Shown piece after piece: positions 1 through 64,000 of a stretch of 64,000 nucleotides of DNA (its first letter is position 1; each line of letters begins with the position of its first letter). The translations under genes and the position numbers were made by a program. Source of the DNA: Rhodobiaceae bacterium (GTDB taxonomy: Bacteria > Pseudomonadota > Alphaproteobacteria > Parvibaculales > Parvibaculaceae); contig CP030277.1 in assembly GCA_003330885.1 (NCBI GenBank), forward strand, positions 2,046,001 through 2,110,000, given 5' to 3'. The notes beneath the pieces were generated by a model. It was given only the letters and a program-made list of their open reading frames with translations. It ran no database searches and was not told where the DNA came from.

Positions 1-1677
1 GAGACCGACGCGCTCCTGCTCGAAGCCAATCTCATCAAGCAGCTAAAGCCCCGCTACAATGTCCTGCTGCGCGACGACAAGTCCTTCCCCTATATCTTGC
101 TCACCTCTGATCATGATTATCCGCAGGTAGTGAAGCATCGTGGCAGCCGCTCACGAGACGGCGACTATTTCGGCCCCTTCGCCTCCGCAGGTTCTGTCAC
201 CCGGACACTCAACACCCTCCAGAGGGCCTTTCTGCTCCGCTCATGTACGGACTCTGTTTTTGACGCACGAACCCGCCCCTGCCTGCTCTACCAAATCAAA
301 CGCTGTTCAGCGCCCTGCACCGGCGAAATCAGCAAAGAGGACTATGCCGAGCTGGTTTCAGAATCCCGAGACTTCCTGCAGGGCAAAAGCCGGCGCACGC
401 AGGAACACCTGGCCGAAATGATGGAAGCTGCCAGCGCCAAACTCGATTTTGAAGGTGCCGCAATCTACCGCGACCGTATTCGCGCGCTGACGAACATCCA
501 GTCCCACCAGGGCATCAACCCGCAATCTGTGACAGATGCCGACGTCTTCGCCATCGCAGAAGACAGCGGTCAGACCTGCGTACAAGTCTTCTTTTTCCGT
601 GGCGGCCAGAACTGGGGCAACCGCGCCTATTTCCCGCGACACGAAAAAGGCTTCACTCCCGCCGAAGTGCTTGATGCATTCCTTGCGCAGTTCTATGACG
701 AGCGGCCCGCGCCACCTAAAATCTTCCTAAGCGACGATGTTCCCGGACGCACGCTTCTGGGCGAAGCGCTCTCCATCAGAGCTGAGCGGCGCATTACGGT
801 TTCTGTCCCCCAACGTGGTGAGAAGCGGGAACTCGTGGAGCATGCGCTCCGCAATGCCATAGATGCCCTGGGCCGCCGCCTTGCGGAATCCGCAACCCAA
901 CGCAAACTCCTGAATGAGCTGGCAGAGATATTCGGTCTCGACACCCCGCCAGAGCGCATCGAAGTCTACGATAACAGCCACATTCAGGGCACCAACCAGG
1001 TCGGCGGGATGATCGTCGCGGGACCGGAAGGTTTCCTGAAAAACCAGTACCGCAAGTTCAATATCAAGGGCGACGACATAGAACCGGGTGATGATTACGG
1101 CATGATGCGTCAGGTGCTCACACGCCGCTTTACCCGGCTGCTCAAAGAAAGTGCCGCTGCTGCGGAAGCAGACGGGTCCACCGAGACATCAGAACAAACT
1201 ATCGACGAAAAACGCGCCAATGGTTGGCCAGACATCATCCTGATTGACGGTGGCATGGGCCAGCTCTCTGTCACAATGGAAGTTATGACGGAGCTCGGCA
1301 TCGACGATGTTACGGTGGTCTCCATCGCCAAAGGGCCAGACAGGAACGCGGGCCGCGAACGCTTTTTTATGGCCAATCGCGATCCATTTTCATTGCAGGA
1401 GAAAAGCCCCGCACTCTATTTCCTGCAGAGGCTGCGCGACGAAGCCCACCGATTTGCCATCGGCTCTCACCGCGCCAGACGCGCAAAACAGGCCAAGTCA
1501 AACCCGCTCGACAATGTGCCGGGCGTCGGCGCCTCAAGAAAACGTGCCCTGCTCCATCATTTCGGGTCCGCCAAGGCCGTCTCACGGGCTGGTCTCACAG
1601 ATCTGAATTCCGTTGAGGGTATCTCTGAAAAAGTTGCCAAAGCAGTCTATGATCATTTTCACGGGACACCCGATTGA
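1..1677 (+). CDS. uvrC: UvrABC excinuclease subunit C (5' end outside window)
   Basis: UvrC makes both incisions around UvrB-bound lesions in nucleotide excision repair. The frame is open from base 1, so the start and most of the GIY-YIG nuclease lie upstream; 558 codons remain. Visible in order are the tail of GIY-YIG ([12 protein letters not shown]), a four-cysteine Fe-S type cluster site (CTDS, PC, RCSAPC) near bases 245-320, a UVR helix pair ([13 protein letters not shown]) near 440-480, the RNase H-like nuclease ([26 protein letters not shown]) and a C-terminal helix-hairpin-helix ([14 protein letters not shown]). pgsA follows after 25 bases, the common alphaproteobacterial order. The identification is firm; only the missing N-terminus is unknown. 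Confidence 0.97.
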
Positions 1678-1702
1678 CGTATTCCAGTGGTAAGGTGCGA
1701 GT

Positions 1703-2323
1703 ATGACGGAGACACAAAGCAGCAAACTGGACCGACGAACGGCGGTTCTGACGAGCTTGCCCAATTTGCTGACCTATGCCCGCATCCTTATGGTGCCCGC
1801 ACTGGTGGCGGGGTTTTACCTGGAAGGTCCAGCTGCCAATTGGACCACCCTTGGCATCTTCACCCTTGCGGCAATTACTGACTATTTTGATGGCTACTTC
1901 GCCAGAGCCTGGGAGCAGACGTCAAACCTTGGGCGTATGCTGGACCCAATCGCAGATAAGCTTTTGGTCTCAGCAGCTCTCTTCATGCTGATCGCCAACG
2001 ACACCATCAGCTGGGGCTCAGTGCTGGCCGCCATAATTATCCTGAGCCGAGAGATATTGGTCTCTGGGCTGCGGGAGTTTCTAGCTCAGGTACGTGTAAG
2101 CGTTCCCGTCAGCCAGCTAGCTAAATGGAAAACAGCAATCCAGATGATTGCCATCGCCTTCTTGCTGGCCGGTGATGCAGGTGAAGCAATTTTGCCGGGC
2201 ACGCAGCAGGTTGGCATCTGGCTGCTGTGGATTGCAGCAGGCCTTACCCTATATACAGGCTATGACTATTTCAGAGGCGGGCTACGCCACGTCATTGAAG
2301 ATGACGCCCAGTCCGTTGATTAA
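1703..2323 (+). CDS. pgsA: CDP-diacylglycerol--glycerol-3-phosphate 3-phosphatidyltransferase
   Basis: Inner-membrane enzyme that makes phosphatidylglycerol phosphate from CDP-diacylglycerol and glycerol-3-phosphate, the committed step to phosphatidylglycerol and cardiolipin. The 206-residue product shows the complete CDP-alcohol phosphatidyltransferase signature, D60-x2-DG-x2-AR-x8-G-x3-D81-x3-D85 (starting DYFDGYFAR), and several hydrophobic segments. Length is normal for the family. It sits between uvrC and moaD, an arrangement conserved in alphaproteobacteria, and moaD starts 12 bases after its stop, so co-transcription with moaDE is likely. Confidence 0.95.
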   Translation: MTETQSSKLDRRTAVLTSLPNLLTYARILMVPALVAGFYLEGPAANWTTLGIFTLAAITDYFDGYFARAWEQTSNLGRMLDPIADKLLVSAALFMLIANDTISWGSVLAAIIILSREILVSGLREFLAQVRVSVPVSQLAKWKTAIQMIAIAFLLAGDAGEAILPGTQQVGIWLLWIAAGLTLYTGYDYFRGGLRHVIEDDAQSVD

Positions 2324-2335
2324 GGCCAAAACACC

Positions 2336-2590
2336 ATGAAAGTCCTATATTTCGCCTGGTTTCGAGATCGCATCGGCATGGCCGAAGAGGAAATCGAATT
2401 GGCCGGCACCGACGCGCTCACTGTGCGTGACTTCATACGCGATCTCGCTGCTCGCGGTGATGGTTACGCCACCGCGTTTGAGGACATGGACGTGGTTCAT
2501 GTCGCCCTCGACATGCAGGAAGTGGATCACGACACAGTCATCGGCGGCGCGACTGAAATCGCCTTCTACCCGCCCTTCACTGGGGGCTGA
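2336..2590 (+). CDS. moaD: molybdopterin synthase small subunit MoaD
   Basis: Ubiquitin-like sulfur carrier of molybdopterin synthase. The 84-residue protein ends in the diagnostic Gly-Gly (FTGG), the C-terminus that is adenylated and thiocarboxylated before sulfur transfer to precursor Z (cPMP). Size and the ending fit the MoaD/ThiS family; the position three bases before moaE decides for MoaD rather than ThiS. Confidence 0.93.
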   Translation: MKVLYFAWFRDRIGMAEEEIELAGTDALTVRDFIRDLAARGDGYATAFEDMDVVHVALDMQEVDHDTVIGGATEIAFYPPFTGG

Positions 2591-2593
2591 GTC

Positions 2594-3058
2594 ATGGTCC
2601 GTGTGCAAACAGAGGATTTCGATCCAGGCGCCGAGTTGGACAAGCTTGTTGCCGGACGCACCGACATCGGTGCGTCGGTCAGTTTCGTAGGTCACATGCG
2701 AGCACGCAACGAAGACCGCGATGTTGAAACCATGACGCTGGAGCACTATCCGGTTATGGCAGAGAAAGCCTTGAGCGAGATTGAGAAGGAAGCACACAAG
2801 CGCTGGCCGCTGCAGGCGACCACCATCGTTCACAGGGTCGGGCCGCTCAAACCAGGCGACAGAATTGTTTTGGTCATCACCGCGTCTGCACACCGTCAGG
2901 CCGCGTTTGAGGCAGCAGAGTTCCTGATGGACTGGTTAAAGACCAAAGCGCCGTTCTGGAAAAAAGAGTCCGGACCAGAGGGTGATAGTTGGGTTTCTTC
3001 GCGGAGCACAGACGAAGACGCCGCCCAACGATGGACGGCGCCAGGTAAAACCGATTAG
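2594..3058 (+). CDS. moaE: molybdopterin synthase catalytic subunit MoaE
   Basis: Large subunit that transfers two sulfurs from MoaD thiocarboxylate to precursor Z, giving molybdopterin for molybdenum enzymes. The 154-residue protein carries the MoaE landmarks: FVGHMR near the N-terminus, a LEHYPVMAEKAL stretch, IVHRVGPLKPGD and the basic active-site stretch KTKAPFWKKE (lysines in this motif are catalytic in the family). It starts three bases after moaD. The stop codon TAG overlaps the first two bases of a hairpin repeat (3057-3103), which may act as the 3' end of the operon. Confidence 0.95.
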   Translation: MVRVQTEDFDPGAELDKLVAGRTDIGASVSFVGHMRARNEDRDVETMTLEHYPVMAEKALSEIEKEAHKRWPLQATTIVHRVGPLKPGDRIVLVITASAHRQAAFEAAEFLMDWLKTKAPFWKKESGPEGDSWVSSRSTDEDAAQRWTAPGKTD

Positions 3059-3103
3059 AGCATTTTCAATAAAAGTTGCAGACTTTTATGGATCGAAAAC
3101 GCG
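3057..3103. repeat. hairpin repeat, copy A (solitary)
   Basis: An imperfect palindrome of the same family as the three tandem copies at 26191-26358. Outer arms GCATTTTC and GAAAACGC enclose an inner stem ATAAAA (3069-3074) with TTTTAT (3084-3089); the inner stem extends to a perfect 8-bp pairing ATAAAAGT/ACTTTTAT with a 5-base loop. The inner stem bases differ from the other copies but remain complementary. It begins inside the moaE stop codon and lies between the convergent ends of moaE and ilvE, where it could work as a transcript-end structure for both. Confidence 0.75.
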
Positions 3104-3165
3104 ACAGAATTAAGAGCCAGAACGTTTCTCAGAATCCAACACAAAAAAACGCTTTAGAGAAATTC

Positions 3166-4053
3166 TTACGCAGCGCTGACCTTTGGTTGCACTTCCGCTG
3201 AATAGTCATCCATCAGTGTTTTTGTGATCTCAGATGGCGTGTAGGTGTAGGGCCCAATTTCCGCAACTGCTGTCACTTCAACAGCCGTGCCTGTGATGAA
3301 ACACTCACTGAAATCACCCAGCTCTTCCTCTTTTATGTGACGCTCCACGATCTCATAGCCACGCTTGCGCGCAAGATCGATCACTGTGCGACGGGTAATC
3401 CCATCCAGGAAACAGTCCGGGGTTGGTGTGTGCAGGACGCCATCTTTGACGAAAAAGACATTTGCACCCGTCATTTCGGCAACATAGCCGCGATAATCCA
3501 TCATCAGCGCATCCGCATAGCCTTTGGCTTCCGCCGCATGCTTTGAGACGGTGCAAATCATGTAAAGACCGGCTGCTTTAGAATCGCACGGTGCTGTCTC
3601 TGGCGAAGGCCGGCGATACTGAGCAATATCCGCACGAATACCTTTAAACCGAAGAGCCGGATCGAAATATGACGGCCATTCCCAGGATGCCACCGCAACA
3701 TGAATTTTGTTTTTCTGTGCGGAGACAGCCATCATTTCGCTGCCTCGCCAGGCCACGGGGCGGACATATCCATCGACAATGCCCTGCGCGGCGACAGCTT
3801 TCCGACACGCGTCGTCGATTTCCTCTATGCTGTAGGGAATCTCAAACCCAAGTATTTCAGCCGACTTAAAAAGCCGTTCGGTATGTTCACGCAGTTTGAA
3901 AATTTCGCCGCCGTAGACCCGCTCGCCTTCAAACACGCAGCTGGCATAATGAAGCCCGTGGGTCAGGACATGCACCTTCGCATCGGTCCACGGCACGAGG
4001 TCGCCGTTGAACCAGATAAAGCCGTCTCGCTTATCAAATGGAATATCCGCCAT
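3166..4053 (-). CDS. ilvE: branched-chain amino acid aminotransferase
   Basis: PLP fold-type IV transaminase for the last step of valine, leucine and isoleucine synthesis (and first step of their breakdown). The 295-residue product contains the PLP lysine in the SKAAG context (K159), the THGLHY and EGERVY region near the N-terminus and the EMTGANVFFVKDG cofactor segment. Length fits the short bacterial IlvE type. It is divergent from the petP-petR genes; this ilvE-petP-petR neighbourhood is typical of alphaproteobacteria. A D-amino acid transaminase or aminodeoxychorismate lyase is less likely because of the overall IlvE-like motif set. Confidence 0.9.
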   Translation of the reverse strand: MADIPFDKRDGFIWFNGDLVPWTDAKVHVLTHGLHYASCVFEGERVYGGEIFKLREHTERLFKSAEILGFEIPYSIEEIDDACRKAVAAQGIVDGYVRPVAWRGSEMMAVSAQKNKIHVAVASWEWPSYFDPALRFKGIRADIAQYRRPSPETAPCDSKAAGLYMICTVSKHAAEAKGYADALMMDYRGYVAEMTGANVFFVKDGVLHTPTPDCFLDGITRRTVIDLARKRGYEIVERHIKEEELGDFSECFITGTAVEVTAVAEIGPYTYTPSEITKTLMDDYSAEVQPKVSAA

Positions 4054-4268
4054 GAGCCTGGATCCTGATTGTTTCCCGACCGATCTGTCCGAAGCGCGAT
4101 CTTCTTCACCAGCAGCTTTTGCCCAGCTGTATCGGGTGCCTACAAAAATTGCAGCACGCCCGGTCTTTGGGTCAAAATACTGGCACTCACGTCGCGAAAA
4201 CGCCAGATGGGTTCATTTCTGTCGTAAATTCGATTGTCAAAGTAACTATGTGATCGAGATACGTCAAC

Positions 4269-4808
4269 ATGGCTGACATAAAAACATCTACTCTCGCATC
4301 AGGGTCTGACCGCACAATGGCGGATTCCGGAGAGAATCTGGCTGAAAAAGAAGCCCTTATCCAGGCAATCGAACTTCTGTTTTTTGCCTATCGGGACTTT
4401 GTGAGCGACCCAGATGCGATTCTAGAAGCCGATGGCCTGGGCCGAGCCCATCACCGCGTCGTCCATTTTGTGGGCCGCAACCCCGGCATTACCGTTGCAG
4501 AGCTTCTTGGCATATTGCGGATCACCAAACAAAGTCTGGCCCGCGTCTTAAGAGAACTCATCGAGCAAGAATTGATCGAACAGAAAACTGGGAAGCGCGA
4601 CCGCAGACAGCGCCACCTTCACCTTACCGAGGCTGGAACCAATCTGGAACGCCGCCTCGCCGTGCCCCAGCACGCGCGCGTTGCAAAGGCAATTTCGGAC
4701 GCAGGGCCCGAAGCAGCAGAAGCGTGGAAAAAAATCCTTCTTAATCTCGTCAACGAAGACGAACGCGCCGCAGTCGAGACCCTCATCACAAATGGCGAGG
4801 TCCCTTAA
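4269..4808 (+). CDS. petP: MarR-family regulator, PetP-like
   Basis: Winged-helix DNA-binding protein of 179 residues with MarR features: an initial dimerisation helix (YRDFVSDPDAILEADGLGRAHHRVVHFVG), the HTH around VAELLGILRITKQSLARVLRELI and a wing with GKRDRRQRHLHLTEAG. In Rhodobacter capsulatus petP and petR form an operon needed for cytochrome bc1 and respiratory growth; here the same pair occurs, about 22 kb from petABC. The start is not certain: ATG 4269 has a weak ribosome site and ATG 4317 (residue 17) is an alternative. The stop overlaps the petR start as TAATG, indicating translational coupling. Confidence 0.85.
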   Translation: MADIKTSTLASGSDRTMADSGENLAEKEALIQAIELLFFAYRDFVSDPDAILEADGLGRAHHRVVHFVGRNPGITVAELLGILRITKQSLARVLRELIEQELIEQKTGKRDRRQRHLHLTEAGTNLERRLAVPQHARVAKAISDAGPEAAEAWKKILLNLVNEDERAAVETLITNGEVP

Positions 4809-5521
4809 TGTCCGTCGCGATCTCAGAGGTCCACAACACGTCATTTAACGAAGAGACACCGCATATTCTGGTCGTCGATGATGACCGCCGCATCCGCGAA
4901 CTGCTGAAAAAATATCTGAGTGAAAATGGCTATCGCGTCTCAACGGCTGAGAGCGCGGCAGAAGCACGTGCCCGCATGGCAGGCATTGCATTTGATCTCC
5001 TCGTCCTTGATGTGATGATGCCCGGTGAGACCGGTCTGGAACTCACCAAATCCCTTCGACTGGATTCGTCAGTGCCGATATTACTTCTGACAGCACGCGC
5101 TGAAACAGAACATCGAATTGAAGGATTAGAAGGTGGTGCAGATGACTACCTTCCTAAGCCTTTTGAACCCCGGGAACTGCTACTGCGCATCGGCACCATC
5201 CTCAAACGCACCGTACCAGAAAAAACGGACACAAGTCAGATCCGCCTCGGTGCCTGTCGGTTTGATCGGGAGCGCGGCGAGCTCTGGCGCGATGGCAATC
5301 TTGTGCGCCTGACGGACAGAGAGATCCAAATGATGCACCTCTTTTCCAGCCGCCCAAATGAAACGCTGTCCCGCACGCTTTTAAGAAACGATGAGGCCGG
5401 GACAGAGCGGGCAATTGATGTACAGATTAATCGGCTTCGACGGAAAATCGAGAAAGATCCGAAAAATCCGATTTATCTCCAAACCATCCGCGGTCTGGGA
5501 TACGTTTTGAAACCCGATTGA
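4808..5521 (+). CDS. petR: OmpR-family response regulator, PetR-like
   Basis: Two-domain response regulator of 237 residues. The receiver has the acidic pocket VVDDD (24-26), phosphoacceptor D68 (LLVLDVMMP), T95 and K117 (LPKPFE). The C-terminal half is an OmpR/PhoB winged helix (RLTDREIQMMHLFSS ... RAIDVQINRLRRKIE ... TIRGLGYVL). It is translationally coupled to the MarR-like petP and followed after 53 bases by a histidine kinase gene that is its probable partner. The name rests on the petP-petR pairing known from Rhodobacter; control of petABC here is inference. Confidence 0.87.
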   Translation: MSVAISEVHNTSFNEETPHILVVDDDRRIRELLKKYLSENGYRVSTAESAAEARARMAGIAFDLLVLDVMMPGETGLELTKSLRLDSSVPILLLTARAETEHRIEGLEGGADDYLPKPFEPRELLLRIGTILKRTVPEKTDTSQIRLGACRFDRERGELWRDGNLVRLTDREIQMMHLFSSRPNETLSRTLLRNDEAGTERAIDVQINRLRRKIEKDPKNPIYLQTIRGLGYVLKPD

Positions 5522-5574
5522 GCCCGCGCACGATCTTCGCGGGCAGCACATAAAGTCCAGGGACAAAAAGCCGG

Positions 5575-6996
5575 ATGAGTGGCGTCGACATTCAGGATGA
5601 ACAACCTACCGCACGGAGCGGCCGCACGGATGCAGCCAACGCCGCGCCAAAACTCAATGCAGGCGGTGGCATCCACCCCTTTCGCATTCTGAAAAAGCTA
5701 CTGCCCCGTGGCCTTTATGGACGCTCTCTCATTATCATCGTGGCCCCGATGGTTTTGCTGCAGGTGGTCGTGACTTATGTTTTTCTTGAGCGGCATTGGC
5801 AAATGGTGACCGAAAAACTCTCCGGCGCCGTCGTCAGCGACATCGCTTTGCTGCTTGAAGCCAACGCCACTTTCCCTGAAGGAGAGGCCAGCGCACCACA
5901 GCTAACAGCAATCGCCTGGGAGCAGTTGGAAATGAGCGTCTCTTTCCGGCCAGGCGAAACCCTGCCCACTGAAATACCTGATCCCGGGTTTTCTCTTCTG
6001 GACCAATCACTGCGCAGTGAGTTGGAAGAGCGGATTGGCAGACCCTTTTGGATAGATACCGTTTCATATCCGGACTATGTAGATATTCGAATACAAATGA
6101 CCGATGGCGTGATGCGGATCTTGCCGCTTCGTAGTCGGGTATACGCAACAAACTCGCACATCTTCCTTGTATGGATGGCAGGGGCATCACTTCTGCTCAT
6201 CGCCATCGCCATCCTCTTTTTGCGCAACCAGATACGCCCTATCGAGCGGCTCGCAATTGCAGCAGAAAGCTTCGGTAAAGGCAGAAATTCCGGTTCCTTT
6301 AAACCATCAGGTGCCCTGGAAGTTCGTAGAGCGGCAGCCGCATTCCTCGACATGCGCGAGCGCATTCAGAGACAGATGGATCAACGCACGACCATGCTTG
6401 CGGGCGTCAGTCATGATCTGCGGACACCGCTCACCCGGTTCAAACTGCAGATTGCCATGATGGAAAATAACCCCGATGTGGATGAACTAAAGAGCGACGT
6501 GCGCGACATGGAGCATATGCTCGAAGACTATCTGGCATTCGCCCGTGGTGAAGAGGGAGAAGAAGCACAGGTTGTTGATCTCGCAGATCTCCTGAACGAA
6601 GTGCGGTTGGATGGTCAGCGGAACGGACACAAGATTGCTCTTGAATCAGAACCGGGCATTACGCTGCCACTCCGGCGTGCGACGTTCAAACGTTGCCTGA
6701 CCAACCTGACTGACAATGCAACCCGCTATGCAGACACAGTGCGCCTGACGCTCTCATCGAATGAGAAAACAGTCACAATTGCCGTCGATGACAACGGCGA
6801 GGGCATTCCTGAAGACCAATTGGAAGAAGTATTCCGCCCTTTTCATCGTCTAGACACCGCCCGCAATCTGGACAATGCCGGAACAGGCCTGGGCCTTGCC
6901 ATTGCACGTGACGTCGCGCGCTCTCATGGGGGCGAAATCACTCTCTCAAAAAGTGTATTGGGTGGCCTGCGCGCAGAAATTACTCTGCCGCATTAG
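5575..6996 (+). CDS. sensor histidine kinase (EnvZ/OmpR-type)
   Basis: Inner-membrane histidine kinase of 473 residues. A cytoplasmic N-tail of about 45 residues precedes TM1 (about 50-70), a short periplasmic loop of about 120 residues, TM2 (about 195-217), a HAMP-like linker, the HisKA helix with H280 in GVSHDLRTPLTR, and the ATPase domain with N box (NLTDNATRYA, near 380), G1 (DDNGEGIP) and G2 (GTGLGLAIA). The compact loop and architecture resemble EnvZ. It follows the PetR-like regulator, so it probably phosphorylates it. Its last 17 bases overlap the 3' end of a convergent TetR gene. Confidence 0.92.
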   Translation: MSGVDIQDEQPTARSGRTDAANAAPKLNAGGGIHPFRILKKLLPRGLYGRSLIIIVAPMVLLQVVVTYVFLERHWQMVTEKLSGAVVSDIALLLEANATFPEGEASAPQLTAIAWEQLEMSVSFRPGETLPTEIPDPGFSLLDQSLRSELEERIGRPFWIDTVSYPDYVDIRIQMTDGVMRILPLRSRVYATNSHIFLVWMAGASLLLIAIAILFLRNQIRPIERLAIAAESFGKGRNSGSFKPSGALEVRRAAAAFLDMRERIQRQMDQRTTMLAGVSHDLRTPLTRFKLQIAMMENNPDVDELKSDVRDMEHMLEDYLAFARGEEGEEAQVVDLADLLNEVRLDGQRNGHKIALESEPGITLPLRRATFKRCLTNLTDNATRYADTVRLTLSSNEKTVTIAVDDNGEGIPEDQLEEVFRPFHRLDTARNLDNAGTGLGLAIARDVARSHGGEITLSKSVLGGLRAEITLPH

Positions 6997-7588
6997 CGTG
7001 TGGCGGCTGCACTTCGGGTGCTGCTGTGTCCCCCCAGAGCGCCACTGATTGCTGAAGACGCTTGTCCAGCTCCGACATGGTTTTGCCAAGCCCGGGCTCA
7101 TCATCCAGCCAGACCCGGAAAGCCGCGAGCCAGACTATAGCCAGCGCCCTTGCCCGGACCGCGCCATACATCCCACCAGAGTCAATGGAAGCTGCCTCAA
7201 GCATCCAATGCATCGAGCGCAACGCAGGACGCGCGCCTGCAAGGAGACCAAAAGGGTCCCGCGCGAGATCTCGAGAGATGGCCCCCACTCCATCCTTATA
7301 GGCGCCGAGCTCGTCAAACCGGAGCATCAGCACGTCGAAAAGGCGGTCCTTGGGACGCTCGCCTTCCTGGTCTTCCGGATCTACCGCGCGGAGTACCCGC
7401 ACATCAATCCGACGGGAAAATGCGGCAAGGATCGCGCGTTTGCCTGAAAATGATCCATGAAGGTCCGCCAGAGGCACTTTTGCCCGCTGCGCGACGTCAG
7501 CCAGAGAAAACCGGCTCCAGCCCTCTTCGGAGGCGAGCTGAAGGGCGGCATCAATAATCTTATCTTCTGTCGTTTTTCGCGGTGCCAC
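6980..7588 (-). CDS. TetR/AcrR-family transcriptional regulator
   Basis: A 202-residue protein with an N-terminal TetR helix-turn-helix (IIDAALQLASEEGWSRFSLA, DVAQRAKVPLADLHGSFSGK) and a helical C-terminal ligand/dimer domain without recognisable specificity. The start is GTG at 7588. It is the last gene of a leftward run ubiK-ybjN-proC-tetR and its 3' end overlaps the convergent kinase gene by 17 bases. The ligand and targets cannot be told from sequence. Confidence 0.8.
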   Translation of the reverse strand: MAPRKTTEDKIIDAALQLASEEGWSRFSLADVAQRAKVPLADLHGSFSGKRAILAAFSRRIDVRVLRAVDPEDQEGERPKDRLFDVLMLRFDELGAYKDGVGAISRDLARDPFGLLAGARPALRSMHWMLEAASIDSGGMYGAVRARALAIVWLAAFRVWLDDEPGLGKTMSELDKRLQQSVALWGDTAAPEVQPPHANAAE

Positions 7589-7651
7589 GGTGTTGCATAC
7601 CTGCTGTCACGGGATCGACAGGCAGCATAATACAAAATGGCTGAAAAGAGC

Positions 7652-8494
7652 TTACTGCTTTGAGAGGTCTCTTGATCTGTCCCGCGCCGCAGTCATTCCC
7701 GACCGCATAAGCTGCGCAAGCCCCTCAGGACCCAGCAACACGTCGAGCGCCGCAGCGGTGGTACCGCCCGGTGATGTCACATTCTGGCGGAGCGTAGATG
7801 CATCTTCCGGCAAGGTCTCAAGCATGGCCCCAGCGCCAGCGACGGTCATCCGCGCCAATTGTGCCGCAAGCTCGGGTTCAAGCCCCAGAGCTTCCCCCGC
7901 CGCCGTCATCGTCTCAGCGAGCGCAAAAACATATGCCGGACCGCTGCCAGATAGTGCCGTAACCGCGTCCATCTGGCTTTCAGCACCAAGCCAGACAACA
8001 TCACCGACTGTGCCCAGCAGGCTGTCACAGATCGCCCTATCAGCATCCGTCACCAGACCGTTCCCAATGACCGCAGTGATCCCCTTGCCGACGGAGGATG
8101 GCGTATTGGGCATTGCGCGGATGATGGCAGCGCCCCCGCCCAGCAGCTCATCCAAGCGTTCTAGATCGACACCAGCGGCAATCGACAGGAATAGGGTTCC
8201 AGGTCGCACAAGAGGACGCAGATCAGGCAGAACAGCATCCATGATCTGCGGCTTAACGGCGAGCACCACAATACGCGGCGCTGCCTCCATCTCCTCCAAA
8301 GGCAGGTTGAGGCGCAGCCCCTTCTCGGCCACCAATTGGGCAATTTCGGCGGGCGGCGTTGGATCACGTAGAAACACACCAGCTGGCTCAAGACCCTGAT
8401 CCAGCCACCCAGTCAAAAGGGCTCCACCCATTTTTCCGGCACCAACAAGCACCAGCGGATCATCGAAACGCAGCATCTCAATACTCACTTGCAT
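7652..8494 (-). CDS. proC: pyrroline-5-carboxylate reductase
   Basis: Last enzyme of proline synthesis, reducing pyrroline-5-carboxylate with NAD(P)H. The 280-residue product has the N-terminal Rossmann motif VLVGAGKMGGALL, the conserved MPNTPSSVGKG segment and the C-terminal P5CR signature ALSGSGPAYVFALAE with a helical dimerisation domain. The ATG at 8494 is used, though an internal ATG at residue 7 is possible. It lies 36 bases after the YbjN gene in the same direction. Confidence 0.95.
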   Translation of the reverse strand: MQVSIEMLRFDDPLVLVGAGKMGGALLTGWLDQGLEPAGVFLRDPTPPAEIAQLVAEKGLRLNLPLEEMEAAPRIVVLAVKPQIMDAVLPDLRPLVRPGTLFLSIAAGVDLERLDELLGGGAAIIRAMPNTPSSVGKGITAVIGNGLVTDADRAICDSLLGTVGDVVWLGAESQMDAVTALSGSGPAYVFALAETMTAAGEALGLEPELAAQLARMTVAGAGAMLETLPEDASTLRQNVTSPGGTTAAALDVLLGPEGLAQLMRSGMTAARDRSRDLSKQ

Positions 8495-8530
8495 AAATCG
8501 GGTTACACCTACGCGATGGCCGCAGACAGA

Positions 8531-9034
8531 TCAGGCCGATCCGACTGTCTCAAACATCGCCGCGGCAATCGCCTCTTCGGGGCTTCGCCCGGCCCAGATC
8601 ACGAAATTGAAGGCCGGGTAATACCGATCACAGGCTTCCATCGCTAAATGCAGCAAAGCTTCACATTGTTCCGGCGTCGCTGCCGCTCCACCACATAAGA
8701 GCAAAGTATCGCGAAACAAGATCGTCCCGTCATCTGACCACATGTCGAAATGTCCGGACCAGAGCTGTTCATTGATCAAGCCAAGCAGATCCCGAACCGC
8801 CAGGCGTTTCTCCGGCGGCACACGCATATCCAGCGCGCTGGCCATATGCAGTCCGCAAAAATCATCCCGCCAGTTCAGAGAAATCTGATAGTCCCGCCAC
8901 TCGCCCACAAGCGCCAGATTAAGCTCCTGCTCGTGAGACCGGTCAAACGCCCAGTTCCGAACATCAGCGACTTGCTCCAGAAGATCGAGTGGATTTGCGT
9001 CGACATAGTCTGCAGGCACCATGGTTGCCTTCAT
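8531..9034 (-). CDS. YbjN domain-containing protein
   Basis: Small alpha/beta protein of 167 residues that matches the YbjN family pattern found upstream of proC in many alphaproteobacteria: an N-terminal helix (NPLDLLEQVADVRNWAFDR), strands with WRDYQISLNWRDDF, and a helical middle containing VRDLLGLINEQLWSGHF. YbjN proteins resemble type III secretion chaperones in fold; the biochemical role is not established. ATG 9034 was chosen over GTG 9037 because a GAGG site sits seven bases before it. Confidence 0.85.
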   Translation of the reverse strand: MKATMVPADYVDANPLDLLEQVADVRNWAFDRSHEQELNLALVGEWRDYQISLNWRDDFCGLHMASALDMRVPPEKRLAVRDLLGLINEQLWSGHFDMWSDDGTILFRDTLLLCGGAAATPEQCEALLHLAMEACDRYYPAFNFVIWAGRSPEEAIAAAMFETVGSA

Positions 9035-9088
9035 CACGAGTCCTCGTCCGCCGCTTCACACTGTTTAGGGGCTCACACATCCATATAT

Positions 9089-9185
9089 TGTGGATAACTT
9101 TGCCCCAAACACTACAGAGCGTGCCCGATCAAATGAGTCGGTGCAAGCGCCGGGAACCGCGCAGAGACAAAAAACATGTGGAAAA
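9089..9185. promoter_or_regulatory. two DnaA-box-like 9-mers in the ubiK-ybjN gap
   Basis: TGTGGATAA at 9089-9097 is the exact complement of the DnaA box TTATCCACA, and TGTGGAAAA at 9177-9185 complements the variant TTTTCCACA. Both have the same orientation, 88 bases apart, in the 199-base gap between the ubiK stop and the ybjN start. They could let DnaA act on the ybjN-proC promoter or titrate DnaA; the flanks show no AT-rich unwinding element or iteron array, so an origin is not supported. Confidence 0.45.
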
Positions 9186-9233
9186 GCGCTAACCAGGCGC
9201 CCCAGCAATCGGGGAGATCAACACTATCAATTT

Positions 9234-9491
9234 TCAGCCTTGTGAGGATGCCGCTGTTTCCAGCGCTTCAATCCGCGCTTTCAGCGCTTCGTTTTCTTCA
9301 CGCGCCTTGGCTGCCATGGCCTGAACTGCATCAAACTCATCCCGAGACACAAGATCCAGATCGGCGATGAGACGCTCAGCTTGGCCCTTCACAATCGCTT
9401 CAATTTCCTGACGCAAGCCTTGGGCTGCCCCCGCCGCAGACGTAAAAAGCTTTGCAACATCATCAAGCAGCCGGTTGTCATACTGGGTCAT
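9234..9491 (-). CDS. ubiK: ubiquinone biosynthesis accessory factor UbiK (BMFP family)
   Basis: An 85-residue, fully helical protein: an amphipathic N-terminal part (LLDDVAKLFTSAAGAAQGLRQEIEAIVK) and a C-terminal coiled coil (EFDAVQAMAAKAREENEALKARI, split over two heptad stretches). This is the YqiC/UbiK architecture; in gammaproteobacteria it supports aerobic ubiquinone synthesis with UbiJ. A good ribosome site (GGAGAACGACA) precedes ATG 9491. The gene is divergent from lgt, a common alphaproteobacterial neighbour. Confidence 0.87.
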   Translation of the reverse strand: MTQYDNRLLDDVAKLFTSAAGAAQGLRQEIEAIVKGQAERLIADLDLVSRDEFDAVQAMAAKAREENEALKARIEALETAASSQG

Positions 9492-9611
9492 TGTCGTTCT
9501 CCAATTGGACGGCCATCATACGTCCTTCCCGTAATTTTGTCAGCCCGGATAGGGCCCTATCAGCACTTGCGACCACATGTCTCGCCGACCCGGAACACAC
9601 ATTCCCGTGGC

Positions 9612-9640
9612 TTGACATGCAAGGTCCTAGAGAGACACTT
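9612..9640 (+). promoter_or_regulatory. candidate sigma-70 promoter of lgt
   Basis: A perfect -35 hexamer TTGACA (9612-9617) is followed, after 17 bases, by ACACTT (9635-9640), a weak -10. A transcript would start near 9647, which would exclude upstream ATG 9617 as the lgt start and favours GTG 9674. No experiment supports it; the -10 matches only partly. Confidence 0.4.
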
Positions 9641-9673
9641 ACCAGCTACATCCTGACCCCAGAAAGAGTGCCT

Positions 9674-10522
9674 GTGCCCTTCCCCGAAATAGACCCTGTT
9701 CTGATCCAAATAGGTCCCTTTGCGATCCGCTGGTACGCGCTCGCCTACATTGCCGGTCTGCTCCTGGGTTGGCGCTATCTGATGCATCTCGCCGACACGC
9801 CAACCATCTGGGGAGGCAAATCGCCCTTCACCCGTGACCAGGCGGACGACCTTCTTCTCTGGGTTGCTCTCGGCGTGATCTTGGGCGGCCGCTTAGGCTA
9901 CGTACTTTTCTACAACCCGGCTTTCTACCTCTACAATCCAGGCGACATTATTGCTGTCTGGAACGGTGGCATGTCCTTCCACGGCGGGTTTCTGGGCGTC
10001 GTGCTGGCGATCTATCTGTTTGCCCGCAAGCACACTATTCCCCTTTGGTCTCTTGCAGATGGCGCAGCAGCCGTCGCACCCATCGGCATCCTGTTTGGAC
10101 GCCTTGCAAACTTCATCAACAGTGAGCTCTGGGGCAGAACCACAGACGTTGCCTGGGGTGTTGTCTTCCCAACCGGTGGGCCACTCCCGCGGCACCCAAG
10201 TCAGCTCTACGAAGGTCTGCTTGAAGGTGTCCTGCTCTTTATCGTCCTGAGATACCTCACCCACCATACAAACGCCCTGTCGCGCCCCGGCGTGGTGGCG
10301 GGTACCTTCTTCATAGGCTATGGACTATCGCGCATCTTCGTAGAGTTCTTCCGCGAACCTGACGCCCATATTGGCTACCTGTTTGGTCCAGTAACCCAAG
10401 GCATGATCCTGACAGTCCCAATGATCCTTGTTGGCGCAGGTATCATCTGGTGGGCCCAGAGTAAATCGCAGACGGCAAAGTCGCAGACACAGCCGTCTAA
10501 ACCTGCGCGGAAAAAGAAGTAA
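9674..10522 (+). CDS. lgt: prolipoprotein diacylglyceryl transferase
   Basis: Inner-membrane enzyme that transfers diacylglycerol from phosphatidylglycerol to the lipobox cysteine of prelipoproteins. The product from GTG 9674 has 282 residues, normal for Lgt, and begins PFPEIDPVLIQIGPFAIRWY, the usual alphaproteobacterial start. It shows the HGGFLGV motif, the Lgt signature GRLANFINSELWGR and about seven hydrophobic segments. A GAAAG ribosome site lies seven bases before GTG 9674; GTG 9668 and ATG 9617 are in frame but less likely, because upstream residues are not Lgt-like. The C-terminus is a Lys/Gln-rich tail ending in ARKKK. Confidence 0.93.
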   Translation: MPFPEIDPVLIQIGPFAIRWYALAYIAGLLLGWRYLMHLADTPTIWGGKSPFTRDQADDLLLWVALGVILGGRLGYVLFYNPAFYLYNPGDIIAVWNGGMSFHGGFLGVVLAIYLFARKHTIPLWSLADGAAAVAPIGILFGRLANFINSELWGRTTDVAWGVVFPTGGPLPRHPSQLYEGLLEGVLLFIVLRYLTHHTNALSRPGVVAGTFFIGYGLSRIFVEFFREPDAHIGYLFGPVTQGMILTVPMILVGAGIIWWAQSKSQTAKSQTQPSKPARKKK

Positions 10523-10534
10523 CCCAGACCGACC

Positions 10535-11629
10535 GTGACAGCGCTTTCACACCATATTGCGAACCTCATCCGGCAGAACGGTCCTATTTCTCTCGACAGG
10601 TACATGGACCTGGCTCTCGCGCATCCAGAGCATGGCTATTACCGGACCCGTGACCCCCTCGGCCGCGAGGGCGACTTCACAACCGCGCCAGAAATTTCAC
10701 AAATGTTTGGGGAACTTCTCGGTCTCTGGTCTGTCGACATGTGGCAAAAGCTCGGCTCACCCAACGCCCTCAATCTGATTGAGTTCGGACCAGGCCGCGG
10801 AACACTCATGGCCGATGCACTCCGCGCCGCTCAACTTGTCCCTGCATTTGCCGACGCCGCAAAGGTGGTCTTTCTGGAAACAAGCCCTCCCCTTCGCGCA
10901 GAACAGAAAAAACGCGTGCCCAACGCCTCCTGGATCGATGTCGTTGAGGCATTGCCCGACGGTCCCTGCCTCATCCTTGCAAATGAGTTTTTTGATGCGC
11001 TCCCCATCAAACAGTTTCAAAAGACGGGCAATGGATGGCAGGAGCGATGCGTGGCGTTGCAGTCATCAGCTGACAGTGACAGACCGATTTTCGAATATTC
11101 CCTTGCTGACACGCTCACCGAGCCCTCCACATTTGCCGCGAGTGTCCGCGACGCTCCTGAAGGATCGCTCGCTGAGCTTTGCCCGGTAGGGCTGGCGATC
11201 ATGGAGCAAATGCGCACTCACTTTGATGCAAACCCCGGTGCCGCCCTGATCATCGACTACGGATACCCGCAGAGCGCGTCTGGGGACAGTTTTCAGGCAC
11301 TGAAGGGGCACAAATTTGTGGATCCACTCGCTGAACCCGGCGAAGCAGACCTCACAGCTCATGTTGATTTCGAAGCGCTCGCAAAACCTTACAGCAAGGC
11401 AACAGTGTGCGGCCCCACAGAACAAAGGGCCTTTCTTGAAGCGCTCGGCATCAACACCCGTGCCAACACCCTTGCTGCAACTGCCAACGAACAACAACGA
11501 CGCGACATCACCTCAGCTCTGAAACGCTTGACGGAGAGAGACGCGATGGGCAGCCTCTTCAAGGTTATGGCCGTGACGTCACAAAGCGTCCCTGCCCCAG
11601 CAGGTTTCCCCGTCCCTGCAAGCTCCTAA
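10535..11629 (+). CDS. class I SAM-dependent methyltransferase, MidA/NDUFAF7 family
   Basis: A 364-residue protein of the family COG1565: an N-terminal GPISLDRYMDLALAHPEHGYY stretch split by the family turn, GDFTTAPEISQMFGELLG, the SAM-binding motif IEFGPGRGTLM (about 85-95), and LILANEFFDALPI. In mitochondria the relative NDUFAF7/MidA dimethylates an arginine of complex I; in bacteria the substrate is unproved. It starts with GTG 12 bases after lgt and sits before pgeF, an order widely kept in alphaproteobacteria. Confidence 0.87.
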   Translation: MTALSHHIANLIRQNGPISLDRYMDLALAHPEHGYYRTRDPLGREGDFTTAPEISQMFGELLGLWSVDMWQKLGSPNALNLIEFGPGRGTLMADALRAAQLVPAFADAAKVVFLETSPPLRAEQKKRVPNASWIDVVEALPDGPCLILANEFFDALPIKQFQKTGNGWQERCVALQSSADSDRPIFEYSLADTLTEPSTFAASVRDAPEGSLAELCPVGLAIMEQMRTHFDANPGAALIIDYGYPQSASGDSFQALKGHKFVDPLAEPGEADLTAHVDFEALAKPYSKATVCGPTEQRAFLEALGINTRANTLAATANEQQRRDITSALKRLTERDAMGSLFKVMAVTSQSVPAPAGFPVPASS

Positions 11630-11661
11630 GTGCGGCCACACACAATGATTCGAGGCCTACG

Positions 11662-12432
11662 TTGATACAATCCGATATCCTGTCAGCGTTCCCCAACATC
11701 GCCCATGGCTTTTTCACACGCGAGGGTGGCACTTCATCGGGCATTTATGAGGGCCGCAATTGTGGCTTAGGGTCTGACGACCTCCGAGCAAACGTGATCG
11801 AAAACCGCGGACGTACAGCAGACGACCTGGGCGTTCCCCGTGACCATCTGCTCACCGTCTATCAGGTGCACTCCCCAAACGTCATCGTAGCAGACAAACC
11901 CTGGGCAACCGATGTAGCACCGGAGGGAGATGCGCTTGTAACAGCAACCAAAGGTTTGGGCCTCGGCATCCTGACAGCAGATTGCACACCCGTTCTCTTC
12001 GCTGATCCAAAGGCAGGTGTTATCGGTGCTGCCCATGCAGGATGGAAAGGCGCCATTGGCGGCGTCCTGGAGGCAACCGTCGACGCCATGACAACGCTGG
12101 GGGCCAAACGTTCCGAGATCAGCTGTTCCATAGGACCCACAATCTCTCAGGCAAATTATGAGGTCGGTCCGGAGTTCCAGAAGCAGTTTGTGGCCGAGGC
12201 CCCTGACAACAGCATCTATTTTCTTCCCAGTGCCCGGGAGAATCACTACCAGTTTGATCTGCCCAGATTTGTGGCTGACCGGCTCGGCAGGCTTGGCATC
12301 AAAAGCATCGACAACACAAATCTGTGCACCTATGCCGACGCCGGGCGATTCTTCTCCTTCAGGCGGACAACCCACGCCGGAGAACCGGACTATGGGCGAC
12401 AAATCTCCTCAATTGCTCTACTCGACGCATGA
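11662..12432 (+). CDS. pgeF: peptidoglycan editing factor PgeF (YfiH/laccase-domain)
   Basis: A 256-residue Cu/Zn-type 'laccase domain' (DUF152) protein. Members of the family remove wrongly incorporated residues such as L-Ser from muropeptide precursors and have purine nucleoside phosphorylase-like activity in some relatives. Metal/active-site motifs seen are QVHSPNV, LTADCTPVLFAD and AHAGWKGAIGG (His, Cys, His set). The start is TTG 11662. It follows the MidA-like gene by 32 bases and is probably in the same transcript as lgt. Confidence 0.88.
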   Translation: MIQSDILSAFPNIAHGFFTREGGTSSGIYEGRNCGLGSDDLRANVIENRGRTADDLGVPRDHLLTVYQVHSPNVIVADKPWATDVAPEGDALVTATKGLGLGILTADCTPVLFADPKAGVIGAAHAGWKGAIGGVLEATVDAMTTLGAKRSEISCSIGPTISQANYEVGPEFQKQFVAEAPDNSIYFLPSARENHYQFDLPRFVADRLGRLGIKSIDNTNLCTYADAGRFFSFRRTTHAGEPDYGRQISSIALLDA

Positions 12433-12480
12433 CAGACTTTGGTGTGAGGGCGTGGCCTTGCTACCCTTGAGCTGAAACGA

Positions 12481-12503
12481 ATCGCTGATATGAGATCAGC
12501 GAT
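12481..12503 (+). promoter_or_regulatory. perfect 9-bp inverted repeat before the lipoprotein gene
   Basis: ATCGCTGAT (12481-12489), a 5-base spacer, then ATCAGCGAT (12495-12503). The second arm ends three bases before the ribosome site GAGGGGA (12506-12512) of the downstream gene. No T-run follows, so it is not a classical terminator; it may be a protein operator or a 5'UTR hairpin at the ribosome site. Confidence 0.55.
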
Positions 12504-12522
12504 ATGAGGGGAAGCCAGCGCC

Positions 12523-13815
12523 GTGAGCGACAATGAGACCGCGACTGTCATGCAGCAAAAAAGCTGCAGCATGCGCACGACATGGGCGCTGGGCGTTTGT
12601 CTCACGAGCTTGCTTATTCTCTCGTCCTGCGGCGAGGACCGGCCCGAAACAAATACTCTGGGTTTAAACGCGCCATCGGACACGTCCCTGATCACTGGAT
12701 CAGTTCAGGGCCTTCAGCGGCGCGGTGTCTTTATTCAGCTACCTGCCGGCCTTCCAGATGAATTGGCAAGCCAGCTATTGGCACGGTTCCAGGAAGCCAG
12801 CATCGCCAATCAACTGACGCTCGCACGGACAGGAACGGTACCCGAATACACAGTCAAAGGCGTGGTAAGGGCCGGTGCCTCGCGGAACGGCACCGCTGTG
12901 GTTGTGGTTTGGGAGGTGATTGGACCAGACGGGAAACGCGTTAAGCGCATGACCGACGATGTTGTGATTCAGCGACGCAACTCCGCAGACCCTGCCTTTT
13001 ATGATCCCTGGGCCGTGGTAGATGAAGCAACGCTTGAGGAGATAGCAGACACGGCGGCATTGGAGCTTGCCGGATGGGTGTCCGACCAAACCTTGGGCGC
13101 GAGCCCCGATAGTGATGTATCGCTAACAACCGCCAGCATTGAAGATACCGAACCTACAGAGGCTCAAAATACTCAAGTCGCGGGTACGACGCCAAGCGTC
13201 GATCTTTCAACTCCCTCACTCTTGCAAGCAAGACAGCCAAACAACTCGCCGCCTGATCTCTCCGGCATCGCAGCGCGCAATGCGACTCTGGGCATTGCCT
13301 CTCCTGTCACAGCACCACCGCCACAAGCAGCCCAAACACAGAGCCCGCCGCGCTACGAAAGCGAAGAAGTGGTATCGCCCGCAGCAGCTCTGGAGCGGGC
13401 TACATTACCCCCGCAACCAAGCCAAGAGCCTCGAAGCAACAGCAATGGAACCCGCGCATTGTTTGACGTCGCAGTCGGCACCTCTCCTGGTGACGGCCGA
13501 CTGTCGCTTGCCGCTGCCGTTCAAGAAGCGCTGGTGAAAGCGGACCACAAAGCCGAACGACAACAGGCATTCAGAGTTATTGGCAATGTTGCTCTGGAAC
13601 CCGTCCGAGGGGGCACAACCCCTGGCATCATCAGCGTCAATATTGAATGGACCGTGACCACCAAAGAGGGAACACCCTTGGGGCTCATCACCCAGTCCAA
13701 CCAGGTCGACGAAGCCGCATTGGCAGGTGCCTGGGGCAGTATTGCGACCGCCGCTGGCGCCGCCGCCGCTGACGGAATATTGCAGCTCATCAATGAACCG
13801 ACACCGCCAGCGTGA
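12523..13815 (+). CDS. hypothetical lipoprotein upstream of prs
   Basis: A 430-residue protein I do not recognise. A hydrophobic signal (WALGVCLTSLLILSSC) ends in a lipobox L-S-S-C at about residue 36, so it is probably an outer- or inner-membrane lipoprotein matured by Lgt, encoded 2 kb upstream. The N-terminal and C-terminal thirds look folded (YTVKGVVRAGA..., FRVIGNVALEPVRGG...) and resemble each other in layout, with matched 'convert to VxVxWEV/VNIEWTV' strands; the middle is a long Pro/Gln/Ser-rich linker (about 200-310). GTG 12523 is taken because of GAGGGGA ten bases before; ATG 12550 and 12571 are alternatives. Function unknown. Confidence 0.7.
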   Translation: MSDNETATVMQQKSCSMRTTWALGVCLTSLLILSSCGEDRPETNTLGLNAPSDTSLITGSVQGLQRRGVFIQLPAGLPDELASQLLARFQEASIANQLTLARTGTVPEYTVKGVVRAGASRNGTAVVVVWEVIGPDGKRVKRMTDDVVIQRRNSADPAFYDPWAVVDEATLEEIADTAALELAGWVSDQTLGASPDSDVSLTTASIEDTEPTEAQNTQVAGTTPSVDLSTPSLLQARQPNNSPPDLSGIAARNATLGIASPVTAPPPQAAQTQSPPRYESEEVVSPAAALERATLPPQPSQEPRSNSNGTRALFDVAVGTSPGDGRLSLAAAVQEALVKADHKAERQQAFRVIGNVALEPVRGGTTPGIISVNIEWTVTTKEGTPLGLITQSNQVDEAALAGAWGSIATAAGAAAADGILQLINEPTPPA

Positions 13816-13974
13816 ACCAAAATGAGCCAGATTGAGATTGTTGCCACAAGGACACGGGTGTGCGGTTTACAGGCGACAACGAGCCTTGATACAACCCCGC
13901 CAGATGCAGCGCGGGTTCCGCAAACATCATTTCGAGCGTGGGTCCAATAAAGGGCTCACAACAGGGGAAAACAG

Positions 13975-14910
13975 ATGAAACTGGTCGCAGGCAATTCAAA
14001 CAGGGCACTTGCCGAATCCATTGCCGCCTATCTCAACCTTCCCTTGACGAAATCGGTCGTTCGCCGGTTCGCCGACATGGAAGTCTTCGTCGAAATACAG
14101 GAAAACGTGCGCGGTGAGGATGTGTTTGTCATCCAATCCACTTCTTTCCCGGCCAACGACCATCTGATGGAAACCCTCATCATCATTGATGCGCTAAAAC
14201 GGGCGTCTGCCAATCGGATCACCGCCGTAATGCCCTATTTCGGCTATGCCCGGCAGGATCGCAAACCAGGCCCCAGAACGCCGATCTCCGCCAAACTGGT
14301 CGCCAACATGGTTGCCACAGCAGGTGCTGACCGCGTGCTGACTGTTGATCTCCATGCTGGGCAGATCCAGGGCTTCTTCGATATTCCAACCGACAATCTG
14401 TTCGCTGCCCCGGTCATGACCCGGGATATACAGGAGAATTATGAGGGCGCGGATAATCTGATGATTATCTCTCCTGACGTAGGCGGCGTTGTCCGCGCCA
14501 GAGCCTTAGCCAAACGCCTGAATGCCGATCTCGCGATTGTCGACAAACGGCGCGAGCGGGCTGGGGAATCGGAAGTCATGAACATTATCGGGGACGTGAG
14601 CGGCCGCCCCTGCATCCTGGTCGACGATATCGTCGATTCCGCTGGTACGCTCTGCAATGCCGCCGAGGCGCTGCTCGCTCAGGGCGCGACCGAGGTTTCT
14701 GCCTATGTCACCCATGGGGTGCTTTCTGGCGGCGCTGTCGCCCGTGTGACGGCTTCTCAGCTGAAAGAGCTGGTCATCACTGACACCATCCAGGCCACTG
14801 AGGCCGTCCGCGTGAGCCACAATATCCGCACCACCTCGATTGCCCCGCTCGTAGGTGAGGCGATGCGCCGGACCGCCGAAAGTCGCTCGGTTTCCAGCCT
14901 CTTCGACTGA
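13975..14910 (+). CDS. prs: ribose-phosphate pyrophosphokinase
   Basis: Makes PRPP from ribose-5-phosphate and ATP for purine, pyrimidine, NAD, histidine and tryptophan synthesis. The 311-residue product has the class I PRPP synthetase motifs: [14 protein letters not shown] at the N-terminus, [27 protein letters not shown] (ATP loop), [13 protein letters not shown] and the PRPP-binding loop [26 protein letters not shown] ribosome site precedes the ATG. The 159-base gap in front holds nothing clear. Confidence 0.97.
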
Positions 14911-15022
14911 GACAGCCCCTCCCGGCGCCTTTCACTAAGGTGTTGTTTTATGGGGGTTTCTGCGCTATCACGCCAACCGATCGCACTTCCACACCCCTGG
15001 AGGAGACTTGCGACGCCTAATT

Positions 15023-15044
15023 AGGGCCCTAGGGCCCTGTTTTT
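15023..15044 (+). terminator. palindrome plus T-tract between prs and rplY
   Basis: AGGGCCCTAGGGCCCT (15023-15038) is a perfect 16-bp palindrome, able to form a six-pair GC-rich stem with a CTAG loop, followed by GTTTTTATT. This is the form of an intrinsic terminator. It ends only 15 bases before the rplY start and just ahead of its GGAGA ribosome site, so it could terminate prs or attenuate rplY. Confidence 0.6.
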
Positions 15045-15059
15045 ATTGGAGAATTTGCA

Positions 15060-15725
15060 ATGGCCGATAATACTCAACTTACGGCCCAAGCACGAGACCG
15101 GGCCGGCAAGGGGGTCGCCCGGGCACTTCGTCGCGAGGGACGTGTTCCAGCGGTGGTTTATGGTGACAAGAAGTCGCCTGACCTCATTTCGCTCTCACAC
15201 AATGAAGTAACGAAGCTCTGGAACCGGGGCACTTTCATGAGCTCCCTGCTCGATCTGGAAGTCGATGGCAAAACGCAACGGGTTATTCCCCGTGATGTAC
15301 AGCTCGACCCAGTCAAAGACTTCGTGACACATGTCGATTTTCTGCGCCTTGGTAAGGGTGCGAAGATTGCTGTTGAAGTGCATGTGAACTTCGTCAACGA
15401 TGAAGAATCCCCAGGCATCAAGCGTGGCGGTATTCTGAATATCGTTCGTCACGATGTGGAACTGAACTGCCCGGCAGAGTCGATTCCAGAATCAATCGAG
15501 GTTGATCTGACCGGCACAGACATTGGCGACTCGATCCACATTTCTGCGGTCAAATTGCCAGACGGTGTAACGCCCGCCATCACTGATCGTGACTTCACGA
15601 TTGCTACCATCGCCGCACCAGCTGCTCTTGTCTCCGACGAGCAGGCCGCTGAAGAGGGCGACGGTGAAGAAGGTGAAGCAGCAGCTGAAGGTGAAGGCGA
15701 AGGAAGCGGCGACAGCGAAGGCTGA
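15060..15725 (+). CDS. rplY: 50S ribosomal protein L25/general stress protein Ctc
   Basis: Binds 5S rRNA on the large subunit. The 221-residue product is the long (Ctc-type) form: an N-terminal L25 domain (LTAQARDRAGKGVARALRREG, PAVVYGDKK) and a C-terminal TL5-like beta domain (VEVHVNFVNDEESPGIKRGG, VDLTGTDIGDSI), then an acidic Glu/Gly tail from about residue 193. It heads a run with pth and ychF, a conserved order. A terminator-like palindrome sits in its leader. Confidence 0.95.
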   Translation: MADNTQLTAQARDRAGKGVARALRREGRVPAVVYGDKKSPDLISLSHNEVTKLWNRGTFMSSLLDLEVDGKTQRVIPRDVQLDPVKDFVTHVDFLRLGKGAKIAVEVHVNFVNDEESPGIKRGGILNIVRHDVELNCPAESIPESIEVDLTGTDIGDSIHISAVKLPDGVTPAITDRDFTIATIAAPAALVSDEQAAEEGDGEEGEAAAEGEGEGSGDSEG

Positions 15726-15758
15726 CTGTCCTCTTCTGGCCTTTAAGGAGCATGTCAC

Positions 15759-16418
15759 ATGATCCTATTGGTAGGCCTTGGCAATCCGGGTGAAAAATAC
15801 GCCCGTCAACGCCACAATATCGGATTTATGGCGGTGGATGAGATCATCCGCCGCCATAACTTTTCGCCGGAACGAAAACGCTTTCAGGGGCTTATCTGCG
15901 AAGGCACCCTGGATGGCGTCAAAGCGCTTATTCTCAAGCCACAGACCTATATGAACGAAAGCGGTCGCGCCGTTGGCGAAGCGATGCGTTTCTATAAGCT
16001 CAATCCGTCAGATGTTGTGGTGATGCACGACGAACTTGACCTGCCAGCGGCCAAGGTGCGCATTAAAACAGGCGGCGGCGCGGCGGGAAACAACGGCATC
16101 CGCTCCATTGCTTCTCATATCGGACCTGACTTCAGGCGCCTTCGCATTGGCATTGGTCATCCAGGTGACCGCGCCCGCGTCAGCGGTCATGTACTAGGTG
16201 ATTTTGCCAAGGCCGACAAAGCCTGGCTGGAGCCCCTTCTCGATGCGATAGCCGAAGCGGCCCCCCTTCTGGCACAGGACAAAGATTCAAGCTTTGCCAA
16301 TAGGGTTCATCTGATTTTGAACCCGCCCCAACCCAAAAAGCCCAAACCTGAGGGGCAGACAAAGTCTGACAACCTGGCGGGCCAAGCAAAACAAAAGGAC
16401 ACACCCGATGGGGTTTAA
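15759..16418 (+). CDS. pth: peptidyl-tRNA hydrolase
   Basis: Releases tRNA from peptidyl-tRNA dropped by ribosomes. The 219 residues include [18 protein letters not shown] with the catalytic His, [17 protein letters not shown] with the catalytic Asp, and [15 protein letters not shown]. The C-terminus has a Lys/Pro/Gln-rich extension of about 30 residues beyond the core. The last codons overlap the ychF start by 11 bases, implying coupled translation. Confidence 0.96.
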
Positions 16419-17505
16419 ATGCGGCATTGTAGGCCTGCCAAACGTCGGCAAATCGACCCTGTTCAACGCGCTCACACAGACAGCGTCAGCACAGGCGGCG
16501 AACTATCCCTTCTGTACGATTGAACCCAATGTCGGCGAAGTCGCCGTCCCGGACACCCGGCTCGACAGCCTGGCGAGCATCGCTGAATCAAAAGAGATCA
16601 TCCCGACCCGCCTTACCTTTGTGGACATAGCAGGCCTTGTAAAAGGAGCGTCCAAAGGCGAAGGCCTGGGCAATCAGTTTCTCGCAAACATTCGGGAAGT
16701 GGATGCCATCGCCTATGTCTTGCGTTGTTTCGAAGACGGGGACGTCACGCATGTGGAGGGCCGCATTGATCCCCTCGCCGATGCAGAGATCGTTGAAACG
16801 GAGCTGATGCTTGCCGATCTGGAAAGCCTGGAGAAACGCCTGCCCGCGCTGGAAAAGAAAGCGAAGAGCCAGGACAAAGACGCCAAGGAAGCCATTGATC
16901 TCATTGAGCGGGCCCTTTTGCAACTGCGCGAGGGAAAACCTGCACGTTTTACAGAGCGCACTGAGGATGAAGAGAAAGCCTTCCGCGGCCTCAACCTCCT
17001 GACGTCAAAACCTGTGCTCTATGTCTGCAATGTAGAAGAAGAGTCCGCTGGCACCGGGAATGAATTTTCCAAAAGCGTCGAAACCCGGGCTGCCGAAGAA
17101 GGCGCTGTGGCTGTCGTCATCTCTGCGAAGATTGAAGAAGAGCTGGCACAATTGGATGCCGACGAACGCACGGACTATCTCGAAGAGCTGGGGCTTGCAG
17201 AAGCTGGCCTCGACCGCCTGATCCGGGCGGGCTATGACCTTCTCCACCTCATCACCTATTTCACGTGCGGCCCAAAAGAAACCCGCGCCTGGACAATTAC
17301 AGAAGGTACACTGGCCCCAGCAGCGGCTGGTGTGATCCATACCGATTTTGAAGCAGGCTTCATTCGAGCAGAAACCATCGCCTATGACGATTATGTAAGT
17401 CTGGGCGGTGAAACACCTGCCAAAGACGCAGGCAAGATGCGCCTTGAAGGAAAAGAATATCTGGTTGCAGACGGCGACGTCATGCACTTCCGGTTCAACA
17501 ATTAG
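16408..17505 (+). CDS. ychF: redox-regulated ATPase YchF (Obg-like)
   Basis: Universal ribosome-associated P-loop NTPase that prefers ATP. The 365 residues carry G1 ([14 protein letters not shown]), G3 ([21 protein letters not shown]), the altered G4 that gives ATP preference, a coiled-coil insert (about 130-200) and the C-terminal TGS domain ([15 protein letters not shown]). It overlaps pth by 11 bases; the pth-ychF pair is one of the most conserved in bacteria. Confidence 0.96.
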
Positions 17506-17516
17506 GGAGATTGAGG

Positions 17517-17984
17517 ATGATCTATTGGGAGGACGTGCCGGTCGGACACTCGTTCACAACCGCTGAGCGCACCATCTCAAAAGAAGAAGTCATCGAGTTC
17601 GCCAGCGAATACGATCCTCAACCTTTTCACCTTGATGAAGAAGCCGCCAAAGATTCCATCCTTGGTGGCCTGTGTGCGAGCGGCTGGCACAGTTGTGCCA
17701 TCGCCATGCGCCTTGTCTATGACAGTTTCCATGTGAAAGCCGCAACGCAAGGCTCCCCAGGCATCAAGGAATGTCGTTGGCGCCGCCCCCTCTATGCAGG
17801 CGAGACGGTCAAAGTCACCGTGAACTGCGTCAATGCGCGCCCATCCCAAAGCCGCCCCACCATGGGTCTCACAAATTGGACTTGGGAAATGACCAACCAG
17901 GCAGGCGAGACAATCATGACCACTGAAAGCTGGTTGATGATGGGCCGCCGCCCGGCTAACGCAGCCACACCGGAGGCGAACTGA
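17517..17984 (+). CDS. MaoC-like (R)-hydratase/dehydratase, copy 1
   Basis: A 155-residue single hotdog protein of the MaoC family. It has the dehydratase pattern I-x-F-A-x-x-Y-D-P-Q-P-F-H-x-D near residues 30-45, with Asp and His in the positions that hydrate (R)-enoyl-CoA in relatives, then GGLCASGWH. ATG 17517 has GGGAGA six bases before; TTG 17511 is less likely. Its stop overlaps the start of a second MaoC gene. Substrate unknown; short-chain enoyl-CoA is a fair guess. Confidence 0.85.
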   Translation: MIYWEDVPVGHSFTTAERTISKEEVIEFASEYDPQPFHLDEEAAKDSILGGLCASGWHSCAIAMRLVYDSFHVKAATQGSPGIKECRWRRPLYAGETVKVTVNCVNARPSQSRPTMGLTNWTWEMTNQAGETIMTTESWLMMGRRPANAATPEAN

Positions 17985-18490
17985 TGGCGTGGTTTGAGGA
18001 CATCGAAATTGGCCGTGTGATAGAGCTCGGGAGCCACACCTTCACCAGCGACGACATCATTCGCTTTGCGGAAAAATATGATCCGCAACCGTTCCACACA
18101 GATCCAGAGGCCGCAAAAGACTCGCACTTTGGCGGGCTCGTGGCCGCAGGTTGGCACATCGCAGCCGTCTGGATGAAATTGATGATCGGGGCTCGAGAAA
18201 CCGCCCCTAAAGATGAAAGCAAACCAGCGCCCGACGGGCGACAAGCACCGCAAGGCGGCCCTTCCCCCGGTTTCTTCGATCTGAAGTGGATCAAGCCAGT
18301 GCGCGCAGAAGACACCATCTCCTATCGCACCACGACGATTGAGAAAGTCGATCTGAAGAGCCGTCCCTATCAGGGCATCATTCGAAGTCTGAACGAAGGC
18401 TTCAATCAGGACGGCGAGTTGGTATTCTCCTTTATAGGACAAGGTCTGATCGAACGGTGCGAGCCCTACGCCGCACCCTCAGAAGGCTAA
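17984..18490 (+). CDS. MaoC-like (R)-hydratase/dehydratase, copy 2
   Basis: A 168-residue hotdog protein related to the gene before it, with FAEKYDPQPFHTDPEAA, then FGGLVAAGWH, and a conserved DLKWIKPVRAEDTI strand. It starts one base inside the first gene's stop (TGATG), so the two are translated together and may form a hetero-dimer or a two-hotdog hydratase split over two chains. A proline-rich insertion (about 72-90) is absent from copy 1. Confidence 0.85.
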   Translation: MAWFEDIEIGRVIELGSHTFTSDDIIRFAEKYDPQPFHTDPEAAKDSHFGGLVAAGWHIAAVWMKLMIGARETAPKDESKPAPDGRQAPQGGPSPGFFDLKWIKPVRAEDTISYRTTTIEKVDLKSRPYQGIIRSLNEGFNQDGELVFSFIGQGLIERCEPYAAPSEG

Positions 18491-18499
18491 CAAGCCAGC

Positions 18500-19714
18500 T
18501 CAGGCGAACCCAAACAGACGCTCTGCGTTGCCGCGCAGAATAGCGCGTCGCGCGTCAGGCTTACCTTCAGTGACCATCAGCACTTTCGCTTGCGTCGCTG
18601 CCAAATGATAGAAAGGCCAATCCGTCCCGTAGAGAAGCTTGTCTGGCCCAACTTCACGGACGAGCTGATCCAACTTGGTCACTCCCTGCCCATGAACACC
18701 AAGCCATAGGTTCGCGTATTTCTGCGCCAATGGAATGGCCTGGTCCACATCCCGCGCACCCGCATGGCCCATCACAAACTGCACTTTTGGAAAGTCCCTG
18801 ATGGCCCCTTCATAGTGACGCATCAAGGCATATTTATGTGAGAACTCGGGTTCAATCCCCGCGCGCCCGCCGTGAAAGAGGATGGGCAAACCAAGCTCTC
18901 CGCATGTTTCGTAGATCGGCGACATAGCTGGATCGTCGGGATAGAAACGCTGCATGGTCGGATGCAGCTTGATCATGCGAATGCCTTGAGCAACAAGGGC
19001 CCGTAGTTTTTCTGGCGCGTCTGGATCTCCTGGTACAACAGATCCACCTCTTAGCAATCGAGGCTCTGCCTCCGCACTTTGGATGGCCTTCATCCAGTTC
19101 TCAGTCAGCGCATCACCAAATGGCAGTCCCCAGGCGATGGGCAGGATTTGCGCTTTCTCAACCCGACACTCATCCATTTCTGCCAGAAGGTTGGGTATCG
19201 TATGCGTCGCCGCTGCACCACTGCCGTGCAGAATTTGCGCAAGCGACATGAGTTGCAACCGCCGCAGAGCGGCCTCGGAAAAATTCGCGTTGATGTACAC
19301 ATCCAAGTCCAGCGGACAGCCGGGATCTGTCGCATCACAATCAAGCATGTATTCCACCCGCTCGCTCTGCGCAGAGAGATCAAGGTCAGGAGCAAACAGC
19401 ATGTTCATGCCCAGATGCGCATGCACATCAATGGCTGCCGGCACGCTCTCGTCAACCAGAACCAAACGTCCTTTGGTATTCAATTCATACCAGGGAAGCG
19501 CTGCGAGCCCGCGGTATCCTTCATAAACCTGCACACCATACGGACCAGACCCGGACTGCGTTGCCTCACGCGCTTTCTGCGCAATCAGCGCATCGGCTTC
19601 TTCCTCTGTGTACCGCGCTGAAAAACGCTCACCACCGAACGCAAAATAGCCCCCGATGCCCGCAAGCGACGCCAATCCCGCAAATCCCAGAAAATGCCGT
19701 CGTTTCAAATTCAT
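18500..19714 (-). CDS. amidohydrolase family protein with Tat-like signal
   Basis: A 404-residue TIM-barrel metal hydrolase (Amidohydrolase_2 type): metal motif DVHAHLG (H98, H100), IKLHPTMQRF, LFHGGRAGIEP, VMGHAGARD and terminal LYGTDWPFY. The N-terminus KRRHFLGFAGLASLAG is a short Tat-like or anchor signal, so it probably acts in the periplasm or at the membrane. The start at 19714 was chosen since AGGGGG lies before it; the frame continues upstream without plausible homology. Decarboxylase or lactonase relatives exist; substrate unknown. Confidence 0.85.
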   Translation of the reverse strand: MNLKRRHFLGFAGLASLAGIGGYFAFGGERFSARYTEEEADALIAQKAREATQSGSGPYGVQVYEGYRGLAALPWYELNTKGRLVLVDESVPAAIDVHAHLGMNMLFAPDLDLSAQSERVEYMLDCDATDPGCPLDLDVYINANFSEAALRRLQLMSLAQILHGSGAAATHTIPNLLAEMDECRVEKAQILPIAWGLPFGDALTENWMKAIQSAEAEPRLLRGGSVVPGDPDAPEKLRALVAQGIRMIKLHPTMQRFYPDDPAMSPIYETCGELGLPILFHGGRAGIEPEFSHKYALMRHYEGAIRDFPKVQFVMGHAGARDVDQAIPLAQKYANLWLGVHGQGVTKLDQLVREVGPDKLLYGTDWPFYHLAATQAKVLMVTEGKPDARRAILRGNAERLFGFA

Positions 19715-19885
19715 TTTTCTGCCCCCTGGCAATGCAAATACCAACCCGCATAGTACGCGCAAATCGTCACACCCGCACCCTTGCTGGTCAACCAACAACC
19801 ACCAAACGTGAACACCGCCAATCAGCAGAAAAACGATTGCCGCCGCATAAGCTGACATGCACCATAAGAAAAAAGGAGACCCAAC

Positions 19886-20578
19886 ATGGCACGCAAAGGG
19901 AAAATGATCGAACTGGCCGGAGATCAAAATTTCGGTCTTGGTGCCTATCTCGTGACGCCAGCCGATGTCGATATAGAGCCAAATGGGCAAGGCCTCGTTC
20001 TCATTCAAGAAATCTTTGGCGTCACAGATCACATCAAAGAGCTTTGTGACGGACATGCGGAACGAGGCTTCACCGTCATCGCGCCGTCAATGTATGACCG
20101 CGGTGAAAAAGGCTGGCAATCTGACTACACGGGCGAAGGCTACAAGCGCTCTGTCAAACTTGCAGAAGAATTCGGTGGCCTCAACGCCCAAGGCGATGTT
20201 CAGGCCGCAATCGACTATTTGAAAGAAGCAGGTGCGGCAGCGGTCCACATAACCGGTTATTGTTATGGCGGATCCATTGCCTACATGGCCGCGTGGCGGT
20301 GCGAAGGCCTCACGTCGGCGGTCGGCTATTACGGACGCCTCATCATGCAAATGGAAGACGCCCCCCTCAAAGTCCCCACAATGCTCCACTTCGGTGACAA
20401 GGACGCCTCAATCCCCATCGATTGGGTGCGCGGGTTCAAAGAAAAGCGGCCAGACATCACAATCCATATCTATGACGCCGACCACGGTTTCAACTCAGAC
20501 CGCCGCGAGCACTACTCAAAAGAAGCAGCCGAGCTTGCGCTTACCAGAACACTCGATTGGTTCGCTAACGCTTCGTGA
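19886..20578 (+). CDS. dienelactone hydrolase family protein
   Basis: Alpha/beta hydrolase of 230 residues with the dienelactone hydrolase triad: nucleophile C126 in GYCYGG, D171 in FGDKDASIP, H200 in DADHGF, plus the E42 (QEIFG) that tunes the cysteine. In aromatic degradation such enzymes open dienelactone to maleylacetate, but many paralogues act on other lactones or esters. A strong ribosome site (AAGGAGACCC) precedes the ATG. It is divergent from the amidohydrolase and convergent with a thioesterase gene. Confidence 0.9.
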   Translation: MARKGKMIELAGDQNFGLGAYLVTPADVDIEPNGQGLVLIQEIFGVTDHIKELCDGHAERGFTVIAPSMYDRGEKGWQSDYTGEGYKRSVKLAEEFGGLNAQGDVQAAIDYLKEAGAAAVHITGYCYGGSIAYMAAWRCEGLTSAVGYYGRLIMQMEDAPLKVPTMLHFGDKDASIPIDWVRGFKEKRPDITIHIYDADHGFNSDRREHYSKEAAELALTRTLDWFANAS

Positions 20579-20589
20579 GCCAGAAGGTC

Positions 20590-21009
20590 TCATGATTTCG
20601 GGTAAAGGATCATCTGCGTGCATCGAAAAAGCGCGATGACCTTGCCGGAAGTCTCGTTCGTTACTTCAACATCCCAGACATGGGTCGTGCGACCTTTATG
20701 GGCTGGCCGCGCAATGCCTGAGACGATCTCGCCTTCACGAGCACTCCCCAGGAAATTGGTCTTCAGTTCAACCGTGGTGAAGCTGGCGCCGTCAGGCAAG
20801 TTTGGCGACATGCCCGCCGCACACAGCCAGTCCGCCAAGGTGATCACCACCGGCGCCCACAGGAAACCCGTTCCCGCGATCACCGGTTCCGTAACGGTGA
20901 GCTGTCCTTCCACGCGGTCCGCATCGCAATAGGTGAGCGAAACGCCCACATGACCCGGATGTTTGTTGGCTGTGAACGCGTTTAGTCGCTCTACATAGTC
21001 ATCGGTCAT
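20590..21009 (-). CDS. PaaI-family hotdog thioesterase
   Basis: A 139-residue hotdog protein with the PaaI/YigI-like pattern: GTGFLWAPVVITLADWLCAAG (central helix with Asp), then ASFTTVELKTNFLGSAREG. Such proteins hydrolyse acyl- or aryl-CoA thioesters. GGAGGCC precedes the ATG. It ends 11 bases from the convergent dienelactone hydrolase gene. Confidence 0.83.
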   Translation of the reverse strand: MTDDYVERLNAFTANKHPGHVGVSLTYCDADRVEGQLTVTEPVIAGTGFLWAPVVITLADWLCAAGMSPNLPDGASFTTVELKTNFLGSAREGEIVSGIARPAHKGRTTHVWDVEVTNETSGKVIALFRCTQMILYPKS

Positions 21010-21088
21010 GGCCGGCCTCCCAGGCCAATCCTAAACGAGACATGTTGGACGTGGCGACTGATTTTCTTACGCCGCTCGCTCAAACAGG

Positions 21089-21104
21089 AGAGAGAGAGAG
21101 AGAG
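21089..21104. repeat. (AG)8 dinucleotide run
   Basis: Eight AG units in the gap between the thioesterase start (21009) and the 3' end of the chemoreceptor gene (21148). It lies outside any coding frame. On the minus strand it would be CT-rich. It could be length-variable by slippage; no promoter spacing it might tune is evident. Confidence 0.8.
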
Positions 21105-21147
21105 CGTCATTCAGGCCCCTCTCCAACCATGTTCGACTGGAAGTCGA

Positions 21148-22668
21148 TTACACCGCCTGAAGGCTACGGTAGAGTTCTGTGCCTTCTGACGCGAACTGGT
21201 TGGACTCCTCAACCGCTTCTGCGATGGCACTCAAACTCTCGTTTACGTTGCTAACGGCGGTAGAAACAGTCTGCATATTGGAACTCATTTCACGGGTTGA
21301 CGCTGTTTGCTCTTCGACCGCACCAGCAGCTGTCGTCACACTTGCTTCCACAGCATCCACCGCTGTCTTGATACCCGACAAACGCCCGACAACCTCTTCC
21401 GCAATGGTCTGCATCCCACTGATCTCACCGCTAATGTCATCTGTTGCTTTCGCGACCTGGTTAGCGAGGGATTTCACCTCTGACGCAACAACCGCAAACC
21501 CTTTGCCTGCCTCACCCGCGCGGGCAGACTCGATTGTCGCATTCAGCGCCAGCAGGTTAATTTGTCCGGCGATGTCCTGAATCATCTGAACAATATTACC
21601 CATCGCTTCTGCTGCATCGGTAAGCTTTTTCGTCGACTCATCCGCCTTAAGGGCTTCATCTGTGACTCGCTCAACCTCTGTCTTAGACGTCATCATGCTT
21701 TGGGCAATTTCCCGCGCTGACGCTTCAAACTCCTCTGCAGCAGACGCAACGGTTTGAACCATTTGAGATGTTTCGCCTGACGCCGCAGCCGCCGTCGACG
21801 ACTGATCGTTGGCGCGACCAACAGCACTCAAAATTTTCTCAAGGTTTTCATCAACCAGAGCGCCCACGCGTTTGGCCTCCTGTTGGGCGTGAATCTGCGC
21901 GGTAATATCCGTTGCATATTTCACAACCTTGAAAGGCTTGCCGTTAGGGTCCAGAATTGGGTTGTAGGACGCCTGAATCCAGATCTCTCTGCCACCTTTG
22001 GCAAGCCGCTTATATTCTGCAGCTTGGTATTGCCCCTTCCCCAGCTGATCCCAGAAATTTTTGTATTCTGGACTCGTCACATATTCCGGATAGACAAACA
22101 TGCGGTGATGCTTGCCTTGAACTTCTTCAAGCGTATACCCAACAGCACCCAGAAAATTGGCGTTAGCAGTAATGATGGTGCCATCCATCTCAAATTCAAT
22201 CACCGCCTGCGATTTCGAAATCGCTTCAAGCTGACCGGAATAGTCTGCATTCTTCAAAGTCTGCGCGGTGATGTCAGTGGCATATTTTACGACTTTGACG
22301 ACCTTGCCTGCTGCATTCAAAACAGGATTGTAGGATGCTTGGATCCAAATCTCCCTGCCCCCTTTCGCAACCCGTTTGAATTCCGCTGCCTGATATTCGC
22401 CAGCAGCCAGATTCTCCCAAAATTCTCTATAAGCCGCACTTTTTCCGTAGCTCGGGTCCACAAACATGCGGTGATGTTTGCCCTGGATTTCAGCTAGCGA
22501 ATAACCGATGGCACCCAGAAAATTCTCGTTGGCGGTGATGATGGTGCCATCAGGCTCAAACTGGATGACAGCTTGCGATTTATCGAGTGCATCCAACAAC
22601 GCATTCTGCCTTGCACCTCCAAAAGCAACTGAACCAGCTTTCCCGCGCAAAAAAGATATAACAGACAT
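21148..22668 (-). CDS. soluble chemoreceptor with two PAS domains
   Basis: A 506-residue methyl-accepting chemotaxis protein with no membrane segment. Two PAS domains (about 24-137 and 146-259) are near copies: both contain [37 protein letters not shown] and [10 protein letters not shown]. They are followed by a signalling coiled coil whose hairpin tip has [20 protein letters not shown]. It probably senses an internal signal such as redox or a flavin/haem ligand. No other che genes are nearby in the window, so it feeds a system encoded elsewhere. Confidence 0.93.
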
Positions 22669-22830
22669 TGATCCACCCTTTTTTGATGGTCACCAGACAG
22701 TAGCGTCTGAACCATCTTCAATCTCGAAGGCTGATCCGGCTATCCAGATCTGCCAAACCCCATTCATGCGGAAACAATAAAAGCCCTTGCGTTCCACTAC
22801 TGACCACAATGTCGAGAAGCCTAAATCAAA

Positions 22831-22864
22831 GGGTCTAAAAAAAAGGCTAATTCTAGTTAGACCC
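22831..22864 (-). terminator. inverted repeat between ald2 and the chemoreceptor gene
   Basis: GGGTCTAA (22831-22838) and TTAGACCC (22857-22864) form a perfect 8-bp stem with an 18-base loop. Read leftward it lies 83-116 bases past the ald2 stop and is followed by TTTGATTT; the loop itself holds eight T in a row after a small CTAA/TTAG stem. It may end the mtnP-apt-mtnA-ald2 transcript. The T-tract placement is not classical. Confidence 0.4.
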
Positions 22865-22947
22865 AAAAACATCTCTGGGAAGCTCGGGAAAACAGAGGCT
22901 GGCAATCGTCGGAATTTACGGCAAACAAAGTCTTAAAAATATGGCTG

Positions 22948-23583
22948 TCAGTCCCGCTGACCATAACCCTTGAACTTATCAAGCACGCGCTGCATCTCGT
23001 CATCACTCAACAGGGGCACCGAACCAAGCTGACGCGCCCGGCCATATTGGTCTGCAAGCGTTTCTACCTCCACAGCCAGCTCGTAGGCTTTCCCAAGGCT
23101 CGATCCGCACGCAATCACCCCATGATGTGAGAGCAGACAAGCGGTGCGATCCTCCAGGGCCCGCACAGCAAAGGTTGCCAATTCTTCCGTACCGAAGGTC
23201 GCATAAGGGGCACACCTGATATCCGCTCCACCCGCTGCCGCAACCATATAGTGGAAAGCAGGTATCCCCTCTTCCAGGCACGCAAGCGCAGTAGCTGCAT
23301 TAGAATGGGTATGAACAATGGCGTTCACGTCTTCTCTAGCAGCATAGATAGCTGCATGAAAATGCCATTCCGATGACGGCTTTCGGGAGCCGGGCGGCAC
23401 GGACCCATCCAGCCCCATGGACACAATGTCCGATGGCACAAGGTCTTCATACGCCATGCCTGTAGGGGTGATCAAAACACGCTCACCGTCGCGAACAGAC
23501 ACATTGCCCGACCGACCTGCCGACAGGCCGGATGTGGACATGGTCAAGGCCGTATCAATAACCGATTGTGCCAATGCGCTCAT
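22948..23583 (-). CDS. ald2: class II aldolase, probable 5-methylthioribulose-1-phosphate aldolase
   Basis: A 211-residue class II (FucA/AraD) aldolase with zinc ligands placed as in fuculose-phosphate aldolase: E72 in SSEWHFH, H91 and H93 in VHTHSNAA, H153/154 in LSHHG. Its start ATG 23583 overlaps the mtnA stop (ATGA) and has GGAGAAGAG before it. Adjacent to mtnA and mtnP it fits Ald2 of the DHAP shunt (known from Rhodospirillum rubrum and E. coli ExPEC), which splits methylthioribulose-1-P to DHAP and methylthioacetaldehyde. A MtnB dehydratase is the alternative, but no mtnC/mtnD genes follow. Confidence 0.8.
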   Translation of the reverse strand: MSALAQSVIDTALTMSTSGLSAGRSGNVSVRDGERVLITPTGMAYEDLVPSDIVSMGLDGSVPPGSRKPSSEWHFHAAIYAAREDVNAIVHTHSNAATALACLEEGIPAFHYMVAAAGGADIRCAPYATFGTEELATFAVRALEDRTACLLSHHGVIACGSSLGKAYELAVEVETLADQYGRARQLGSVPLLSDDEMQRVLDKFKGYGQRD

Positions 23584-24671
23584 GATCTCTTCTCCGGAAA
23601 GAGCGAGAGCAGTCCCTCTCGCGAGGCAGCGCAAATTCCCTTGTCGGTCACAAAAGAGGTCACAAGACGGGCCGGCGTCACATCAAAGGCAGGGTTAGCC
23701 ACATTGCTGCCTGCCGCACTCACCTGTACTTCCTGAACCTGTCCCTCTGCCGTTAGCCCAGAAACATGGGTCACCTCACGAGCATTGCGCTCTTCAATGG
23801 GAATATCCGCGCCCCGCTCTAACTCCCAATCAATAGTCGTATGGGGAAGCGCCACATAGAACGGTACATCGTTGTCAAACGCCGCAAGGGCCTTTAGGTA
23901 GGTCCCGATCTTGTTGCACACATCCCCACTCGCCGCCGTTCGATCTGTTCCAACGATACACATATCAACTTGGCCGTTCTGCATCAGATGACCGCCAGCA
24001 TTGTCGACGATCACTGTATGGGGTACGCCCTCCTGCCCCAATTCATAGGCCGTGAGAGCCGCGCCCTGGTTGCGGGGCCGGGTTTCGTCGACCCAGACAT
24101 GGACAGGTACGCCTTCCTCCCGCGCCACATAAATCGGCGCCGCTGCAGTTCCCCAATCAATGGTTGCAAGCCATCCGGCATTGCAGTGGGTCAGCACGTT
24201 GACAGGCTTACCACCATTTACCTCCGCAATGCCCTTGATCAATGACGCACCATGCTCACCGATCCGGCGGCTCACCTCAACATCAGCCTCAACGATTTCC
24301 ATTGCCCTTGCATAAGCCGCCTCAGCGCGGGTATGCGGCACATGGTGAAGCACAGCATCTGACACTTCGTCCAACGCCCATCTGAGATTGATCGCCGTTG
24401 GTCGTGTGGCATGCAATCGGGCGTAAGCCTCTTTCAGGCCAGCGTCTGACGGATCGTCACGCAATGCCAACGCCAATCCAAACGCGGCTGTCGCCCCGAT
24501 GAGAGGTGCACCGCGCACGGACATGTCTTTGATTGCCCGCGCGACATCGTTCAAGTCTCGCAAGACGGCCACTTCAAAAACATGCGGTAATTTTTGCTGG
24601 TCGATGATGGAGACGGTCCATCCATCCTCATTCAGCCAGATGGTGCGCATATGTTTACCGTCTATGCGCAT
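23580..24671 (-). CDS. mtnA: methylthioribose-1-phosphate isomerase
   Basis: Converts 5-methylthioribose-1-P to 5-methylthioribulose-1-P in the cytoplasm. The 363 residues show the MtnA pattern: DMSVRGAPLIGATAAFGLAL, NVLTHCNAGWLAT with the catalytic Cys, HVWVDETRPRNQGA, and IVGTDRTAASGDVCNKIGTY with the catalytic Asp; an eIF2B-alpha relative is excluded by this set. It lies between apt (6 bases upstream) and ald2 (4-base overlap), so the genes form one operon. Confidence 0.95.
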   Translation of the reverse strand: MRIDGKHMRTIWLNEDGWTVSIIDQQKLPHVFEVAVLRDLNDVARAIKDMSVRGAPLIGATAAFGLALALRDDPSDAGLKEAYARLHATRPTAINLRWALDEVSDAVLHHVPHTRAEAAYARAMEIVEADVEVSRRIGEHGASLIKGIAEVNGGKPVNVLTHCNAGWLATIDWGTAAAPIYVAREEGVPVHVWVDETRPRNQGAALTAYELGQEGVPHTVIVDNAGGHLMQNGQVDMCIVGTDRTAASGDVCNKIGTYLKALAAFDNDVPFYVALPHTTIDWELERGADIPIEERNAREVTHVSGLTAEGQVQEVQVSAAGSNVANPAFDVTPARLVTSFVTDKGICAASREGLLSLFPEKRS

Positions 24672-24676
24672 GATGC

Positions 24677-25207
24677 CTAGTCTCCTTCAAAGGTACAGAG
24701 GGACAGTACTTCAATGTCATAGCCTTCAAGGCGGTCACGGCCACCAAGCGCAGGCAGCTCGACCACAAAACTCGCACCGAGCACATTGGCACCTGCACGG
24801 CCAATCAGCTTAACCGCTGCCTCGGCAGTCCCGCCTGTGGCGATCAGATCATCCACCAGCAGAACATTGGCTCCTTTGGCAACCGCATCCGTGTGGATCT
24901 CCACAATGTCGGTGCCATATTCAAGCTCATATTCCTGGCCCATCGTCTCTGCAGGCAGCTTGCCTTTTTTGCGAACGGGGATGAACCCCTTGCCCAACTG
25001 GTGCGCAACGGCGCCACCGAGAATGAAGCCCCGCGCCTCAATGCCCGCAACCATGTCAATGTTGGCACCAACATGAAGCTGAACCAGCGCATCGACAGAC
25101 TGCCGGAACCCCTGCGCGTCAGAGAGAAGCGTGGTGACGTCGCGAAACTGAATCCCAGGCTTGGGGTAGTCAGGAATGGTGCGAATATAGTCTTCGATCT
25201 TTTTCAT
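24677..25207 (-). CDS. apt: adenine phosphoribosyltransferase
   Basis: Salvages adenine to AMP with PRPP. The 176-residue product has IRTIPDYPKPGIQFRDVT, GIEARGFILGG, and the PRPP loop VLLVDDLIATGGTAEA. ATG 25207 is chosen since GGAGAAAGACAC lies just before it; the frame runs further upstream but with no homology. Placing apt between mtnP and mtnA means the adenine that MtnP releases from methylthioadenosine is captured directly. Confidence 0.96.
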   Translation of the reverse strand: MKKIEDYIRTIPDYPKPGIQFRDVTTLLSDAQGFRQSVDALVQLHVGANIDMVAGIEARGFILGGAVAHQLGKGFIPVRKKGKLPAETMGQEYELEYGTDIVEIHTDAVAKGANVLLVDDLIATGGTAEAAVKLIGRAGANVLGASFVVELPALGGRDRLEGYDIEVLSLCTFEGD

Positions 25208-25281
25208 GTGTCTTTCTCCGAGCGCTTCCAGGAAACGCGCCAATATGTCCTTAGCGATTTTCCGTCAGGAAGCGCGGACCG

Positions 25282-26154
25282 TTACAATACGCGGCCAGCG
25301 ACCGCATCAAGTTTAGCAAGAAGTCCGGGGTCTCGCGCATCAGGCCCAGTGATGATTGCCATCTCCAGCGCCTGATCATGCCCCTGCGGACAGGGTGCCC
25401 TATCTTTGCCGGCAATAGAACCAATCAACCGGCGCAACATCGCCCGCGACCGTTCCGCATTGTCCGTCAAAATCTGGATCACCTGCGCCACATCTACATC
25501 GTCTTCGTGCGGATGCCAGCAGTCATAATCTGTCACCATGGCAACGGTGGCGTAACAAATCTCCGCTTCCCGAGCGAGCTTCGCCTCTGGCATGTTGGTC
25601 ATGCCGATCACAGAACAGCCCCAGGAGCGGTAGAGCTCTGATTCAGCACGTGAGGAAAATTGAGGGCCTTCCATAGCAAGATAAGTCCCGCCGCGCGTGT
25701 GAGGGATGTTCTCAGCCGCACACGCGGCCTCCAGCAGGTCACCCAGGCGCGTATTTACAGGATCTGCCATCGAGACATGAGCCACGCATCCTTTGCCAAA
25801 GAAGCTCTTCTCTCGGGCGAATGTCCGGTCGACAAACTGATCCACAATCACAAAATGACCCGGGGGCAACTCCTCTTCGAGAGAGCCCACAGCTGACACA
25901 GAGACAATGTCGGTCACCCCGACCCGTTTCAGAACATCAATGTTTGCGCGGTAATTGATGGAACTGGGGCTGTGTACATGGCCACGTCCATGACGAGGCA
26001 GGAAGACAAGCTGAACACCATCAAGCTCGCCAAAGTGAAGCTCATCTGAGGCCTCACCCCAGGGGCTCTCGACCCGCTCCCACCGTTCGTTTTCAAGGCC
26101 CGGAAAGTCATAGACCCCGCTGCCGCCCAACACACCCAAAACTGTCTTTGTCAT
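25282..26154 (-). CDS. mtnP: S-methyl-5'-thioadenosine phosphorylase
   Basis: Phosphorolyses MTA, the by-product of polyamine or homoserine lactone synthesis, to adenine and methylthioribose-1-P. The 290-residue enzyme has LGGSGVYDFPGL, the RHGRGHVHSPSSINYRAN phosphate/ribose segment, MEGPQFSSRAESELYR and GMTNMPEAKLAREAEICYA, where the Asn and Asp positions favour MTA/adenosine substrates. GGAGGCA precedes ATG 26154. It heads the leftward apt-mtnA-ald2 genes after a 74-base gap. Because MtnP yields the 1-phosphate at once, no mtnK kinase is needed. Confidence 0.94.
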   Translation of the reverse strand: MTKTVLGVLGGSGVYDFPGLENERWERVESPWGEASDELHFGELDGVQLVFLPRHGRGHVHSPSSINYRANIDVLKRVGVTDIVSVSAVGSLEEELPPGHFVIVDQFVDRTFAREKSFFGKGCVAHVSMADPVNTRLGDLLEAACAAENIPHTRGGTYLAMEGPQFSSRAESELYRSWGCSVIGMTNMPEAKLAREAEICYATVAMVTDYDCWHPHEDDVDVAQVIQILTDNAERSRAMLRRLIGSIAGKDRAPCPQGHDQALEMAIITGPDARDPGLLAKLDAVAGRVL

Positions 26155-26190
26155 CTTGCCTCCGACCACTCGTACATGCGCCCAACAACT

Positions 26191-26358
26191 AGAGCATTTT
26201 CAGCAAAACTTGTCAGACTTTTGCGGTTCGAAAATGCGTCGACAAAAGAGCATTTTCAGGAAAAGTGGGCCCGGTTTTCCGTCCGGAAATGCGTCGACAA
26301 AAGAGCATTTTCAGGAAAAGTGCCGATACAGACTTGGGGTTTTCCGTCCGGAAATGCG
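26191..26358. repeat. three tandem hairpin repeats (copies B, C, D)
   Basis: Copies start at 26191, 26247 and 26302 (period 55-56) and are separated by the same eight bases TCGACAAA. Each has outer arms close to GCATTTTC/GAAAATGC and an inner stem: GCAAAA/TTTTGC in B, GGAAAA/TTTTCC in C and D. Copy D has a longer inner loop (20 versus 10 bases). The solitary copy A after moaE has ATAAAA/TTTTAT. Paired changes keep the stem, so the fold seems selected. The family resembles intergenic palindromes common in Rhizobiales. It lies between the mtnP start and the petC terminator. Confidence 0.85.
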
Positions 26359-26369
26359 GCATAGAAACG

Positions 26370-26396
26370 AAAAAGGGCCCCCGAAACGGGAGCCCT
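26370..26396 (-). terminator. intrinsic terminator of petABC
   Basis: Read leftward, 25 bases after the petC stop: AGGGCTCCCG, loop TTT, CGGGGGCCCT, then TTTTC. The 10-bp stem has one G-U pair and is followed by a T-run, a textbook intrinsic terminator for the bc1 operon. Confidence 0.88.
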
Positions 26397-26420
26397 AATC
26401 ATGTCATGCTTATGCAATGT

Positions 26421-27260
26421 TTAGTGAGCGTCAGCCCAGACCTTGCGCATTGTGAAATACATGAGACCTGCAAAGATGGTCAGGAAGATCATGACCTGGA
26501 AGCCCAGACGATGACGTGCCTCACGGGTTGGCTCAGATGCCCATGTCAGGAACGTTGTCACGTCCTTGGCATACTGATCCACCGTCATTGGCGCACCGTC
26601 TTCATAGTCAACGATCTCGTCTGACAGTGGGTTCGCCATAGCCAGCAGATGGCCAGGGAAGTAGGCATTGTAGTTCATGCCCGCAGGAACATCGAACCCT
26701 TCAGGCGCATCTTCGTAGCCTGTCAGCAGCGAATAAACATAATCCTCTGCACCGCCGCGAGCTTTCACAACAAGCGACAGATCAACCGGGTAAGCACCGC
26801 CATTGGAGGCACGCGCAGCGTTTTCATTTGCAAAAGGCGCCGGGAAAGGGTCCTTCGGCATACGAGCACGCTCAAACATGTCACCGTAATCATCCGGTCC
26901 ATCTTCAATCGTGTAGTCCGCTGCGATCACCTTCACTTCATCTTCGGTGAATTCCGGACCGCCAGGCTGTGCCAGGTTACGGAACTTCATGAGGTCCATT
27001 GCATGGCAAGCCGCACAGACTTCTGAATAGACCTTATAGCCACGCCGCAGAGCAGACCGGTCAAATGTGCCGAACGGCGCATCGAAGGACCAGTCACGTT
27101 CCTTCAGCTCAACAGCAGGGCCGGCAGCCTTAGCACCGCCCATCGTAAGGAACATCGCCCCAAGCACGACGATCGCAACTGCGCCCAGGAAGGGAACAAC
27201 GCTACATGCGCGGGTGAAGATGCAAGGACGGCTCTCAGTTTCGTTCAAATGTGTGGTCAT
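26421..27260 (-). CDS. petC: cytochrome c1 of the bc1 complex
   Basis: Membrane-anchored c-type cytochrome that takes electrons from the Rieske protein and gives them to soluble cytochrome c. The 279 residues show a hydrophobic signal (about 21-42, ending AKAAG), the haem site CAACH (82-86), the axial methionine region LAMANPLSDE and a single C-terminal anchor (FQVMIFLTIFAGLMYFTM) with a short basic tail. Unlike in rhizobia with fused cytochrome b/c1 (FbcH), b and c1 are separate here. Starts 11 bases after petB. Confidence 0.97.
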   Translation of the reverse strand: MTTHLNETESRPCIFTRACSVVPFLGAVAIVVLGAMFLTMGGAKAAGPAVELKERDWSFDAPFGTFDRSALRRGYKVYSEVCAACHAMDLMKFRNLAQPGGPEFTEDEVKVIAADYTIEDGPDDYGDMFERARMPKDPFPAPFANENAARASNGGAYPVDLSLVVKARGGAEDYVYSLLTGYEDAPEGFDVPAGMNYNAYFPGHLLAMANPLSDEIVDYEDGAPMTVDQYAKDVTTFLTWASEPTREARHRLGFQVMIFLTIFAGLMYFTMRKVWADAH

Positions 27261-27271
27261 TTTTCCGCCCC

Positions 27272-28558
27272 TTATCCGCGTGTCTCTGGAGACGCGGCCG
27301 CTTCAGACGAACCGCCCCCGCCACTCAGCACCGACTGCGCAATGCTCTCCGGCAAAGGTTTCGTCTTCTCAACAAGTCCCAGTACCGGCAGAATGATGAG
27401 GAAATGAGCGAAGTAATATGCCGTCAGGATTTGAGCAGCAATCACATACCCGCCTTCAGCCGGCTGACCACCCAGATACCCAAGACCAAGACAGCAGGCC
27501 ACGAAGATCCAGAAGAACTGGCGGAACAGAGGACGGAAGCGCGCTGAGCGTACTTTCGACGTATCCAGCCAAGGCAGCACGAACAGGATCCCGATCGATG
27601 CAAACATGGCAATCACGCCACCAAGCTTGGAGTCGATTGGACCAATGTCGAACGTGATCGCACGCAGGATCGCGTAGAAGGGCAACAGATACCATTCAGG
27701 CACAATGTGCGGCGGCGTCACCAGCGGGTTCGCTTCGATATAATTGTCCGCGTGGCCGAGCGCGTTCGGATTGAAGAACACGAAGTAGCCAAAGAGCAGC
27801 AGGAAGATCGACAGACCGAATACGTCTTTGATCGTTGCGTAAGGTGTGAACCGGACAGTGTCCTGTTCGTCCTTCACGTCAATCCCAGCTGGGTTATTCT
27901 GACCCGTCACGTGCAGCGCCCAAATGTGGAGCGCCACAACCCCTGCAATCAGGAAGGGGATAAGATAGTGAAGGGAGAAGAAGCGATTGAGCGTTGGGTT
28001 ATCAACGGAGAACCCGCCCCAGAGCCATTCCCGCAGTGGATCGCCGATTAGCGGGATCGCACCAAACAGGTTGGTGATAACCGTCGCACCCCAGAAGCTC
28101 ATCTGTCCCCAAGGAAGCACATAGCCCATAAAGCCAGCAGCCATCATCAGGAGGTAGATCAAAACGCCCAGAATCCAAAGCACCTCACGCGGCGCCTTAT
28201 AGGAGCCGTAATAGAGGCTCCGGAACATGTGGATGTAGACGGCGAGGAAGAACATGGAGGCGCCGTTCGCATGAACATAACGAATGAGCCAGCCATAGTT
28301 CACGTCGCGCATAATGTGCTCAACGCTGTTAAACGCCATGCTCACATGCGGCGTGTAATGCATTGCGAGCACGATGCCTGTCACAATCTGGATCACAAGA
28401 CAGAAGGTCAGGATTGCCCCGAACGTCCACCAGTAGTTCAGATTGCGAGGCGTCGGATAGACGATAAAGGAGTCATACCCCAGACGCATGATCGGAAGAC
28501 GATCATCCATCCACTTGGTAAAGCCATTTGAGGGCTCGTAGGTGCTTTCACCGCTCAT
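27272..28558 (-). CDS. petB: cytochrome b of the bc1 complex
   Basis: Haem b subunit with the Qo and Qi quinone sites. The 428 residues include eight hydrophobic helices, the four haem His in helices 2 and 4 ([41 protein letters not shown]), the PEWY Qo loop ([16 protein letters not shown]) and [20 protein letters not shown] 28558 is used; TTG 28573 lies inside petA. It overlaps no gene: petA's stop is 12 bases upstream of the start, and translation is probably coupled. Confidence 0.97.
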
Positions 28559-28569
28559 GATCTGTTCCC

Positions 28570-29103
28570 TCAACCAATCTTGATTTTGTCGTCGGACAGG
28601 AAGTCATATTCAGGTACTTCCAAGTTGAGTGGCGCTGGGCCGCGACGGATACGGCCAGCCGTATCATAGTGCGAACCGTGGCATGGGCAGAACCAGCCAT
28701 CATAATCGCCCTTCTCATCAGCAACCTTCTGCCCCTTCGGCACACAGCCAAGGTGCGTACAGATACCGACCATCACCAGCCATTCTGGCTTGATGACACG
28801 TTCTGCATCTGTCTGAGGATCTCTGAGATCAGCAAGGTTGACCGCATCGGCCTCCGCGATCTCTTTTTCGGTGCGGCGGCGGATGAAGACAGGCTTCCCG
28901 CGCCATTTAACCGTGATGGACTGGCCCACTTCCACATTGGAAATGTCCACTTCGATGGAAGCGAGCGCCAAGGCGGACGCATCCGGATTCATTTGATCGA
29001 TGAGTGGCCAGGCAATGCCCGCAACGCCTACAGCAGCAAAAGCGCCTGTGGCTACATAGAGGAAATCGCGCCGTGTCGGCTCATCCGTGTCGGTGGTTGC
29101 CAC
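28570..29103 (-). CDS. petA: Rieske iron-sulfur subunit of the bc1 complex
   Basis: The 177 residues have a Tat-type N-terminus ([17 protein letters not shown]) whose hydrophobic part remains as anchor, a hinge, and the [2Fe-2S] domain with CTHLGC (C115, H117, C120) and CPCHGSHYD (C139, C141?, H142 context), the two clusters' ligands being one Cys and one His from each. The start is GTG 29103 with GGAGAC before it. It is first in petABC; PetP/PetR encoded at 4.3-5.5 kb may control the operon. Confidence 0.96.
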
Positions 29104-29188
29104 GGTTGAGGTCTCCTTTATTTAAAGTGCAGCGCCAGCCCAGTTGACCATCGTCAGGTGGCCAGGACGGACGCCCAAAACCGGAATT

Positions 29189-29216
29189 TGCGGGGCTTTG
29201 TCCCCTCGTCCCCGCA
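29189..29216 (-). promoter_or_regulatory. inverted repeat in the petA upstream region
   Basis: TGCGGGG (29189-29195) and CCCCGCA (29210-29216) are perfect 7-bp arms around 14 bases that also contain CCCC able to pair with the GGGG. It sits 86-113 bases before the petA start in the gap shared with the divergent trmL gene. It could be a leader hairpin or binding site; no T-run follows on either strand. Confidence 0.35.
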
Positions 29217-29347
29217 TTGCCGCGTTTGTGGCATTCCATACATAAATTGTCCAGTCCTTGGGACTTTGAAGTGGCAGGATGACGCATGCGGCGATCTGTG
29301 CGAGATCACCTAAGGAATGCCATAGCTGTTTGAGGAAACCGTAAACA

Positions 29348-29809
29348 ATGCGAATTGCCCTATTTGAGCCCGATATACCGCAGAATACTGGGAATATTCT
29401 GCGTTTGGGGGCCTGCCTGGGGGTGCCTGTGGATATTATCGAGCCCTGCGGCTTCCCGCTCTCAGACCGGGGTCTGAAACGCGCCGGATTGGATTATCTG
29501 ACCATCGCGACCATGCATCGTTTCGATTCGTGGGAGGCCTATCTGGAGAATCTGGAGCCCGAAGCCCGCCTGATCCTCATGACCACGGCGTCTGCTGAGC
29601 CCTACCAGGACTTTGACTATAAAGAAGGGGATGTCCTGCTCATGGGTCGAGAGAGTGCCGGCGTACCGCCCCATGTCCACGACCGTGCAGATGCCCGCCT
29701 CTTTATTCCCATGGCACCTGGTGCGAGATCCCTCAATGTCTCCTCTGCCTGCGCAATAGTGACCGGCGAGGCGCTCCGTCAGCTCAGCGCCTTTCCGGCC
29801 GTGACCTAA
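29348..29809 (+). CDS. trmL: tRNA (cytidine/uridine(34)-2'-O)-methyltransferase
   Basis: SPOUT-class RNA methyltransferase that 2'-O-methylates the wobble base of tRNA-Leu isoacceptors. The 153-residue protein begins ALFEPDIPQNTGNILRLGACLG, has LMGRESAGVPPHVHDRAD and the trefoil-knot segment FIPMAPGARSLNVSSACAIV, all hallmarks of TrmL (formerly YibK/CspR). It is divergent from petA and convergent with hemN, nine bases away. Confidence 0.93.
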   Translation: MRIALFEPDIPQNTGNILRLGACLGVPVDIIEPCGFPLSDRGLKRAGLDYLTIATMHRFDSWEAYLENLEPEARLILMTTASAEPYQDFDYKEGDVLLMGRESAGVPPHVHDRADARLFIPMAPGARSLNVSSACAIVTGEALRQLSAFPAVT

Positions 29810-29818
29810 AGAGCCGCT

Positions 29819-31144
29819 CTAAACAGCCTTGGAATGCCTGCCTGCACCGTTTGATAGATAGGTGTCGAAGGCCGCCGCTGCGACACGCACCAGCGGCCGC
29901 CCTTCCTCTGTGACCACCAGACGATCCCCCTGCAGTTCAACCAGCCCATCATCCATGAGCGGTTCCAGGCGCTTCAGTTCTTGTTTGTAATGGTCGCGCC
30001 CGCCTGCAAGGTCCGCCCGCAGCGCGCACATAAGGTCATTGATAATGTCCCGCCGCTCCCGGTCATCCTCACTTAAAGAGCGCCCCTTAACGATGGGCAG
30101 GTGTCCCGCCTGCACTGCCTCTTTGTAGGAAGCCAGCGACGGCTGGTTCTGCACATAGCCTTGCGGCAAGGACCCGATAGAGGAAGCCCCAAGCCCGATC
30201 AGCGTTTCCGCGTCGTCACTGGTATAGCCCTGGAAGTTCCGCTGCACCCCCTCGCCCGCTAACGAGTCCCCTGGGAGCGCAAAATGGTCAAACCCAACCG
30301 CTACATAACCGAGCTCAATCAACCGCGCGCGGGCCGCCTCAAATTGCGCGAAGCGGGCCTCGGCGTCCGGCAGAGCCGCCTCATCAATCATTTTCTGGTG
30401 GCTCTTCATCCATGGCACATGGGCATAGCCAAAGAGCGCCACCCGCTGTGGCTCCAGTGATACCGCCAGATCCACCTGATCAATCACGGTCTCAACAGTT
30501 TGGTACGGGAGCCCATACATGAGATCCATATTGATGGCCGTGATCCCGGCGTCCTGCAGCCAGCCCACAACCTGGGCTGTCATGTCATAGGGTTGGATAC
30601 GATTGATCGCCTTTTGAACCCGATCATCAAAATCCTGCACCCCGATACTGACCCGGCTCACGCCCGCTGCAGCCAAAGCCTGCACATAGTCTTTTGTGGC
30701 CGTGCGTGGATCGAGTTCCACCGCGAGCTCCACATCATCGCAGAGATCAAAATGAGTGTTCAGCACATCTACCATGCGCACCCAATCATCCGGCGTCAGC
30801 ATGGTGGGACTGCCTCCCCCCCAATGAACATGAGCAACGGGATAGCGGTTCGGAAGCGCCTCAGCGAGGAGCGCTATTTCATTCAGGACATGATCGACAT
30901 AAGAGGCGACCGGGTCATAGCGCGCCACGATCTTGGTATTGCACCCGCAGAACCAGCACATGGCCGCACAAAAAGGAACATGGATATAGAGGGACAGGGG
31001 TTTGGAGGGATCAAGCTCCGCCAGCCAGACACGATAGGCCTCCTCTCCCACGCTGTCTGAAAAATGGGGGGCGGTGGGATAGCTCGTGTAGCGCGGCACC
31101 GGCCGGTCATACTTAAGAGCAAGAGAAAGCGAAGAACGGGTCAT
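29819..31144 (-). CDS. hemN: oxygen-independent coproporphyrinogen III oxidase (dehydrogenase)
   Basis: Radical SAM enzyme that decarboxylates coproporphyrinogen III without oxygen in haem synthesis. The 441 residues match HemN in length and contain the N-terminal segment PRYTSYPTAPHFSD, the 4Fe-4S motif C59-AAM-C63-WF-C66-GC, GGGSPTML, DLMYGLPYQT and the HemN C-terminal domain. PRYTSYP and CxxxCxxCxC separate it from HemW. It is divergent from hemF, with an FNR-type site in between, so higher expression at low oxygen is expected. Confidence 0.96.
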   Translation of the reverse strand: MTRSSLSLALKYDRPVPRYTSYPTAPHFSDSVGEEAYRVWLAELDPSKPLSLYIHVPFCAAMCWFCGCNTKIVARYDPVASYVDHVLNEIALLAEALPNRYPVAHVHWGGGSPTMLTPDDWVRMVDVLNTHFDLCDDVELAVELDPRTATKDYVQALAAAGVSRVSIGVQDFDDRVQKAINRIQPYDMTAQVVGWLQDAGITAINMDLMYGLPYQTVETVIDQVDLAVSLEPQRVALFGYAHVPWMKSHQKMIDEAALPDAEARFAQFEAARARLIELGYVAVGFDHFALPGDSLAGEGVQRNFQGYTSDDAETLIGLGASSIGSLPQGYVQNQPSLASYKEAVQAGHLPIVKGRSLSEDDRERRDIINDLMCALRADLAGGRDHYKQELKRLEPLMDDGLVELQGDRLVVTEEGRPLVRVAAAAFDTYLSNGAGRHSKAV

Positions 31145-31214
31145 GAGCTACTTCAGTTTTGGGCCACACCAGCATATTGTGCGCCAACTTAAGACACACA
31201 CGCCCGTCCGCGCC

Positions 31215-31228
31215 TTGACCCAAATCAT
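31215..31228. promoter_or_regulatory. FNR/FixK-type box between hemN and hemF
   Basis: TTGAC-CCAA-ATCAT matches 8 of 10 bases of the FNR consensus TTGAT-N4-ATCAA. Its centre (31221.5) lies 77 bases from the hemN ATG. A possible hemN -10 (CTTAAG, 31188-31193) would place the box at about -41, the class II activator position. For hemF, 51 bases away, binding might repress or be neutral. Confidence 0.6.
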
Positions 31229-31272
31229 GGGGCCATCTCATGGGCAAGGCGCGCCAAAACCACAGAGTGAAC

Positions 31273-32145
31273 ATGGATATCGACGCAGCAAAGACCAAAG
31301 CCGAAACCTGGTTCCAATCGCTTCGCGACGAGATCTGCGCTTCTTACGAACAGTTAGAGGACGAACTGACAGGCACATTGGCTGATCGTCCAGCGGGACG
31401 CTTTGAACGCACACCCTGGAACAGAGGCGATGCAAACGAGGAAAAAGGCGGCGGCGTCATGTCAGTTATGAAGGGCCGCGTCTTTGAAAAAGTCGGTGTC
31501 CACACCTCCTCAGTGTTTGGCGAATTCTCTGAAGAGTTTCGCGCGCAAATTCCTGGCGCCGACGAAGACCCCCGCTTCTGGGCAAGCGGCATCTCACTCA
31601 TTGCCCACCCGCAAAACCCAAACGTGCCGGCGGTACATATGAACACCCGCATGATCGTCACGACGAAATGGTGGTTTGGCGGTGGGGCGGACCTAACGCC
31701 GGTGCTTGATCGCAACCGCACCCAGAAACACCAAGACACGATTGATTTTCATGCCGCCATGCAGATGCCCTGCGACGCACACGGGCGCGATTTCTACGAG
31801 CGCTTTAAAAAATGGTGCGATGAATATTTCTACCTGCCTCACCGCGACGAGCCCCGCGGCATTGGCGGCATCTTTTATGACCGCCACAATACCGGCGACT
31901 GGGACGAGGACTTCGCCTTTACGCAAGACGTAGGCCGTGCCTTCCGCGACATCTATCCAGAGCTTGTGCGCCGTCACATTGATGAGCCCTGGACAGAGGC
32001 CGACCGGGAAGAACAACTCATCCGGCGCGGGCGTTATGTGGAATTCAATCTGCTCTATGACAGAGGCACAACCTTTGGCCTCAAGACCGGCGGTAATGTG
32101 GACTCAATCCTGTCCTCTATGCCACCCGAAGTGAAATGGCCGTAA
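31273..32145 (+). CDS. hemF: oxygen-dependent coproporphyrinogen III oxidase
   Basis: Cytoplasmic enzyme that uses O2 to decarboxylate coproporphyrinogen III to protoporphyrinogen IX. The 290 residues carry [66 protein letters not shown] and [24 protein letters not shown] (read in two halves), all typical of HemF. ATG 31273 gives the normal length; ATG 31240 would place the start on top of the promoter region. Divergent to hemN. Confidence 0.96.
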
Positions 32146-32155
32146 GGTTGCCTAT

Positions 32156-32704
32156 CTAACGTAGGATCCGTACGGCGTTGACGTCATCAACTAGAATCTC
32201 TTCGACACCCACAACGTGCGGCAGACAGTGAATGCCCACAAAGAGTTCGTAGGTCGCGGGCCGAGTTAAATGAGCCCGCGCCCGACGGCCCGTGTTGATA
32301 TAAAATGCAATGCAGGTCTCATCCCTGGTCTCAACATAGTTATAGAGACCAGGACCCTGGCTGAAACTATATTTACGAAAAGACCGCGACCCCACATAAG
32401 CGTTGGTTCTGCCAACAAACTCCGTACGGTCTAACCAGCGCTCAAAAGATACCCGGTCCTGCACCTTGAAAAGCATTTGGCCTCCATTGCTCACGCAATG
32501 TTCAAGATGTCCGGAAACAATGTAGGCAACCTGAGACTGGCAATGACCGTAAACAACTTGCTCAAGTCGAACTAGATCGATCCGTGTTTCGGATAGATCA
32601 AACACACTCTCGCTCGGGGCAAGTTCCTCGCGATCTTCAAAAGCGGCGGCAGGAGTTAGACAAACCACAACGGCGAACAGAACATTTAGTAAGTGTCGTT
32701 TCAT
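32156..32704 (-). CDS. hypothetical secreted protein with paired cysteines
   Basis: Not recognised. From ATG 32704 the 182-residue product starts with a signal peptide (RHLLNVLFAVVVCLTPAAAF) cleaved probably after AAA. The mature part has four to five cysteines (VVYGHCQSQ, LEHCVSNGG, DETCIAFY, GIHCLPHV), enough for two disulfides, in keeping with export. The frame runs upstream to 32776 but without an obvious signal. It follows an SDR gene in the same direction with an 86-base gap. Confidence 0.65.
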   Translation of the reverse strand: MKRHLLNVLFAVVVCLTPAAAFEDREELAPSESVFDLSETRIDLVRLEQVVYGHCQSQVAYIVSGHLEHCVSNGGQMLFKVQDRVSFERWLDRTEFVGRTNAYVGSRSFRKYSFSQGPGLYNYVETRDETCIAFYINTGRRARAHLTRPATYELFVGIHCLPHVVGVEEILVDDVNAVRILR

Positions 32705-32790
32705 GGTGAAATCGTGCCACGAGGACATACGATAAACAATCGGTTCTTCATCTCGATAGGCCCGACGGGTCATCAACGCTCAAGCAAACA

Positions 32791-33546
32791 CTAAAAATGC
32801 GCGGCGTAACCACCATCCACAAAGAGCACATGACCGGTGACGTAAGACGCCGCTTCTGACGCGAGGAACACCGCCGCGCCGCCAATCTCTTCCGGGCGCG
32901 CCCAACGTTCAAGGCTCGTGCGTTGTTTAAGCCATGCATCAATCGACGGGTCAGAGGCCAGCTCCTCATTGCGTTCTGTTGCAAAGAAGCCTGGCGCAAT
33001 GGCGTTCACAGTGATCTGTCGTTCGCCAAGCTCTGCCGCCAACGCACGTGTGAGCGATTCAAGGCCACCTTTGGCAATCGTGTATGGCGTGTCACCCTTG
33101 TTCGACAACGGCCCGGCGATCGAGGTGATGTTGATGATGCGTCCGCCCGCGCCCATAAGTGCTGCGGCGCGGCGCGACAGATCAAACGGCGCCACAAGAT
33201 TCACATTGAGCATAGTGCGCACATCGTTGAGTGAGTGATCATCCAGCGCACGGCGGTCGCGTAGCCCCACATTGTTTACAAGAATGTCGAGCCCATCCTC
33301 ACGAAGCTCGTCAAATGCAGAGGCAACAGCCACCTCGTCCGCGACATCAAAAACCAGCGGATGCACATCACCTTCTGCGCAGAGCTTTTCTGCAGCGGCT
33401 TCTGCTCGTGCCGCATCGCGACCGTTGAGGAGCACTTGCGCACCAGCCCGGCCAAGAGCTCTAGCAATCTCCAACCCAAGCCCCTGCGTGGCGCCGGTGA
33501 CAAGCGCCCTCTTGCCTCTTAAGGAGAAAACCGATCCGTCAGCCAC
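32791..33546 (-). CDS. SDR-family NAD(P)-dependent oxidoreductase (gluconate 5-dehydrogenase-like)
   Basis: Classical short-chain dehydrogenase of 251 residues: cofactor motif TGATQGLG, NNVG, catalytic Ser (INITSIAG) and Tyr-x3-Lys (YTIAKGG), and the C-terminal FVDGGY typical of FabG/gluconate 5-dehydrogenase types. The start is GTG 33546, three bases after the cca stop, so it is in the same transcript. The substrate cannot be stated; the nearest general type is gluconate 5-dehydrogenase or 3-oxoacyl-ACP reductase. Confidence 0.9.
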   Translation of the reverse strand: MADGSVFSLRGKRALVTGATQGLGLEIARALGRAGAQVLLNGRDAARAEAAAEKLCAEGDVHPLVFDVADEVAVASAFDELREDGLDILVNNVGLRDRRALDDHSLNDVRTMLNVNLVAPFDLSRRAAALMGAGGRIINITSIAGPLSNKGDTPYTIAKGGLESLTRALAAELGERQITVNAIAPGFFATERNEELASDPSIDAWLKQRTSLERWARPEEIGGAAVFLASEAASYVTGHVLFVDGGYAAHF

Positions 33547-33549
33547 GGC

Positions 33550-34803
33550 TCAATACACCGTTGCCTGCACGACAGCCTTCAGGCGTTCAATGATCGAGAA
33601 TTCATCGTCGATAAACCCGGCATCGACCCACCACTCTTCGACCTCTTTGTAGACGCGGCTCATCTCCGGGCCTTCGGGAACGCCAGCGGCCTTCATCATC
33701 GATCCATTGAGCATCAATTTGGGCCGTTCCCAACTGTCTGCCATCGCCAGAAGTGCCCGCCATTGCATCGCGTTGGCACCCTTCTTGTCTGTGGCCCAGC
33801 CAAACATGACCCGATCTTTGAAACACTGCACGCCCATGACGTAGAGCGCCTTATGAACTTCACGCACCGAGAGATAGCAGACGATTTTCGTGTCATCTGT
33901 CTGCATGTCTCTAATGCGGTCCCTGTCTTTGTTCGAAAGCTTCAACCGGGTCGCGAGTGCGTCGACACCATCGGTATCAAGCTCCAGCGCGCTTGAAAGT
34001 CGCAACACCGGGTCAGACGTAAAGAGTTGGTTCGCTTCAATGTCCACCACCGCTTCCAGCCGGTCGAGGCGCGTGGCTTCAGGCAGAATGAGTGGCAAAA
34101 TGCCCGTCGCCGCCATTTGCCGAAGCGCATTGCCCGCCTCATCCGCACCAAGCAGCTTCAGAAGCTCCGCCTGCACCCGTTCCGCAGACAGCTGCTTCAA
34201 TCCTGCAGCTTCTTCGGCACAGGCCTTCAGCCCCGCCGCATCTGGCTCGCCCGATCCATAGTGAGCATGAAAACGAAAGAACCGTAAGATGCGCAGATAG
34301 TCTTCGCGGATCCGGTCATGCGGGTCGCCAATAAAGCGCACTAACCGCGCGTCGAGATCAGAGCGTCCACCCAGCGGGTCGTGCACAGTCCCATCCATAT
34401 CCGCATAAAGCGCGTTCATGGTGAAGTCGCGGCGCTTCGCATCCTCCACCCAGTCCTCTGTGAACGCGACATCCGCGCGCCGACCATCTGTTGCCACGTC
34501 CACCCTAAGGGTCGTGACTTCAAAATGTTTGCCTTCGAGCACTGCTGTGACGGTGCCATGGTCAAAACCGGTCGGCACAACTTTAACACCTGCGGCTTCC
34601 AGAAGCTTTGTCGCCGCAGCGGGAGCATGAACCGTCGCAATATCCACATCGCTCACAGGTTCCATCAGAAGCGCATTGCGAACACACCCGCCAACAAACC
34701 GCGCTTGCCCGTCAGCGCCGCCGAGCGCCTTCATCACCGTTTGCGTGGTTGCATTCTTCAACCAGTCATGGACAGCGAGTTCGCCTCGCTTTTGTTCACT
34801 CAT
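33550..34803 (-). CDS. cca: CCA tRNA nucleotidyltransferase/poly(A) polymerase family
   Basis: Class II nucleotidyltransferase of 417 residues that adds or repairs the tRNA 3' CCA end. Motifs: FVGGCVRNAL, the catalytic SDVDIAT, DGRRADVAFTEDWVEDAKRRDFTMNALYAD (in parts) and RFIGDPHDRIREDYLRILRFFRF. The C-terminal half is helical. ATG 34803 has AGGTG before it; GTG 34806 is the alternative. The upstream neighbours (DUF6111, CoA-pyrophosphatase NUDIX, DUF1285) form a cluster kept across alphaproteobacteria. Confidence 0.93.
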   Translation of the reverse strand: MSEQKRGELAVHDWLKNATTQTVMKALGGADGQARFVGGCVRNALLMEPVSDVDIATVHAPAAATKLLEAAGVKVVPTGFDHGTVTAVLEGKHFEVTTLRVDVATDGRRADVAFTEDWVEDAKRRDFTMNALYADMDGTVHDPLGGRSDLDARLVRFIGDPHDRIREDYLRILRFFRFHAHYGSGEPDAAGLKACAEEAAGLKQLSAERVQAELLKLLGADEAGNALRQMAATGILPLILPEATRLDRLEAVVDIEANQLFTSDPVLRLSSALELDTDGVDALATRLKLSNKDRDRIRDMQTDDTKIVCYLSVREVHKALYVMGVQCFKDRVMFGWATDKKGANAMQWRALLAMADSWERPKLMLNGSMMKAAGVPEGPEMSRVYKEVEEWWVDAGFIDDEFSIIERLKAVVQATVY

Positions 34804-34832
34804 CACCTGCTCCCAAATCCAGGCACCGGGCC

Positions 34833-35096
34833 TTACTCGACCGTACCTGATTGAATTTCGCCATCGATCAATCGGGCAGGCTCATAGTCAGTACCTGCGG
34901 TGTTGGCGGTGTAAATACCCGCAACGACCATACTCCCAACACCCAGTGTCAATCCCGCGACGATCAACCAACCGAAAGGAGCTTCACTCCATTTAAGGTC
35001 TGGACGGTCCTCGGCCTTGCGGGAAATGAGGATAAACACCCAATAGGTCGCAAAAGGCAGAAGGAAGAAAAGAAAGTTGATGAGGAAGCGCGCCAT
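34833..35096 (-). CDS. DUF6111-like small membrane protein
   Basis: An 87-residue protein with two hydrophobic helices (ARFLINFLFFLLPFATYWVFIL and FGWLIVAGLTLGVGSMVVAGIY, both longer segments split by KAEDRPDLKW). It begins at ATG 35096, overlapping the stop of the NUDIX gene as TAATG. The layout fits the alphaproteobacterial DUF6111 family, found between the NUDIX and cca genes. No function known. Confidence 0.75.
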   Translation of the reverse strand: MARFLINFLFFLLPFATYWVFILISRKAEDRPDLKWSEAPFGWLIVAGLTLGVGSMVVAGIYTANTAGTDYEPARLIDGEIQSGTVE

Positions 35097-35743
35097 TAAG
35101 CCTGAGTCCCTTGATGCAATCTGTCGTGCAAGTTCCGGATCATACCGGCTGTTGCGCCCCATATATAGTGACCCTGATAGGGCATTGCATAATATGCCCG
35201 GCGTTTTCCGCGCCAGAAAACACTATGGCGTTCATGGTTATCGACATTCATGAGAAAGCTGAGCGGCACTTCAAATATTTCAGCCACCTCACCCGGCTCC
35301 GCCGTCAAGGAAAAGCCTGGGCGTACAAAAGAGATGACGGGCAGGATGCGAAAGCCGGTGCCAGTTTCGTAAGGGTTGAGAAAACCCGCCACATCCACAA
35401 AGGAACGATCAAGCCCCACCTCTTCTTCGGCTTCCCGCAGCGCACCGTCGACCGGGGTTTCTCCCGGCTCAACTTTGCCACCCGGGAAAGCCACCTGGCC
35501 GGAATGGGAATTAAGGTGGTCAGCCCGCCGGGTAAGCAGAACCGTCGGCCCCCCATCATGTTCAATGATCGGCACAAGCACAGCCGCAAGACGAAGGTCT
35601 GGCCGGTCCTTTGGGTCAACCCAGTCGTCCGGGTTCAAGTCTTTATCGCCGCGCACACCGGCACCCGTGGGTTCCAGAATGCGCTCCAGCGAAGGGGTTT
35701 CCAGGTCAATGCTGGCCAGAATGCGCGCTTTGTAATCTTCCAT
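35096..35743 (-). CDS. NUDIX CoA pyrophosphatase
   Basis: A 215-residue NUDIX hydrolase with box GGKVEPGETPVDGALREAEEEVG and the extra upstream CoA-pyrophosphatase (UPF0035) motif LLTRRADHLNSHSGQVAFPGG, which marks enzymes that cleave CoA derivatives to phosphopantetheine and 3',5'-ADP. It sits between DUF1285 (five bases upstream) and the DUF6111 gene (1-base-type overlap) in a leftward run ending in cca. Confidence 0.88.
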   Translation of the reverse strand: MEDYKARILASIDLETPSLERILEPTGAGVRGDKDLNPDDWVDPKDRPDLRLAAVLVPIIEHDGGPTVLLTRRADHLNSHSGQVAFPGGKVEPGETPVDGALREAEEEVGLDRSFVDVAGFLNPYETGTGFRILPVISFVRPGFSLTAEPGEVAEIFEVPLSFLMNVDNHERHSVFWRGKRRAYYAMPYQGHYIWGATAGMIRNLHDRLHQGTQA

Positions 35744-35748
35744 GAACC

Positions 35749-36381
35749 TCAGGCCACCAACTCGCCCGCAGGCATGAACTTGTAGAAATCACCGGAACTC
35801 CAAACGCCGAACCAGCGCGCGCCCTCTATCTCTTCTTCCACACCAAGCTCCACGAGATCGTAGAAGACAGCCCTGTTGATAAGCGCTTCAAGTCGAGCAC
35901 GAACCAGAACGTACGGAGCAGGTTCCCCTGTCGCATTGTCTACTTCGAATCGCAAGGGGTGCTCGGCATCGACCATCACACGATCGCCCACGCTTGTTTC
36001 AAAGGAGAGCACTTGAGACTGACCCTCTCCCTCTACAGACATCGCTACAGCTAAAAACGGTACGTCATCGACGGTGATCCCGATCTTCTCGACCGGAGTA
36101 ACAAGGAAATAGTCATCCTCATCTTTTCGCAAAACCGTCGAAAAGAGCCGCACCAACCGTTCACGCCCGATGGGTGAGCCCAGATAATGCCAGGTGCCGT
36201 CCCGCTTGATCCGCATATCGAGATCACCACAGAAAGGCGGGTTCCATATGTGGACAGGCGGCAAACCCCGTGCCTTGTCTCCTGCAGCCTGCGCGGCTCC
36301 CAAGCCTTTGAGAACTTCAGTAGGTGCTCGTACTGACACCTCAGCAGACCCCCCATTTCCCGTTTTTTCGCTTTCAGACAT
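35749..36381 (-). CDS. DUF1285 domain-containing protein
   Basis: A 210-residue protein matching DUF1285: [33 protein letters not shown] (in parts), [20 protein letters not shown] and a C-terminal barrel ending [15 protein letters not shown]. The family fold is of two small barrels and the role is unknown. ATG 36381 follows TTG 36384. Divergent from moxR across a 194-base gap that contains a TGTCCCC/GGGGACA inverted repeat (36411-36417, 36474-36480) of unclear meaning. Confidence 0.85.
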
Positions 36382-36575
36382 CAAAAATCTGCCTTCTCAC
36401 AACCTTGTCATGTCCCCGAAAGTATCCTCAGGACCGAAAGCCGGGCCATAATGGCCGAATTGGCGGTCACAAAGGGGACACGAGTCCCGCTACACTGGCC
36501 AAACGAAGACAAAAAGCCACCGATTCCCCCGTGCCGGGCCTTATTCCCGTCTCACGCAACCATATATGTAGGGCA

Positions 36576-37574
36576 ATGCAGACAGTCAGTGAAGAAGGCG
36601 GCGACGTCGTCAAAGAAATTGAAGCCGCCGGTGAGAAGATCGCCCGAGCGAAATCCGCCATTGGCGAGATCATCTATGGGCAGGAATCCGTCGTCGACCA
36701 GACACTGATAACCGTCCTGGCCGGCGGCCACGCTCTTCTTGTCGGTGTCCCAGGCCTTGCCAAGACCTTGCTCGTCCACACCATGGGCACGGTTCTGGGG
36801 TTGGATGATAAGCGCGTTCAATTCACGCCCGATCTCATGCCCGCAGATATTGTGGGCTCAGAAGTCCTGGAAGAAAGCGAGAGCGGAAAACGCAGCTTCC
36901 GCTTCATTCCCGGTCCTGTGTTTTGCCAACTTCTCATGGCCGACGAAATCAACCGCGCCAGCCCCCGCACCCAGTCCGCTTTGCTGCAGGCCATGCAGGA
37001 ACACCACGTGACCGTTGCCGGACAACGTCACGAACTGCCCCGGCCCTTCCATGTGTTGGCGACGCAGAACCCACTGGAGCAGGAAGGCACTTATCCGTTG
37101 CCTGAAGCCCAGCTCGACCGGTTTTTGATGGAAATCGACGTCCATTATCCTGACCTGGAAGCCGAACGCCGCATGTTGCTCGCAACCACCGGGTCAGATG
37201 AAGCAACAGCAAAGCAGGTTCTCACCTCAGAGGAACTGCAGCAGATCCAGCGCCTTGTTCGCCGCATTCCCGTCGGCGATCAGGTCGTCGATGCCATCCT
37301 GGAGCTCGTGCGAAGCGCCCGACCAAACGAAGGGGATGTGGCTGAGGTTGCAGAACATGTTGCCTGGGGCCCCGGCCCTCGGGCGAGCCAGGCCCTTATG
37401 CTCGCCGTTCGCGTTCGCGCCCTGATGGATGGCCGCTTTGCGCCTTCCATCGATGACGTGGTCGCCCTGGCAGAACCCATTCTCCGCCATCGCATGGCGC
37501 TGACATTTGCAGCCCGCGCAGAAGGCGTCACTATTGCCGGAGTGATTGACCGCTTGACGAAACGGCTGGGGTAA
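36576..37574 (+). CDS. MoxR-family AAA+ ATPase
   Basis: A 332-residue AAA+ chaperone-like ATPase: Walker A GVPGLAKT, Walker B MADEINRASP, sensor ATQNPLEQEGTYPLPEAQLDRF (in parts) and a helical lid. MoxR proteins mature or activate vWA-domain partners. ATG 36576 has AGGG five bases before it; the frame extends upstream to 36324 but overlaps the divergent DUF1285 gene and lacks homology. It leads the operon DUF58-DUF4159-membrane protein. Confidence 0.93.
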   Translation: MQTVSEEGGDVVKEIEAAGEKIARAKSAIGEIIYGQESVVDQTLITVLAGGHALLVGVPGLAKTLLVHTMGTVLGLDDKRVQFTPDLMPADIVGSEVLEESESGKRSFRFIPGPVFCQLLMADEINRASPRTQSALLQAMQEHHVTVAGQRHELPRPFHVLATQNPLEQEGTYPLPEAQLDRFLMEIDVHYPDLEAERRMLLATTGSDEATAKQVLTSEELQQIQRLVRRIPVGDQVVDAILELVRSARPNEGDVAEVAEHVAWGPGPRASQALMLAVRVRALMDGRFAPSIDDVVALAEPILRHRMALTFAARAEGVTIAGVIDRLTKRLG

Positions 37575-37582
37575 TACGCCTT

Positions 37583-38506
37583 ATGGCCAAAATGTCGACC
37601 AGCCCCAGTGACACGACCACTTTTGCTGAAGCCCAGTCTCTTGCGGCAGGTCTGCCGCCATTGATGGCAGAGGCAGAGCGTGTCGCGACCACGGTCGAGC
37701 AAGGCATACATGGACGCAGGCGCACTGGACCTGGCGAAAGCTTCTGGCAATACAGGCGCTATGATGCAGGAGACACGGCCAACGCTGTTGACTGGCGCCA
37801 GTCCGCCCGATCCCAACATCTCTTCGTGCGAGAAAATGAATGGGATGCCTCCCAAAGCGTATGGCTTTGGTGCGATCAATCAGCATCCATGTCTTACAGG
37901 TCGGACCTCGCCCCCTGCCTCAAGAGAGACCGCGCCCTTGTCTTGGGGTTAGCCCTCGCCAACCTCTTGACCCGAGCAGGAGAGCGGGTGGCAGCTCTCG
38001 GCCAGGACGGCATACCTAGTAGCGGTCGCACGGGGCTTAATCGGCTGACCAATCATTGGCTGAGCGACAAAGCGCAGGCAAGCGAGCATTCCGGCCTGCC
38101 GCCCCTTCAGGGCCTTCCGCGATATGCCACCATGGTGCTAATCGGAGACTTTCTTGATCCAACAGCGGCCCTTACAAAGCGTGTCCGGCAGCTTGCCGCC
38201 TCCGGTGTAGCCGGTCATCTTGTGCAGGTTCTGGATCCGGCGGAGACCGACCTCCCCTTTGATGGACGCACAGAATTTGAAGGAGTTGAAGAAGACCTCA
38301 AGCTTCTAGTGAGCCGGGCTGAGACCATTCGCACTGCCTATCAGGACCGGCTTGCCAGCCACCAGGCAGTCTTGCGCGACATGGCGAGATCAATCAGCTG
38401 GTCTTTTGCCACACACCGGACGGACCATTCAGCGACCAGCGCCCTTCTATCGCTCTACGGGATCATTTCAGGCGCGCCTGATGCAATTCAGATGGCGAGG
38501 TCCTGA
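37583..38506 (+). CDS. DUF58 domain-containing protein
   Basis: A 307-residue protein with the DUF58 core FWQYRRYDAGDTANAVDWRQSARS and a vWA-like strand with a partial MIDAS motif (DQSASM). It follows moxR by eight bases, and its stop overlaps the start of the next gene (TGATG). In this type of cluster DUF58 proteins are thought to be the vWA substrate of the MoxR ATPase; direct evidence here is context only. Confidence 0.9.
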   Translation: MAKMSTSPSDTTTFAEAQSLAAGLPPLMAEAERVATTVEQGIHGRRRTGPGESFWQYRRYDAGDTANAVDWRQSARSQHLFVRENEWDASQSVWLWCDQSASMSYRSDLAPCLKRDRALVLGLALANLLTRAGERVAALGQDGIPSSGRTGLNRLTNHWLSDKAQASEHSGLPPLQGLPRYATMVLIGDFLDPTAALTKRVRQLAASGVAGHLVQVLDPAETDLPFDGRTEFEGVEEDLKLLVSRAETIRTAYQDRLASHQAVLRDMARSISWSFATHRTDHSATSALLSLYGIISGAPDAIQMARS

Positions 38507-41271
38507 TGCTCTCCCTTGGCCCCCTCGCCTTTGCGGCCCCCTGGGTCTTGATCGGCCTGCTGAGCCTGCCGGTCATCTGGTGGCTGTTACGTGCCACACC
38601 GCCCGCGCCACAACGGGTGCGGTTTCCGGCCATCCGACTTCTTCTGGGGCTTGTGCCGGAAACGGAAAGCCCCGCGCATACGCCCCTCTGGCTGCTTCTT
38701 CTACGGCTGACATTGGCGGCACTAATCATTATCGCGCTTAGCTCACCGCTTTGGCGACCAGCCGAACGCATCGCCGGATCAGGCCCACTTCTGATCATCA
38801 TCGACAATGGCTGGGCGTCAGCCGCGGATTGGTCACAGCGCGAGGCGCTCGCAGCGAGCCTCATCACGCAAGCCGCCCGCGACAATCGCCGCGTTGCCAT
38901 TACCGGCTCTGCGCCTGAGGCCATTCCAGAAGCGCTCTCTTTCGAAGGGTCATCAAAGGCTGAAAGCCGCTTGGGCGCCCTTCAGCCTCACCCCCTTGAT
39001 GTGGATCGCTCCACACTGATAGAGAAGCTTGAAACGCTTACTGAAAAACCCAGTCAGACGATCTGGATTTCCGATGGCCTAGAGGATGGTGCGGCGGACG
39101 CTCTTGCAGCTTATCTGACCTCACTTAATACGGACATCGAACTCATCGAGCCGTTGGCGAGTGACCAGGCTCTCGCCCTCCTTCCGCCTGCTACCGGAAC
39201 GGGAACCGTCACCGTGCCGGTCATTCGCGCGACCCAAGCAGCCCTTCATCAGGGAGATATCACGGCTTTTGCAGTCGATGGACGCCCTCTCGGGCGTGTC
39301 TCTTTCTCGTTTTCAGACAATGAGCTCCAAACCGAAGCCGTTTTCAACCTTCCATTGGAGCTTCGAAATGAAATCTCCCGCATCTCATTGAGCAGCAATG
39401 CAACAGCTGGAAGCACTCTGGTGCTGGATGAGCGCTGGCGGCGGCGCACACTCGGTATGGTGTCCGGCACAGCAAAAGACCAGCCGCTGCTCTCCGACCT
39501 TTATTATCTGGAACGGGCGCTCGAACCCTTTGTCGACGTCCGCACCCCTGCCGGCGAAGAGGAAGAAACAAGTCCGATCGCTCAATTGCTGGCGGAACCG
39601 CTTTCCGTATTGCTTCTGGCAGATCTTGGACGCCTATCACCACCCGACGTGGAAATCGCATCCGAATGGGTCAAGGATGGCGGCGTGCTGGTCCGTTTTG
39701 CAGGCCCCCGCCTTGCGGCCCAAGCCGATCCACTCATTCCCGTGCCGCTGCGATCTGGCGGGCGCGAGCTCGGCGGGGCGCTTTCCTGGACAGAACCACA
39801 AACACTGGCGCCATTCGCCGCCGATAGTCCATTTTCCGGCATCACTGTCCCCGAAGACGTCGCAGTAAAAAGACAAGTCCTTGCCGATCCCCGCGGCAAT
39901 CTGACAGGTCGCGTTTGGGCTCAGTTGAAAGATGGCACCCCACTAGTGACAGCACGCGCCGACGGAGACGGATGGATCGTGCTCTTTCATGTCACTGCAA
40001 ATGCTGAATGGTCCAATCTGGCGCTTTCAGGGCTCTACGTGGACATGCTACGGCGCTTAGTTGATCTCGCCCAGGGAACCGCGGTCGCACAAGACGCCAA
40101 CACCGGCGCAACACTGACACCCCGCACCATGCTTGATGCCTATGGCAACTTCACCCCACCACCGCCCTGGACAACACCAGTCTCTCGTGCGGACATCGCA
40201 ACGATAGAGCCGACTGCCATTCATCCTCCCGGTCTTTATGGAGATGCGGGATCCGCACGCGCGCTCAACCTCACCAACGCCGACACGGTGCTCACCCCCC
40301 TTCCCGAATTGGAAGGCGTGACCACGCGCCGAACCTTTGCGCGTGGCAACGAACTGGAGCTTAAAGCCCCCATCTTCGTCATCGCGCTTCTCATGCTTCT
40401 GGCAGACGGGATTGCTGCGCTGGTTTTGAGTGGGAAGCTTTCACGACGGAAATTTTCCAAAGCCCAGCCTGCTGCATTGGGCATAGCAGCCATCCTGCTC
40501 GTCGTAACACCAGGCACGGCGGAAGCTGCAGAGAGCGATGACGCAGCTCTTGCCGCGGTCCTTGAAACCCATCTTGCCTATGTCTTGACCGGGGATGGAG
40601 ACCTGGATGAGTTAAGCCGAGCCGGTCTCACAGGCCTAAGCGACGCACTGCGCCGCCGCACCGCACTGGAGCCCGGCGCACCGATCGGCGTCAACATTGA
40701 GCGTGACGAGCTAGCGTTTTTCCCTCTCTTATATTGGCCTATTAGTGAGTTTCAATCAGACATATCACCAGCTGGGCTGGCGCGGATTGAGACCTATATG
40801 CGCCAGGGTGGAACCATCCTCTTCGACACACGCGATCAAGACCGCGCCATTCAGGGCCTCACCACCAAATCGAGCCAGGCCTTGCGCGATCTTCTGGAAC
40901 AGCTCGACATCCCGCCGCTGGAGCCCGTGCCAGATACCCATGTGCTGACAAAAGCTTTTTATCTGCTGGCCGATTTCCCTGGCCGCTGGGACGGCGGGCA
41001 TCTCTGGATTGAACGCGCCCGCGCCGGCGATGGCGCAACCTCGACAAGCAATGATGGTGTCTCCGCCATCCTGATTGGATCAAACGATTATGCAGGCGCC
41101 TGGGCGCGCGATGCATCGGGACGTGCACTTTATGCAGCCGTTCCCGGCGGCGAACGCCAACGGGAAATTGCAACACGGACCGGCGTGAACATTGTCATGT
41201 ACGCGCTCACCGGCAACTACAAAGCAGATCAGGTTCATCTGCCTGCCCTTCTAGAACGGTTGGGGCAATGA
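38506..41271 (+). CDS. DUF4159/BatA-like membrane protein
   Basis: A 921-residue protein with an N-terminal BatA-type double TM region (about 8-27, then 60-80, spanning PLAFAAPWVLIGLLSLPVIWW and LRLTLAALIIIALSS), a long periplasmic vWA-like part, a second TM pair near 620-675 (LKAPIFVIALLMLLADGIAALVL and AILLVVTPGTAEAAE), then a C-terminal DUF4159 domain (LAFFPLLYWPISEFQSD, GGTILFDTRDQD). Length and order fit the alphaproteobacterial MoxR-associated family. Starts within the DUF58 stop and is followed one base later by the next gene. Confidence 0.9.
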   Translation: MLSLGPLAFAAPWVLIGLLSLPVIWWLLRATPPAPQRVRFPAIRLLLGLVPETESPAHTPLWLLLLRLTLAALIIIALSSPLWRPAERIAGSGPLLIIIDNGWASAADWSQREALAASLITQAARDNRRVAITGSAPEAIPEALSFEGSSKAESRLGALQPHPLDVDRSTLIEKLETLTEKPSQTIWISDGLEDGAADALAAYLTSLNTDIELIEPLASDQALALLPPATGTGTVTVPVIRATQAALHQGDITAFAVDGRPLGRVSFSFSDNELQTEAVFNLPLELRNEISRISLSSNATAGSTLVLDERWRRRTLGMVSGTAKDQPLLSDLYYLERALEPFVDVRTPAGEEEETSPIAQLLAEPLSVLLLADLGRLSPPDVEIASEWVKDGGVLVRFAGPRLAAQADPLIPVPLRSGGRELGGALSWTEPQTLAPFAADSPFSGITVPEDVAVKRQVLADPRGNLTGRVWAQLKDGTPLVTARADGDGWIVLFHVTANAEWSNLALSGLYVDMLRRLVDLAQGTAVAQDANTGATLTPRTMLDAYGNFTPPPPWTTPVSRADIATIEPTAIHPPGLYGDAGSARALNLTNADTVLTPLPELEGVTTRRTFARGNELELKAPIFVIALLMLLADGIAALVLSGKLSRRKFSKAQPAALGIAAILLVVTPGTAEAAESDDAALAAVLETHLAYVLTGDGDLDELSRAGLTGLSDALRRRTALEPGAPIGVNIERDELAFFPLLYWPISEFQSDISPAGLARIETYMRQGGTILFDTRDQDRAIQGLTTKSSQALRDLLEQLDIPPLEPVPDTHVLTKAFYLLADFPGRWDGGHLWIERARAGDGATSTSNDGVSAILIGSNDYAGAWARDASGRALYAAVPGGERQREIATRTGVNIVMYALTGNYKADQVHLPALLERLGQ

Positions 41272-41272
41272 C

Positions 41273-43333
41273 ATGAGCTGGAGTCTCGTCGCAGATCCGT
41301 TGATCGCACCCATATGGCTTGCAGCCCTCGGGGTTCTAGCGCTTGCCGCTACCTTCGGCGCAGCCTGGCTCCGGGCGCCAGGCACAATTTATCGCGCCGC
41401 CGCCTTCGTTGTCTTACTGGGCCTCCTCGCCAATCCGACACTGCGAGAGGAAGACCGTGAACCGATTGACGATGTGGCCGTGCTCCTGATCGACAATAGC
41501 GCCAGCATGAAACTGGGTCAGAGATCAGAAACACGCGACGCCGCGGTGACCCGCTTAAAAAGCCAACTTGATCTAATGCCGGACCTCGACGTGCGCATTG
41601 TCGAAAGCGACAAAGCTGCCAAAGACGGCGGCACGGCCCTCTTCGGCACTCTGGATGGCGCTATCGCAGATGTTCCCCGTGAGCGCCTTGCAGGTGTTCT
41701 CATTGTGAGCGATGGGCAAGTGCACGATACACCCCCAAGTCTTGCGGCACTCGGCATTGACGCCCCTTTACACGGCATTCTGGTTGGTGACCCCAAAGCC
41801 GCAGACCGCAAACTCATTGTTGAAGAGGCAACACGCTTCGGTATCGTTGGCGAACCCATTACCATTCGTTTTCGCGTGGACGAGGAAGGCAACGAGCAAG
41901 TCCGACCCGTGAGCGTAGAAGTACGGCTAAACGGGGAACGCGTTAATCAGCTGAACGTCAAACCCGGGGACGAAACGACGACCGCGCTGGCTCTGCCCCA
42001 TGGCGGTGAGAATGTGGTGGAGATCATCGCGGAAACACTGCCCGATGAGCTAACAACTCAGAACAATAAAGCGACATTGGTCCTTACAGGCATTCGCGAC
42101 AGGCTGCGGGTCCTCCTGGTCTCCGGCGAACCCCATGCTGGAGAAAGAACCTGGCGCAATCTCCTTAAAGCTGATCCATCGGTCGACCTGGTTCACTTCA
42201 CCATTCTACGGCCACCTGAAAAGCAGGACGGCACGCCAATCTCAGAGCTGTCGCTCATCGCCTTTCCGACCCGCGAGCTTTTTTCCGCAAAGCTGGATGA
42301 ATTCGATCTCATCATTTTCGATCGCTACCGCCGTCGCGGTGTGCTGCCCATCGTCTATCTTGGAAATGTTGCCCGCTATGTGGAAAATGGGGGTGCTGTG
42401 CTCGCAGCCGCCGGGCCAGCTTTTGCCTCCCCTTTCTCCATCTATCGCACACCCTTAGCGGGAATTCTCCCAGCCCAACCAACCGGACAGGTCGTCGAGG
42501 AAGGCTTCAGAGCCACCTTGACAGAGGACGGAAGCCGACACCCTGTCACCGCGGCCCTTCCGGGCAGTGAGACAAGCCCGCCGAGCTGGGGCCGCTGGTT
42601 TCGTCTGATTGAAGCTGCACAAACGTCAGGGCGCGCCGTGATGGAAGGCCCTGAGGGGCGCCCGCTTATGGTTCTCGACACAGTGGGCGAAGGACGGGTG
42701 GCACAACTTCTGTCAGACCATGCCTGGCTCTGGGCACGCGGCTTTGAAGGGGGCGGCCCTCAGGCAGAAATGCTCCGGCGTCTGGCGCACTGGCTAATGA
42801 AAGAACCTGACCTGGAAGAAGAACGGCTCCTCGCCACCGGCAATGATGGGAGTCTGACCATAGAGCGGCGAACCATGGCGTCTGAAGCAGAACCAGTCAC
42901 CGTAACGCTGCCATCTGGAACGACAGAGACACTTATCTTGTCAGAGACTGCCCCTGGCCGATTTACCGGCAGCATCGCAACTGAAGAGATCGGCCTTCAT
43001 CAGGCGGCTGATTCAGCATTGCAGGCCGTTGCCGCCGTTGGTCCGGCAAATCCCCGTGAATTCAAAGACGTTCGATCAACGCAAGAACCGCTTGCTCCTC
43101 TGATTGCTGAGAGTAACGGCGGGACCTTCTGGATCAACGAATTGGGCGAAGCACCGACATTGCGCAGCGTGCGCGCCGGGCGTGATGCCGCAGGCGATGC
43201 CTGGGCAGGCTTACGGCGCAATGGTGGCTATGTGCTGAAAGCGGTGACACAAGTGCCGTTGCTCTCCCCCTTGATTGCCCTGCCTCTGATGATCGGCCTT
43301 TTACTTCTTGGTTGGCGGCGTGAAAGCAAATAG
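41273..43333 (+). CDS. membrane protein with vWA-like domain, MoxR cluster
   Basis: A 686-residue protein: two N-terminal TM segments (IWLAALGVLALAATFGAAWL, IYRAAAFVVLLGLLA), a vWA-like domain with the MIDAS start DNSASM (about 71-76), then a glutamine amidotransferase-like segment (VLLVSGEPHAGERTW ... LIIFDRYRR), and a C-terminal TM (LSPLIALPLMIGLLLLGW). It is the last gene of the MoxR cluster and is convergent to a GNAT gene nine bases on. Probably acts with the DUF4159 partner at the inner membrane; cellular role unknown. Confidence 0.87.
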   Translation: MSWSLVADPLIAPIWLAALGVLALAATFGAAWLRAPGTIYRAAAFVVLLGLLANPTLREEDREPIDDVAVLLIDNSASMKLGQRSETRDAAVTRLKSQLDLMPDLDVRIVESDKAAKDGGTALFGTLDGAIADVPRERLAGVLIVSDGQVHDTPPSLAALGIDAPLHGILVGDPKAADRKLIVEEATRFGIVGEPITIRFRVDEEGNEQVRPVSVEVRLNGERVNQLNVKPGDETTTALALPHGGENVVEIIAETLPDELTTQNNKATLVLTGIRDRLRVLLVSGEPHAGERTWRNLLKADPSVDLVHFTILRPPEKQDGTPISELSLIAFPTRELFSAKLDEFDLIIFDRYRRRGVLPIVYLGNVARYVENGGAVLAAAGPAFASPFSIYRTPLAGILPAQPTGQVVEEGFRATLTEDGSRHPVTAALPGSETSPPSWGRWFRLIEAAQTSGRAVMEGPEGRPLMVLDTVGEGRVAQLLSDHAWLWARGFEGGGPQAEMLRRLAHWLMKEPDLEEERLLATGNDGSLTIERRTMASEAEPVTVTLPSGTTETLILSETAPGRFTGSIATEEIGLHQAADSALQAVAAVGPANPREFKDVRSTQEPLAPLIAESNGGTFWINELGEAPTLRSVRAGRDAAGDAWAGLRRNGGYVLKAVTQVPLLSPLIALPLMIGLLLLGWRRESK

Positions 43334-43342
43334 CCAAACCGC

Positions 43343-43846
43343 TCAAGCGCCCTTCTCTACAGTGCCTGAAACAGCGTCAAATCCACCAGGCACAAGCTCA
43401 CAGTAAAGCAAACGGCTCTTATCAACAGGTCCGGGCAAGGCAATCTTGCCGGGTGGCACCTGCTTAAAGCCGACTTTTGCGTAGTAGGGTGCATCGCCGA
43501 CCAGAATAACAAACTGATGCCCTTCGGCGCGCGCTGCATCGAGCGCGGTTCGCATAAGATCAAGACCGCCACCCTGCCCGCGCACAGACGGGTCCATAGC
43601 CAGAGGACCAAGCAGCAATCCTTGGTTGCCACCAATCACCAAAGGGGAAAACCGTATACTGCCAACCATCCGGGATGCACCCCCCACGTCGGTAAAGGCA
43701 ACAAAACTCAAAGACGACACGGGCGGCACGCCTTCGCGCATCCGGTAAGCGGTTTTGGCAAAACGTCCAGGGCCAAAACTCAGGTCGTGCAAAGCTTCAA
43801 TATCTGCTTCATGCGCCGGGGTTTCCGGGAGAATGTCGAACAGCAT
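43343..43846 (-). CDS. GNAT-family N-acetyltransferase (YhbS-like)
   Basis: A 167-residue acetyl-CoA dependent acetyltransferase. The acetyl-CoA loop is LAMDPSVRGQGGGLDLMRTAL (V-R-G-x-G-G-G variant of Q/RxxGxG/A), followed by FVILVGDAPYYAKVGFKQVP, the YhbS-type end. The substrate is unknown. It is convergent with the MoxR cluster. Confidence 0.87.
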   Translation of the reverse strand: MLFDILPETPAHEADIEALHDLSFGPGRFAKTAYRMREGVPPVSSLSFVAFTDVGGASRMVGSIRFSPLVIGGNQGLLLGPLAMDPSVRGQGGGLDLMRTALDAARAEGHQFVILVGDAPYYAKVGFKQVPPGKIALPGPVDKSRLLYCELVPGGFDAVSGTVEKGA

Positions 43847-44263
43847 GGGAGTAATCTTTCGAAACGGCCAAAGAACAGCAAGCTTTTGAGCGGCGCTTGT
43901 CTGGACTTGTCTCCAGCCGTTTAGAGGAAGGCAGGCACGCGCGCACGAAGATCGAGGGATTTGGTCCCCCGCTCGGTACGTCGTCGTCGCAAATGGGCTT
44001 TCGCCATAATCATCTTGCCGTCCTCAAATTCGCTGGCCTCAAACGACCGCGAAGAAGCTGAGGTAGCAGGGAAAAACCAAGCCGTCCAGAAAAACCGACT
44101 TCCTCGGCACCAGTTTCGCTACGGCAGCCTGGTCGCCAAAAGCAAAATTGGGGAAAAGACTGGCCCCATAAGGGTGCCTTCGGGTAGCTTCAGCGCCAAC
44201 AAATAAGCCGTTCAACACCGCTTGGGCGGCGACCAGATGAAAGACAAAACAGGGAGATGGCAC
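43847..44263. other. 417-base gap with no supported gene
   Basis: Between the GNAT start and the SDR start. Open frames exist on both strands (an 81-codon frame at 43961-44206, a 31-codon minus frame at 43921-44013 ending SLDLRARVPAFL) but none has a convincing ribosome site or a family I know. The region upstream of 44264 should hold the SDR promoter. It could include the remains of a gene. Confidence 0.5.
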
Positions 44264-45178
44264 ATGGGATTGCTTGAAGGAAAAGTCGTACTCGTGACCG
44301 GTGCGGCAAACGGCATCGGGAAAGAATGTGCGCTGATCGCCGCACGCCAGGGAGCCAAGGTCGTCGTGAACGATCTGGGCGGTAGCGTCGCTGGCGGGGA
44401 CGAAGGCAGCGCCGGTCCTGCGCAACAGGTAGCAGATGAGATCAAGGCAGCCGGTGGTGAAGCCGTCGTCAACTCAGACAGCGTCGCTATCAAAAGTGGT
44501 GCTGAGAACATGATCGCACAGGCCATGGATGAGTTTGGCGCTCTCCATACGATCATCAGCCCCGCAGGCATTTTGCGCGATGGCATGTTCCATAAAATGC
44601 CAGATGAAGATTGGGACTCTGTTCTGGAGGTCCACTTGAAGGGCTCCTACAACATGACCCGCGCTTCTGTGGAGCATTTCCGCAAACAGGAAGAAGGCAA
44701 CTATGTGCTCTTTACTTCCACGTCGGGCCTTATTGGCAATATCGGGCAGGCAAACTATGCCGCCGCGAAGATGGGCATTGTCGGCCTCTCCCGCATCATC
44801 GCCATGGAAGGCGCTATGAAGAACGTTCGCTCGAACGTCATTGCTCCTTTTGCCTGGACTCGGATGATTGCAACCATCCCTGTGAAGGACGAAGCATCCG
44901 CACAACGCGTAGACCGCATGAAAAACGCCATGCGGGCCGACCAGGTGGCAAACTTCGCCGTGGGCCTCTCCGCACCTGAGTGTGATGTGAGTGGCCAGAT
45001 CTTCTCCGTCCGCGGCAATGAAGTCTTCCTCTTCAGCCAACCCCGCCCTGTCCGTGCCGTTACGCGTCTCGAAGGTTGGACACCGGAGACACTTCTGTCG
45101 CACGGTTTCCCGGCAATGAAGGGCGACATGACCGATCTCGGTAACACTGCCTCAGTGTTCACCTGGGAACCGATCTAA
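44264..45178 (+). CDS. SDR-family oxidoreductase (MFE-2/17-beta-HSD4-like)
   Basis: A 304-residue short-chain dehydrogenase: GKVVLVTGAANGIGKECALIAA, VVVNDLGGSVAGGDEGS (the NDLGG plus insertion typical of the 3-hydroxyacyl-CoA dehydrogenase unit of peroxisomal MFE-2 relatives), Ser and Tyr-x3-Lys (NYAAAKMG). ATG 44264 has GGGAGA before it. It may act on a hydroxyacyl-CoA; this is inference from the insertion, and no MaoC or thiolase gene is adjacent. Confidence 0.87.
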   Translation: MGLLEGKVVLVTGAANGIGKECALIAARQGAKVVVNDLGGSVAGGDEGSAGPAQQVADEIKAAGGEAVVNSDSVAIKSGAENMIAQAMDEFGALHTIISPAGILRDGMFHKMPDEDWDSVLEVHLKGSYNMTRASVEHFRKQEEGNYVLFTSTSGLIGNIGQANYAAAKMGIVGLSRIIAMEGAMKNVRSNVIAPFAWTRMIATIPVKDEASAQRVDRMKNAMRADQVANFAVGLSAPECDVSGQIFSVRGNEVFLFSQPRPVRAVTRLEGWTPETLLSHGFPAMKGDMTDLGNTASVFTWEPI

Positions 45179-45200
45179 GCAACGCCTATGAGGATTGAGA

Positions 45201-45230
45201 AAGCCGCCGACACTGAAGTGTCGGCGGCTT
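45201..45230. terminator. bidirectional hairpin terminator
   Basis: AAGCCGCCGACACT, a GA loop, AGTGTCGGCGGCTT: a perfect 14-bp stem between the rightward SDR gene and the leftward small secreted protein gene. Rightward it is followed by ATTACGTTTT; leftward by TCTCAATCCTC. A strong stem with weak T-tract, placed to end both convergent transcripts. Confidence 0.8.
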
Positions 45231-45238
45231 ATTACGTT

Positions 45239-45571
45239 TTAGCGGAAGTATCGCTGCACTTCGCTGTAGCTTCGATCTGAACTATAGCGGAAGCGTGGAG
45301 GAAGCTGCTGGTGGAAAGCCAGAAGCTCCGGATTGTCTGTTGAACGAATCTGCCGCTCAACATCACCAAGCGTACAACCACCGCCAACGTTACTCACAGT
45401 TGAACCTGAGTTAATGCCAGCACAGACCCGTTCTGCTTCGCGCACAATCTGCGCATGAGTATTGTTGAGGGACTGAAGCGCTGCTTCAGATGCCGTTGAC
45501 GCCGCCTGCGCAGCACCAAGGGGAAGGGCCACTGCAGCTACACCTACTAGAGCAATCAAAGTCTTTTTCAT
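45239..45571 (-). CDS. small secreted UrcA-like protein, copy 1
   Basis: A 110-residue exported protein. From ATG 45571 it starts MKKTLIALVGVAAVALPLGAAQA, a typical signal peptide. The mature part (LQSLNNTHAQIVREAERVCA ... GGCTLGDVERQIRSTDNPELLAFHQQLP) has two cysteines and matches the layout of alphaproteobacterial UrcA-type proteins (LN-x-R-VC ... C-x-A-V-x-x-N-P-x-L). It is a tandem paralogue of the next gene. The AAGGAGA ribosome site is enclosed in a perfect hairpin (45573-45603), so translation is probably gated. Confidence 0.75.
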   Translation of the reverse strand: MKKTLIALVGVAAVALPLGAAQAASTASEAALQSLNNTHAQIVREAERVCAGINSGSTVSNVGGGCTLGDVERQIRSTDNPELLAFHQQLPPRFRYSSDRSYSEVQRYFR

Positions 45572-45572
45572 A

Positions 45573-45603
45573 ACTATCTCCTTTTGTCTGAGCAGGAGAT
45601 AGT
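45573..45603 (-). promoter_or_regulatory. hairpin masking the ribosome binding site
   Basis: On the minus strand ACTATCTCCT, an 11-base loop, then AGGAGATAGT, which contains the ribosome site and ends one base before ATG 45571. The two arms are perfect 10-bp complements, so in the mRNA the site is fully paired. This is the form of a translational switch, for example an RNA thermometer or a hairpin opened by a protein or small RNA. Confidence 0.75.
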
Positions 45604-45713
45604 CATCCGTAGTCAGATTACTCATCACATCCTGATCACACACAGAGATGTCACGCCTCGTGATTGAGGCCACACAAAATTCAAAGCCCTCAACACCTTC
45701 TAAGACGCTCCAC

Positions 45714-46052
45714 CTATTGGAAGTAGCGCTCTACCTGCCCAAAGCTGCGCTCTGAGCTGTAGCGGACGCGCAGCGGCAGAGACTGATGGAAGGTGAGCAT
45801 ATTCGCGTCGTCTACTGACCGGACATGACGCTCAACATCACCGACAATGCACCCATTGCTCTGATTGCGACGCACGACACCCGTAAACGGCCCAACAGAA
45901 CAGACACGCTGAGCCTGACGCACAATCCGTGTGTGCTCATTATTGAGAGACCTTAACTGATCAGTAGAGAAGTCGGACGCTGCCTGCACGCTACTGAACG
46001 GCAGCACGAGGGACGCAAAGGCAACAAATCCGGCGAGAGTGTGTTTCATCAT
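45714..46052 (-). CDS. small secreted UrcA-like protein, copy 2
   Basis: A 112-residue exported protein with signal peptide (HTLAGFVAFASLVLPFSSVQA) and the same mature layout as copy 1: LRSLNNEHTRIVRQAQRVCS, GCIVGDVERHVRSVDDANML and a C-terminal VRYSSERSFGQVERYF that ends copy 1 as well. The two genes clearly arose by duplication. ATG 46052 and 46049 are both possible; GGAG spacing favours 46049. Its leader shows no strong ribosome-site hairpin, unlike copy 1. Divergent from the amidase gene. Confidence 0.75.
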   Translation of the reverse strand: MMKHTLAGFVAFASLVLPFSSVQAASDFSTDQLRSLNNEHTRIVRQAQRVCSVGPFTGVVRRNQSNGCIVGDVERHVRSVDDANMLTFHQSLPLRVRYSSERSFGQVERYFQ

Positions 46053-46198
46053 CTTTCTCCTTCAAGAAACAATAGAAACTCTACTCCCCCTGCGGACGCA
46101 CGATCATTAAGTCATCGTAACATCGCGCAAATGTGACTTATTGCGATCCACACCCTAAGCTTCCGCAAAACTAAAAGACGAAATATGAGGAGAGAGCC

Positions 46199-47626
46199 GT
46201 GGGCAGTTTCAAAGAATATGAAGATCATGATGCGCTGGGACTGGCAGAGCGTGTCGCCAAGGGTGACGTGACCGCAACAGAATTGCTGGATGAAGCTATT
46301 GAGCGCACCGAAGCAATCAACCCGAAAATCAACGCTGTGGTCCTGAAGCACTATGACGAAGCCCGCAAGCTCATATCAGACGGCCTGCCGGACGGCACCT
46401 TCAAAGGCGTGCCGTTCCTCCTGAAAGACCTCCACCTGCTTTGGGAGGGAACTGTCACTACCTACGGATCAGGCGCCTTCGAAGGCTATGTGGCCGATCA
46501 CAATACAACCCTGACCGACCGCTACCTCGACGCCGGTCTGGTCCTGTTCGGCAAAACCAACTCTCCGGAACTGGGCCTGACAGGCACAACCGAACCACGT
46601 CTCTATGGCCCCACACACAATCCGTGGAACTTGGAGCATTCACCGGGCGGTTCCTCAGGCGGAGCCGCAGCGGCGGTTGCAGCCGGTATACTCCCGTTAG
46701 CGAATGCATCAGATGGCGGCGGCTCCATTCGCATTCCAGCATCCGCCTGCGGCCTGTTCGGGCTAAAGCCAACGAGAGGACGCACACCAGCTGGTCCCGA
46801 CAGGGGCGAGGGTTGGGCAGGCATGTCCATCAGCCATTGCGTATCCAAAACCGTGCGCGACAGCGCCGCTCTGCTTGACGCCACGACAGGCATGGCTGCA
46901 GGCGACCCTTATCTACCACCCGAACCCGACCGGCCTTTCTTGGCGGAAGTCGGCGCACCAACAGGCAAACTACGCATCGCGTTTAACACCAAACGAAGCG
47001 ACGGCACTAAGCCAGATCCTGAAGTTGAAAAATCCATTCTGGACACGGCAAAGCTCTGCGAGTCCCTCGGCCATGAAGTCGTAGAGGAAGCACCAACAAT
47101 AGATCCCGTTGCCATGGGCAATGCACAAGCGACCATTATCGGCGCCAATGTCGCACTGACCCTGGAGCAACGGGGAGAAGCGCTGGGGCGAAACCTCACG
47201 GAAAATGACGTGGAGCACGTTACCTGGCTGATGGCCAGCGCCGCTAAAGATCGCACAAGCACCGACTATGCCGCCGCCACCCTCTTCATCCATCAGATGG
47301 GGCGCATGATGGGCATGTTCATGCAGAGCCACGACATCTATCTCTGCCCCGTTCTCGGGACACCGCCGCCAAAGCTCGGTGTTCTCGACATGATGACGGA
47401 CGATGTGGGCACCTATCTCGCGAACCTGGGAAAGATCATGCCATACGCTGGGCTCTTCAACATGACCGGCCAACCTTCCATGTCCGTCCCGCTTCATTGG
47501 ACTGCAGACGGCCTGCCCGTTGGCGTCATGTTCACTGGGCGCTTCGGCGAGGACGCAACCTTGATCAGACTTGCCTCGCAGCTGGAAGAAGCAAAGCCAT
47601 GGCGGGACAGAAGACCACAAGCGTAA
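46199..47626 (+). CDS. amidase (amidase signature family)
   Basis: A 475-residue Ser-cisSer-Lys hydrolase: catalytic Lys in PFLLKDLH and the signature GGSSGGAAAAVAAGILPLANASD with GSIRIPASACGLFGLKPT. Members cleave amides, 6-aminohexanoate dimers or indoleacetamide; no GatA-specific context is present. The start is GTG 46199 after GAGGAGAG. Convergent with a NUDIX gene. The GatCAB subunit A is an unlikely alternative since no gatC/gatB is beside it. Confidence 0.9.
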   Translation: MGSFKEYEDHDALGLAERVAKGDVTATELLDEAIERTEAINPKINAVVLKHYDEARKLISDGLPDGTFKGVPFLLKDLHLLWEGTVTTYGSGAFEGYVADHNTTLTDRYLDAGLVLFGKTNSPELGLTGTTEPRLYGPTHNPWNLEHSPGGSSGGAAAAVAAGILPLANASDGGGSIRIPASACGLFGLKPTRGRTPAGPDRGEGWAGMSISHCVSKTVRDSAALLDATTGMAAGDPYLPPEPDRPFLAEVGAPTGKLRIAFNTKRSDGTKPDPEVEKSILDTAKLCESLGHEVVEEAPTIDPVAMGNAQATIIGANVALTLEQRGEALGRNLTENDVEHVTWLMASAAKDRTSTDYAAATLFIHQMGRMMGMFMQSHDIYLCPVLGTPPPKLGVLDMMTDDVGTYLANLGKIMPYAGLFNMTGQPSMSVPLHWTADGLPVGVMFTGRFGEDATLIRLASQLEEAKPWRDRRPQA

Positions 47627-47651
47627 GCGCACATGTTAGAGCGTCACCGGA

Positions 47652-48128
47652 TCAGTCGACAGCCCAATGGTCCGGTGGCGTCAAATCGTCCATAACTTCA
47701 CGAATCCGGACGCGCGTCGCCTTACTTGTCTCCACAGGCAGAGCGTCCTGGCAAAAAAAGCCAAACTCAGCGATCTCTCTATTGGGTCGTGCCTCGATGT
47801 CGAAGGCGCGCAGCACAAACAAAGAGACATGATCTGACTTGAATTCCGCGAAGTTGGCATAGAGGCCGAAGAACTCCAGCTCCTCTTTTGGAGTCACCCC
47901 AACCTCTTCCCAGAGCTCCCGCTCCGCTGCTCTGCGCATGGTCTCGCCCCCGTCCACACCACCTCCAGGCAGATACCAACCTGGCAAATAGGTGTGGCGA
48001 ACAAGCAAAACCCTATCCTTTTCATCTATCACCAACACACGGGCCCCTGCCGTTAGCGGCCGGGAAAAACGCCAGTAAAGCCGCAAAAAGAACCGTGCAA
48101 ACGGATAGAGGCGGAGCAAGAGTCGCAT
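47652..48128 (-). CDS. NUDIX hydrolase
   Basis: A 158-residue NUDIX protein with box GGGVDGGETMRRAAERELWEEVG and a basic N-terminus (LRLYPFARFFLRLYWRF) that might bind membrane or nucleic acid. It preserves the catalytic Glu set (REL-x-EE). Substrate unknown. Ends 25 bases from the amidase stop, convergent. Confidence 0.85.
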   Translation of the reverse strand: MRLLLRLYPFARFFLRLYWRFSRPLTAGARVLVIDEKDRVLLVRHTYLPGWYLPGGGVDGGETMRRAAERELWEEVGVTPKEELEFFGLYANFAEFKSDHVSLFVLRAFDIEARPNREIAEFGFFCQDALPVETSKATRVRIREVMDDLTPPDHWAVD

Positions 48129-48249
48129 ACGGGCTGGGCCTTATTGGGATGATCTATTCATAAACTGTAAACTCTACTGCAATTACCGTCTATCCAGTGC
48201 AAATCGCCGAATGTCGGAAACCGACGCAGGCGGCAAAGGAACGACGGAT

Positions 48250-48915
48250 ATGGGGCTTATCAGCAAACTTGTCGGCAAGCGGGGAAATCCTGCCGAGGCA
48301 GCCATACCTGCTGTCCCCACTGGTGAAGCAGTCACGAGAGTGATGAAAAGTCTGGCAACGGGTGCGCCGGCAAAAGTTGCCAAGGCCGGAGCTGAGATTG
48401 CCACCGCACTCAACACCGTTGAAACCGCCATCCTGGCGATCGACATCGTTGCAGACCTGCTTGTGGAAGCTGAACTGCTCACCGCGACCGCACGCGAGAC
48501 GGAAAGTGTCGGACGCAGAGCGTTGATCGCAAACCGTTACATCACACTACTTCAAACCATTTCAGACACTATTGAGCGGGCCGAGCACAATGGTATGAAC
48601 CTGCTCGATGGCGCCAGAAGCACCTACGAAATCAAGCTCGATTCGGAAGAACGCGCCTCCATTGCGCTCCATGTCGCAAACCTGACAACTGACGCCGAGG
48701 GCCTGGACCTCACATCGCCACGTGAGGAATTTGCGAGCCAGATAGAGATTGAACGCACCATCGCAGAAATCGATGCCGCACGACGCACAGCCTCTCGTAT
48801 CGCTGATCTTTTTGCCGACAGCTCCGCTGTACTTGCAGAACGACTCGCCCGCCTGGACCAGGATTTTGGCCCGGACGCTGCTCAGGCCACAAAACCCACT
48901 GGCGCGGGTCACTGA
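48250..48915 (+). CDS. flagellin-like protein without variable domain
   Basis: A 221-residue (234 from ATG 48211) alpha-helical protein. The stretch ALNTVETAILAIDIVADLLVEA to ISDTIERAEHNGMNLLDG resembles the flagellin D1 region, including the NGxNLLDG signature; the C-terminal IERTIAEIDAARRTASRIADLFADSSAVLAERLARL (in two parts) resembles the flagellin C-terminal helix. The N-terminal ~60 residues are not flagellin-like and no D0 start is seen. ATG 48250 has AAAGGA nine bases before it and is preferred. Next come Hpt and CheY-like genes; no flagellar gene is close. Probably not a filament subunit; function unknown. Confidence 0.6.
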   Translation: MGLISKLVGKRGNPAEAAIPAVPTGEAVTRVMKSLATGAPAKVAKAGAEIATALNTVETAILAIDIVADLLVEAELLTATARETESVGRRALIANRYITLLQTISDTIERAEHNGMNLLDGARSTYEIKLDSEERASIALHVANLTTDAEGLDLTSPREEFASQIEIERTIAEIDAARRTASRIADLFADSSAVLAERLARLDQDFGPDAAQATKPTGAGH

Positions 48916-49009
48916 CCATCCCGTCTTAAGAACTGGTCAACCACGTTTACCGACATATTCTTAACCTTGAACGGCTAGCCTTTTCAGACGTCCAACGGAA
49001 GATCAGGGG

Positions 49010-49579
49010 ATGCTTTCGGCTCTGGGCAAGGGTGCTAGTATGCAACACAAGCCAGATGTAGCGATACGATCGCTGCTGGGTGGGCCCCCAGAAGTGGTTC
49101 CCGTCCCGTCCATTGCCGAGACCAAAGGTCTCGTCACCGACGGCGCTCACATGCGTATGGATCCCCGGATCCTGACACGCATAAGCGATGTCGTTTCAGT
49201 TCTGGAACAGGACTACACAAAAGTCCTTCAGTCACATATCTCAGATATGGAACGCGCCTATATTGACTGGAAATCTGGGACCGAAGATACACGGGCTAAA
49301 ATCTATGATATCGCTCATGATATCCGCGGAGTTGCCGGTACATTTGGCCGTTCGTTGTCAGGACAAATAGCGGCAAGAATTTGCGCGCACTTTGATCAGA
49401 CACCGGACGCCATTCCCGCAATAGAAGATCACATTGAAGCTCTCAACCATGTTGTCAATCTTGCGCCCGAACCAGAGGGCTCATTTGCGGAGTTGGTACT
49501 GAAGAGACTAGACGAACTTTCCGGCACACAGCAATCGCCCTCGGACGCCTCTAAGGCCGACGAGAAGGCAGACGGGTAG
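49010..49579 (+). CDS. histidine phosphotransfer (Hpt) domain protein
   Basis: A 189-residue protein whose helical part contains a phospho-acceptor histidine H103 in IAHDIRGVAGTFGR, as in Hpt domains (AH-x-L-K-G). N- and C-terminal tails are disordered. ATG 49010 follows CAGGGG; ATG 49040 (residue 11) is an alternative. Four bases later a CheY-like gene begins, so a small phosphorelay is likely. The kinase that feeds it is not in the window. Confidence 0.8.
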   Translation: MLSALGKGASMQHKPDVAIRSLLGGPPEVVPVPSIAETKGLVTDGAHMRMDPRILTRISDVVSVLEQDYTKVLQSHISDMERAYIDWKSGTEDTRAKIYDIAHDIRGVAGTFGRSLSGQIAARICAHFDQTPDAIPAIEDHIEALNHVVNLAPEPEGSFAELVLKRLDELSGTQQSPSDASKADEKADG

Positions 49580-49583
49580 CGCC

Positions 49584-50147
49584 ATGACAGAAACAAGCCT
49601 TGCCCCTCTCAAAATTCTCATCGTGGAAGACAGCGAACAGATGCGCATTCTGCTTCTCGCCCTTCTGGAAGCCATGAGCATCACAGACATTCTTATCGCC
49701 GAAGACGGTGAAAAAGGACTAGCGCTCTATATGGAGACAGCGCCCGACATTGTGATTACCGATGGCGCCATGACACCCATGGATGGGTACGAACTGACAA
49801 ATCGCATTCGCACAGCTCCCGAGAATCCCAATCCGTATGTGCCCATCATTATGTTGTCGGGTCACCTTGAGAAAAAGCATGTGGAGAAGGCGCGAGCAAG
49901 CGGCGTGACAGAATATCTCGCAAAGCCTGTTTCCTGGCAGACCCTCTATGAACGACTGGTCGCAATCGTCAGCAATCCGAGCTTTTTTGTCCGCACACCA
50001 ACCTATCTGGGGCCGGACCGGCGCCGGGAAACGGACGAGCTATTTAGAGGTCCGATTGAACAGAACAATACGACACAACCAAGAAGCACCGCAGAAATCC
50101 TGCCCCTGGACGCTATTCGCAAGCCAAGTCTGATCCGAACCAAGTAG
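49584..50147 (+). CDS. CheY-like response regulator with short tail
   Basis: A 187-residue single-receiver protein: acidic pair E15-D16, phospho-acceptor D60 (IVITDGAMTPMDG), S92 and K114 (LAKPVSWQT). A tail of about 60 residues holds FFVRTPTYLGPDRRR, a motif I know as recurrent after alphaproteobacterial stand-alone receivers. No output domain is present. It probably takes its phosphate from the Hpt protein encoded just before. Confidence 0.85.
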   Translation: MTETSLAPLKILIVEDSEQMRILLLALLEAMSITDILIAEDGEKGLALYMETAPDIVITDGAMTPMDGYELTNRIRTAPENPNPYVPIIMLSGHLEKKHVEKARASGVTEYLAKPVSWQTLYERLVAIVSNPSFFVRTPTYLGPDRRRETDELFRGPIEQNNTTQPRSTAEILPLDAIRKPSLIRTK

Positions 50148-50155
50148 ACCGCCAC

Positions 50156-50192
50156 GGCAAAAAGAAGGTGACTGACCCGTCATTTTTTTGCC
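50156..50192 (+). terminator. hairpin after the CheY-like gene
   Basis: GGCAAAAA and TTTTTGCC (arms at 50156-50163 and 50185-50192) with an inner TGAC/GTCA pair and a T7 run inside the right arm. It lies nine bases past the stop. It is A-T rich and interrupted, so termination is possible but not strong. Confidence 0.4.
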
Positions 50193-50258
50193 TTCAGTTG
50201 CGATTTCCGGCTAGGCTATCAACCAAGCCAGTCTTGTAGATCGCCTTGGAGGAGAGCC

Positions 50259-51392
50259 ATGTCTACCGAACAGACGAACATCACAGTTGATAGTGCTTAC
50301 GAAGCCGTCGCGCCGGACGACTTTCCGGCCATGATGGAAGTCGAGCGATACGGCAATCGCTCGACAGCTTTCGACAAAATCATCTCAGCGACCCATGACC
50401 ATTTCTGGGACCCACAGGACCCAAAGTTTGTGGACTTCAGCCAACCCTTCGATATGGAAAATGAGTATCTGGTTGATCCGATTGGTCTTGCTGATTTGCA
50501 AACCGCCATCAATGACAAGATCGATGAAAAACAGCGCATCAAACTGGTGAACCTGGATGTGCAATGGTCGCTCTCATCAATTCTGCATGGCGAGCAAGGT
50601 GCCTTGGCCTTGTCAGCTAGCCTCTGCCATATTCTAAAAGACCCAGGCGCACAGGAATATGCAGCAAACCAGACGCGTGAAGAAGCGCGACACGTGGCAG
50701 GTTTTTCCAATTACATCAAAGCCAGATGGGGCAAGCCTGTTGCCGTGGGTCCTGCTCTTGGGGACCTTCTGACAGAACTCGTTCTATCGCCTCTTGTCTG
50801 GAAAAAGATTGTCGGCATGCAGATGCTTGTCGAAGGGCTCGCCATGGGCGCCTTCGCGACTTTCTACAAACAGTCCAACGACCCCGTCATGACCAAGCTG
50901 ATGCAACTCACCATGACCGACGAGGCGTTCCACCATAAGTTCGGAAAAATCTGGGCAGATCGTACCATCCCTAAACTCTCTGAGGATGAACGCAATCAGA
51001 TCGAGGATTGGGCCTGGGAGGTCTTCCAGGTGCTCCTCTACAATCTGGGCAGTCCGGAGCAGAAGAAGCACATTTATGCAGCAGTAGGGCTCGATTGGGA
51101 ATGGGTCCAGGGCGCCTTCCTGGAAGCAATGACCGACACGGCCGTCCGCGAGGACATGATGGAAGCAACGAATATTTTCCGTGTTCTCATCAAGACACTT
51201 CTTAAAGCAGGTGTGATCACTGACCGCACCTCAGCGAACTACGCAGCCTTCATTGATATGAAAGAGCTTCACCAAGAGGGCGATCGGATGGTGGGCGATG
51301 ATATTGCCGAAGAAGGCATCAAGTATCTCCGTGAACTGAACGGAAACACCAACAAATACATGTCGCTCGACAATATGACAGCGGCTGAATAG
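50259..51392 (+). CDS. R2-like/AurF-type diiron protein (orphan)
   Basis: A 377-residue four-helix-bundle protein with two perfect half-sites: E112 followed 30 residues later by E142-A-R-H145, and E192 followed 30 residues later by E222-A-F-H225. This E-x29-E-x2-H repeated twice is the carboxylate-bridged diiron pattern of ribonucleotide reductase R2, bacterioferritin-like oxidases and AurF-type N-oxygenases. No partner reductase or ligase gene flanks it, and it has its own ribosome site (GGAGGAGAGCC) and terminator. The reaction is unknown; fatty or amine oxygenation is a possibility only. Confidence 0.85.
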   Translation: MSTEQTNITVDSAYEAVAPDDFPAMMEVERYGNRSTAFDKIISATHDHFWDPQDPKFVDFSQPFDMENEYLVDPIGLADLQTAINDKIDEKQRIKLVNLDVQWSLSSILHGEQGALALSASLCHILKDPGAQEYAANQTREEARHVAGFSNYIKARWGKPVAVGPALGDLLTELVLSPLVWKKIVGMQMLVEGLAMGAFATFYKQSNDPVMTKLMQLTMTDEAFHHKFGKIWADRTIPKLSEDERNQIEDWAWEVFQVLLYNLGSPEQKKHIYAAVGLDWEWVQGAFLEAMTDTAVREDMMEATNIFRVLIKTLLKAGVITDRTSANYAAFIDMKELHQEGDRMVGDDIAEEGIKYLRELNGNTNKYMSLDNMTAAE

Positions 51393-51414
51393 CCGATCAC
51401 AATTTCGTAAATTG

Positions 51415-51447
51415 GGGCGGTACCTACGGGTATCGCCCTTTTTATTT
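51415..51447 (+). terminator. intrinsic terminator of the diiron gene
   Basis: GGGCGGTACC, loop TACG, GGTATCGCCC: a 10-bp stem with one G-U pair followed by TTTTTATTT (51439-51447). This is a textbook intrinsic terminator, 23 bases past the stop, separating the diiron gene from the protease gene. Confidence 0.85.
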
Positions 51448-51499
51448 ACCATTCCCGTGCTAGACTTTCCCCAACGTCACCGTGGGGCTAGGTCATTCC

Positions 51500-52402
51500 A
51501 TGAGTGTGGAACAGGCTTTTATTGAACGGGCTTTTCAATGGCACAAACGCCTTGCCATTGGTCTGTTAGCTGCGGCCACAGCGCTGCTTCTTGCAGCAAT
51601 CCCCTCATTCGCAAATGTCTTTGAAATTGATGATCGACGCCTGATCACGCCGGAAGATCAAATGGGGTTTGTAGGCATCATTGCCTGCGCCGATACAAAG
51701 CGCATTCCAACGGCCAGTCTCATCACAACACCAGATGCGAATCCAGCACGACGTCATGAGGTGATCACCTCCGTCGCCCACGCCTTCTACACAAAAGACG
51801 GAGACCGCTGGCAAGACTGTTCTTTTTTGCCGGAAGGTGATCCCACGCGTGCGCTGCCGATCACCTATGTCATGACCGGAACCTCGACCCCTGGCAAAGG
51901 ATGGAATGATGACTGGGCTGTTGCTGTAGTAGAGGGCCGCGTCTCAATTGACATGCCCATGCCGCTGTCTGTTGACCTGGCTGCAATCGAAGACCACCGC
52001 ACGGCGGGCGCTTTCATACAACTCGCCGGCCACAATGGCGAGCGCCTCCCCATGCTCATGTCTGAGAACTGTGGCCCCAGGCACAAAAGAAGCGGCAGTC
52101 ATAACTTTGGAGACGCCCGTGTCTTCAACCACGACTGCGACATGATTTCTGGTTGGTCAGGAGGTCCCCTCCTACTTCGAACCCCCACCGATATTTTCAC
52201 AATTGCTGTGAACTCAACGCGGTTTAATCCTGTTGTCCACCAGACCGGCTTTCCGTTTGACGACCGGTTCAATCCGAACACCGCGATCCGCGTGGACAAT
52301 GAGTTTCTAACAACAATCGAGCGACTAACCGTTGATGGAGCCCCCATCCAACTGGCGGACACCACATCGATTTGCAACGCTGGTGGCCAGCCCGACTGCT
52401 AA
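51500..52402 (+). CDS. secreted trypsin-like serine protease
   Basis: A 300-residue exported protein: signal/anchor RLAIGLLAAATALLLAAIPSFA, then a chymotrypsin-fold sequence with H94 (SVAHAF), an Asp at 137/138 (NDDWAVAV) and S220 in GWSGGP. Four cysteines (63, 107, 191, 213) could give two disulfides. The His-Asp-Ser order and spacing fit family S1/S1C-like peptidases. ATG 51500 (AGGT before it) is preferred to GTG 51482. The 3' end overlaps the convergent TetR gene by 4 bases. A V8-like glutamyl endopeptidase is an alternative. Confidence 0.83.
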   Translation: MSVEQAFIERAFQWHKRLAIGLLAAATALLLAAIPSFANVFEIDDRRLITPEDQMGFVGIIACADTKRIPTASLITTPDANPARRHEVITSVAHAFYTKDGDRWQDCSFLPEGDPTRALPITYVMTGTSTPGKGWNDDWAVAVVEGRVSIDMPMPLSVDLAAIEDHRTAGAFIQLAGHNGERLPMLMSENCGPRHKRSGSHNFGDARVFNHDCDMISGWSGGPLLLRTPTDIFTIAVNSTRFNPVVHQTGFPFDDRFNPNTAIRVDNEFLTTIERLTVDGAPIQLADTTSICNAGGQPDC

Positions 52403-53001
52403 TCGACTTGTTTAGCGGTCGCAATCGGCGCGAGCAGAGCTTCTAGGCTTTTTGCATACATCTTCCGCGCGGCATCAGGGTCTTTCGCATTTGCAATCGC
52501 AAGCCCCGCTTGCATCAGTGAGCCACCAATGAGATCGGCCAACGGCTCCAAGGGCTGCTTCGGTAAGATCCCTTCATCTACGAGATGTTCCAGAGAATGG
52601 GTCACCAGCGCCTTGTTGAGCGGTTCCTGGAGTGTGCGCCATTCTTCCCAGCCCAACACAGCGGGACCATCAAGCAGGATCACCTGTTTGATGTCTTTCC
52701 GGCTGTAGAGATCAAGAAGGATGCGGGTGCCTACAACCAGATCCTCCCGGTCATGCGTGATCTCATCCATGGTCTTCTCAAACAGCTCCATCGCGACGTC
52801 ATTCAACATGTCGAGAAAGAGCGCTCGAAAGAGATCCTTTTTGTCTGAAAATTGATGATAGAGCGCACCCCGTGTCACCCCCGCGCGGGCGACGATCTCC
52901 TCAGTGCCTGTCTCCGCATACCCTTGAGACACAAATAAAGCACGGGCGGCCTTAAGCAGTTTTGTGTGATTTCGTGAGGGTTTCTTTGCAGGGGCGTTCA
53001 T
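52399..53001 (-). CDS. TetR/AcrR-family repressor
   Basis: A 200-residue regulator with the standard TetR HTH (KAARALFVSQGYAETGTEEI, ARAGVTRGALYHQFSDKKDL) and a helical C-terminal domain. Two palindromic sites lie in the gap to the divergent membrane gene (53006-53018 and 53052-53066), so it most likely represses itself and that gene. Ligand unknown; lipophilic compounds or fatty acyl derivatives are common for this class. Confidence 0.87.
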   Translation of the reverse strand: MNAPAKKPSRNHTKLLKAARALFVSQGYAETGTEEIVARAGVTRGALYHQFSDKKDLFRALFLDMLNDVAMELFEKTMDEITHDREDLVVGTRILLDLYSRKDIKQVILLDGPAVLGWEEWRTLQEPLNKALVTHSLEHLVDEGILPKQPLEPLADLIGGSLMQAGLAIANAKDPDAARKMYAKSLEALLAPIATAKQVD

Positions 53002-53005
53002 AAAA

Positions 53006-53066
53006 ATACAGCTTGTATGAAAATTTCAAAGCGACTATACACGATCCAAATCATACAGGTTGTATG
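53006..53066. promoter_or_regulatory. two TetR-type operators
   Basis: ATACA-GCT-TGTAT (53006-53018) and CATACA-GGT-TGTATG (53052-53066) are perfect palindromes with the same arms and a 3-base centre, 47 bases apart. The first is just outside the TetR start codon, the second in the promoter zone of the divergent gene that starts at 53090. They fit operators of the adjacent TetR repressor. Confidence 0.8.
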
Positions 53067-53089
53067 AATTTGATCTGGGAGAATGCAGA

Positions 53090-53713
53090 ATGGTCGCAAA
53101 GTGGAAAATCCCCTCATGGCTTTTTGCCACAACGGTGGTCGCCTCCCTGGCGACAGTCATAGGACCTTTGATACTTTTCGGTGTCAGCGAACGAGGCTTG
53201 CAGCTGGCAGCGCGCTATACAGTCCGGGTGAGCTTCCCTCTCTTCCTGCTGGCTTACCTCACCGGGCCGTTTGTCGCTCTCTGGCGAACAAACCTTACCC
53301 GCTGGTTGCAGAAGCACAGGCGCTACATCGGCCTAAGCTTCGCCATCGCACACACCATCCATCTGGGTGCCCTGACCGGCTATTTCGTCTTCATAGGTGT
53401 ATCGCCCGATGCAGCGACGTTGATCGGCGGCGGACTGGCCTACGCCCTCATGTTTGCCATGGCCGCAACGTCGAACGACTGGAGCGTCAAGAAGCTCGGT
53501 GCCAACTGGCGGCGATTGCACTCAGTCGGGCTGCACTATCTCTGGTTCATCTTCCTGATCACCTATATGGGGCGCCTATCCGGTGGCGAAGGGGGCGACA
53601 CCACTGAAGATTTAGTTGTCGTAGGTATCGTCGGGTCCGCCTTGGTCTTCGGAGCCCTTCTCATCCGCCTCATAGGCATTTTGAAGCGGCGTCGCCGTGC
53701 TGCAGCTGCATAA
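53090..53713 (+). CDS. ferric reductase-like transmembrane protein
   Basis: A 207-residue membrane protein with about six hydrophobic segments. Haem-type histidines occur as in the ferric reductase/MsrQ superfamily: AIAHTIHLGALTGYF and RRLHSVGLHYLWFIFL. A TetR operator lies right before it. ATG 53090 is chosen with GGGAGA before it; TTG 53060 lies inside the operator. A haem b quinol or flavin reductase role is inferred; no MsrP gene is near, so it is not clearly MsrQ. Confidence 0.75.
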   Translation: MVAKWKIPSWLFATTVVASLATVIGPLILFGVSERGLQLAARYTVRVSFPLFLLAYLTGPFVALWRTNLTRWLQKHRRYIGLSFAIAHTIHLGALTGYFVFIGVSPDAATLIGGGLAYALMFAMAATSNDWSVKKLGANWRRLHSVGLHYLWFIFLITYMGRLSGGEGGDTTEDLVVVGIVGSALVFGALLIRLIGILKRRRRAAAA

Positions 53714-53730
53714 CTGACGGTTTCGCGTGA

Positions 53731-53801
53731 CCTCCCCGTATAGCGCGGTATATTTGCCTCAAAGGGCGAACAACGCCCGCACACATAAGAAAACGGGGAG
53801 G
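53731..53801 (+). promoter_or_regulatory. long-range pairing over the acyl-CoA synthetase ribosome site
   Basis: CCTCCCCGT (53731-53739) is the exact complement of ACGGGGAGG (53793-53801), the ribosome site of the gene at 53807. In between, GGGCG/CGCCC (53764-53768, 53774-53778) makes a small stem and TATAGCGCGGTATA may be a promoter element. Read-through RNA from the upstream gene would have both arms and could mask the site; a transcript that starts between the arms would not. Confidence 0.45.
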
Positions 53802-53806
53802 ACCAT

Positions 53807-55423
53807 ATGGCCTGGAACTACGGCGATATACTCGACACAATTGCGCCCATGCTGCCGGCAGATGCGCCAGCAATGATTCATGGGCCACGAATGATCACCT
53901 GGGGCGAAACAACCAAGCGCACCAACAATGTCGCACGTGGCCTTATTGAGCGCGGCGCAAAGCCCGGCGACAAACTCGCCTTCTATATGCGGAACCGCCC
54001 TGAATACATGGAGACTCTTGCGACGAGCTTTAAGGCGCGCATGACCCATGTGAACGTGAACTATCGCTACACAGCTGACGAAGTGTTCTACATCTTTGAC
54101 AATTCCGATGCGCAGACTGTTATCTACGGTTCTGAGTTTCGTCACATCATGGAAGAGCTGAAAGATCGGCTGACAAAGGTCGCAACCTTCATCGAGGTGA
54201 CAGAAGACGGAACAACCGCTTCCTTTGCAGAAGATTTTGAAACTCTCGCCACCAATGGCGACGGATCACCGCTCGACATTAAACGCTCACCTGATGACCA
54301 GCTCTTTATCTATACCGGCGGGACAACCGGCATGCCCAAAGGCGTCATGTGGCGTCACGACGATATGCGCGAAGCACAGCTGAATGCGCTTCGTCGGTTG
54401 GGGCCGGTACCAGAGTCGCTCGAAGAATTGCAAGCGGCAATCAAAGAGGTCGGCCCTGCAGGCAAGATGATACCTGCCTGCCCGCTTATGCACGGCACCG
54501 GATTACTCACCGCCCTTGGGAACCAGATGAACGGTGGCTGCGTTGTGACGTTGAGCCATCCCTCCTTCAATCCAGAGGAAATGCTTGCCGCCATCGACAA
54601 GCACAAGGTAGCAAGCGCCGCCATTGTTGGTGATGCCTTCGCAAAACCGCTCCTGAAGACGCTTGATGAAAACCCAGGCAAGTACGATCTCTCCAGTATG
54701 GAAACGCTGATCTCTTCAGGTGTGATGTGGTCCATGGAAGTGAAGCAAGGCCTTCTGAAACATATGCCGACGGCCATCATGACCGACAGCTTTGGATCGT
54801 CGGAAGGTCTGGGCTTTGGCTCATCCCTTACAACAGCGGATGGCGTCATCAGCACCGCAAAATTCCAGATTGGTGACCGGTGCAAGGTTTTTGACGAAGA
54901 AGACAATCTCATCGAACCAGGGTCCGACAAACCTGGCTTTATCGCTCTGACGGGCCCAATTCCAGTCGGTTATTACAAAGACGAAGAGAAGACGGCAAAG
55001 ACCTTCAAAACCATCGACGGTGTTCGCTATTCAATCCCTGGCGACTGGTGCACGGTGGAAGAAGACGGCACACTCACATTGCTGGGCCGCGGCTCAGTCT
55101 GCATCAACACAGCAGGCGAAAAGGTCTATCCGGAAGAGATCGAAGAAGTGCTGAAGACCCACCCTGCTGTTGATGACGCGCTGGTTGTTGGCGTGCCTGA
55201 CGAGAAGTGGGGCCAGTCTGTCACCGGCATTGTAAAACTGAGCGGCGAAGGCGATTTCAACGAGGAAGATCTTCGCCAACATGTGCGCGGCGCCCTCGCC
55301 GGATACAAAACGCCAAAACGCATTCTTGTTGGTGACGCGATCCCCTTCCGCGCGTCAAACGGCAAAGCAGACTATAAGGGCGTCACCACTTTCGCCCTTA
55401 ACGAGCTGGGCATTCCCGCTTAA
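53807..55423 (+). CDS. acyl-CoA synthetase (AMP-forming)
   Basis: ANL-superfamily ligase of 538 residues: P-loop IYTGGTTGMPKGVMWRHDD, DSFGSSEGLGFG, GDWCTVEEDGTLTLLGR and CINTAGEKVYPEEIEE with the C-terminal Lys (SNGKADYKG). It activates a carboxylic acid as acyl-AMP and then acyl-CoA. A short N-terminal NYGDILDTIAPMLP and the overall pattern match alphaproteobacterial acyl-CoA synthetases beside acyl-CoA dehydrogenase genes. Substrate not resolved: medium/long fatty, steroid side-chain or aryl acid. ATG 53807 has GGGGAGGA before it. Confidence 0.9.
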   Translation: MAWNYGDILDTIAPMLPADAPAMIHGPRMITWGETTKRTNNVARGLIERGAKPGDKLAFYMRNRPEYMETLATSFKARMTHVNVNYRYTADEVFYIFDNSDAQTVIYGSEFRHIMEELKDRLTKVATFIEVTEDGTTASFAEDFETLATNGDGSPLDIKRSPDDQLFIYTGGTTGMPKGVMWRHDDMREAQLNALRRLGPVPESLEELQAAIKEVGPAGKMIPACPLMHGTGLLTALGNQMNGGCVVTLSHPSFNPEEMLAAIDKHKVASAAIVGDAFAKPLLKTLDENPGKYDLSSMETLISSGVMWSMEVKQGLLKHMPTAIMTDSFGSSEGLGFGSSLTTADGVISTAKFQIGDRCKVFDEEDNLIEPGSDKPGFIALTGPIPVGYYKDEEKTAKTFKTIDGVRYSIPGDWCTVEEDGTLTLLGRGSVCINTAGEKVYPEEIEEVLKTHPAVDDALVVGVPDEKWGQSVTGIVKLSGEGDFNEEDLRQHVRGALAGYKTPKRILVGDAIPFRASNGKADYKGVTTFALNELGIPA

Positions 55424-55450
55424 CAGGTCTGCGCAAAGAATGAAGATACG

Positions 55451-55483
55451 GCGGTCCGCGATGAACATCTCGGGCCGCTTTTT
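55451..55483 (+). terminator. intrinsic terminator of the acyl-CoA synthetase gene
   Basis: GCGGTCCGCGAT, loop GAAC, ATCTCGGGCCGC, then TTTTTG. The 12-bp stem has one G-U pair and one mismatch. It lies 27 bases past the stop and four bases before the 3' end of the convergent LysR gene. Confidence 0.78.
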
Positions 55484-55486
55484 GTT

Positions 55487-56389
55487 TCAGTGCTCAAGCC
55501 AGGAAGACACCCGCAATTCATCCACCAGATGGTCAACTACAGCGCGCACGCGGGCAGATGTTTGGCCAGCTTCCTTGTGCACAACATGCACGGGCAGCGG
55601 TGCCCCTTCCGCCTCAGGCAGCACAATCTGCAATTTGCCGTCGGCCACTTCTGCAGCGACCTGATAGGACAGAACGCGGGTCATACCACGCCCTGCGACT
55701 GCAGCGGCGATCGCAGCGTCAGCTGTGTTCACGCGCAAGCGCGTGTCCGGCCGATGCGTAACCATTTTGCCGTCGGACACCAGCCCCCACTGACTGCCAG
55801 ATCGGCTCTGCGAAAAATCGATAAGCTGGTGCTGATCGAGATCAGCAACCTTCTCAAGGACCCCATGTTCTTCCAGATAGGACGGTGCCGCACAGAGAAC
55901 CCTGCGCACGGAGCCAACCCGGGAAGCGACCAGCGTTGAATCGGGCAGATCTGCAATCCGGACCGCCACATCAATGCCCTCATCCATCATATGCACCACC
56001 CTATCGACGAAGAGCGTGGAAACCGACAGCCCCGGGTAGCGATCCATCAGGCTGAAAAGGATAGGGGTAAGCGCCAGACGTCCAAAAAGCGCTGATCCCG
56101 TCACAGACACCCACCCTTCCGGCTGCCCGTGTCGACCACCGGCATGGGCGTCGGCGTTTTCAAGATCACCCAGGATACGGCGGCAATCTTCCAGATACCG
56201 GGTACCTGTATCAGTGAGGCTCACTGACCGCGTCGTTCGATGGAACAACCTAGCTCCAAGGGCATCTTCCAGCTCCGAAATGAGACGCGTTACAGACGGC
56301 GCAGAGAGCCTCAGCGCACGCCCAGCAGCCGCAAATCCACCCTCATCTGCCACGGCCATGAAAGCGGATATCGCCCGAAATCGGTCCAT
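55487..56389 (-). CDS. LysR-family transcriptional regulator
   Basis: A 300-residue regulator with the LysR HTH (FMAVADEGGFAAAGRALRLSAPSVTRLISELE) written here as one domain, and a type 2 periplasmic-binding effector domain (GWVSVTGSALFGRLAL ...). It is divergent from the VOC/PPOX genes. Around its start codon there is TTTATT...AATAAA (56389-56394 and 56412-56417), a loose palindrome that may be its autoregulatory site. Probable targets are the divergent genes. Confidence 0.9.
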   Translation of the reverse strand: MDRFRAISAFMAVADEGGFAAAGRALRLSAPSVTRLISELEDALGARLFHRTTRSVSLTDTGTRYLEDCRRILGDLENADAHAGGRHGQPEGWVSVTGSALFGRLALTPILFSLMDRYPGLSVSTLFVDRVVHMMDEGIDVAVRIADLPDSTLVASRVGSVRRVLCAAPSYLEEHGVLEKVADLDQHQLIDFSQSRSGSQWGLVSDGKMVTHRPDTRLRVNTADAAIAAAVAGRGMTRVLSYQVAAEVADGKLQIVLPEAEGAPLPVHVVHKEAGQTSARVRAVVDHLVDELRVSSWLEH

Positions 56390-56506
56390 TTATTATTCCA
56401 TTTTTCAAAACAATAAAGTTCGAAACTAACATATTCATTCATTGGGAGAAAAGGCCCAGATTTCCGCCATCGACCCCAAATGCTCAAGCACTCAATGGAG
56501 GACTTC

Positions 56507-56929
56507 ATGACCCAAGCAACTGACACCCAGCCCCTGACTCAAGGTGCCCATCATATCGGCCTCACGGTCCCAAGCCTTGCAGACACAAAAGCCTTCTTTC
56601 TCGATACGCTCGGCTACAACCAAGTCGGCGAGGTGCCAGATTATCCGGCGGCCTTCCTGTCTGACGGCACGACAATGATCACTCTTTGGCAGGCAAACGA
56701 TCCGGCCACAGCCACAGCGTTTGACCGGAAGAACGTCATCGGTCTCCATCACCTGGCATTGAAGGTGGCTGATAGAGCTGCCCTTGCAACGCTTCATGAC
56801 AGGATAAAAGCGGCCCCCGGATGCGAGATTGAGTTCTCACCAGAATCTTTGGGCGGCGGCGACATCCATCACCTCATGTGCACCATCCCAGGCGGTGTTC
56901 GCGTCGAATTCATTGCACCAACAGTTTGA
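56507..56929 (+). CDS. VOC-family (glyoxalase-like) protein
   Basis: A 140-residue vicinal-oxygen-chelate protein with two beta-alpha-beta repeats: AHHIGLTVPSLADTKAFFLDTLGY (in two parts) and GLHHLALKVADRAALATLHD, with metal-site His and Glu (VEFIAP at the end). ATG 56507 follows GGAGGA. Members include glyoxalases, dioxygenases and resistance proteins. The next gene begins 23 bases on; both may be under LysR control. Confidence 0.85.
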   Translation: MTQATDTQPLTQGAHHIGLTVPSLADTKAFFLDTLGYNQVGEVPDYPAAFLSDGTTMITLWQANDPATATAFDRKNVIGLHHLALKVADRAALATLHDRIKAAPGCEIEFSPESLGGGDIHHLMCTIPGGVRVEFIAPTV

Positions 56930-56952
56930 ACAATTCGGCAGGAGGAATTGAG

Positions 56953-57915
56953 ATGAGCCAAGGTTGGACATCAGATACACCGCCATTCCACGAAGGCGAA
57001 CTGCGCATTCAGGAACGGGCCGGTGTGCGGGAAAGAACGGAGATACAGGGTCTGCGTGTCATTCGCGATCACCTGCCCGATCAACATCGCGAGTTCTACG
57101 AAAACCTTCCCTTCCTCCTGCTGGGTTCTGTCGATAAGGAAGGGAGACCCTGGGCGTCCCTGGTTGCAGGGCCCACAGGTTTCATTGAAAGCCCTGATGC
57201 GGACCACATCCAATTAAACACAAGGGCTCTGGCGGGCGATCCTCTGAACGAGACATTGCGGGAGGACACGCATCTCGGTGTCTTGGGAATTGAACCGGCA
57301 ACGCGTCGCCGCAACCGCTTCAATGGCAAAGCCGCAAATGTGCAGGAGGAAGGTTTTGATATCCGCGTGGATCAATCTTTCGGCAATTGCCCCAAATTCA
57401 TCCAAACGCGCGACGTCGCATATGTCGCCCCATCTGGCAGCGCGTCCAAGCCAGCGGTCCGGGATGCCTCGCTGTCCGACAGCGATGTACTTCGTACAAT
57501 CATAACCGCTGATACATTCTTCATCGCCACAGCGTACTTAGACGGCAGCAGATCAGCAGCCATGGGCGCAGATGTGTCCCATCGCGGCGGCAAGCCGGGT
57601 TTTGTCAGAATTGCGGACGAAAACTCCATCCTCTTCCCGGACTTTGTCGGAAACAATCACTTCAACACGCTTGGCAATATTGAATTGAACCCCCAGGCAG
57701 GGCTCCTCTTCATCGATTTTGAAAATAACGGGCTCATCTACATGACCGGGAAAGCAAAAACCATCTGGGACGGCCCCGATCTTGAACGATTTAGGGGAGC
57801 CAAACGCCTGACGAAAATCACGCCATCCAAGATCATCGCCACCCAAAACACGCTGCCCTTGCGATTTGAGTTTGGTGATTATTCACCCTTCCTCTCAAAG
57901 ACGGGGAGTTGGTAG
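56953..57915 (+). CDS. pyridoxamine 5'-phosphate oxidase-like flavoprotein
   Basis: A 320-residue protein with two PPOX-type split-barrel halves: FYENLPFLLLGSVDKEGRPWAS and TFFIATAYLDGSRSAAMGADVSHRGG, followed by NHFNTLGNIELNPQAGLLFIDF. It probably binds FMN and reduces or oxidises a small substrate. GGAGGAATTG precedes ATG 56953. Adjacent to a VOC protein and LysR; role unknown. Confidence 0.8.
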   Translation: MSQGWTSDTPPFHEGELRIQERAGVRERTEIQGLRVIRDHLPDQHREFYENLPFLLLGSVDKEGRPWASLVAGPTGFIESPDADHIQLNTRALAGDPLNETLREDTHLGVLGIEPATRRRNRFNGKAANVQEEGFDIRVDQSFGNCPKFIQTRDVAYVAPSGSASKPAVRDASLSDSDVLRTIITADTFFIATAYLDGSRSAAMGADVSHRGGKPGFVRIADENSILFPDFVGNNHFNTLGNIELNPQAGLLFIDFENNGLIYMTGKAKTIWDGPDLERFRGAKRLTKITPSKIIATQNTLPLRFEFGDYSPFLSKTGSW

Positions 57916-58079
57916 GTTCGGCCTCCCAGGCTGCATCAAATTTCCTGCGCTTGACAACCACCGCCCCTGCGGAAATCGCACGAAATACAACCGCTTACAC
58001 CCAATGTCCGCTTGCCTGGCGGCCCATCAGCGCTATTCTTCTTGCAACGTAACTGACGAAAAATCAGGAAGAGACGCTT

Positions 58080-59264
58080 ATGGACGCTCTAGAGCAATTC
58101 CGGGCCGATACCCGCGCCTGGCTGGAAGAAAACTGCCCCCCTTCAATGCGCACCCCTATGCCAGAGGACGAAAGTCCTTGGGGTGGCAAACGCGCTGTGT
58201 GGAAGAACCCGGAGTCAAAACAATGGCTCGACGCTATGGCGAGCCGTGGCTGGACCGCGCCACAGTGGCCTGCCGCATATGGCGGCGGCGGCCTCTCAAA
58301 AGATGAAAACAAAATCCTGCAGCAGGAACTTCGGCGCATCAAAGCCCGCCCTGCTCTCATGAGCTTTGGCATCTGGATGCTTGGCCCTGCACTTCTTGAG
58401 TTTGCCAACGAAGAACAGAAGAAAGAGCACTTGCCGAAGATCGTGCGCGGCGAAATCCGCTGGTGTCAGGGTTATTCTGAACCAGGCGCCGGCTCTGACC
58501 TTGCGGACCTTCAGACCAAGTGTGAAGACAAGGGCGACCACTACCTCGTCAATGGCCAGAAAATCTGGACGTCTTACGCTGACAAAGCCGACTGGATCTT
58601 TGCCCTCGTGCGCACAGACACAAGCGTCAAACATGATGGCATCAGTTTTCTACTGATCGACATGGAACAGGACGGTGTTGAAGCGCGCCCGATCACCATG
58701 ATTTCAGGAGCCTCACCCTTCTGTGAAACCTTCTTCACCGATGCAACCGCACCAAAAGGCAACCTTGTTGGCGAGCTCAACAAAGGGTGGACCATCGCCA
58801 AGCGCTTGCTCCAGCATGAGCGCGAAATGATCTCCGGCATGGGCATGGGCAGTGGCGGCGGCGGTACTGGCCTCGCAGACCTGGCGAAAGACTATGTCGG
58901 CCAGGCAGACGGCAAGATCTCCGATGCCACCGTTCGCGATTCCGTTGCACGTCAAAAAATGGACTCCCACGCGTTCGGCCTGACACTTCAGCGCACAACG
59001 GAAGAAGCGAAAGCAGGCCAGGGAACGGGCGCTGCATCCTCGATCTTCAAATATTACGGCACGGAACTGAACAAGCGCCGCAATGAGCTCATCATTGAGC
59101 TGATGGGCACGCAGGGCCTTGGATGGGAAGGCGACAGCTTCTCCGATGAAGAACTGTCGGCACCACGCAGTTGGTTGCGCTCGAAAGGGAACTCCATCGA
59201 AGGTGGCACCACCGAAGTTCAACTCAATGTGATCTCCAAGCGTGTCCTCGGCCTGCCGAGCTAG
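58080..59264 (+). CDS. acyl-CoA dehydrogenase, subunit type 1
   Basis: A 394-residue flavoprotein of the acyl-CoA dehydrogenase family: N-terminal helical domain, WCQGYSEPGAGSDLADLQT (FAD/substrate loop), WTSYADKADWIFALVRT, and C-terminal SIEGGTTEVQLNVISKRVLGLP. The position that holds the catalytic Glu in medium-chain enzymes is Gly in this motif. The second dehydrogenase gene starts 54 bases later. Two unlike adjacent genes are known to form alpha2-beta2 enzymes in steroid and other side-chain degradation; that is inferred here. Confidence 0.9.
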   Translation: MDALEQFRADTRAWLEENCPPSMRTPMPEDESPWGGKRAVWKNPESKQWLDAMASRGWTAPQWPAAYGGGGLSKDENKILQQELRRIKARPALMSFGIWMLGPALLEFANEEQKKEHLPKIVRGEIRWCQGYSEPGAGSDLADLQTKCEDKGDHYLVNGQKIWTSYADKADWIFALVRTDTSVKHDGISFLLIDMEQDGVEARPITMISGASPFCETFFTDATAPKGNLVGELNKGWTIAKRLLQHEREMISGMGMGSGGGGTGLADLAKDYVGQADGKISDATVRDSVARQKMDSHAFGLTLQRTTEEAKAGQGTGAASSIFKYYGTELNKRRNELIIELMGTQGLGWEGDSFSDEELSAPRSWLRSKGNSIEGGTTEVQLNVISKRVLGLPS

Positions 59265-59318
59265 CACACGCGATCACGATTTGAAGACATAGAAACGTAT
59301 AAAAAGACAGGGATACCC

Positions 59319-60461
59319 ATGGGGTTGGTACTGACCGAGGAACAAACACTCCTCAAAGAAACAGCATCGCAGTTTTTTCAAGAAAAGCTGCCCGTTGCGA
59401 ACCTGCGAAAATTGCGGGATGAGAAAAACGCTGACGGTTTTGACCGCAGCACATGGAAAGAAATGGCAGACCTGGGCTTTGCCGGTGTGCTCGTACCGGA
59501 AAGCTATGGCGGCACGGAATTTGGCCCGGTTGGCCTCGGCGTCATTCTGGAGCAAGCGGGACGCACCATTGCGTCAACACCACTTCTTTCAACGGTCCTC
59601 CTGGGCACAACAGCTGTTCAGCTGGGTGGTTCCCAAACACAACGCCAGGAAATTCTGCCCGCTATTGCAGCTGGCGATACCATCCTGGCATTGGCAGTAG
59701 AAGAAGGTCCGCACCATAACCCAACACAGATTGCGACAACGGCGACAGCTGACGGTGGCAATTTCAAACTGTCCGGGTCAAAAACCTTCGTGATTGATGG
59801 TCATGTGGCCGACACGCTGATTGTAGTCGCCCGCACATCAGGCGAGGTGAATGATTCGAATGGTTTGACCCTGTTCCTGGTCAATACCAGCGGAACAGAC
59901 GGCCTGGAGATTACGCGGACCATCATGGCAGACAGCCGCAATGCGGCGAACGTCACACTGAATGATGTGACTGTGCCCGCATCAGCGGTTCTCGGTGGAG
60001 TCGATGGTGGCTGGGACGTTCTGGAACCTGTCCTTGATGCCGGCCGCATCGGGGTCTCTGCAGAATTGATGGGCCTCATTCAGGAAGCGTTTGATCAGAC
60101 ACTGGTCTATCTCAAAGAACGCACACAGTTTGGAGAGCCGATTGGTTCGTTCCAGGCGCTCCAGCACCGTGCAGCAGAAATGTTTGCGGAACTAGAAGTC
60201 TGCCGGTCTGTCGTACTGGACGCGCTCAGTGCTTTAGAAGAGCGCCGGAATGACGTCCCGAGCCTTGCAAGTCTGGCAAAGGCACGCCTGTCTGAGTCAT
60301 CCAAGCACATCACGAATGAATGCCTTCAGATGCATGGTGGGGTCGGCATGACCGACGAATATGATGTCGGCCTTTTCATGAAGCGCGCCCGCGTTGCTGC
60401 CGCAACCTTTGGCAATGCCGGTTTTCATCGGGATCGCTATGCCGGCCTGGACGGCTTCTGA
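59319..60461 (+). CDS. acyl-CoA dehydrogenase, subunit type 2
   Basis: A 380-residue relative of the preceding gene, lacking the C-terminal GGT-x-EV ending; instead it ends HGGVGMTDEYDVGLFMKRARVAAATFGNAGFHRDR (read in parts), the form seen in the second subunit of paired acyl-CoA dehydrogenases. The N-terminal part (LTEEQTLLKETASQFFQEKLP, GFAGVLVPESYGGTEFG) is canonical. Read with gene 58080 as a likely heteromeric enzyme. A strong intrinsic terminator follows at 60486. Confidence 0.88.
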   Translation: MGLVLTEEQTLLKETASQFFQEKLPVANLRKLRDEKNADGFDRSTWKEMADLGFAGVLVPESYGGTEFGPVGLGVILEQAGRTIASTPLLSTVLLGTTAVQLGGSQTQRQEILPAIAAGDTILALAVEEGPHHNPTQIATTATADGGNFKLSGSKTFVIDGHVADTLIVVARTSGEVNDSNGLTLFLVNTSGTDGLEITRTIMADSRNAANVTLNDVTVPASAVLGGVDGGWDVLEPVLDAGRIGVSAELMGLIQEAFDQTLVYLKERTQFGEPIGSFQALQHRAAEMFAELEVCRSVVLDALSALEERRNDVPSLASLAKARLSESSKHITNECLQMHGGVGMTDEYDVGLFMKRARVAAATFGNAGFHRDRYAGLDGF

Positions 60462-60485
60462 AAACAACTGATTCGCACTGTATTT

Positions 60486-60518
60486 AAAGGGCTTCGAGGC
60501 CACCTCGAGGCCCTTTTT
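60486..60518 (+). terminator. intrinsic terminator of the acyl-CoA dehydrogenase pair
   Basis: GGGCTTCGAGG, loop CCA, CCTCGAGGCCC, with flanking AAA/TTT: 11 bp plus with one G-U, followed by TTTTTC. It lies 25 bases past the stop of the second dehydrogenase. Confidence 0.9.
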
Positions 60519-60663
60519 CTATGCGAAGCCTTTCTTGCATTTAGACAGCGAACCTTCTATCGACAGAGGCAGCGGCGCACATCATACTAGCGCCAGTAAA
60601 TGAAGCGGGCCGGGCTCACCGTCCTAGCCCCATGACCCTAAACGACAGGATTTCAGCAAAGCT

Positions 60664-60900
60664 ATGGCCGATGAAAACGACGACACCCAGCCGGAGCGCA
60701 TCACTGTTTTGGCAAAGGACTTCACGCCCGCAGCGATGGAATTTCATCGCCGCAACATGAGCGCGAAGGGGTATCGCATGGAAGGCCAGATCGTGCCGCG
60801 TAAATTCCAGATGATTGAAGGCATGGGCGAGCCGGCTGACCTCTTTGAGGGCGAACGTTTCTATGCCGTGACTTTTGTCCGAAAATCCGATCAGGAATAG
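60664..60900 (+). CDS. small hypothetical protein (78 aa)
   Basis: Not recognised. It has a weak hydrophilic N-tail, then ITVLAKDFTPAAMEFHRRNMSAKGYRMEGQIVPRKFQ and ends FYAVTFVRKSDQE. Alternating strands suggest a compact alpha/beta fold. The next unknown gene starts 19 bases later on the same strand, so they may share an mRNA. Ribosome site is poor (TTCAGCAAAGCT region). Confidence 0.55.
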   Translation: MADENDDTQPERITVLAKDFTPAAMEFHRRNMSAKGYRMEGQIVPRKFQMIEGMGEPADLFEGERFYAVTFVRKSDQE

Positions 60901-60919
60901 ATAGCCTGCACGAGGTCGT

Positions 60920-61411
60920 ATGGCCGAGCAAAACAATCCAGAAGTCCAACAACCTCCTCATGAAACTCGTGAGGTAGAGAGCGAAACGGGTATGGCTGAT
61001 TTTGTCATGCCCGATGGTGTTGATCGCTGGACACTTATGCGCGACGTCACCGTGTTTCAGGGCAAGCTGATCCTGGACGGTCTTCGTGACCTGCTCCTGA
61101 GCCCTATTTCCATCGCCGCTGCACTGATAGGCATCATTGGCGGCGGCGACAAGCCTGGTCGCCAGTTCTACGATCTTCTCTACCTCGGCAAGCGCTCCGA
61201 AAAGTGGATCAATCTTTTCGGTGCTGCCTCCCACGTATCGCCGCCTCGCTTCGACAAAGAAGACAGTGAAAGCGTTGATGCTCTGGTAGACCGCCTGGAG
61301 ACAGTCGCCCGCCGCCAATATGAAAAAGGTGGATTGACCCAGAACGCCAAAGACGCAGTTGACCGTGCGCTGGACGCCGTCAACAAAGGTCTTAACACCA
61401 AAAAACCCTAG
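60920..61411 (+). CDS. hypothetical protein with one hydrophobic helix
   Basis: A 163-residue protein I do not recognise by name. An acidic, Pro/Gln-rich N-tail is followed by LRDLLLSPISIAAALIGIIGGG, which could be a membrane helix, then FYDLLYLGKRSEKWINLF and a helical C-terminal half. It follows the 78-residue gene closely. Function unknown. Confidence 0.6.
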   Translation: MAEQNNPEVQQPPHETREVESETGMADFVMPDGVDRWTLMRDVTVFQGKLILDGLRDLLLSPISIAAALIGIIGGGDKPGRQFYDLLYLGKRSEKWINLFGAASHVSPPRFDKEDSESVDALVDRLETVARRQYEKGGLTQNAKDAVDRALDAVNKGLNTKKP

Positions 61412-61519
61412 AATTCTGCCAGGCCTGCCAGATGCCCCTGTGAAACCATCGGCTTTTTTCTGGCTCTGCTGGGCACACCATGCATCATGAGAGAAACAAA
61501 TGATGTTGGGGAGGTCGCA

Positions 61520-62482
61520 ATGAGCGCCCAGGAAAATTTTGGACACGGCACTGAAGCAGGCGAAGTTGTCAAAGGTGTAAGCCTTGCCGGAAAAACAGCC
61601 ATCGTGACAGGTGGAGCCTCCGGCCTTGGAGTAGAAACGGCCCGCGCGCTTCTACAAGCTGGTGCTGCCGTCACCCTGCCCGTGCGATCCCTCGACAGGG
61701 GAAATGAGGTCGCCAAAAGCCTTTCTGAGGACACAGGAAATCCAAACATCTCCCTCGCCCAGATGGATCTCATCAATTATGCAAGCGTGCGGTCTTTTGC
61801 GGAAGAGTTTCTCGCCAACCATGACCGGTTGGACATTCTCATCAACAATGCCGGCATCATGGCCTGCCCACTGGCGCGCTCACCTGAAGGGTATGAAAGT
61901 CAGTTCGCCACCAATCATTTGGGCCATATGTTACTCACATGCAAACTGGTCCCTGCCTTGATCAAAGCAGCCCCTGCCCGCGTTGTTTGCCTGAGCTCCA
62001 TCGGACATCGCCTGTCACCCATCCGTTTTGACGACATTAATTTTGAAACCACGGACTATGATAAGTGGGTCGCCTACGGGCAGGCAAAAACAGCCAACGC
62101 CCTTTTTGCCGTTGAGCTAAACCGCCGCTTGTCAGGCAAAGGGGTAAACGCCTTCTCCGTCCACCCCGGCGGTATTATGACAAACCTGCAACGGGACATG
62201 TCAGATGCTGAGATCAAAGGCATGGGTTGGGTCGATGATGACGGCAATGTTCGGGAAGGATTCAAAACACCCGCAGGCGGCGCAGCAACAGCTGTCTGGG
62301 CTGCAACCAGCACGAGCCTAAATGGTCGCGGCGGCGAATATTGCGAAGATTGTCATATCGCAGAACCTGCCAGAGACGATGTACCTTTTGCTGGCGTGCA
62401 GGCACATGCACAGGACGCCGACGCTGCCAAAAAACTGTGGACGGCATCCGAGAAAATGTTGGGCGAAACCTTCGACATTTAA
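61520..62482 (+). CDS. SDR-family oxidoreductase (retinol dehydrogenase-like)
   Basis: A 320-residue short-chain dehydrogenase: TGGASGLG, NNAGIMACP, catalytic Ser (LSSIGHRLSP) and Tyr-x3-Lys (YGQAKTANA), then SVHPGGIMTNLQ. The long C-terminal half and the NNAGIM motif put it with retinol-dehydrogenase/light-dependent protochlorophyllide reductase-like SDRs; the substrate is unknown. ATG 61520 has GGGGAGG before it; ATG 61487 is less likely. Confidence 0.87.
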   Translation: MSAQENFGHGTEAGEVVKGVSLAGKTAIVTGGASGLGVETARALLQAGAAVTLPVRSLDRGNEVAKSLSEDTGNPNISLAQMDLINYASVRSFAEEFLANHDRLDILINNAGIMACPLARSPEGYESQFATNHLGHMLLTCKLVPALIKAAPARVVCLSSIGHRLSPIRFDDINFETTDYDKWVAYGQAKTANALFAVELNRRLSGKGVNAFSVHPGGIMTNLQRDMSDAEIKGMGWVDDDGNVREGFKTPAGGAATAVWAATSTSLNGRGGEYCEDCHIAEPARDDVPFAGVQAHAQDADAAKKLWTASEKMLGETFDI

Positions 62483-62509
62483 GCAGTCAAACTGCGACCT
62501 CACTTGAGA

Positions 62510-63112
62510 TCATGTGGCGAAGTACCCAATGCCGAAATAGAATGCGACGATGATCGCAATCGAAATAAGGATTGAAATCGTGGCGAGCGTCGCGCCCAAG
62601 GCGACGATGGCACCGTCATGTTCAATCAGCCCGATCCCCAAAACGGCAAATGAGATTGCCGGCAACCAGGCACTAAGCGGGATTGGCAGACACAGATTGA
62701 TTGCAGAGGCGAGCAGCAAGCCGCCCAGCAGACGCTCAGCACGTCCTTCAAACAGAAAAGACAGGCGGGCTTTAGTCAGGCGCGCCACAGGCCGCGCAAC
62801 TGGCAGGGCTTTCAACGCCGCATTACGCCATTTTTCTCTCTTGAGATGACGGTTAAGCAGAAACTTTGGCAACCAAAGGTCGGGGCGCCCCATCACCATC
62901 TGAACCGAGATAAACAACGCGGGGACGCCAAAAATCAGATTGGACCCGTATGGCAGAGGCAGCATGTTGAGCAACCCCACAAGCAGCAGCGCCCAGCCGA
63001 AGCTCCGGTCGCCTAGCCCGTCCAGGACATCTCCCAATGTGCTGCCCTCTGGGCCATTTCGGGCCCCAAGGCCCGCCAACCCGCGGATCGCATCGCTTCT
63101 CTTCTTAGCCAT
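62510..63112 (-). CDS. ExoD-family exopolysaccharide synthesis protein
   Basis: A 200-residue integral membrane protein with about five hydrophobic segments and the ExoD pattern FGWALLLVGLLNMLPLPYGSNLIFGVPALFISVQMVMGRPDLWLP (in parts). ExoD is needed for exopolysaccharide and alkali or nodule phenotypes in rhizobia; the exact action is not known. It converges on the SDR gene. Confidence 0.82.
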   Translation of the reverse strand: MAKKRSDAIRGLAGLGARNGPEGSTLGDVLDGLGDRSFGWALLLVGLLNMLPLPYGSNLIFGVPALFISVQMVMGRPDLWLPKFLLNRHLKREKWRNAALKALPVARPVARLTKARLSFLFEGRAERLLGGLLLASAINLCLPIPLSAWLPAISFAVLGIGLIEHDGAIVALGATLATISILISIAIIVAFYFGIGYFAT

Positions 63113-63176
63113 TTACTGCCCGAAACACTGTTCCGGAAGGAAATACCATATTGCGCCAAACGAGGGTAGCGCTCTG

Positions 63177-64000
63177 TTAGGTCACCATACGTTTGAAGGC
63201 ATCATCGTGCTTATCGACAAACCGGTGCTTCAAGGCACCGGCAATATGAGCTGCAAACACCACATAAAATATGATCGGCAGCGCGAGCTTGTGAAGAACC
63301 GCCCAGGGCACAATGAGATCCGCATCTGGCGCCCAGAAAAGAGGCGTATCCCAAAAGAAGAAGTGTGAGTATTTGCCACCAAAAGTCGACATGACAAACC
63401 CGGTGATCGGAAATCCGATCATCAAGATGTAGAGCAACACATGAGCCGTATGAGCAGACCTCCGCTCCCAAGGCTTTAGACCAGAATCTAATCCTGGGGT
63501 CGGGCTTACCCGGTGCCAGAAAAGGCGAAGGATGACCAGCAACAACACTGTAAGGCCAAGGGATTTATGCACAACATAGTATCCCTGCCGATACCAAACA
63601 TCCTCCGGGATCATTGAGGTAAAAATCCCCATGGGGATCAGCGCAACAAAAAGAAGGGCCGTCGTCCAGTGAATGATCCGTGTCGCACGACCATATCGCT
63701 CTGATTCATTTCCGTTTTGCAATGCCAACACATCGCTTCGTTTGGTCTGCCAATAAGTCACCAGCAGCAAAAACAGCCCGCCAATGGTAAAGGCAATCCC
63801 CAAAAGCCTCATAAGATTGGGTTTCAGATCGTCGGTCGGAAGAAGTGGTGGGCGGACAGTGTCCAGCGAGCCCAACAGCTGGAGCCAGCCGATCATCAGA
63901 CCTATGCCCAATGTCATTGCCGCCGTCAGGAACGTCCCGACAACCCGCCGGCTGGGAGACGCGTGGTTTAACCAGGCCGCAGCAAGCACCACAACGACAA
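63177..64000 (-). CDS. cytochrome b561-type protein (5' end outside window)
   Basis: Haem b membrane protein, truncated at the window end: the frame is open through 64000. The visible product (about 274 residues) has two N-terminal helices, then a b561 domain of four helices with haem-type histidines (RIIHWTTALLFVAL, VVHKSLGLTVLLLVILR, AHTAHVLLYILM, AAHIAGALKHRFVDKHD). Such proteins donate electrons from quinol or ascorbate to periplasmic acceptors. The GTG at 63992 is not a safe start because codons before it also fit. Confidence 0.85.
   Translation of the reverse strand, partial: VVVVLAAAWLNHASPSRRVVGTFLTAAMTLGIGLMIGWLQLLGSLDTVRPPLLPTDDLKPNLMRLLGIAFTIGGLFLLLVTYWQTKRSDVLALQNGNESERYGRATRIIHWTTALLFVALIPMGIFTSMIPEDVWYRQGYYVVHKSLGLTVLLLVILRLFWHRVSPTPGLDSGLKPWERRSAHTAHVLLYILMIGFPITGFVMSTFGGKYSHFFFWDTPLFWAPDADLIVPWAVLHKLALPIIFYVVFAAHIAGALKHRFVDKHDDAFKRMVT

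Follow-up and report, generated by a model that had tools for sequence, protein, structure and literature searches.

The stretch of DNA analysed here (the window, 64 000 nt from a Rhodobiaceae bacterium, positions 2,046,001 to 2,110,000 of contig CP030277.1) carries on its minus strand two tandem paralogous genes. The upstream one, P2 (45714–46052), has homologues in all seven genomes searched in the genus, its own included. The downstream one, P1 (45239–45571), encodes a weakly UrcA-like protein of 110 aa with a putative signal peptide and a pair of cysteines, both recognized by eye. The list of open reading frames starts P1 further upstream; the start at 45571 is the one that lines up with the starts of the homologues. 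From this start codon on, P1 aligned with the P2 family; the cysteine pair is common to both, and all 20 columns invariant among nine aligned homologues are also present in P1. The retention of these columns suggests that P1 is, or recently was, expressed.

We observed no match to Pfam or NCBIfam at E ≤ 0.001 for either protein. With the threshold relaxed to E ≤ 10, P1 had three sub-threshold Pfam matches (the best to DUF4148, E 0.026) and none to the UrcA family TIGR04433; P2 matched TIGR04433 with E 0.013 and 15.6 bits, below the cut-off of 25, so that membership in this family was established for neither. Matches to TIGR04433 at E ≤ 1 were found in 5/9 aligned homologues (best E 0.0083). 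The label ‘UrcA-like’ proposed in the sequence-only reading thus has a sub-threshold basis in P2 and some of its homologues and none in P1 itself.

The Shine-Dalgarno sequence (SD) of P1 lies within the 3′ arm of an inverted repeat. On the minus strand the P1 leader reads ATGACTATCTCCT-GCTCAGACAAA-AGGAGATAGTTATG: the 5′ (anti-SD) arm ACTATCTCCT at 45594–45603, a loop of 11 nt (GCTCAGACAAA, 45583–45593) and the 3′ arm AGGAGATAGT at 45573–45582, with the ATG of P1 at 45571. The two arms, 11 nt apart, are complementary at 10 of 10 positions, so the perfect 10-bp hairpin on the P1 SD claimed earlier is correct in coordinates and geometry. In an inverted-repeat search each arm reached 13 nt at 92% (45570–45582 and 45594–45606), the odd pair being G-U; the full helix of 13 pairs (45570–45606) therefore includes the AU of the P1 AUG. 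It starts ∼107 nt past the P2 stop codon, and the arm half-sites are separated, centre to centre, by 21 bp, close to two turns of the DNA helix.

In RNAfold predictions the MFE and centroid structures agree on one 13-pair helix. The 140-nt stretch around the hairpin has z = −3.65, none of 200 shuffled sequences being equally stable, and the isolated 13-pair hairpin has −16.8 kcal/mol at 37°C. Freeing the P1 SD would cost 7.5–11.0 kcal/mol at 37°C, depending on the flanks included, versus 3.3 kcal/mol for P2, whose SD is covered merely by a 6-bp stem; the statement that the tandem paralogue lacks such a structure is borne out. In the −140 to +60 frame the best SD-free fold was calculated to be 11.8 kcal/mol worse than the MFE state. 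By prediction, then, the SD is paired in a stable local helix before P1, as expected of an RBS-sequestering structure. The hairpin would occlude the P1 SD and part of the AUG, and as modelled it appears to be of a known kind, the SD-occluding hairpin.

P1 was sought in the seven genus genomes and in 40 family genomes, the same 40 serving for the order, with its own genome and genus included. No P1 orthologue was found outside its own genome among the 40 family genomes; 30 of the 40 had a match at E ≤ 0.001, and the best matches besides P1 were P2-type proteins of at most 55% identity. A wider scan of genome contigs returned 595 pattern stretches, none of them from a relative, with near records possibly omitted; the same kind of scan made with P2 met one locus only, an indication of its limited reach. 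When we folded eight homologous leaders (that of P2 in the same genome included), we saw by eye none with an upstream anti-SD arm like that of P1, and in the MFE structures of two distant leaders (L007 and L008) bases of the SD region were paired with downstream sequence.

Within the genus, two copies at E ≤ 0.001 were observed only in the window's genome and in G001. The extra copy in G001 (L010, beside L004) is 41% identical to P1. It lies upstream of the P2 orthologue of that genome, whereas P1 is downstream of P2, and for this reason the second tandem copy in G001 looks like a duplicate separate from P1.

The perfect symmetry of the repeat and the 21-bp spacing of its half-sites would suit a DNA operator bound by a dimeric regulator. 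The whole repeat, however, occurs at one site in the 3.86-Mb genome at up to three mismatches, so the further copies expected of a regulon operator were not seen; nor was the repeat seen in the eight homologous leaders, and there is no promoter-like site nearby. We regard a role as operator as highly improbable, although a regulator specific to this one site would be compatible with these results.

In the sequence-only reading the geometry was taken to be that of a translational switch, responding to temperature, to a ligand or to a protein. The occlusion of the SD and of part of the start codon is indeed what is seen in RNA thermometers and translational riboswitches, and the pairing of both in a hairpin is shared with thermometers of the ROSE, FourU and hsp17 types. 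In other respects the P1 hairpin differs from these. Its helix is free of mismatches and bulges. For the isolated hairpin the calculated pairing of the SD is at least ∼97% at 45°C and still at least 93% at 65°C, i.e. the hairpin is predicted to be closed at physiological temperatures; opening in the growth temperature range, as an RNA thermometer would show, was not observed in these predictions. Of described thermometers, one has an internal bulge (PMC4477652, in the part of the text available) and another operates between 20 and 45°C (from an excerpt of PMC4288164). A riboswitch or other two-state leader found no better footing: no alternative partner of at least 6 nt exists for either arm within −350 to +333, and the SD-free fold is the much costlier one. 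A known riboswitch or leader family was likewise rejected, since the four Rfam matches at E up to 10 included none at gathering score, the one overlapping the leader being to a eukaryotic snoRNA family (E 0.21). The single genome copy and the lack of a P1 orthologue in the family genomes also speak against a switch. These observations do not support a regulated switch, which we consider quite improbable, although a protein or ligand specific to this one hairpin would be compatible with them. A stable helix without alternative partner, and with an SD-free fold so much less stable, bears the marks of a static block, and the opening signal looked for in the earlier reading need not exist.

To see how unusual such a hairpin is, we compared SD-bearing starts from the window (36), from 38 blind 20-kb stretches of its genome (361) and from 20 blind stretches of the congener G006 (195), 592 in all; gene starts in every sample were called by a crude script and some are wrong. 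Stems of at least 10 bp over the SD were found at 1/36 starts in the window (P1 itself), 0/361 in the blind stretches of the same genome and 0/195 in G006, and shuffling each window leader 60 times produced none. The expectation from shuffles was 0.17 for the 592 starts (∼2.8 × 10−4 per start), which is ∼0.01 in the window and, extrapolated from 361 starts in 760 kb to 3.86 Mb, ∼0.5 per genome. Reversal of the upstream 60 nt gave 1 such stem in the window's genome and 0 in G006, a total of 1/592 for the reversed-leader control. The P1 hairpin is thus rare locally, yet with ∼0.5 expected per genome and one among the reversed leaders, selection is unproven; a single hairpin of this kind in a genome this large is compatible with chance.

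The distribution of SD-freeing energies, calculated in the −45 to +20 frame, gives a similar picture: P1 has 10.9 kcal/mol versus a median of 2.8 and a 95th percentile of 8.4 for the blind starts of its genome, among which 4/361 are as occluded as P1 or more. A first sample had 4/232 starts with stems of at least 9 bp, but it included the window and two stretches picked for known hits. In the blind samples such stems were present at 3/361 and 1/195 starts for the window's genome and G006, with 0.27 and 0.13 expected from shuffles; reversed leaders gave 2 and 1, so the genome as a whole shows no established excess of SD hairpins. The pattern CTCCT-N3-20-AGGAG-N4-9-ATG has 9 sites in the genome versus 5 for a control pattern.

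Two other hairpins of this sort were observed on the plus strand of contig C1 of the same genome. One (∼831618–831647; L063:1425–1503) has 13 pairs and covers the SD of a gene for a DUF6687 protein (PF20392), with 16.5 kcal/mol needed to free it. The gene was found at E ≤ 1e-60 in 4/7 genus genomes, with its leader kept (86% mean column identity) and a GAAA loop in 3/4 genomes. In the 4 sequences 88.5% of cells are paired, at most 61.5% when the structure is slid; no pair changed on both sides, and 500/500 shuffles do as well, so that covariation was not shown. From this comparison of leaders, maintenance of an SD hairpin is more credible for the DUF6687 gene than for P1. The other (∼3816763–3816793; L067), with arms GCTCCCGTC and GACGGGAGC, covers the SD of a gene for an enoyl-CoA hydratase; on visual comparison it is intact in 4/7 genus genomes (own included), altered at the base of the stem in one and was not seen in two.

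Whether the hairpin exists as RNA depends on where transcription begins. The terminator scan detected nothing on the minus strand between P2 and P1, and a scan limited to sigma-70-type promoters found no promoter-like site in 45150–46250, the region upstream of P2 included. A perfect 14-bp terminator-like hairpin (45201–45230; terminator scan, reported for the plus strand, and repeat search) stands 3′ of both P1 and a plus-strand SDR gene. In two relatives (L003 and L006) the SDR gene has a comparable hairpin next to it, which by eye follows directly, within tens of bases, on the P2 orthologue; P1 therefore occupies that gap. Since neither a terminator-like nor a promoter-like site was detected between the genes and a terminator-like hairpin follows P1, the 5′ arm is probably transcribed within a P2–P1 message.

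Another view of the same region is that the 5′ arm lies outside the main transcript, P1 being transcribed from a start inside the hairpin with a short leader and a free SD, and the repeat having no role in RNA. P1 does look like a maintained gene, and its likely expression sits badly with strong silencing unless the hairpin is opened or the transcript begins inside it. Short leaders are common in Alphaproteobacteria, and ACTATCTC resembles a Caulobacter −10 box. Against such a start, the scan described above found no promoter-like site (though none before P2 either), no −35 element is seen by eye at the right distance, and an exact TTAC-N6-TTAA, the UzcR-like motif discussed below, is absent from the 250 nt before P1. 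We consider this arrangement unlikely.

P2 and P1 point the same way and no terminator-like site was detected between them, so the hairpin could also protect the 3′ end of a processed P2 mRNA or direct processing, any effect on P1 being secondary. The 3′ arm, however, is exactly the SD with its usual spacing, and the helix begins well past the P2 stop codon; we find such a role very doubtful.

Ribosomes arriving from upstream could in principle open the helix. The P2 stop codon is 142 nt from the P1 start; in the six gene pairs tested in PMC10666635, a distance of ∼20 nt was already enough to remove nearly all coupling by reinitiation, and by that measure P2 is too far away. An RNA-unfolding model of translational coupling is described in the accessible text of PMC12548453, along with several coupled downstream genes silenced by a structure covering the RBS. 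The operons described there likewise have RBS-occluding hairpins, but ribosomes translating P2 would stop short of the helix, since that gene ends upstream of the hairpin; at P1, unlike in those operons, only candidate short ORFs cross it. One, of 10 codons (45574–45606, minus strand, from the list of starts), is out of frame, spans the whole helix and has a stop codon that leaves 2 nt to the P1 AUG, a distance suited to coupling; no SD is visible before it by eye and its own AUG sits in the stem base. The other is an in-frame N-terminal extension of P1 from an ATG at 45625 (45572–45625, minus strand, from the ORF list), preceded by AGGA and without counterpart in the aligned homologues; this start, if used, would also give an N-terminally extended protein. 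By a crude count, similar uORFs ending near the start occur at 96/361 sampled starts and in-frame upstream ATGs at 59/361. As comparable ORFs are this frequent, we consider it improbable that ribosomes on either ORF unfold the hairpin.

The sequence GTTAC-N6-TTAA upstream of P2 (46107–46121, minus strand, motif search) occurs once in the window versus 0.05 expected. It is present before P2 and four P2 orthologues (5/8 homologous loci), ∼72–79 nt upstream of the matched start. A similar sequence, CATTAC-N6-TTAA, is the UzcR site described for urcA of Caulobacter (PMC8963506), and a regulator like UzcR may therefore control P2. Like UrcA (TIGR04433), part of the UzcRS metal response in Caulobacter (PMC8963506), the proteins here are of a small, predicted secreted type. 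P2 has the UzcR-like site upstream and the sub-threshold family match; P1 has no exact site of this kind and no family match at E ≤ 10. Control of Caulobacter urcA is described there as transcriptional, unlike a hairpin at the SD of P1.

Taken together, we favour, with close to even confidence, a static hairpin in the intercistronic part of the P2–P1 mRNA that hides the SD and part of the start codon of P1, so that P1 would be translated poorly in comparison with P2. P1 is a duplicate of P2, seen in a single searched genome and placed between P2 and the terminator-like hairpin. The P2–P1 message would carry the 5′ arm, and the very stable helix would keep the SD and part of the P1 AUG covered. 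Translation of P1 would then be low relative to that of P2, the effect being that of a fixed brake with no sensor, possibly never selected. In this model the young duplicate is most likely held back by a fixed structure that may have arisen by accident. A more elaborate scheme, in our estimate a very slight possibility, would make P1 the second cistron of an urcA-like operon after duplication, with its start locked by the hairpin and opened by ribosomes on the 10-codon leader ORF, giving unequal and conditional amounts of the two paralogues, both possibly metal-responsive.

With 4/361 sampled starts calculated to be at least as occluded as that of P1, caution is due before an SD hairpin is taken for a switch. 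Should the hairpin indeed reduce translation of P1, the locus would be a case of a young operon duplicate given an expression level different from that of its paralogue by local mRNA structure.
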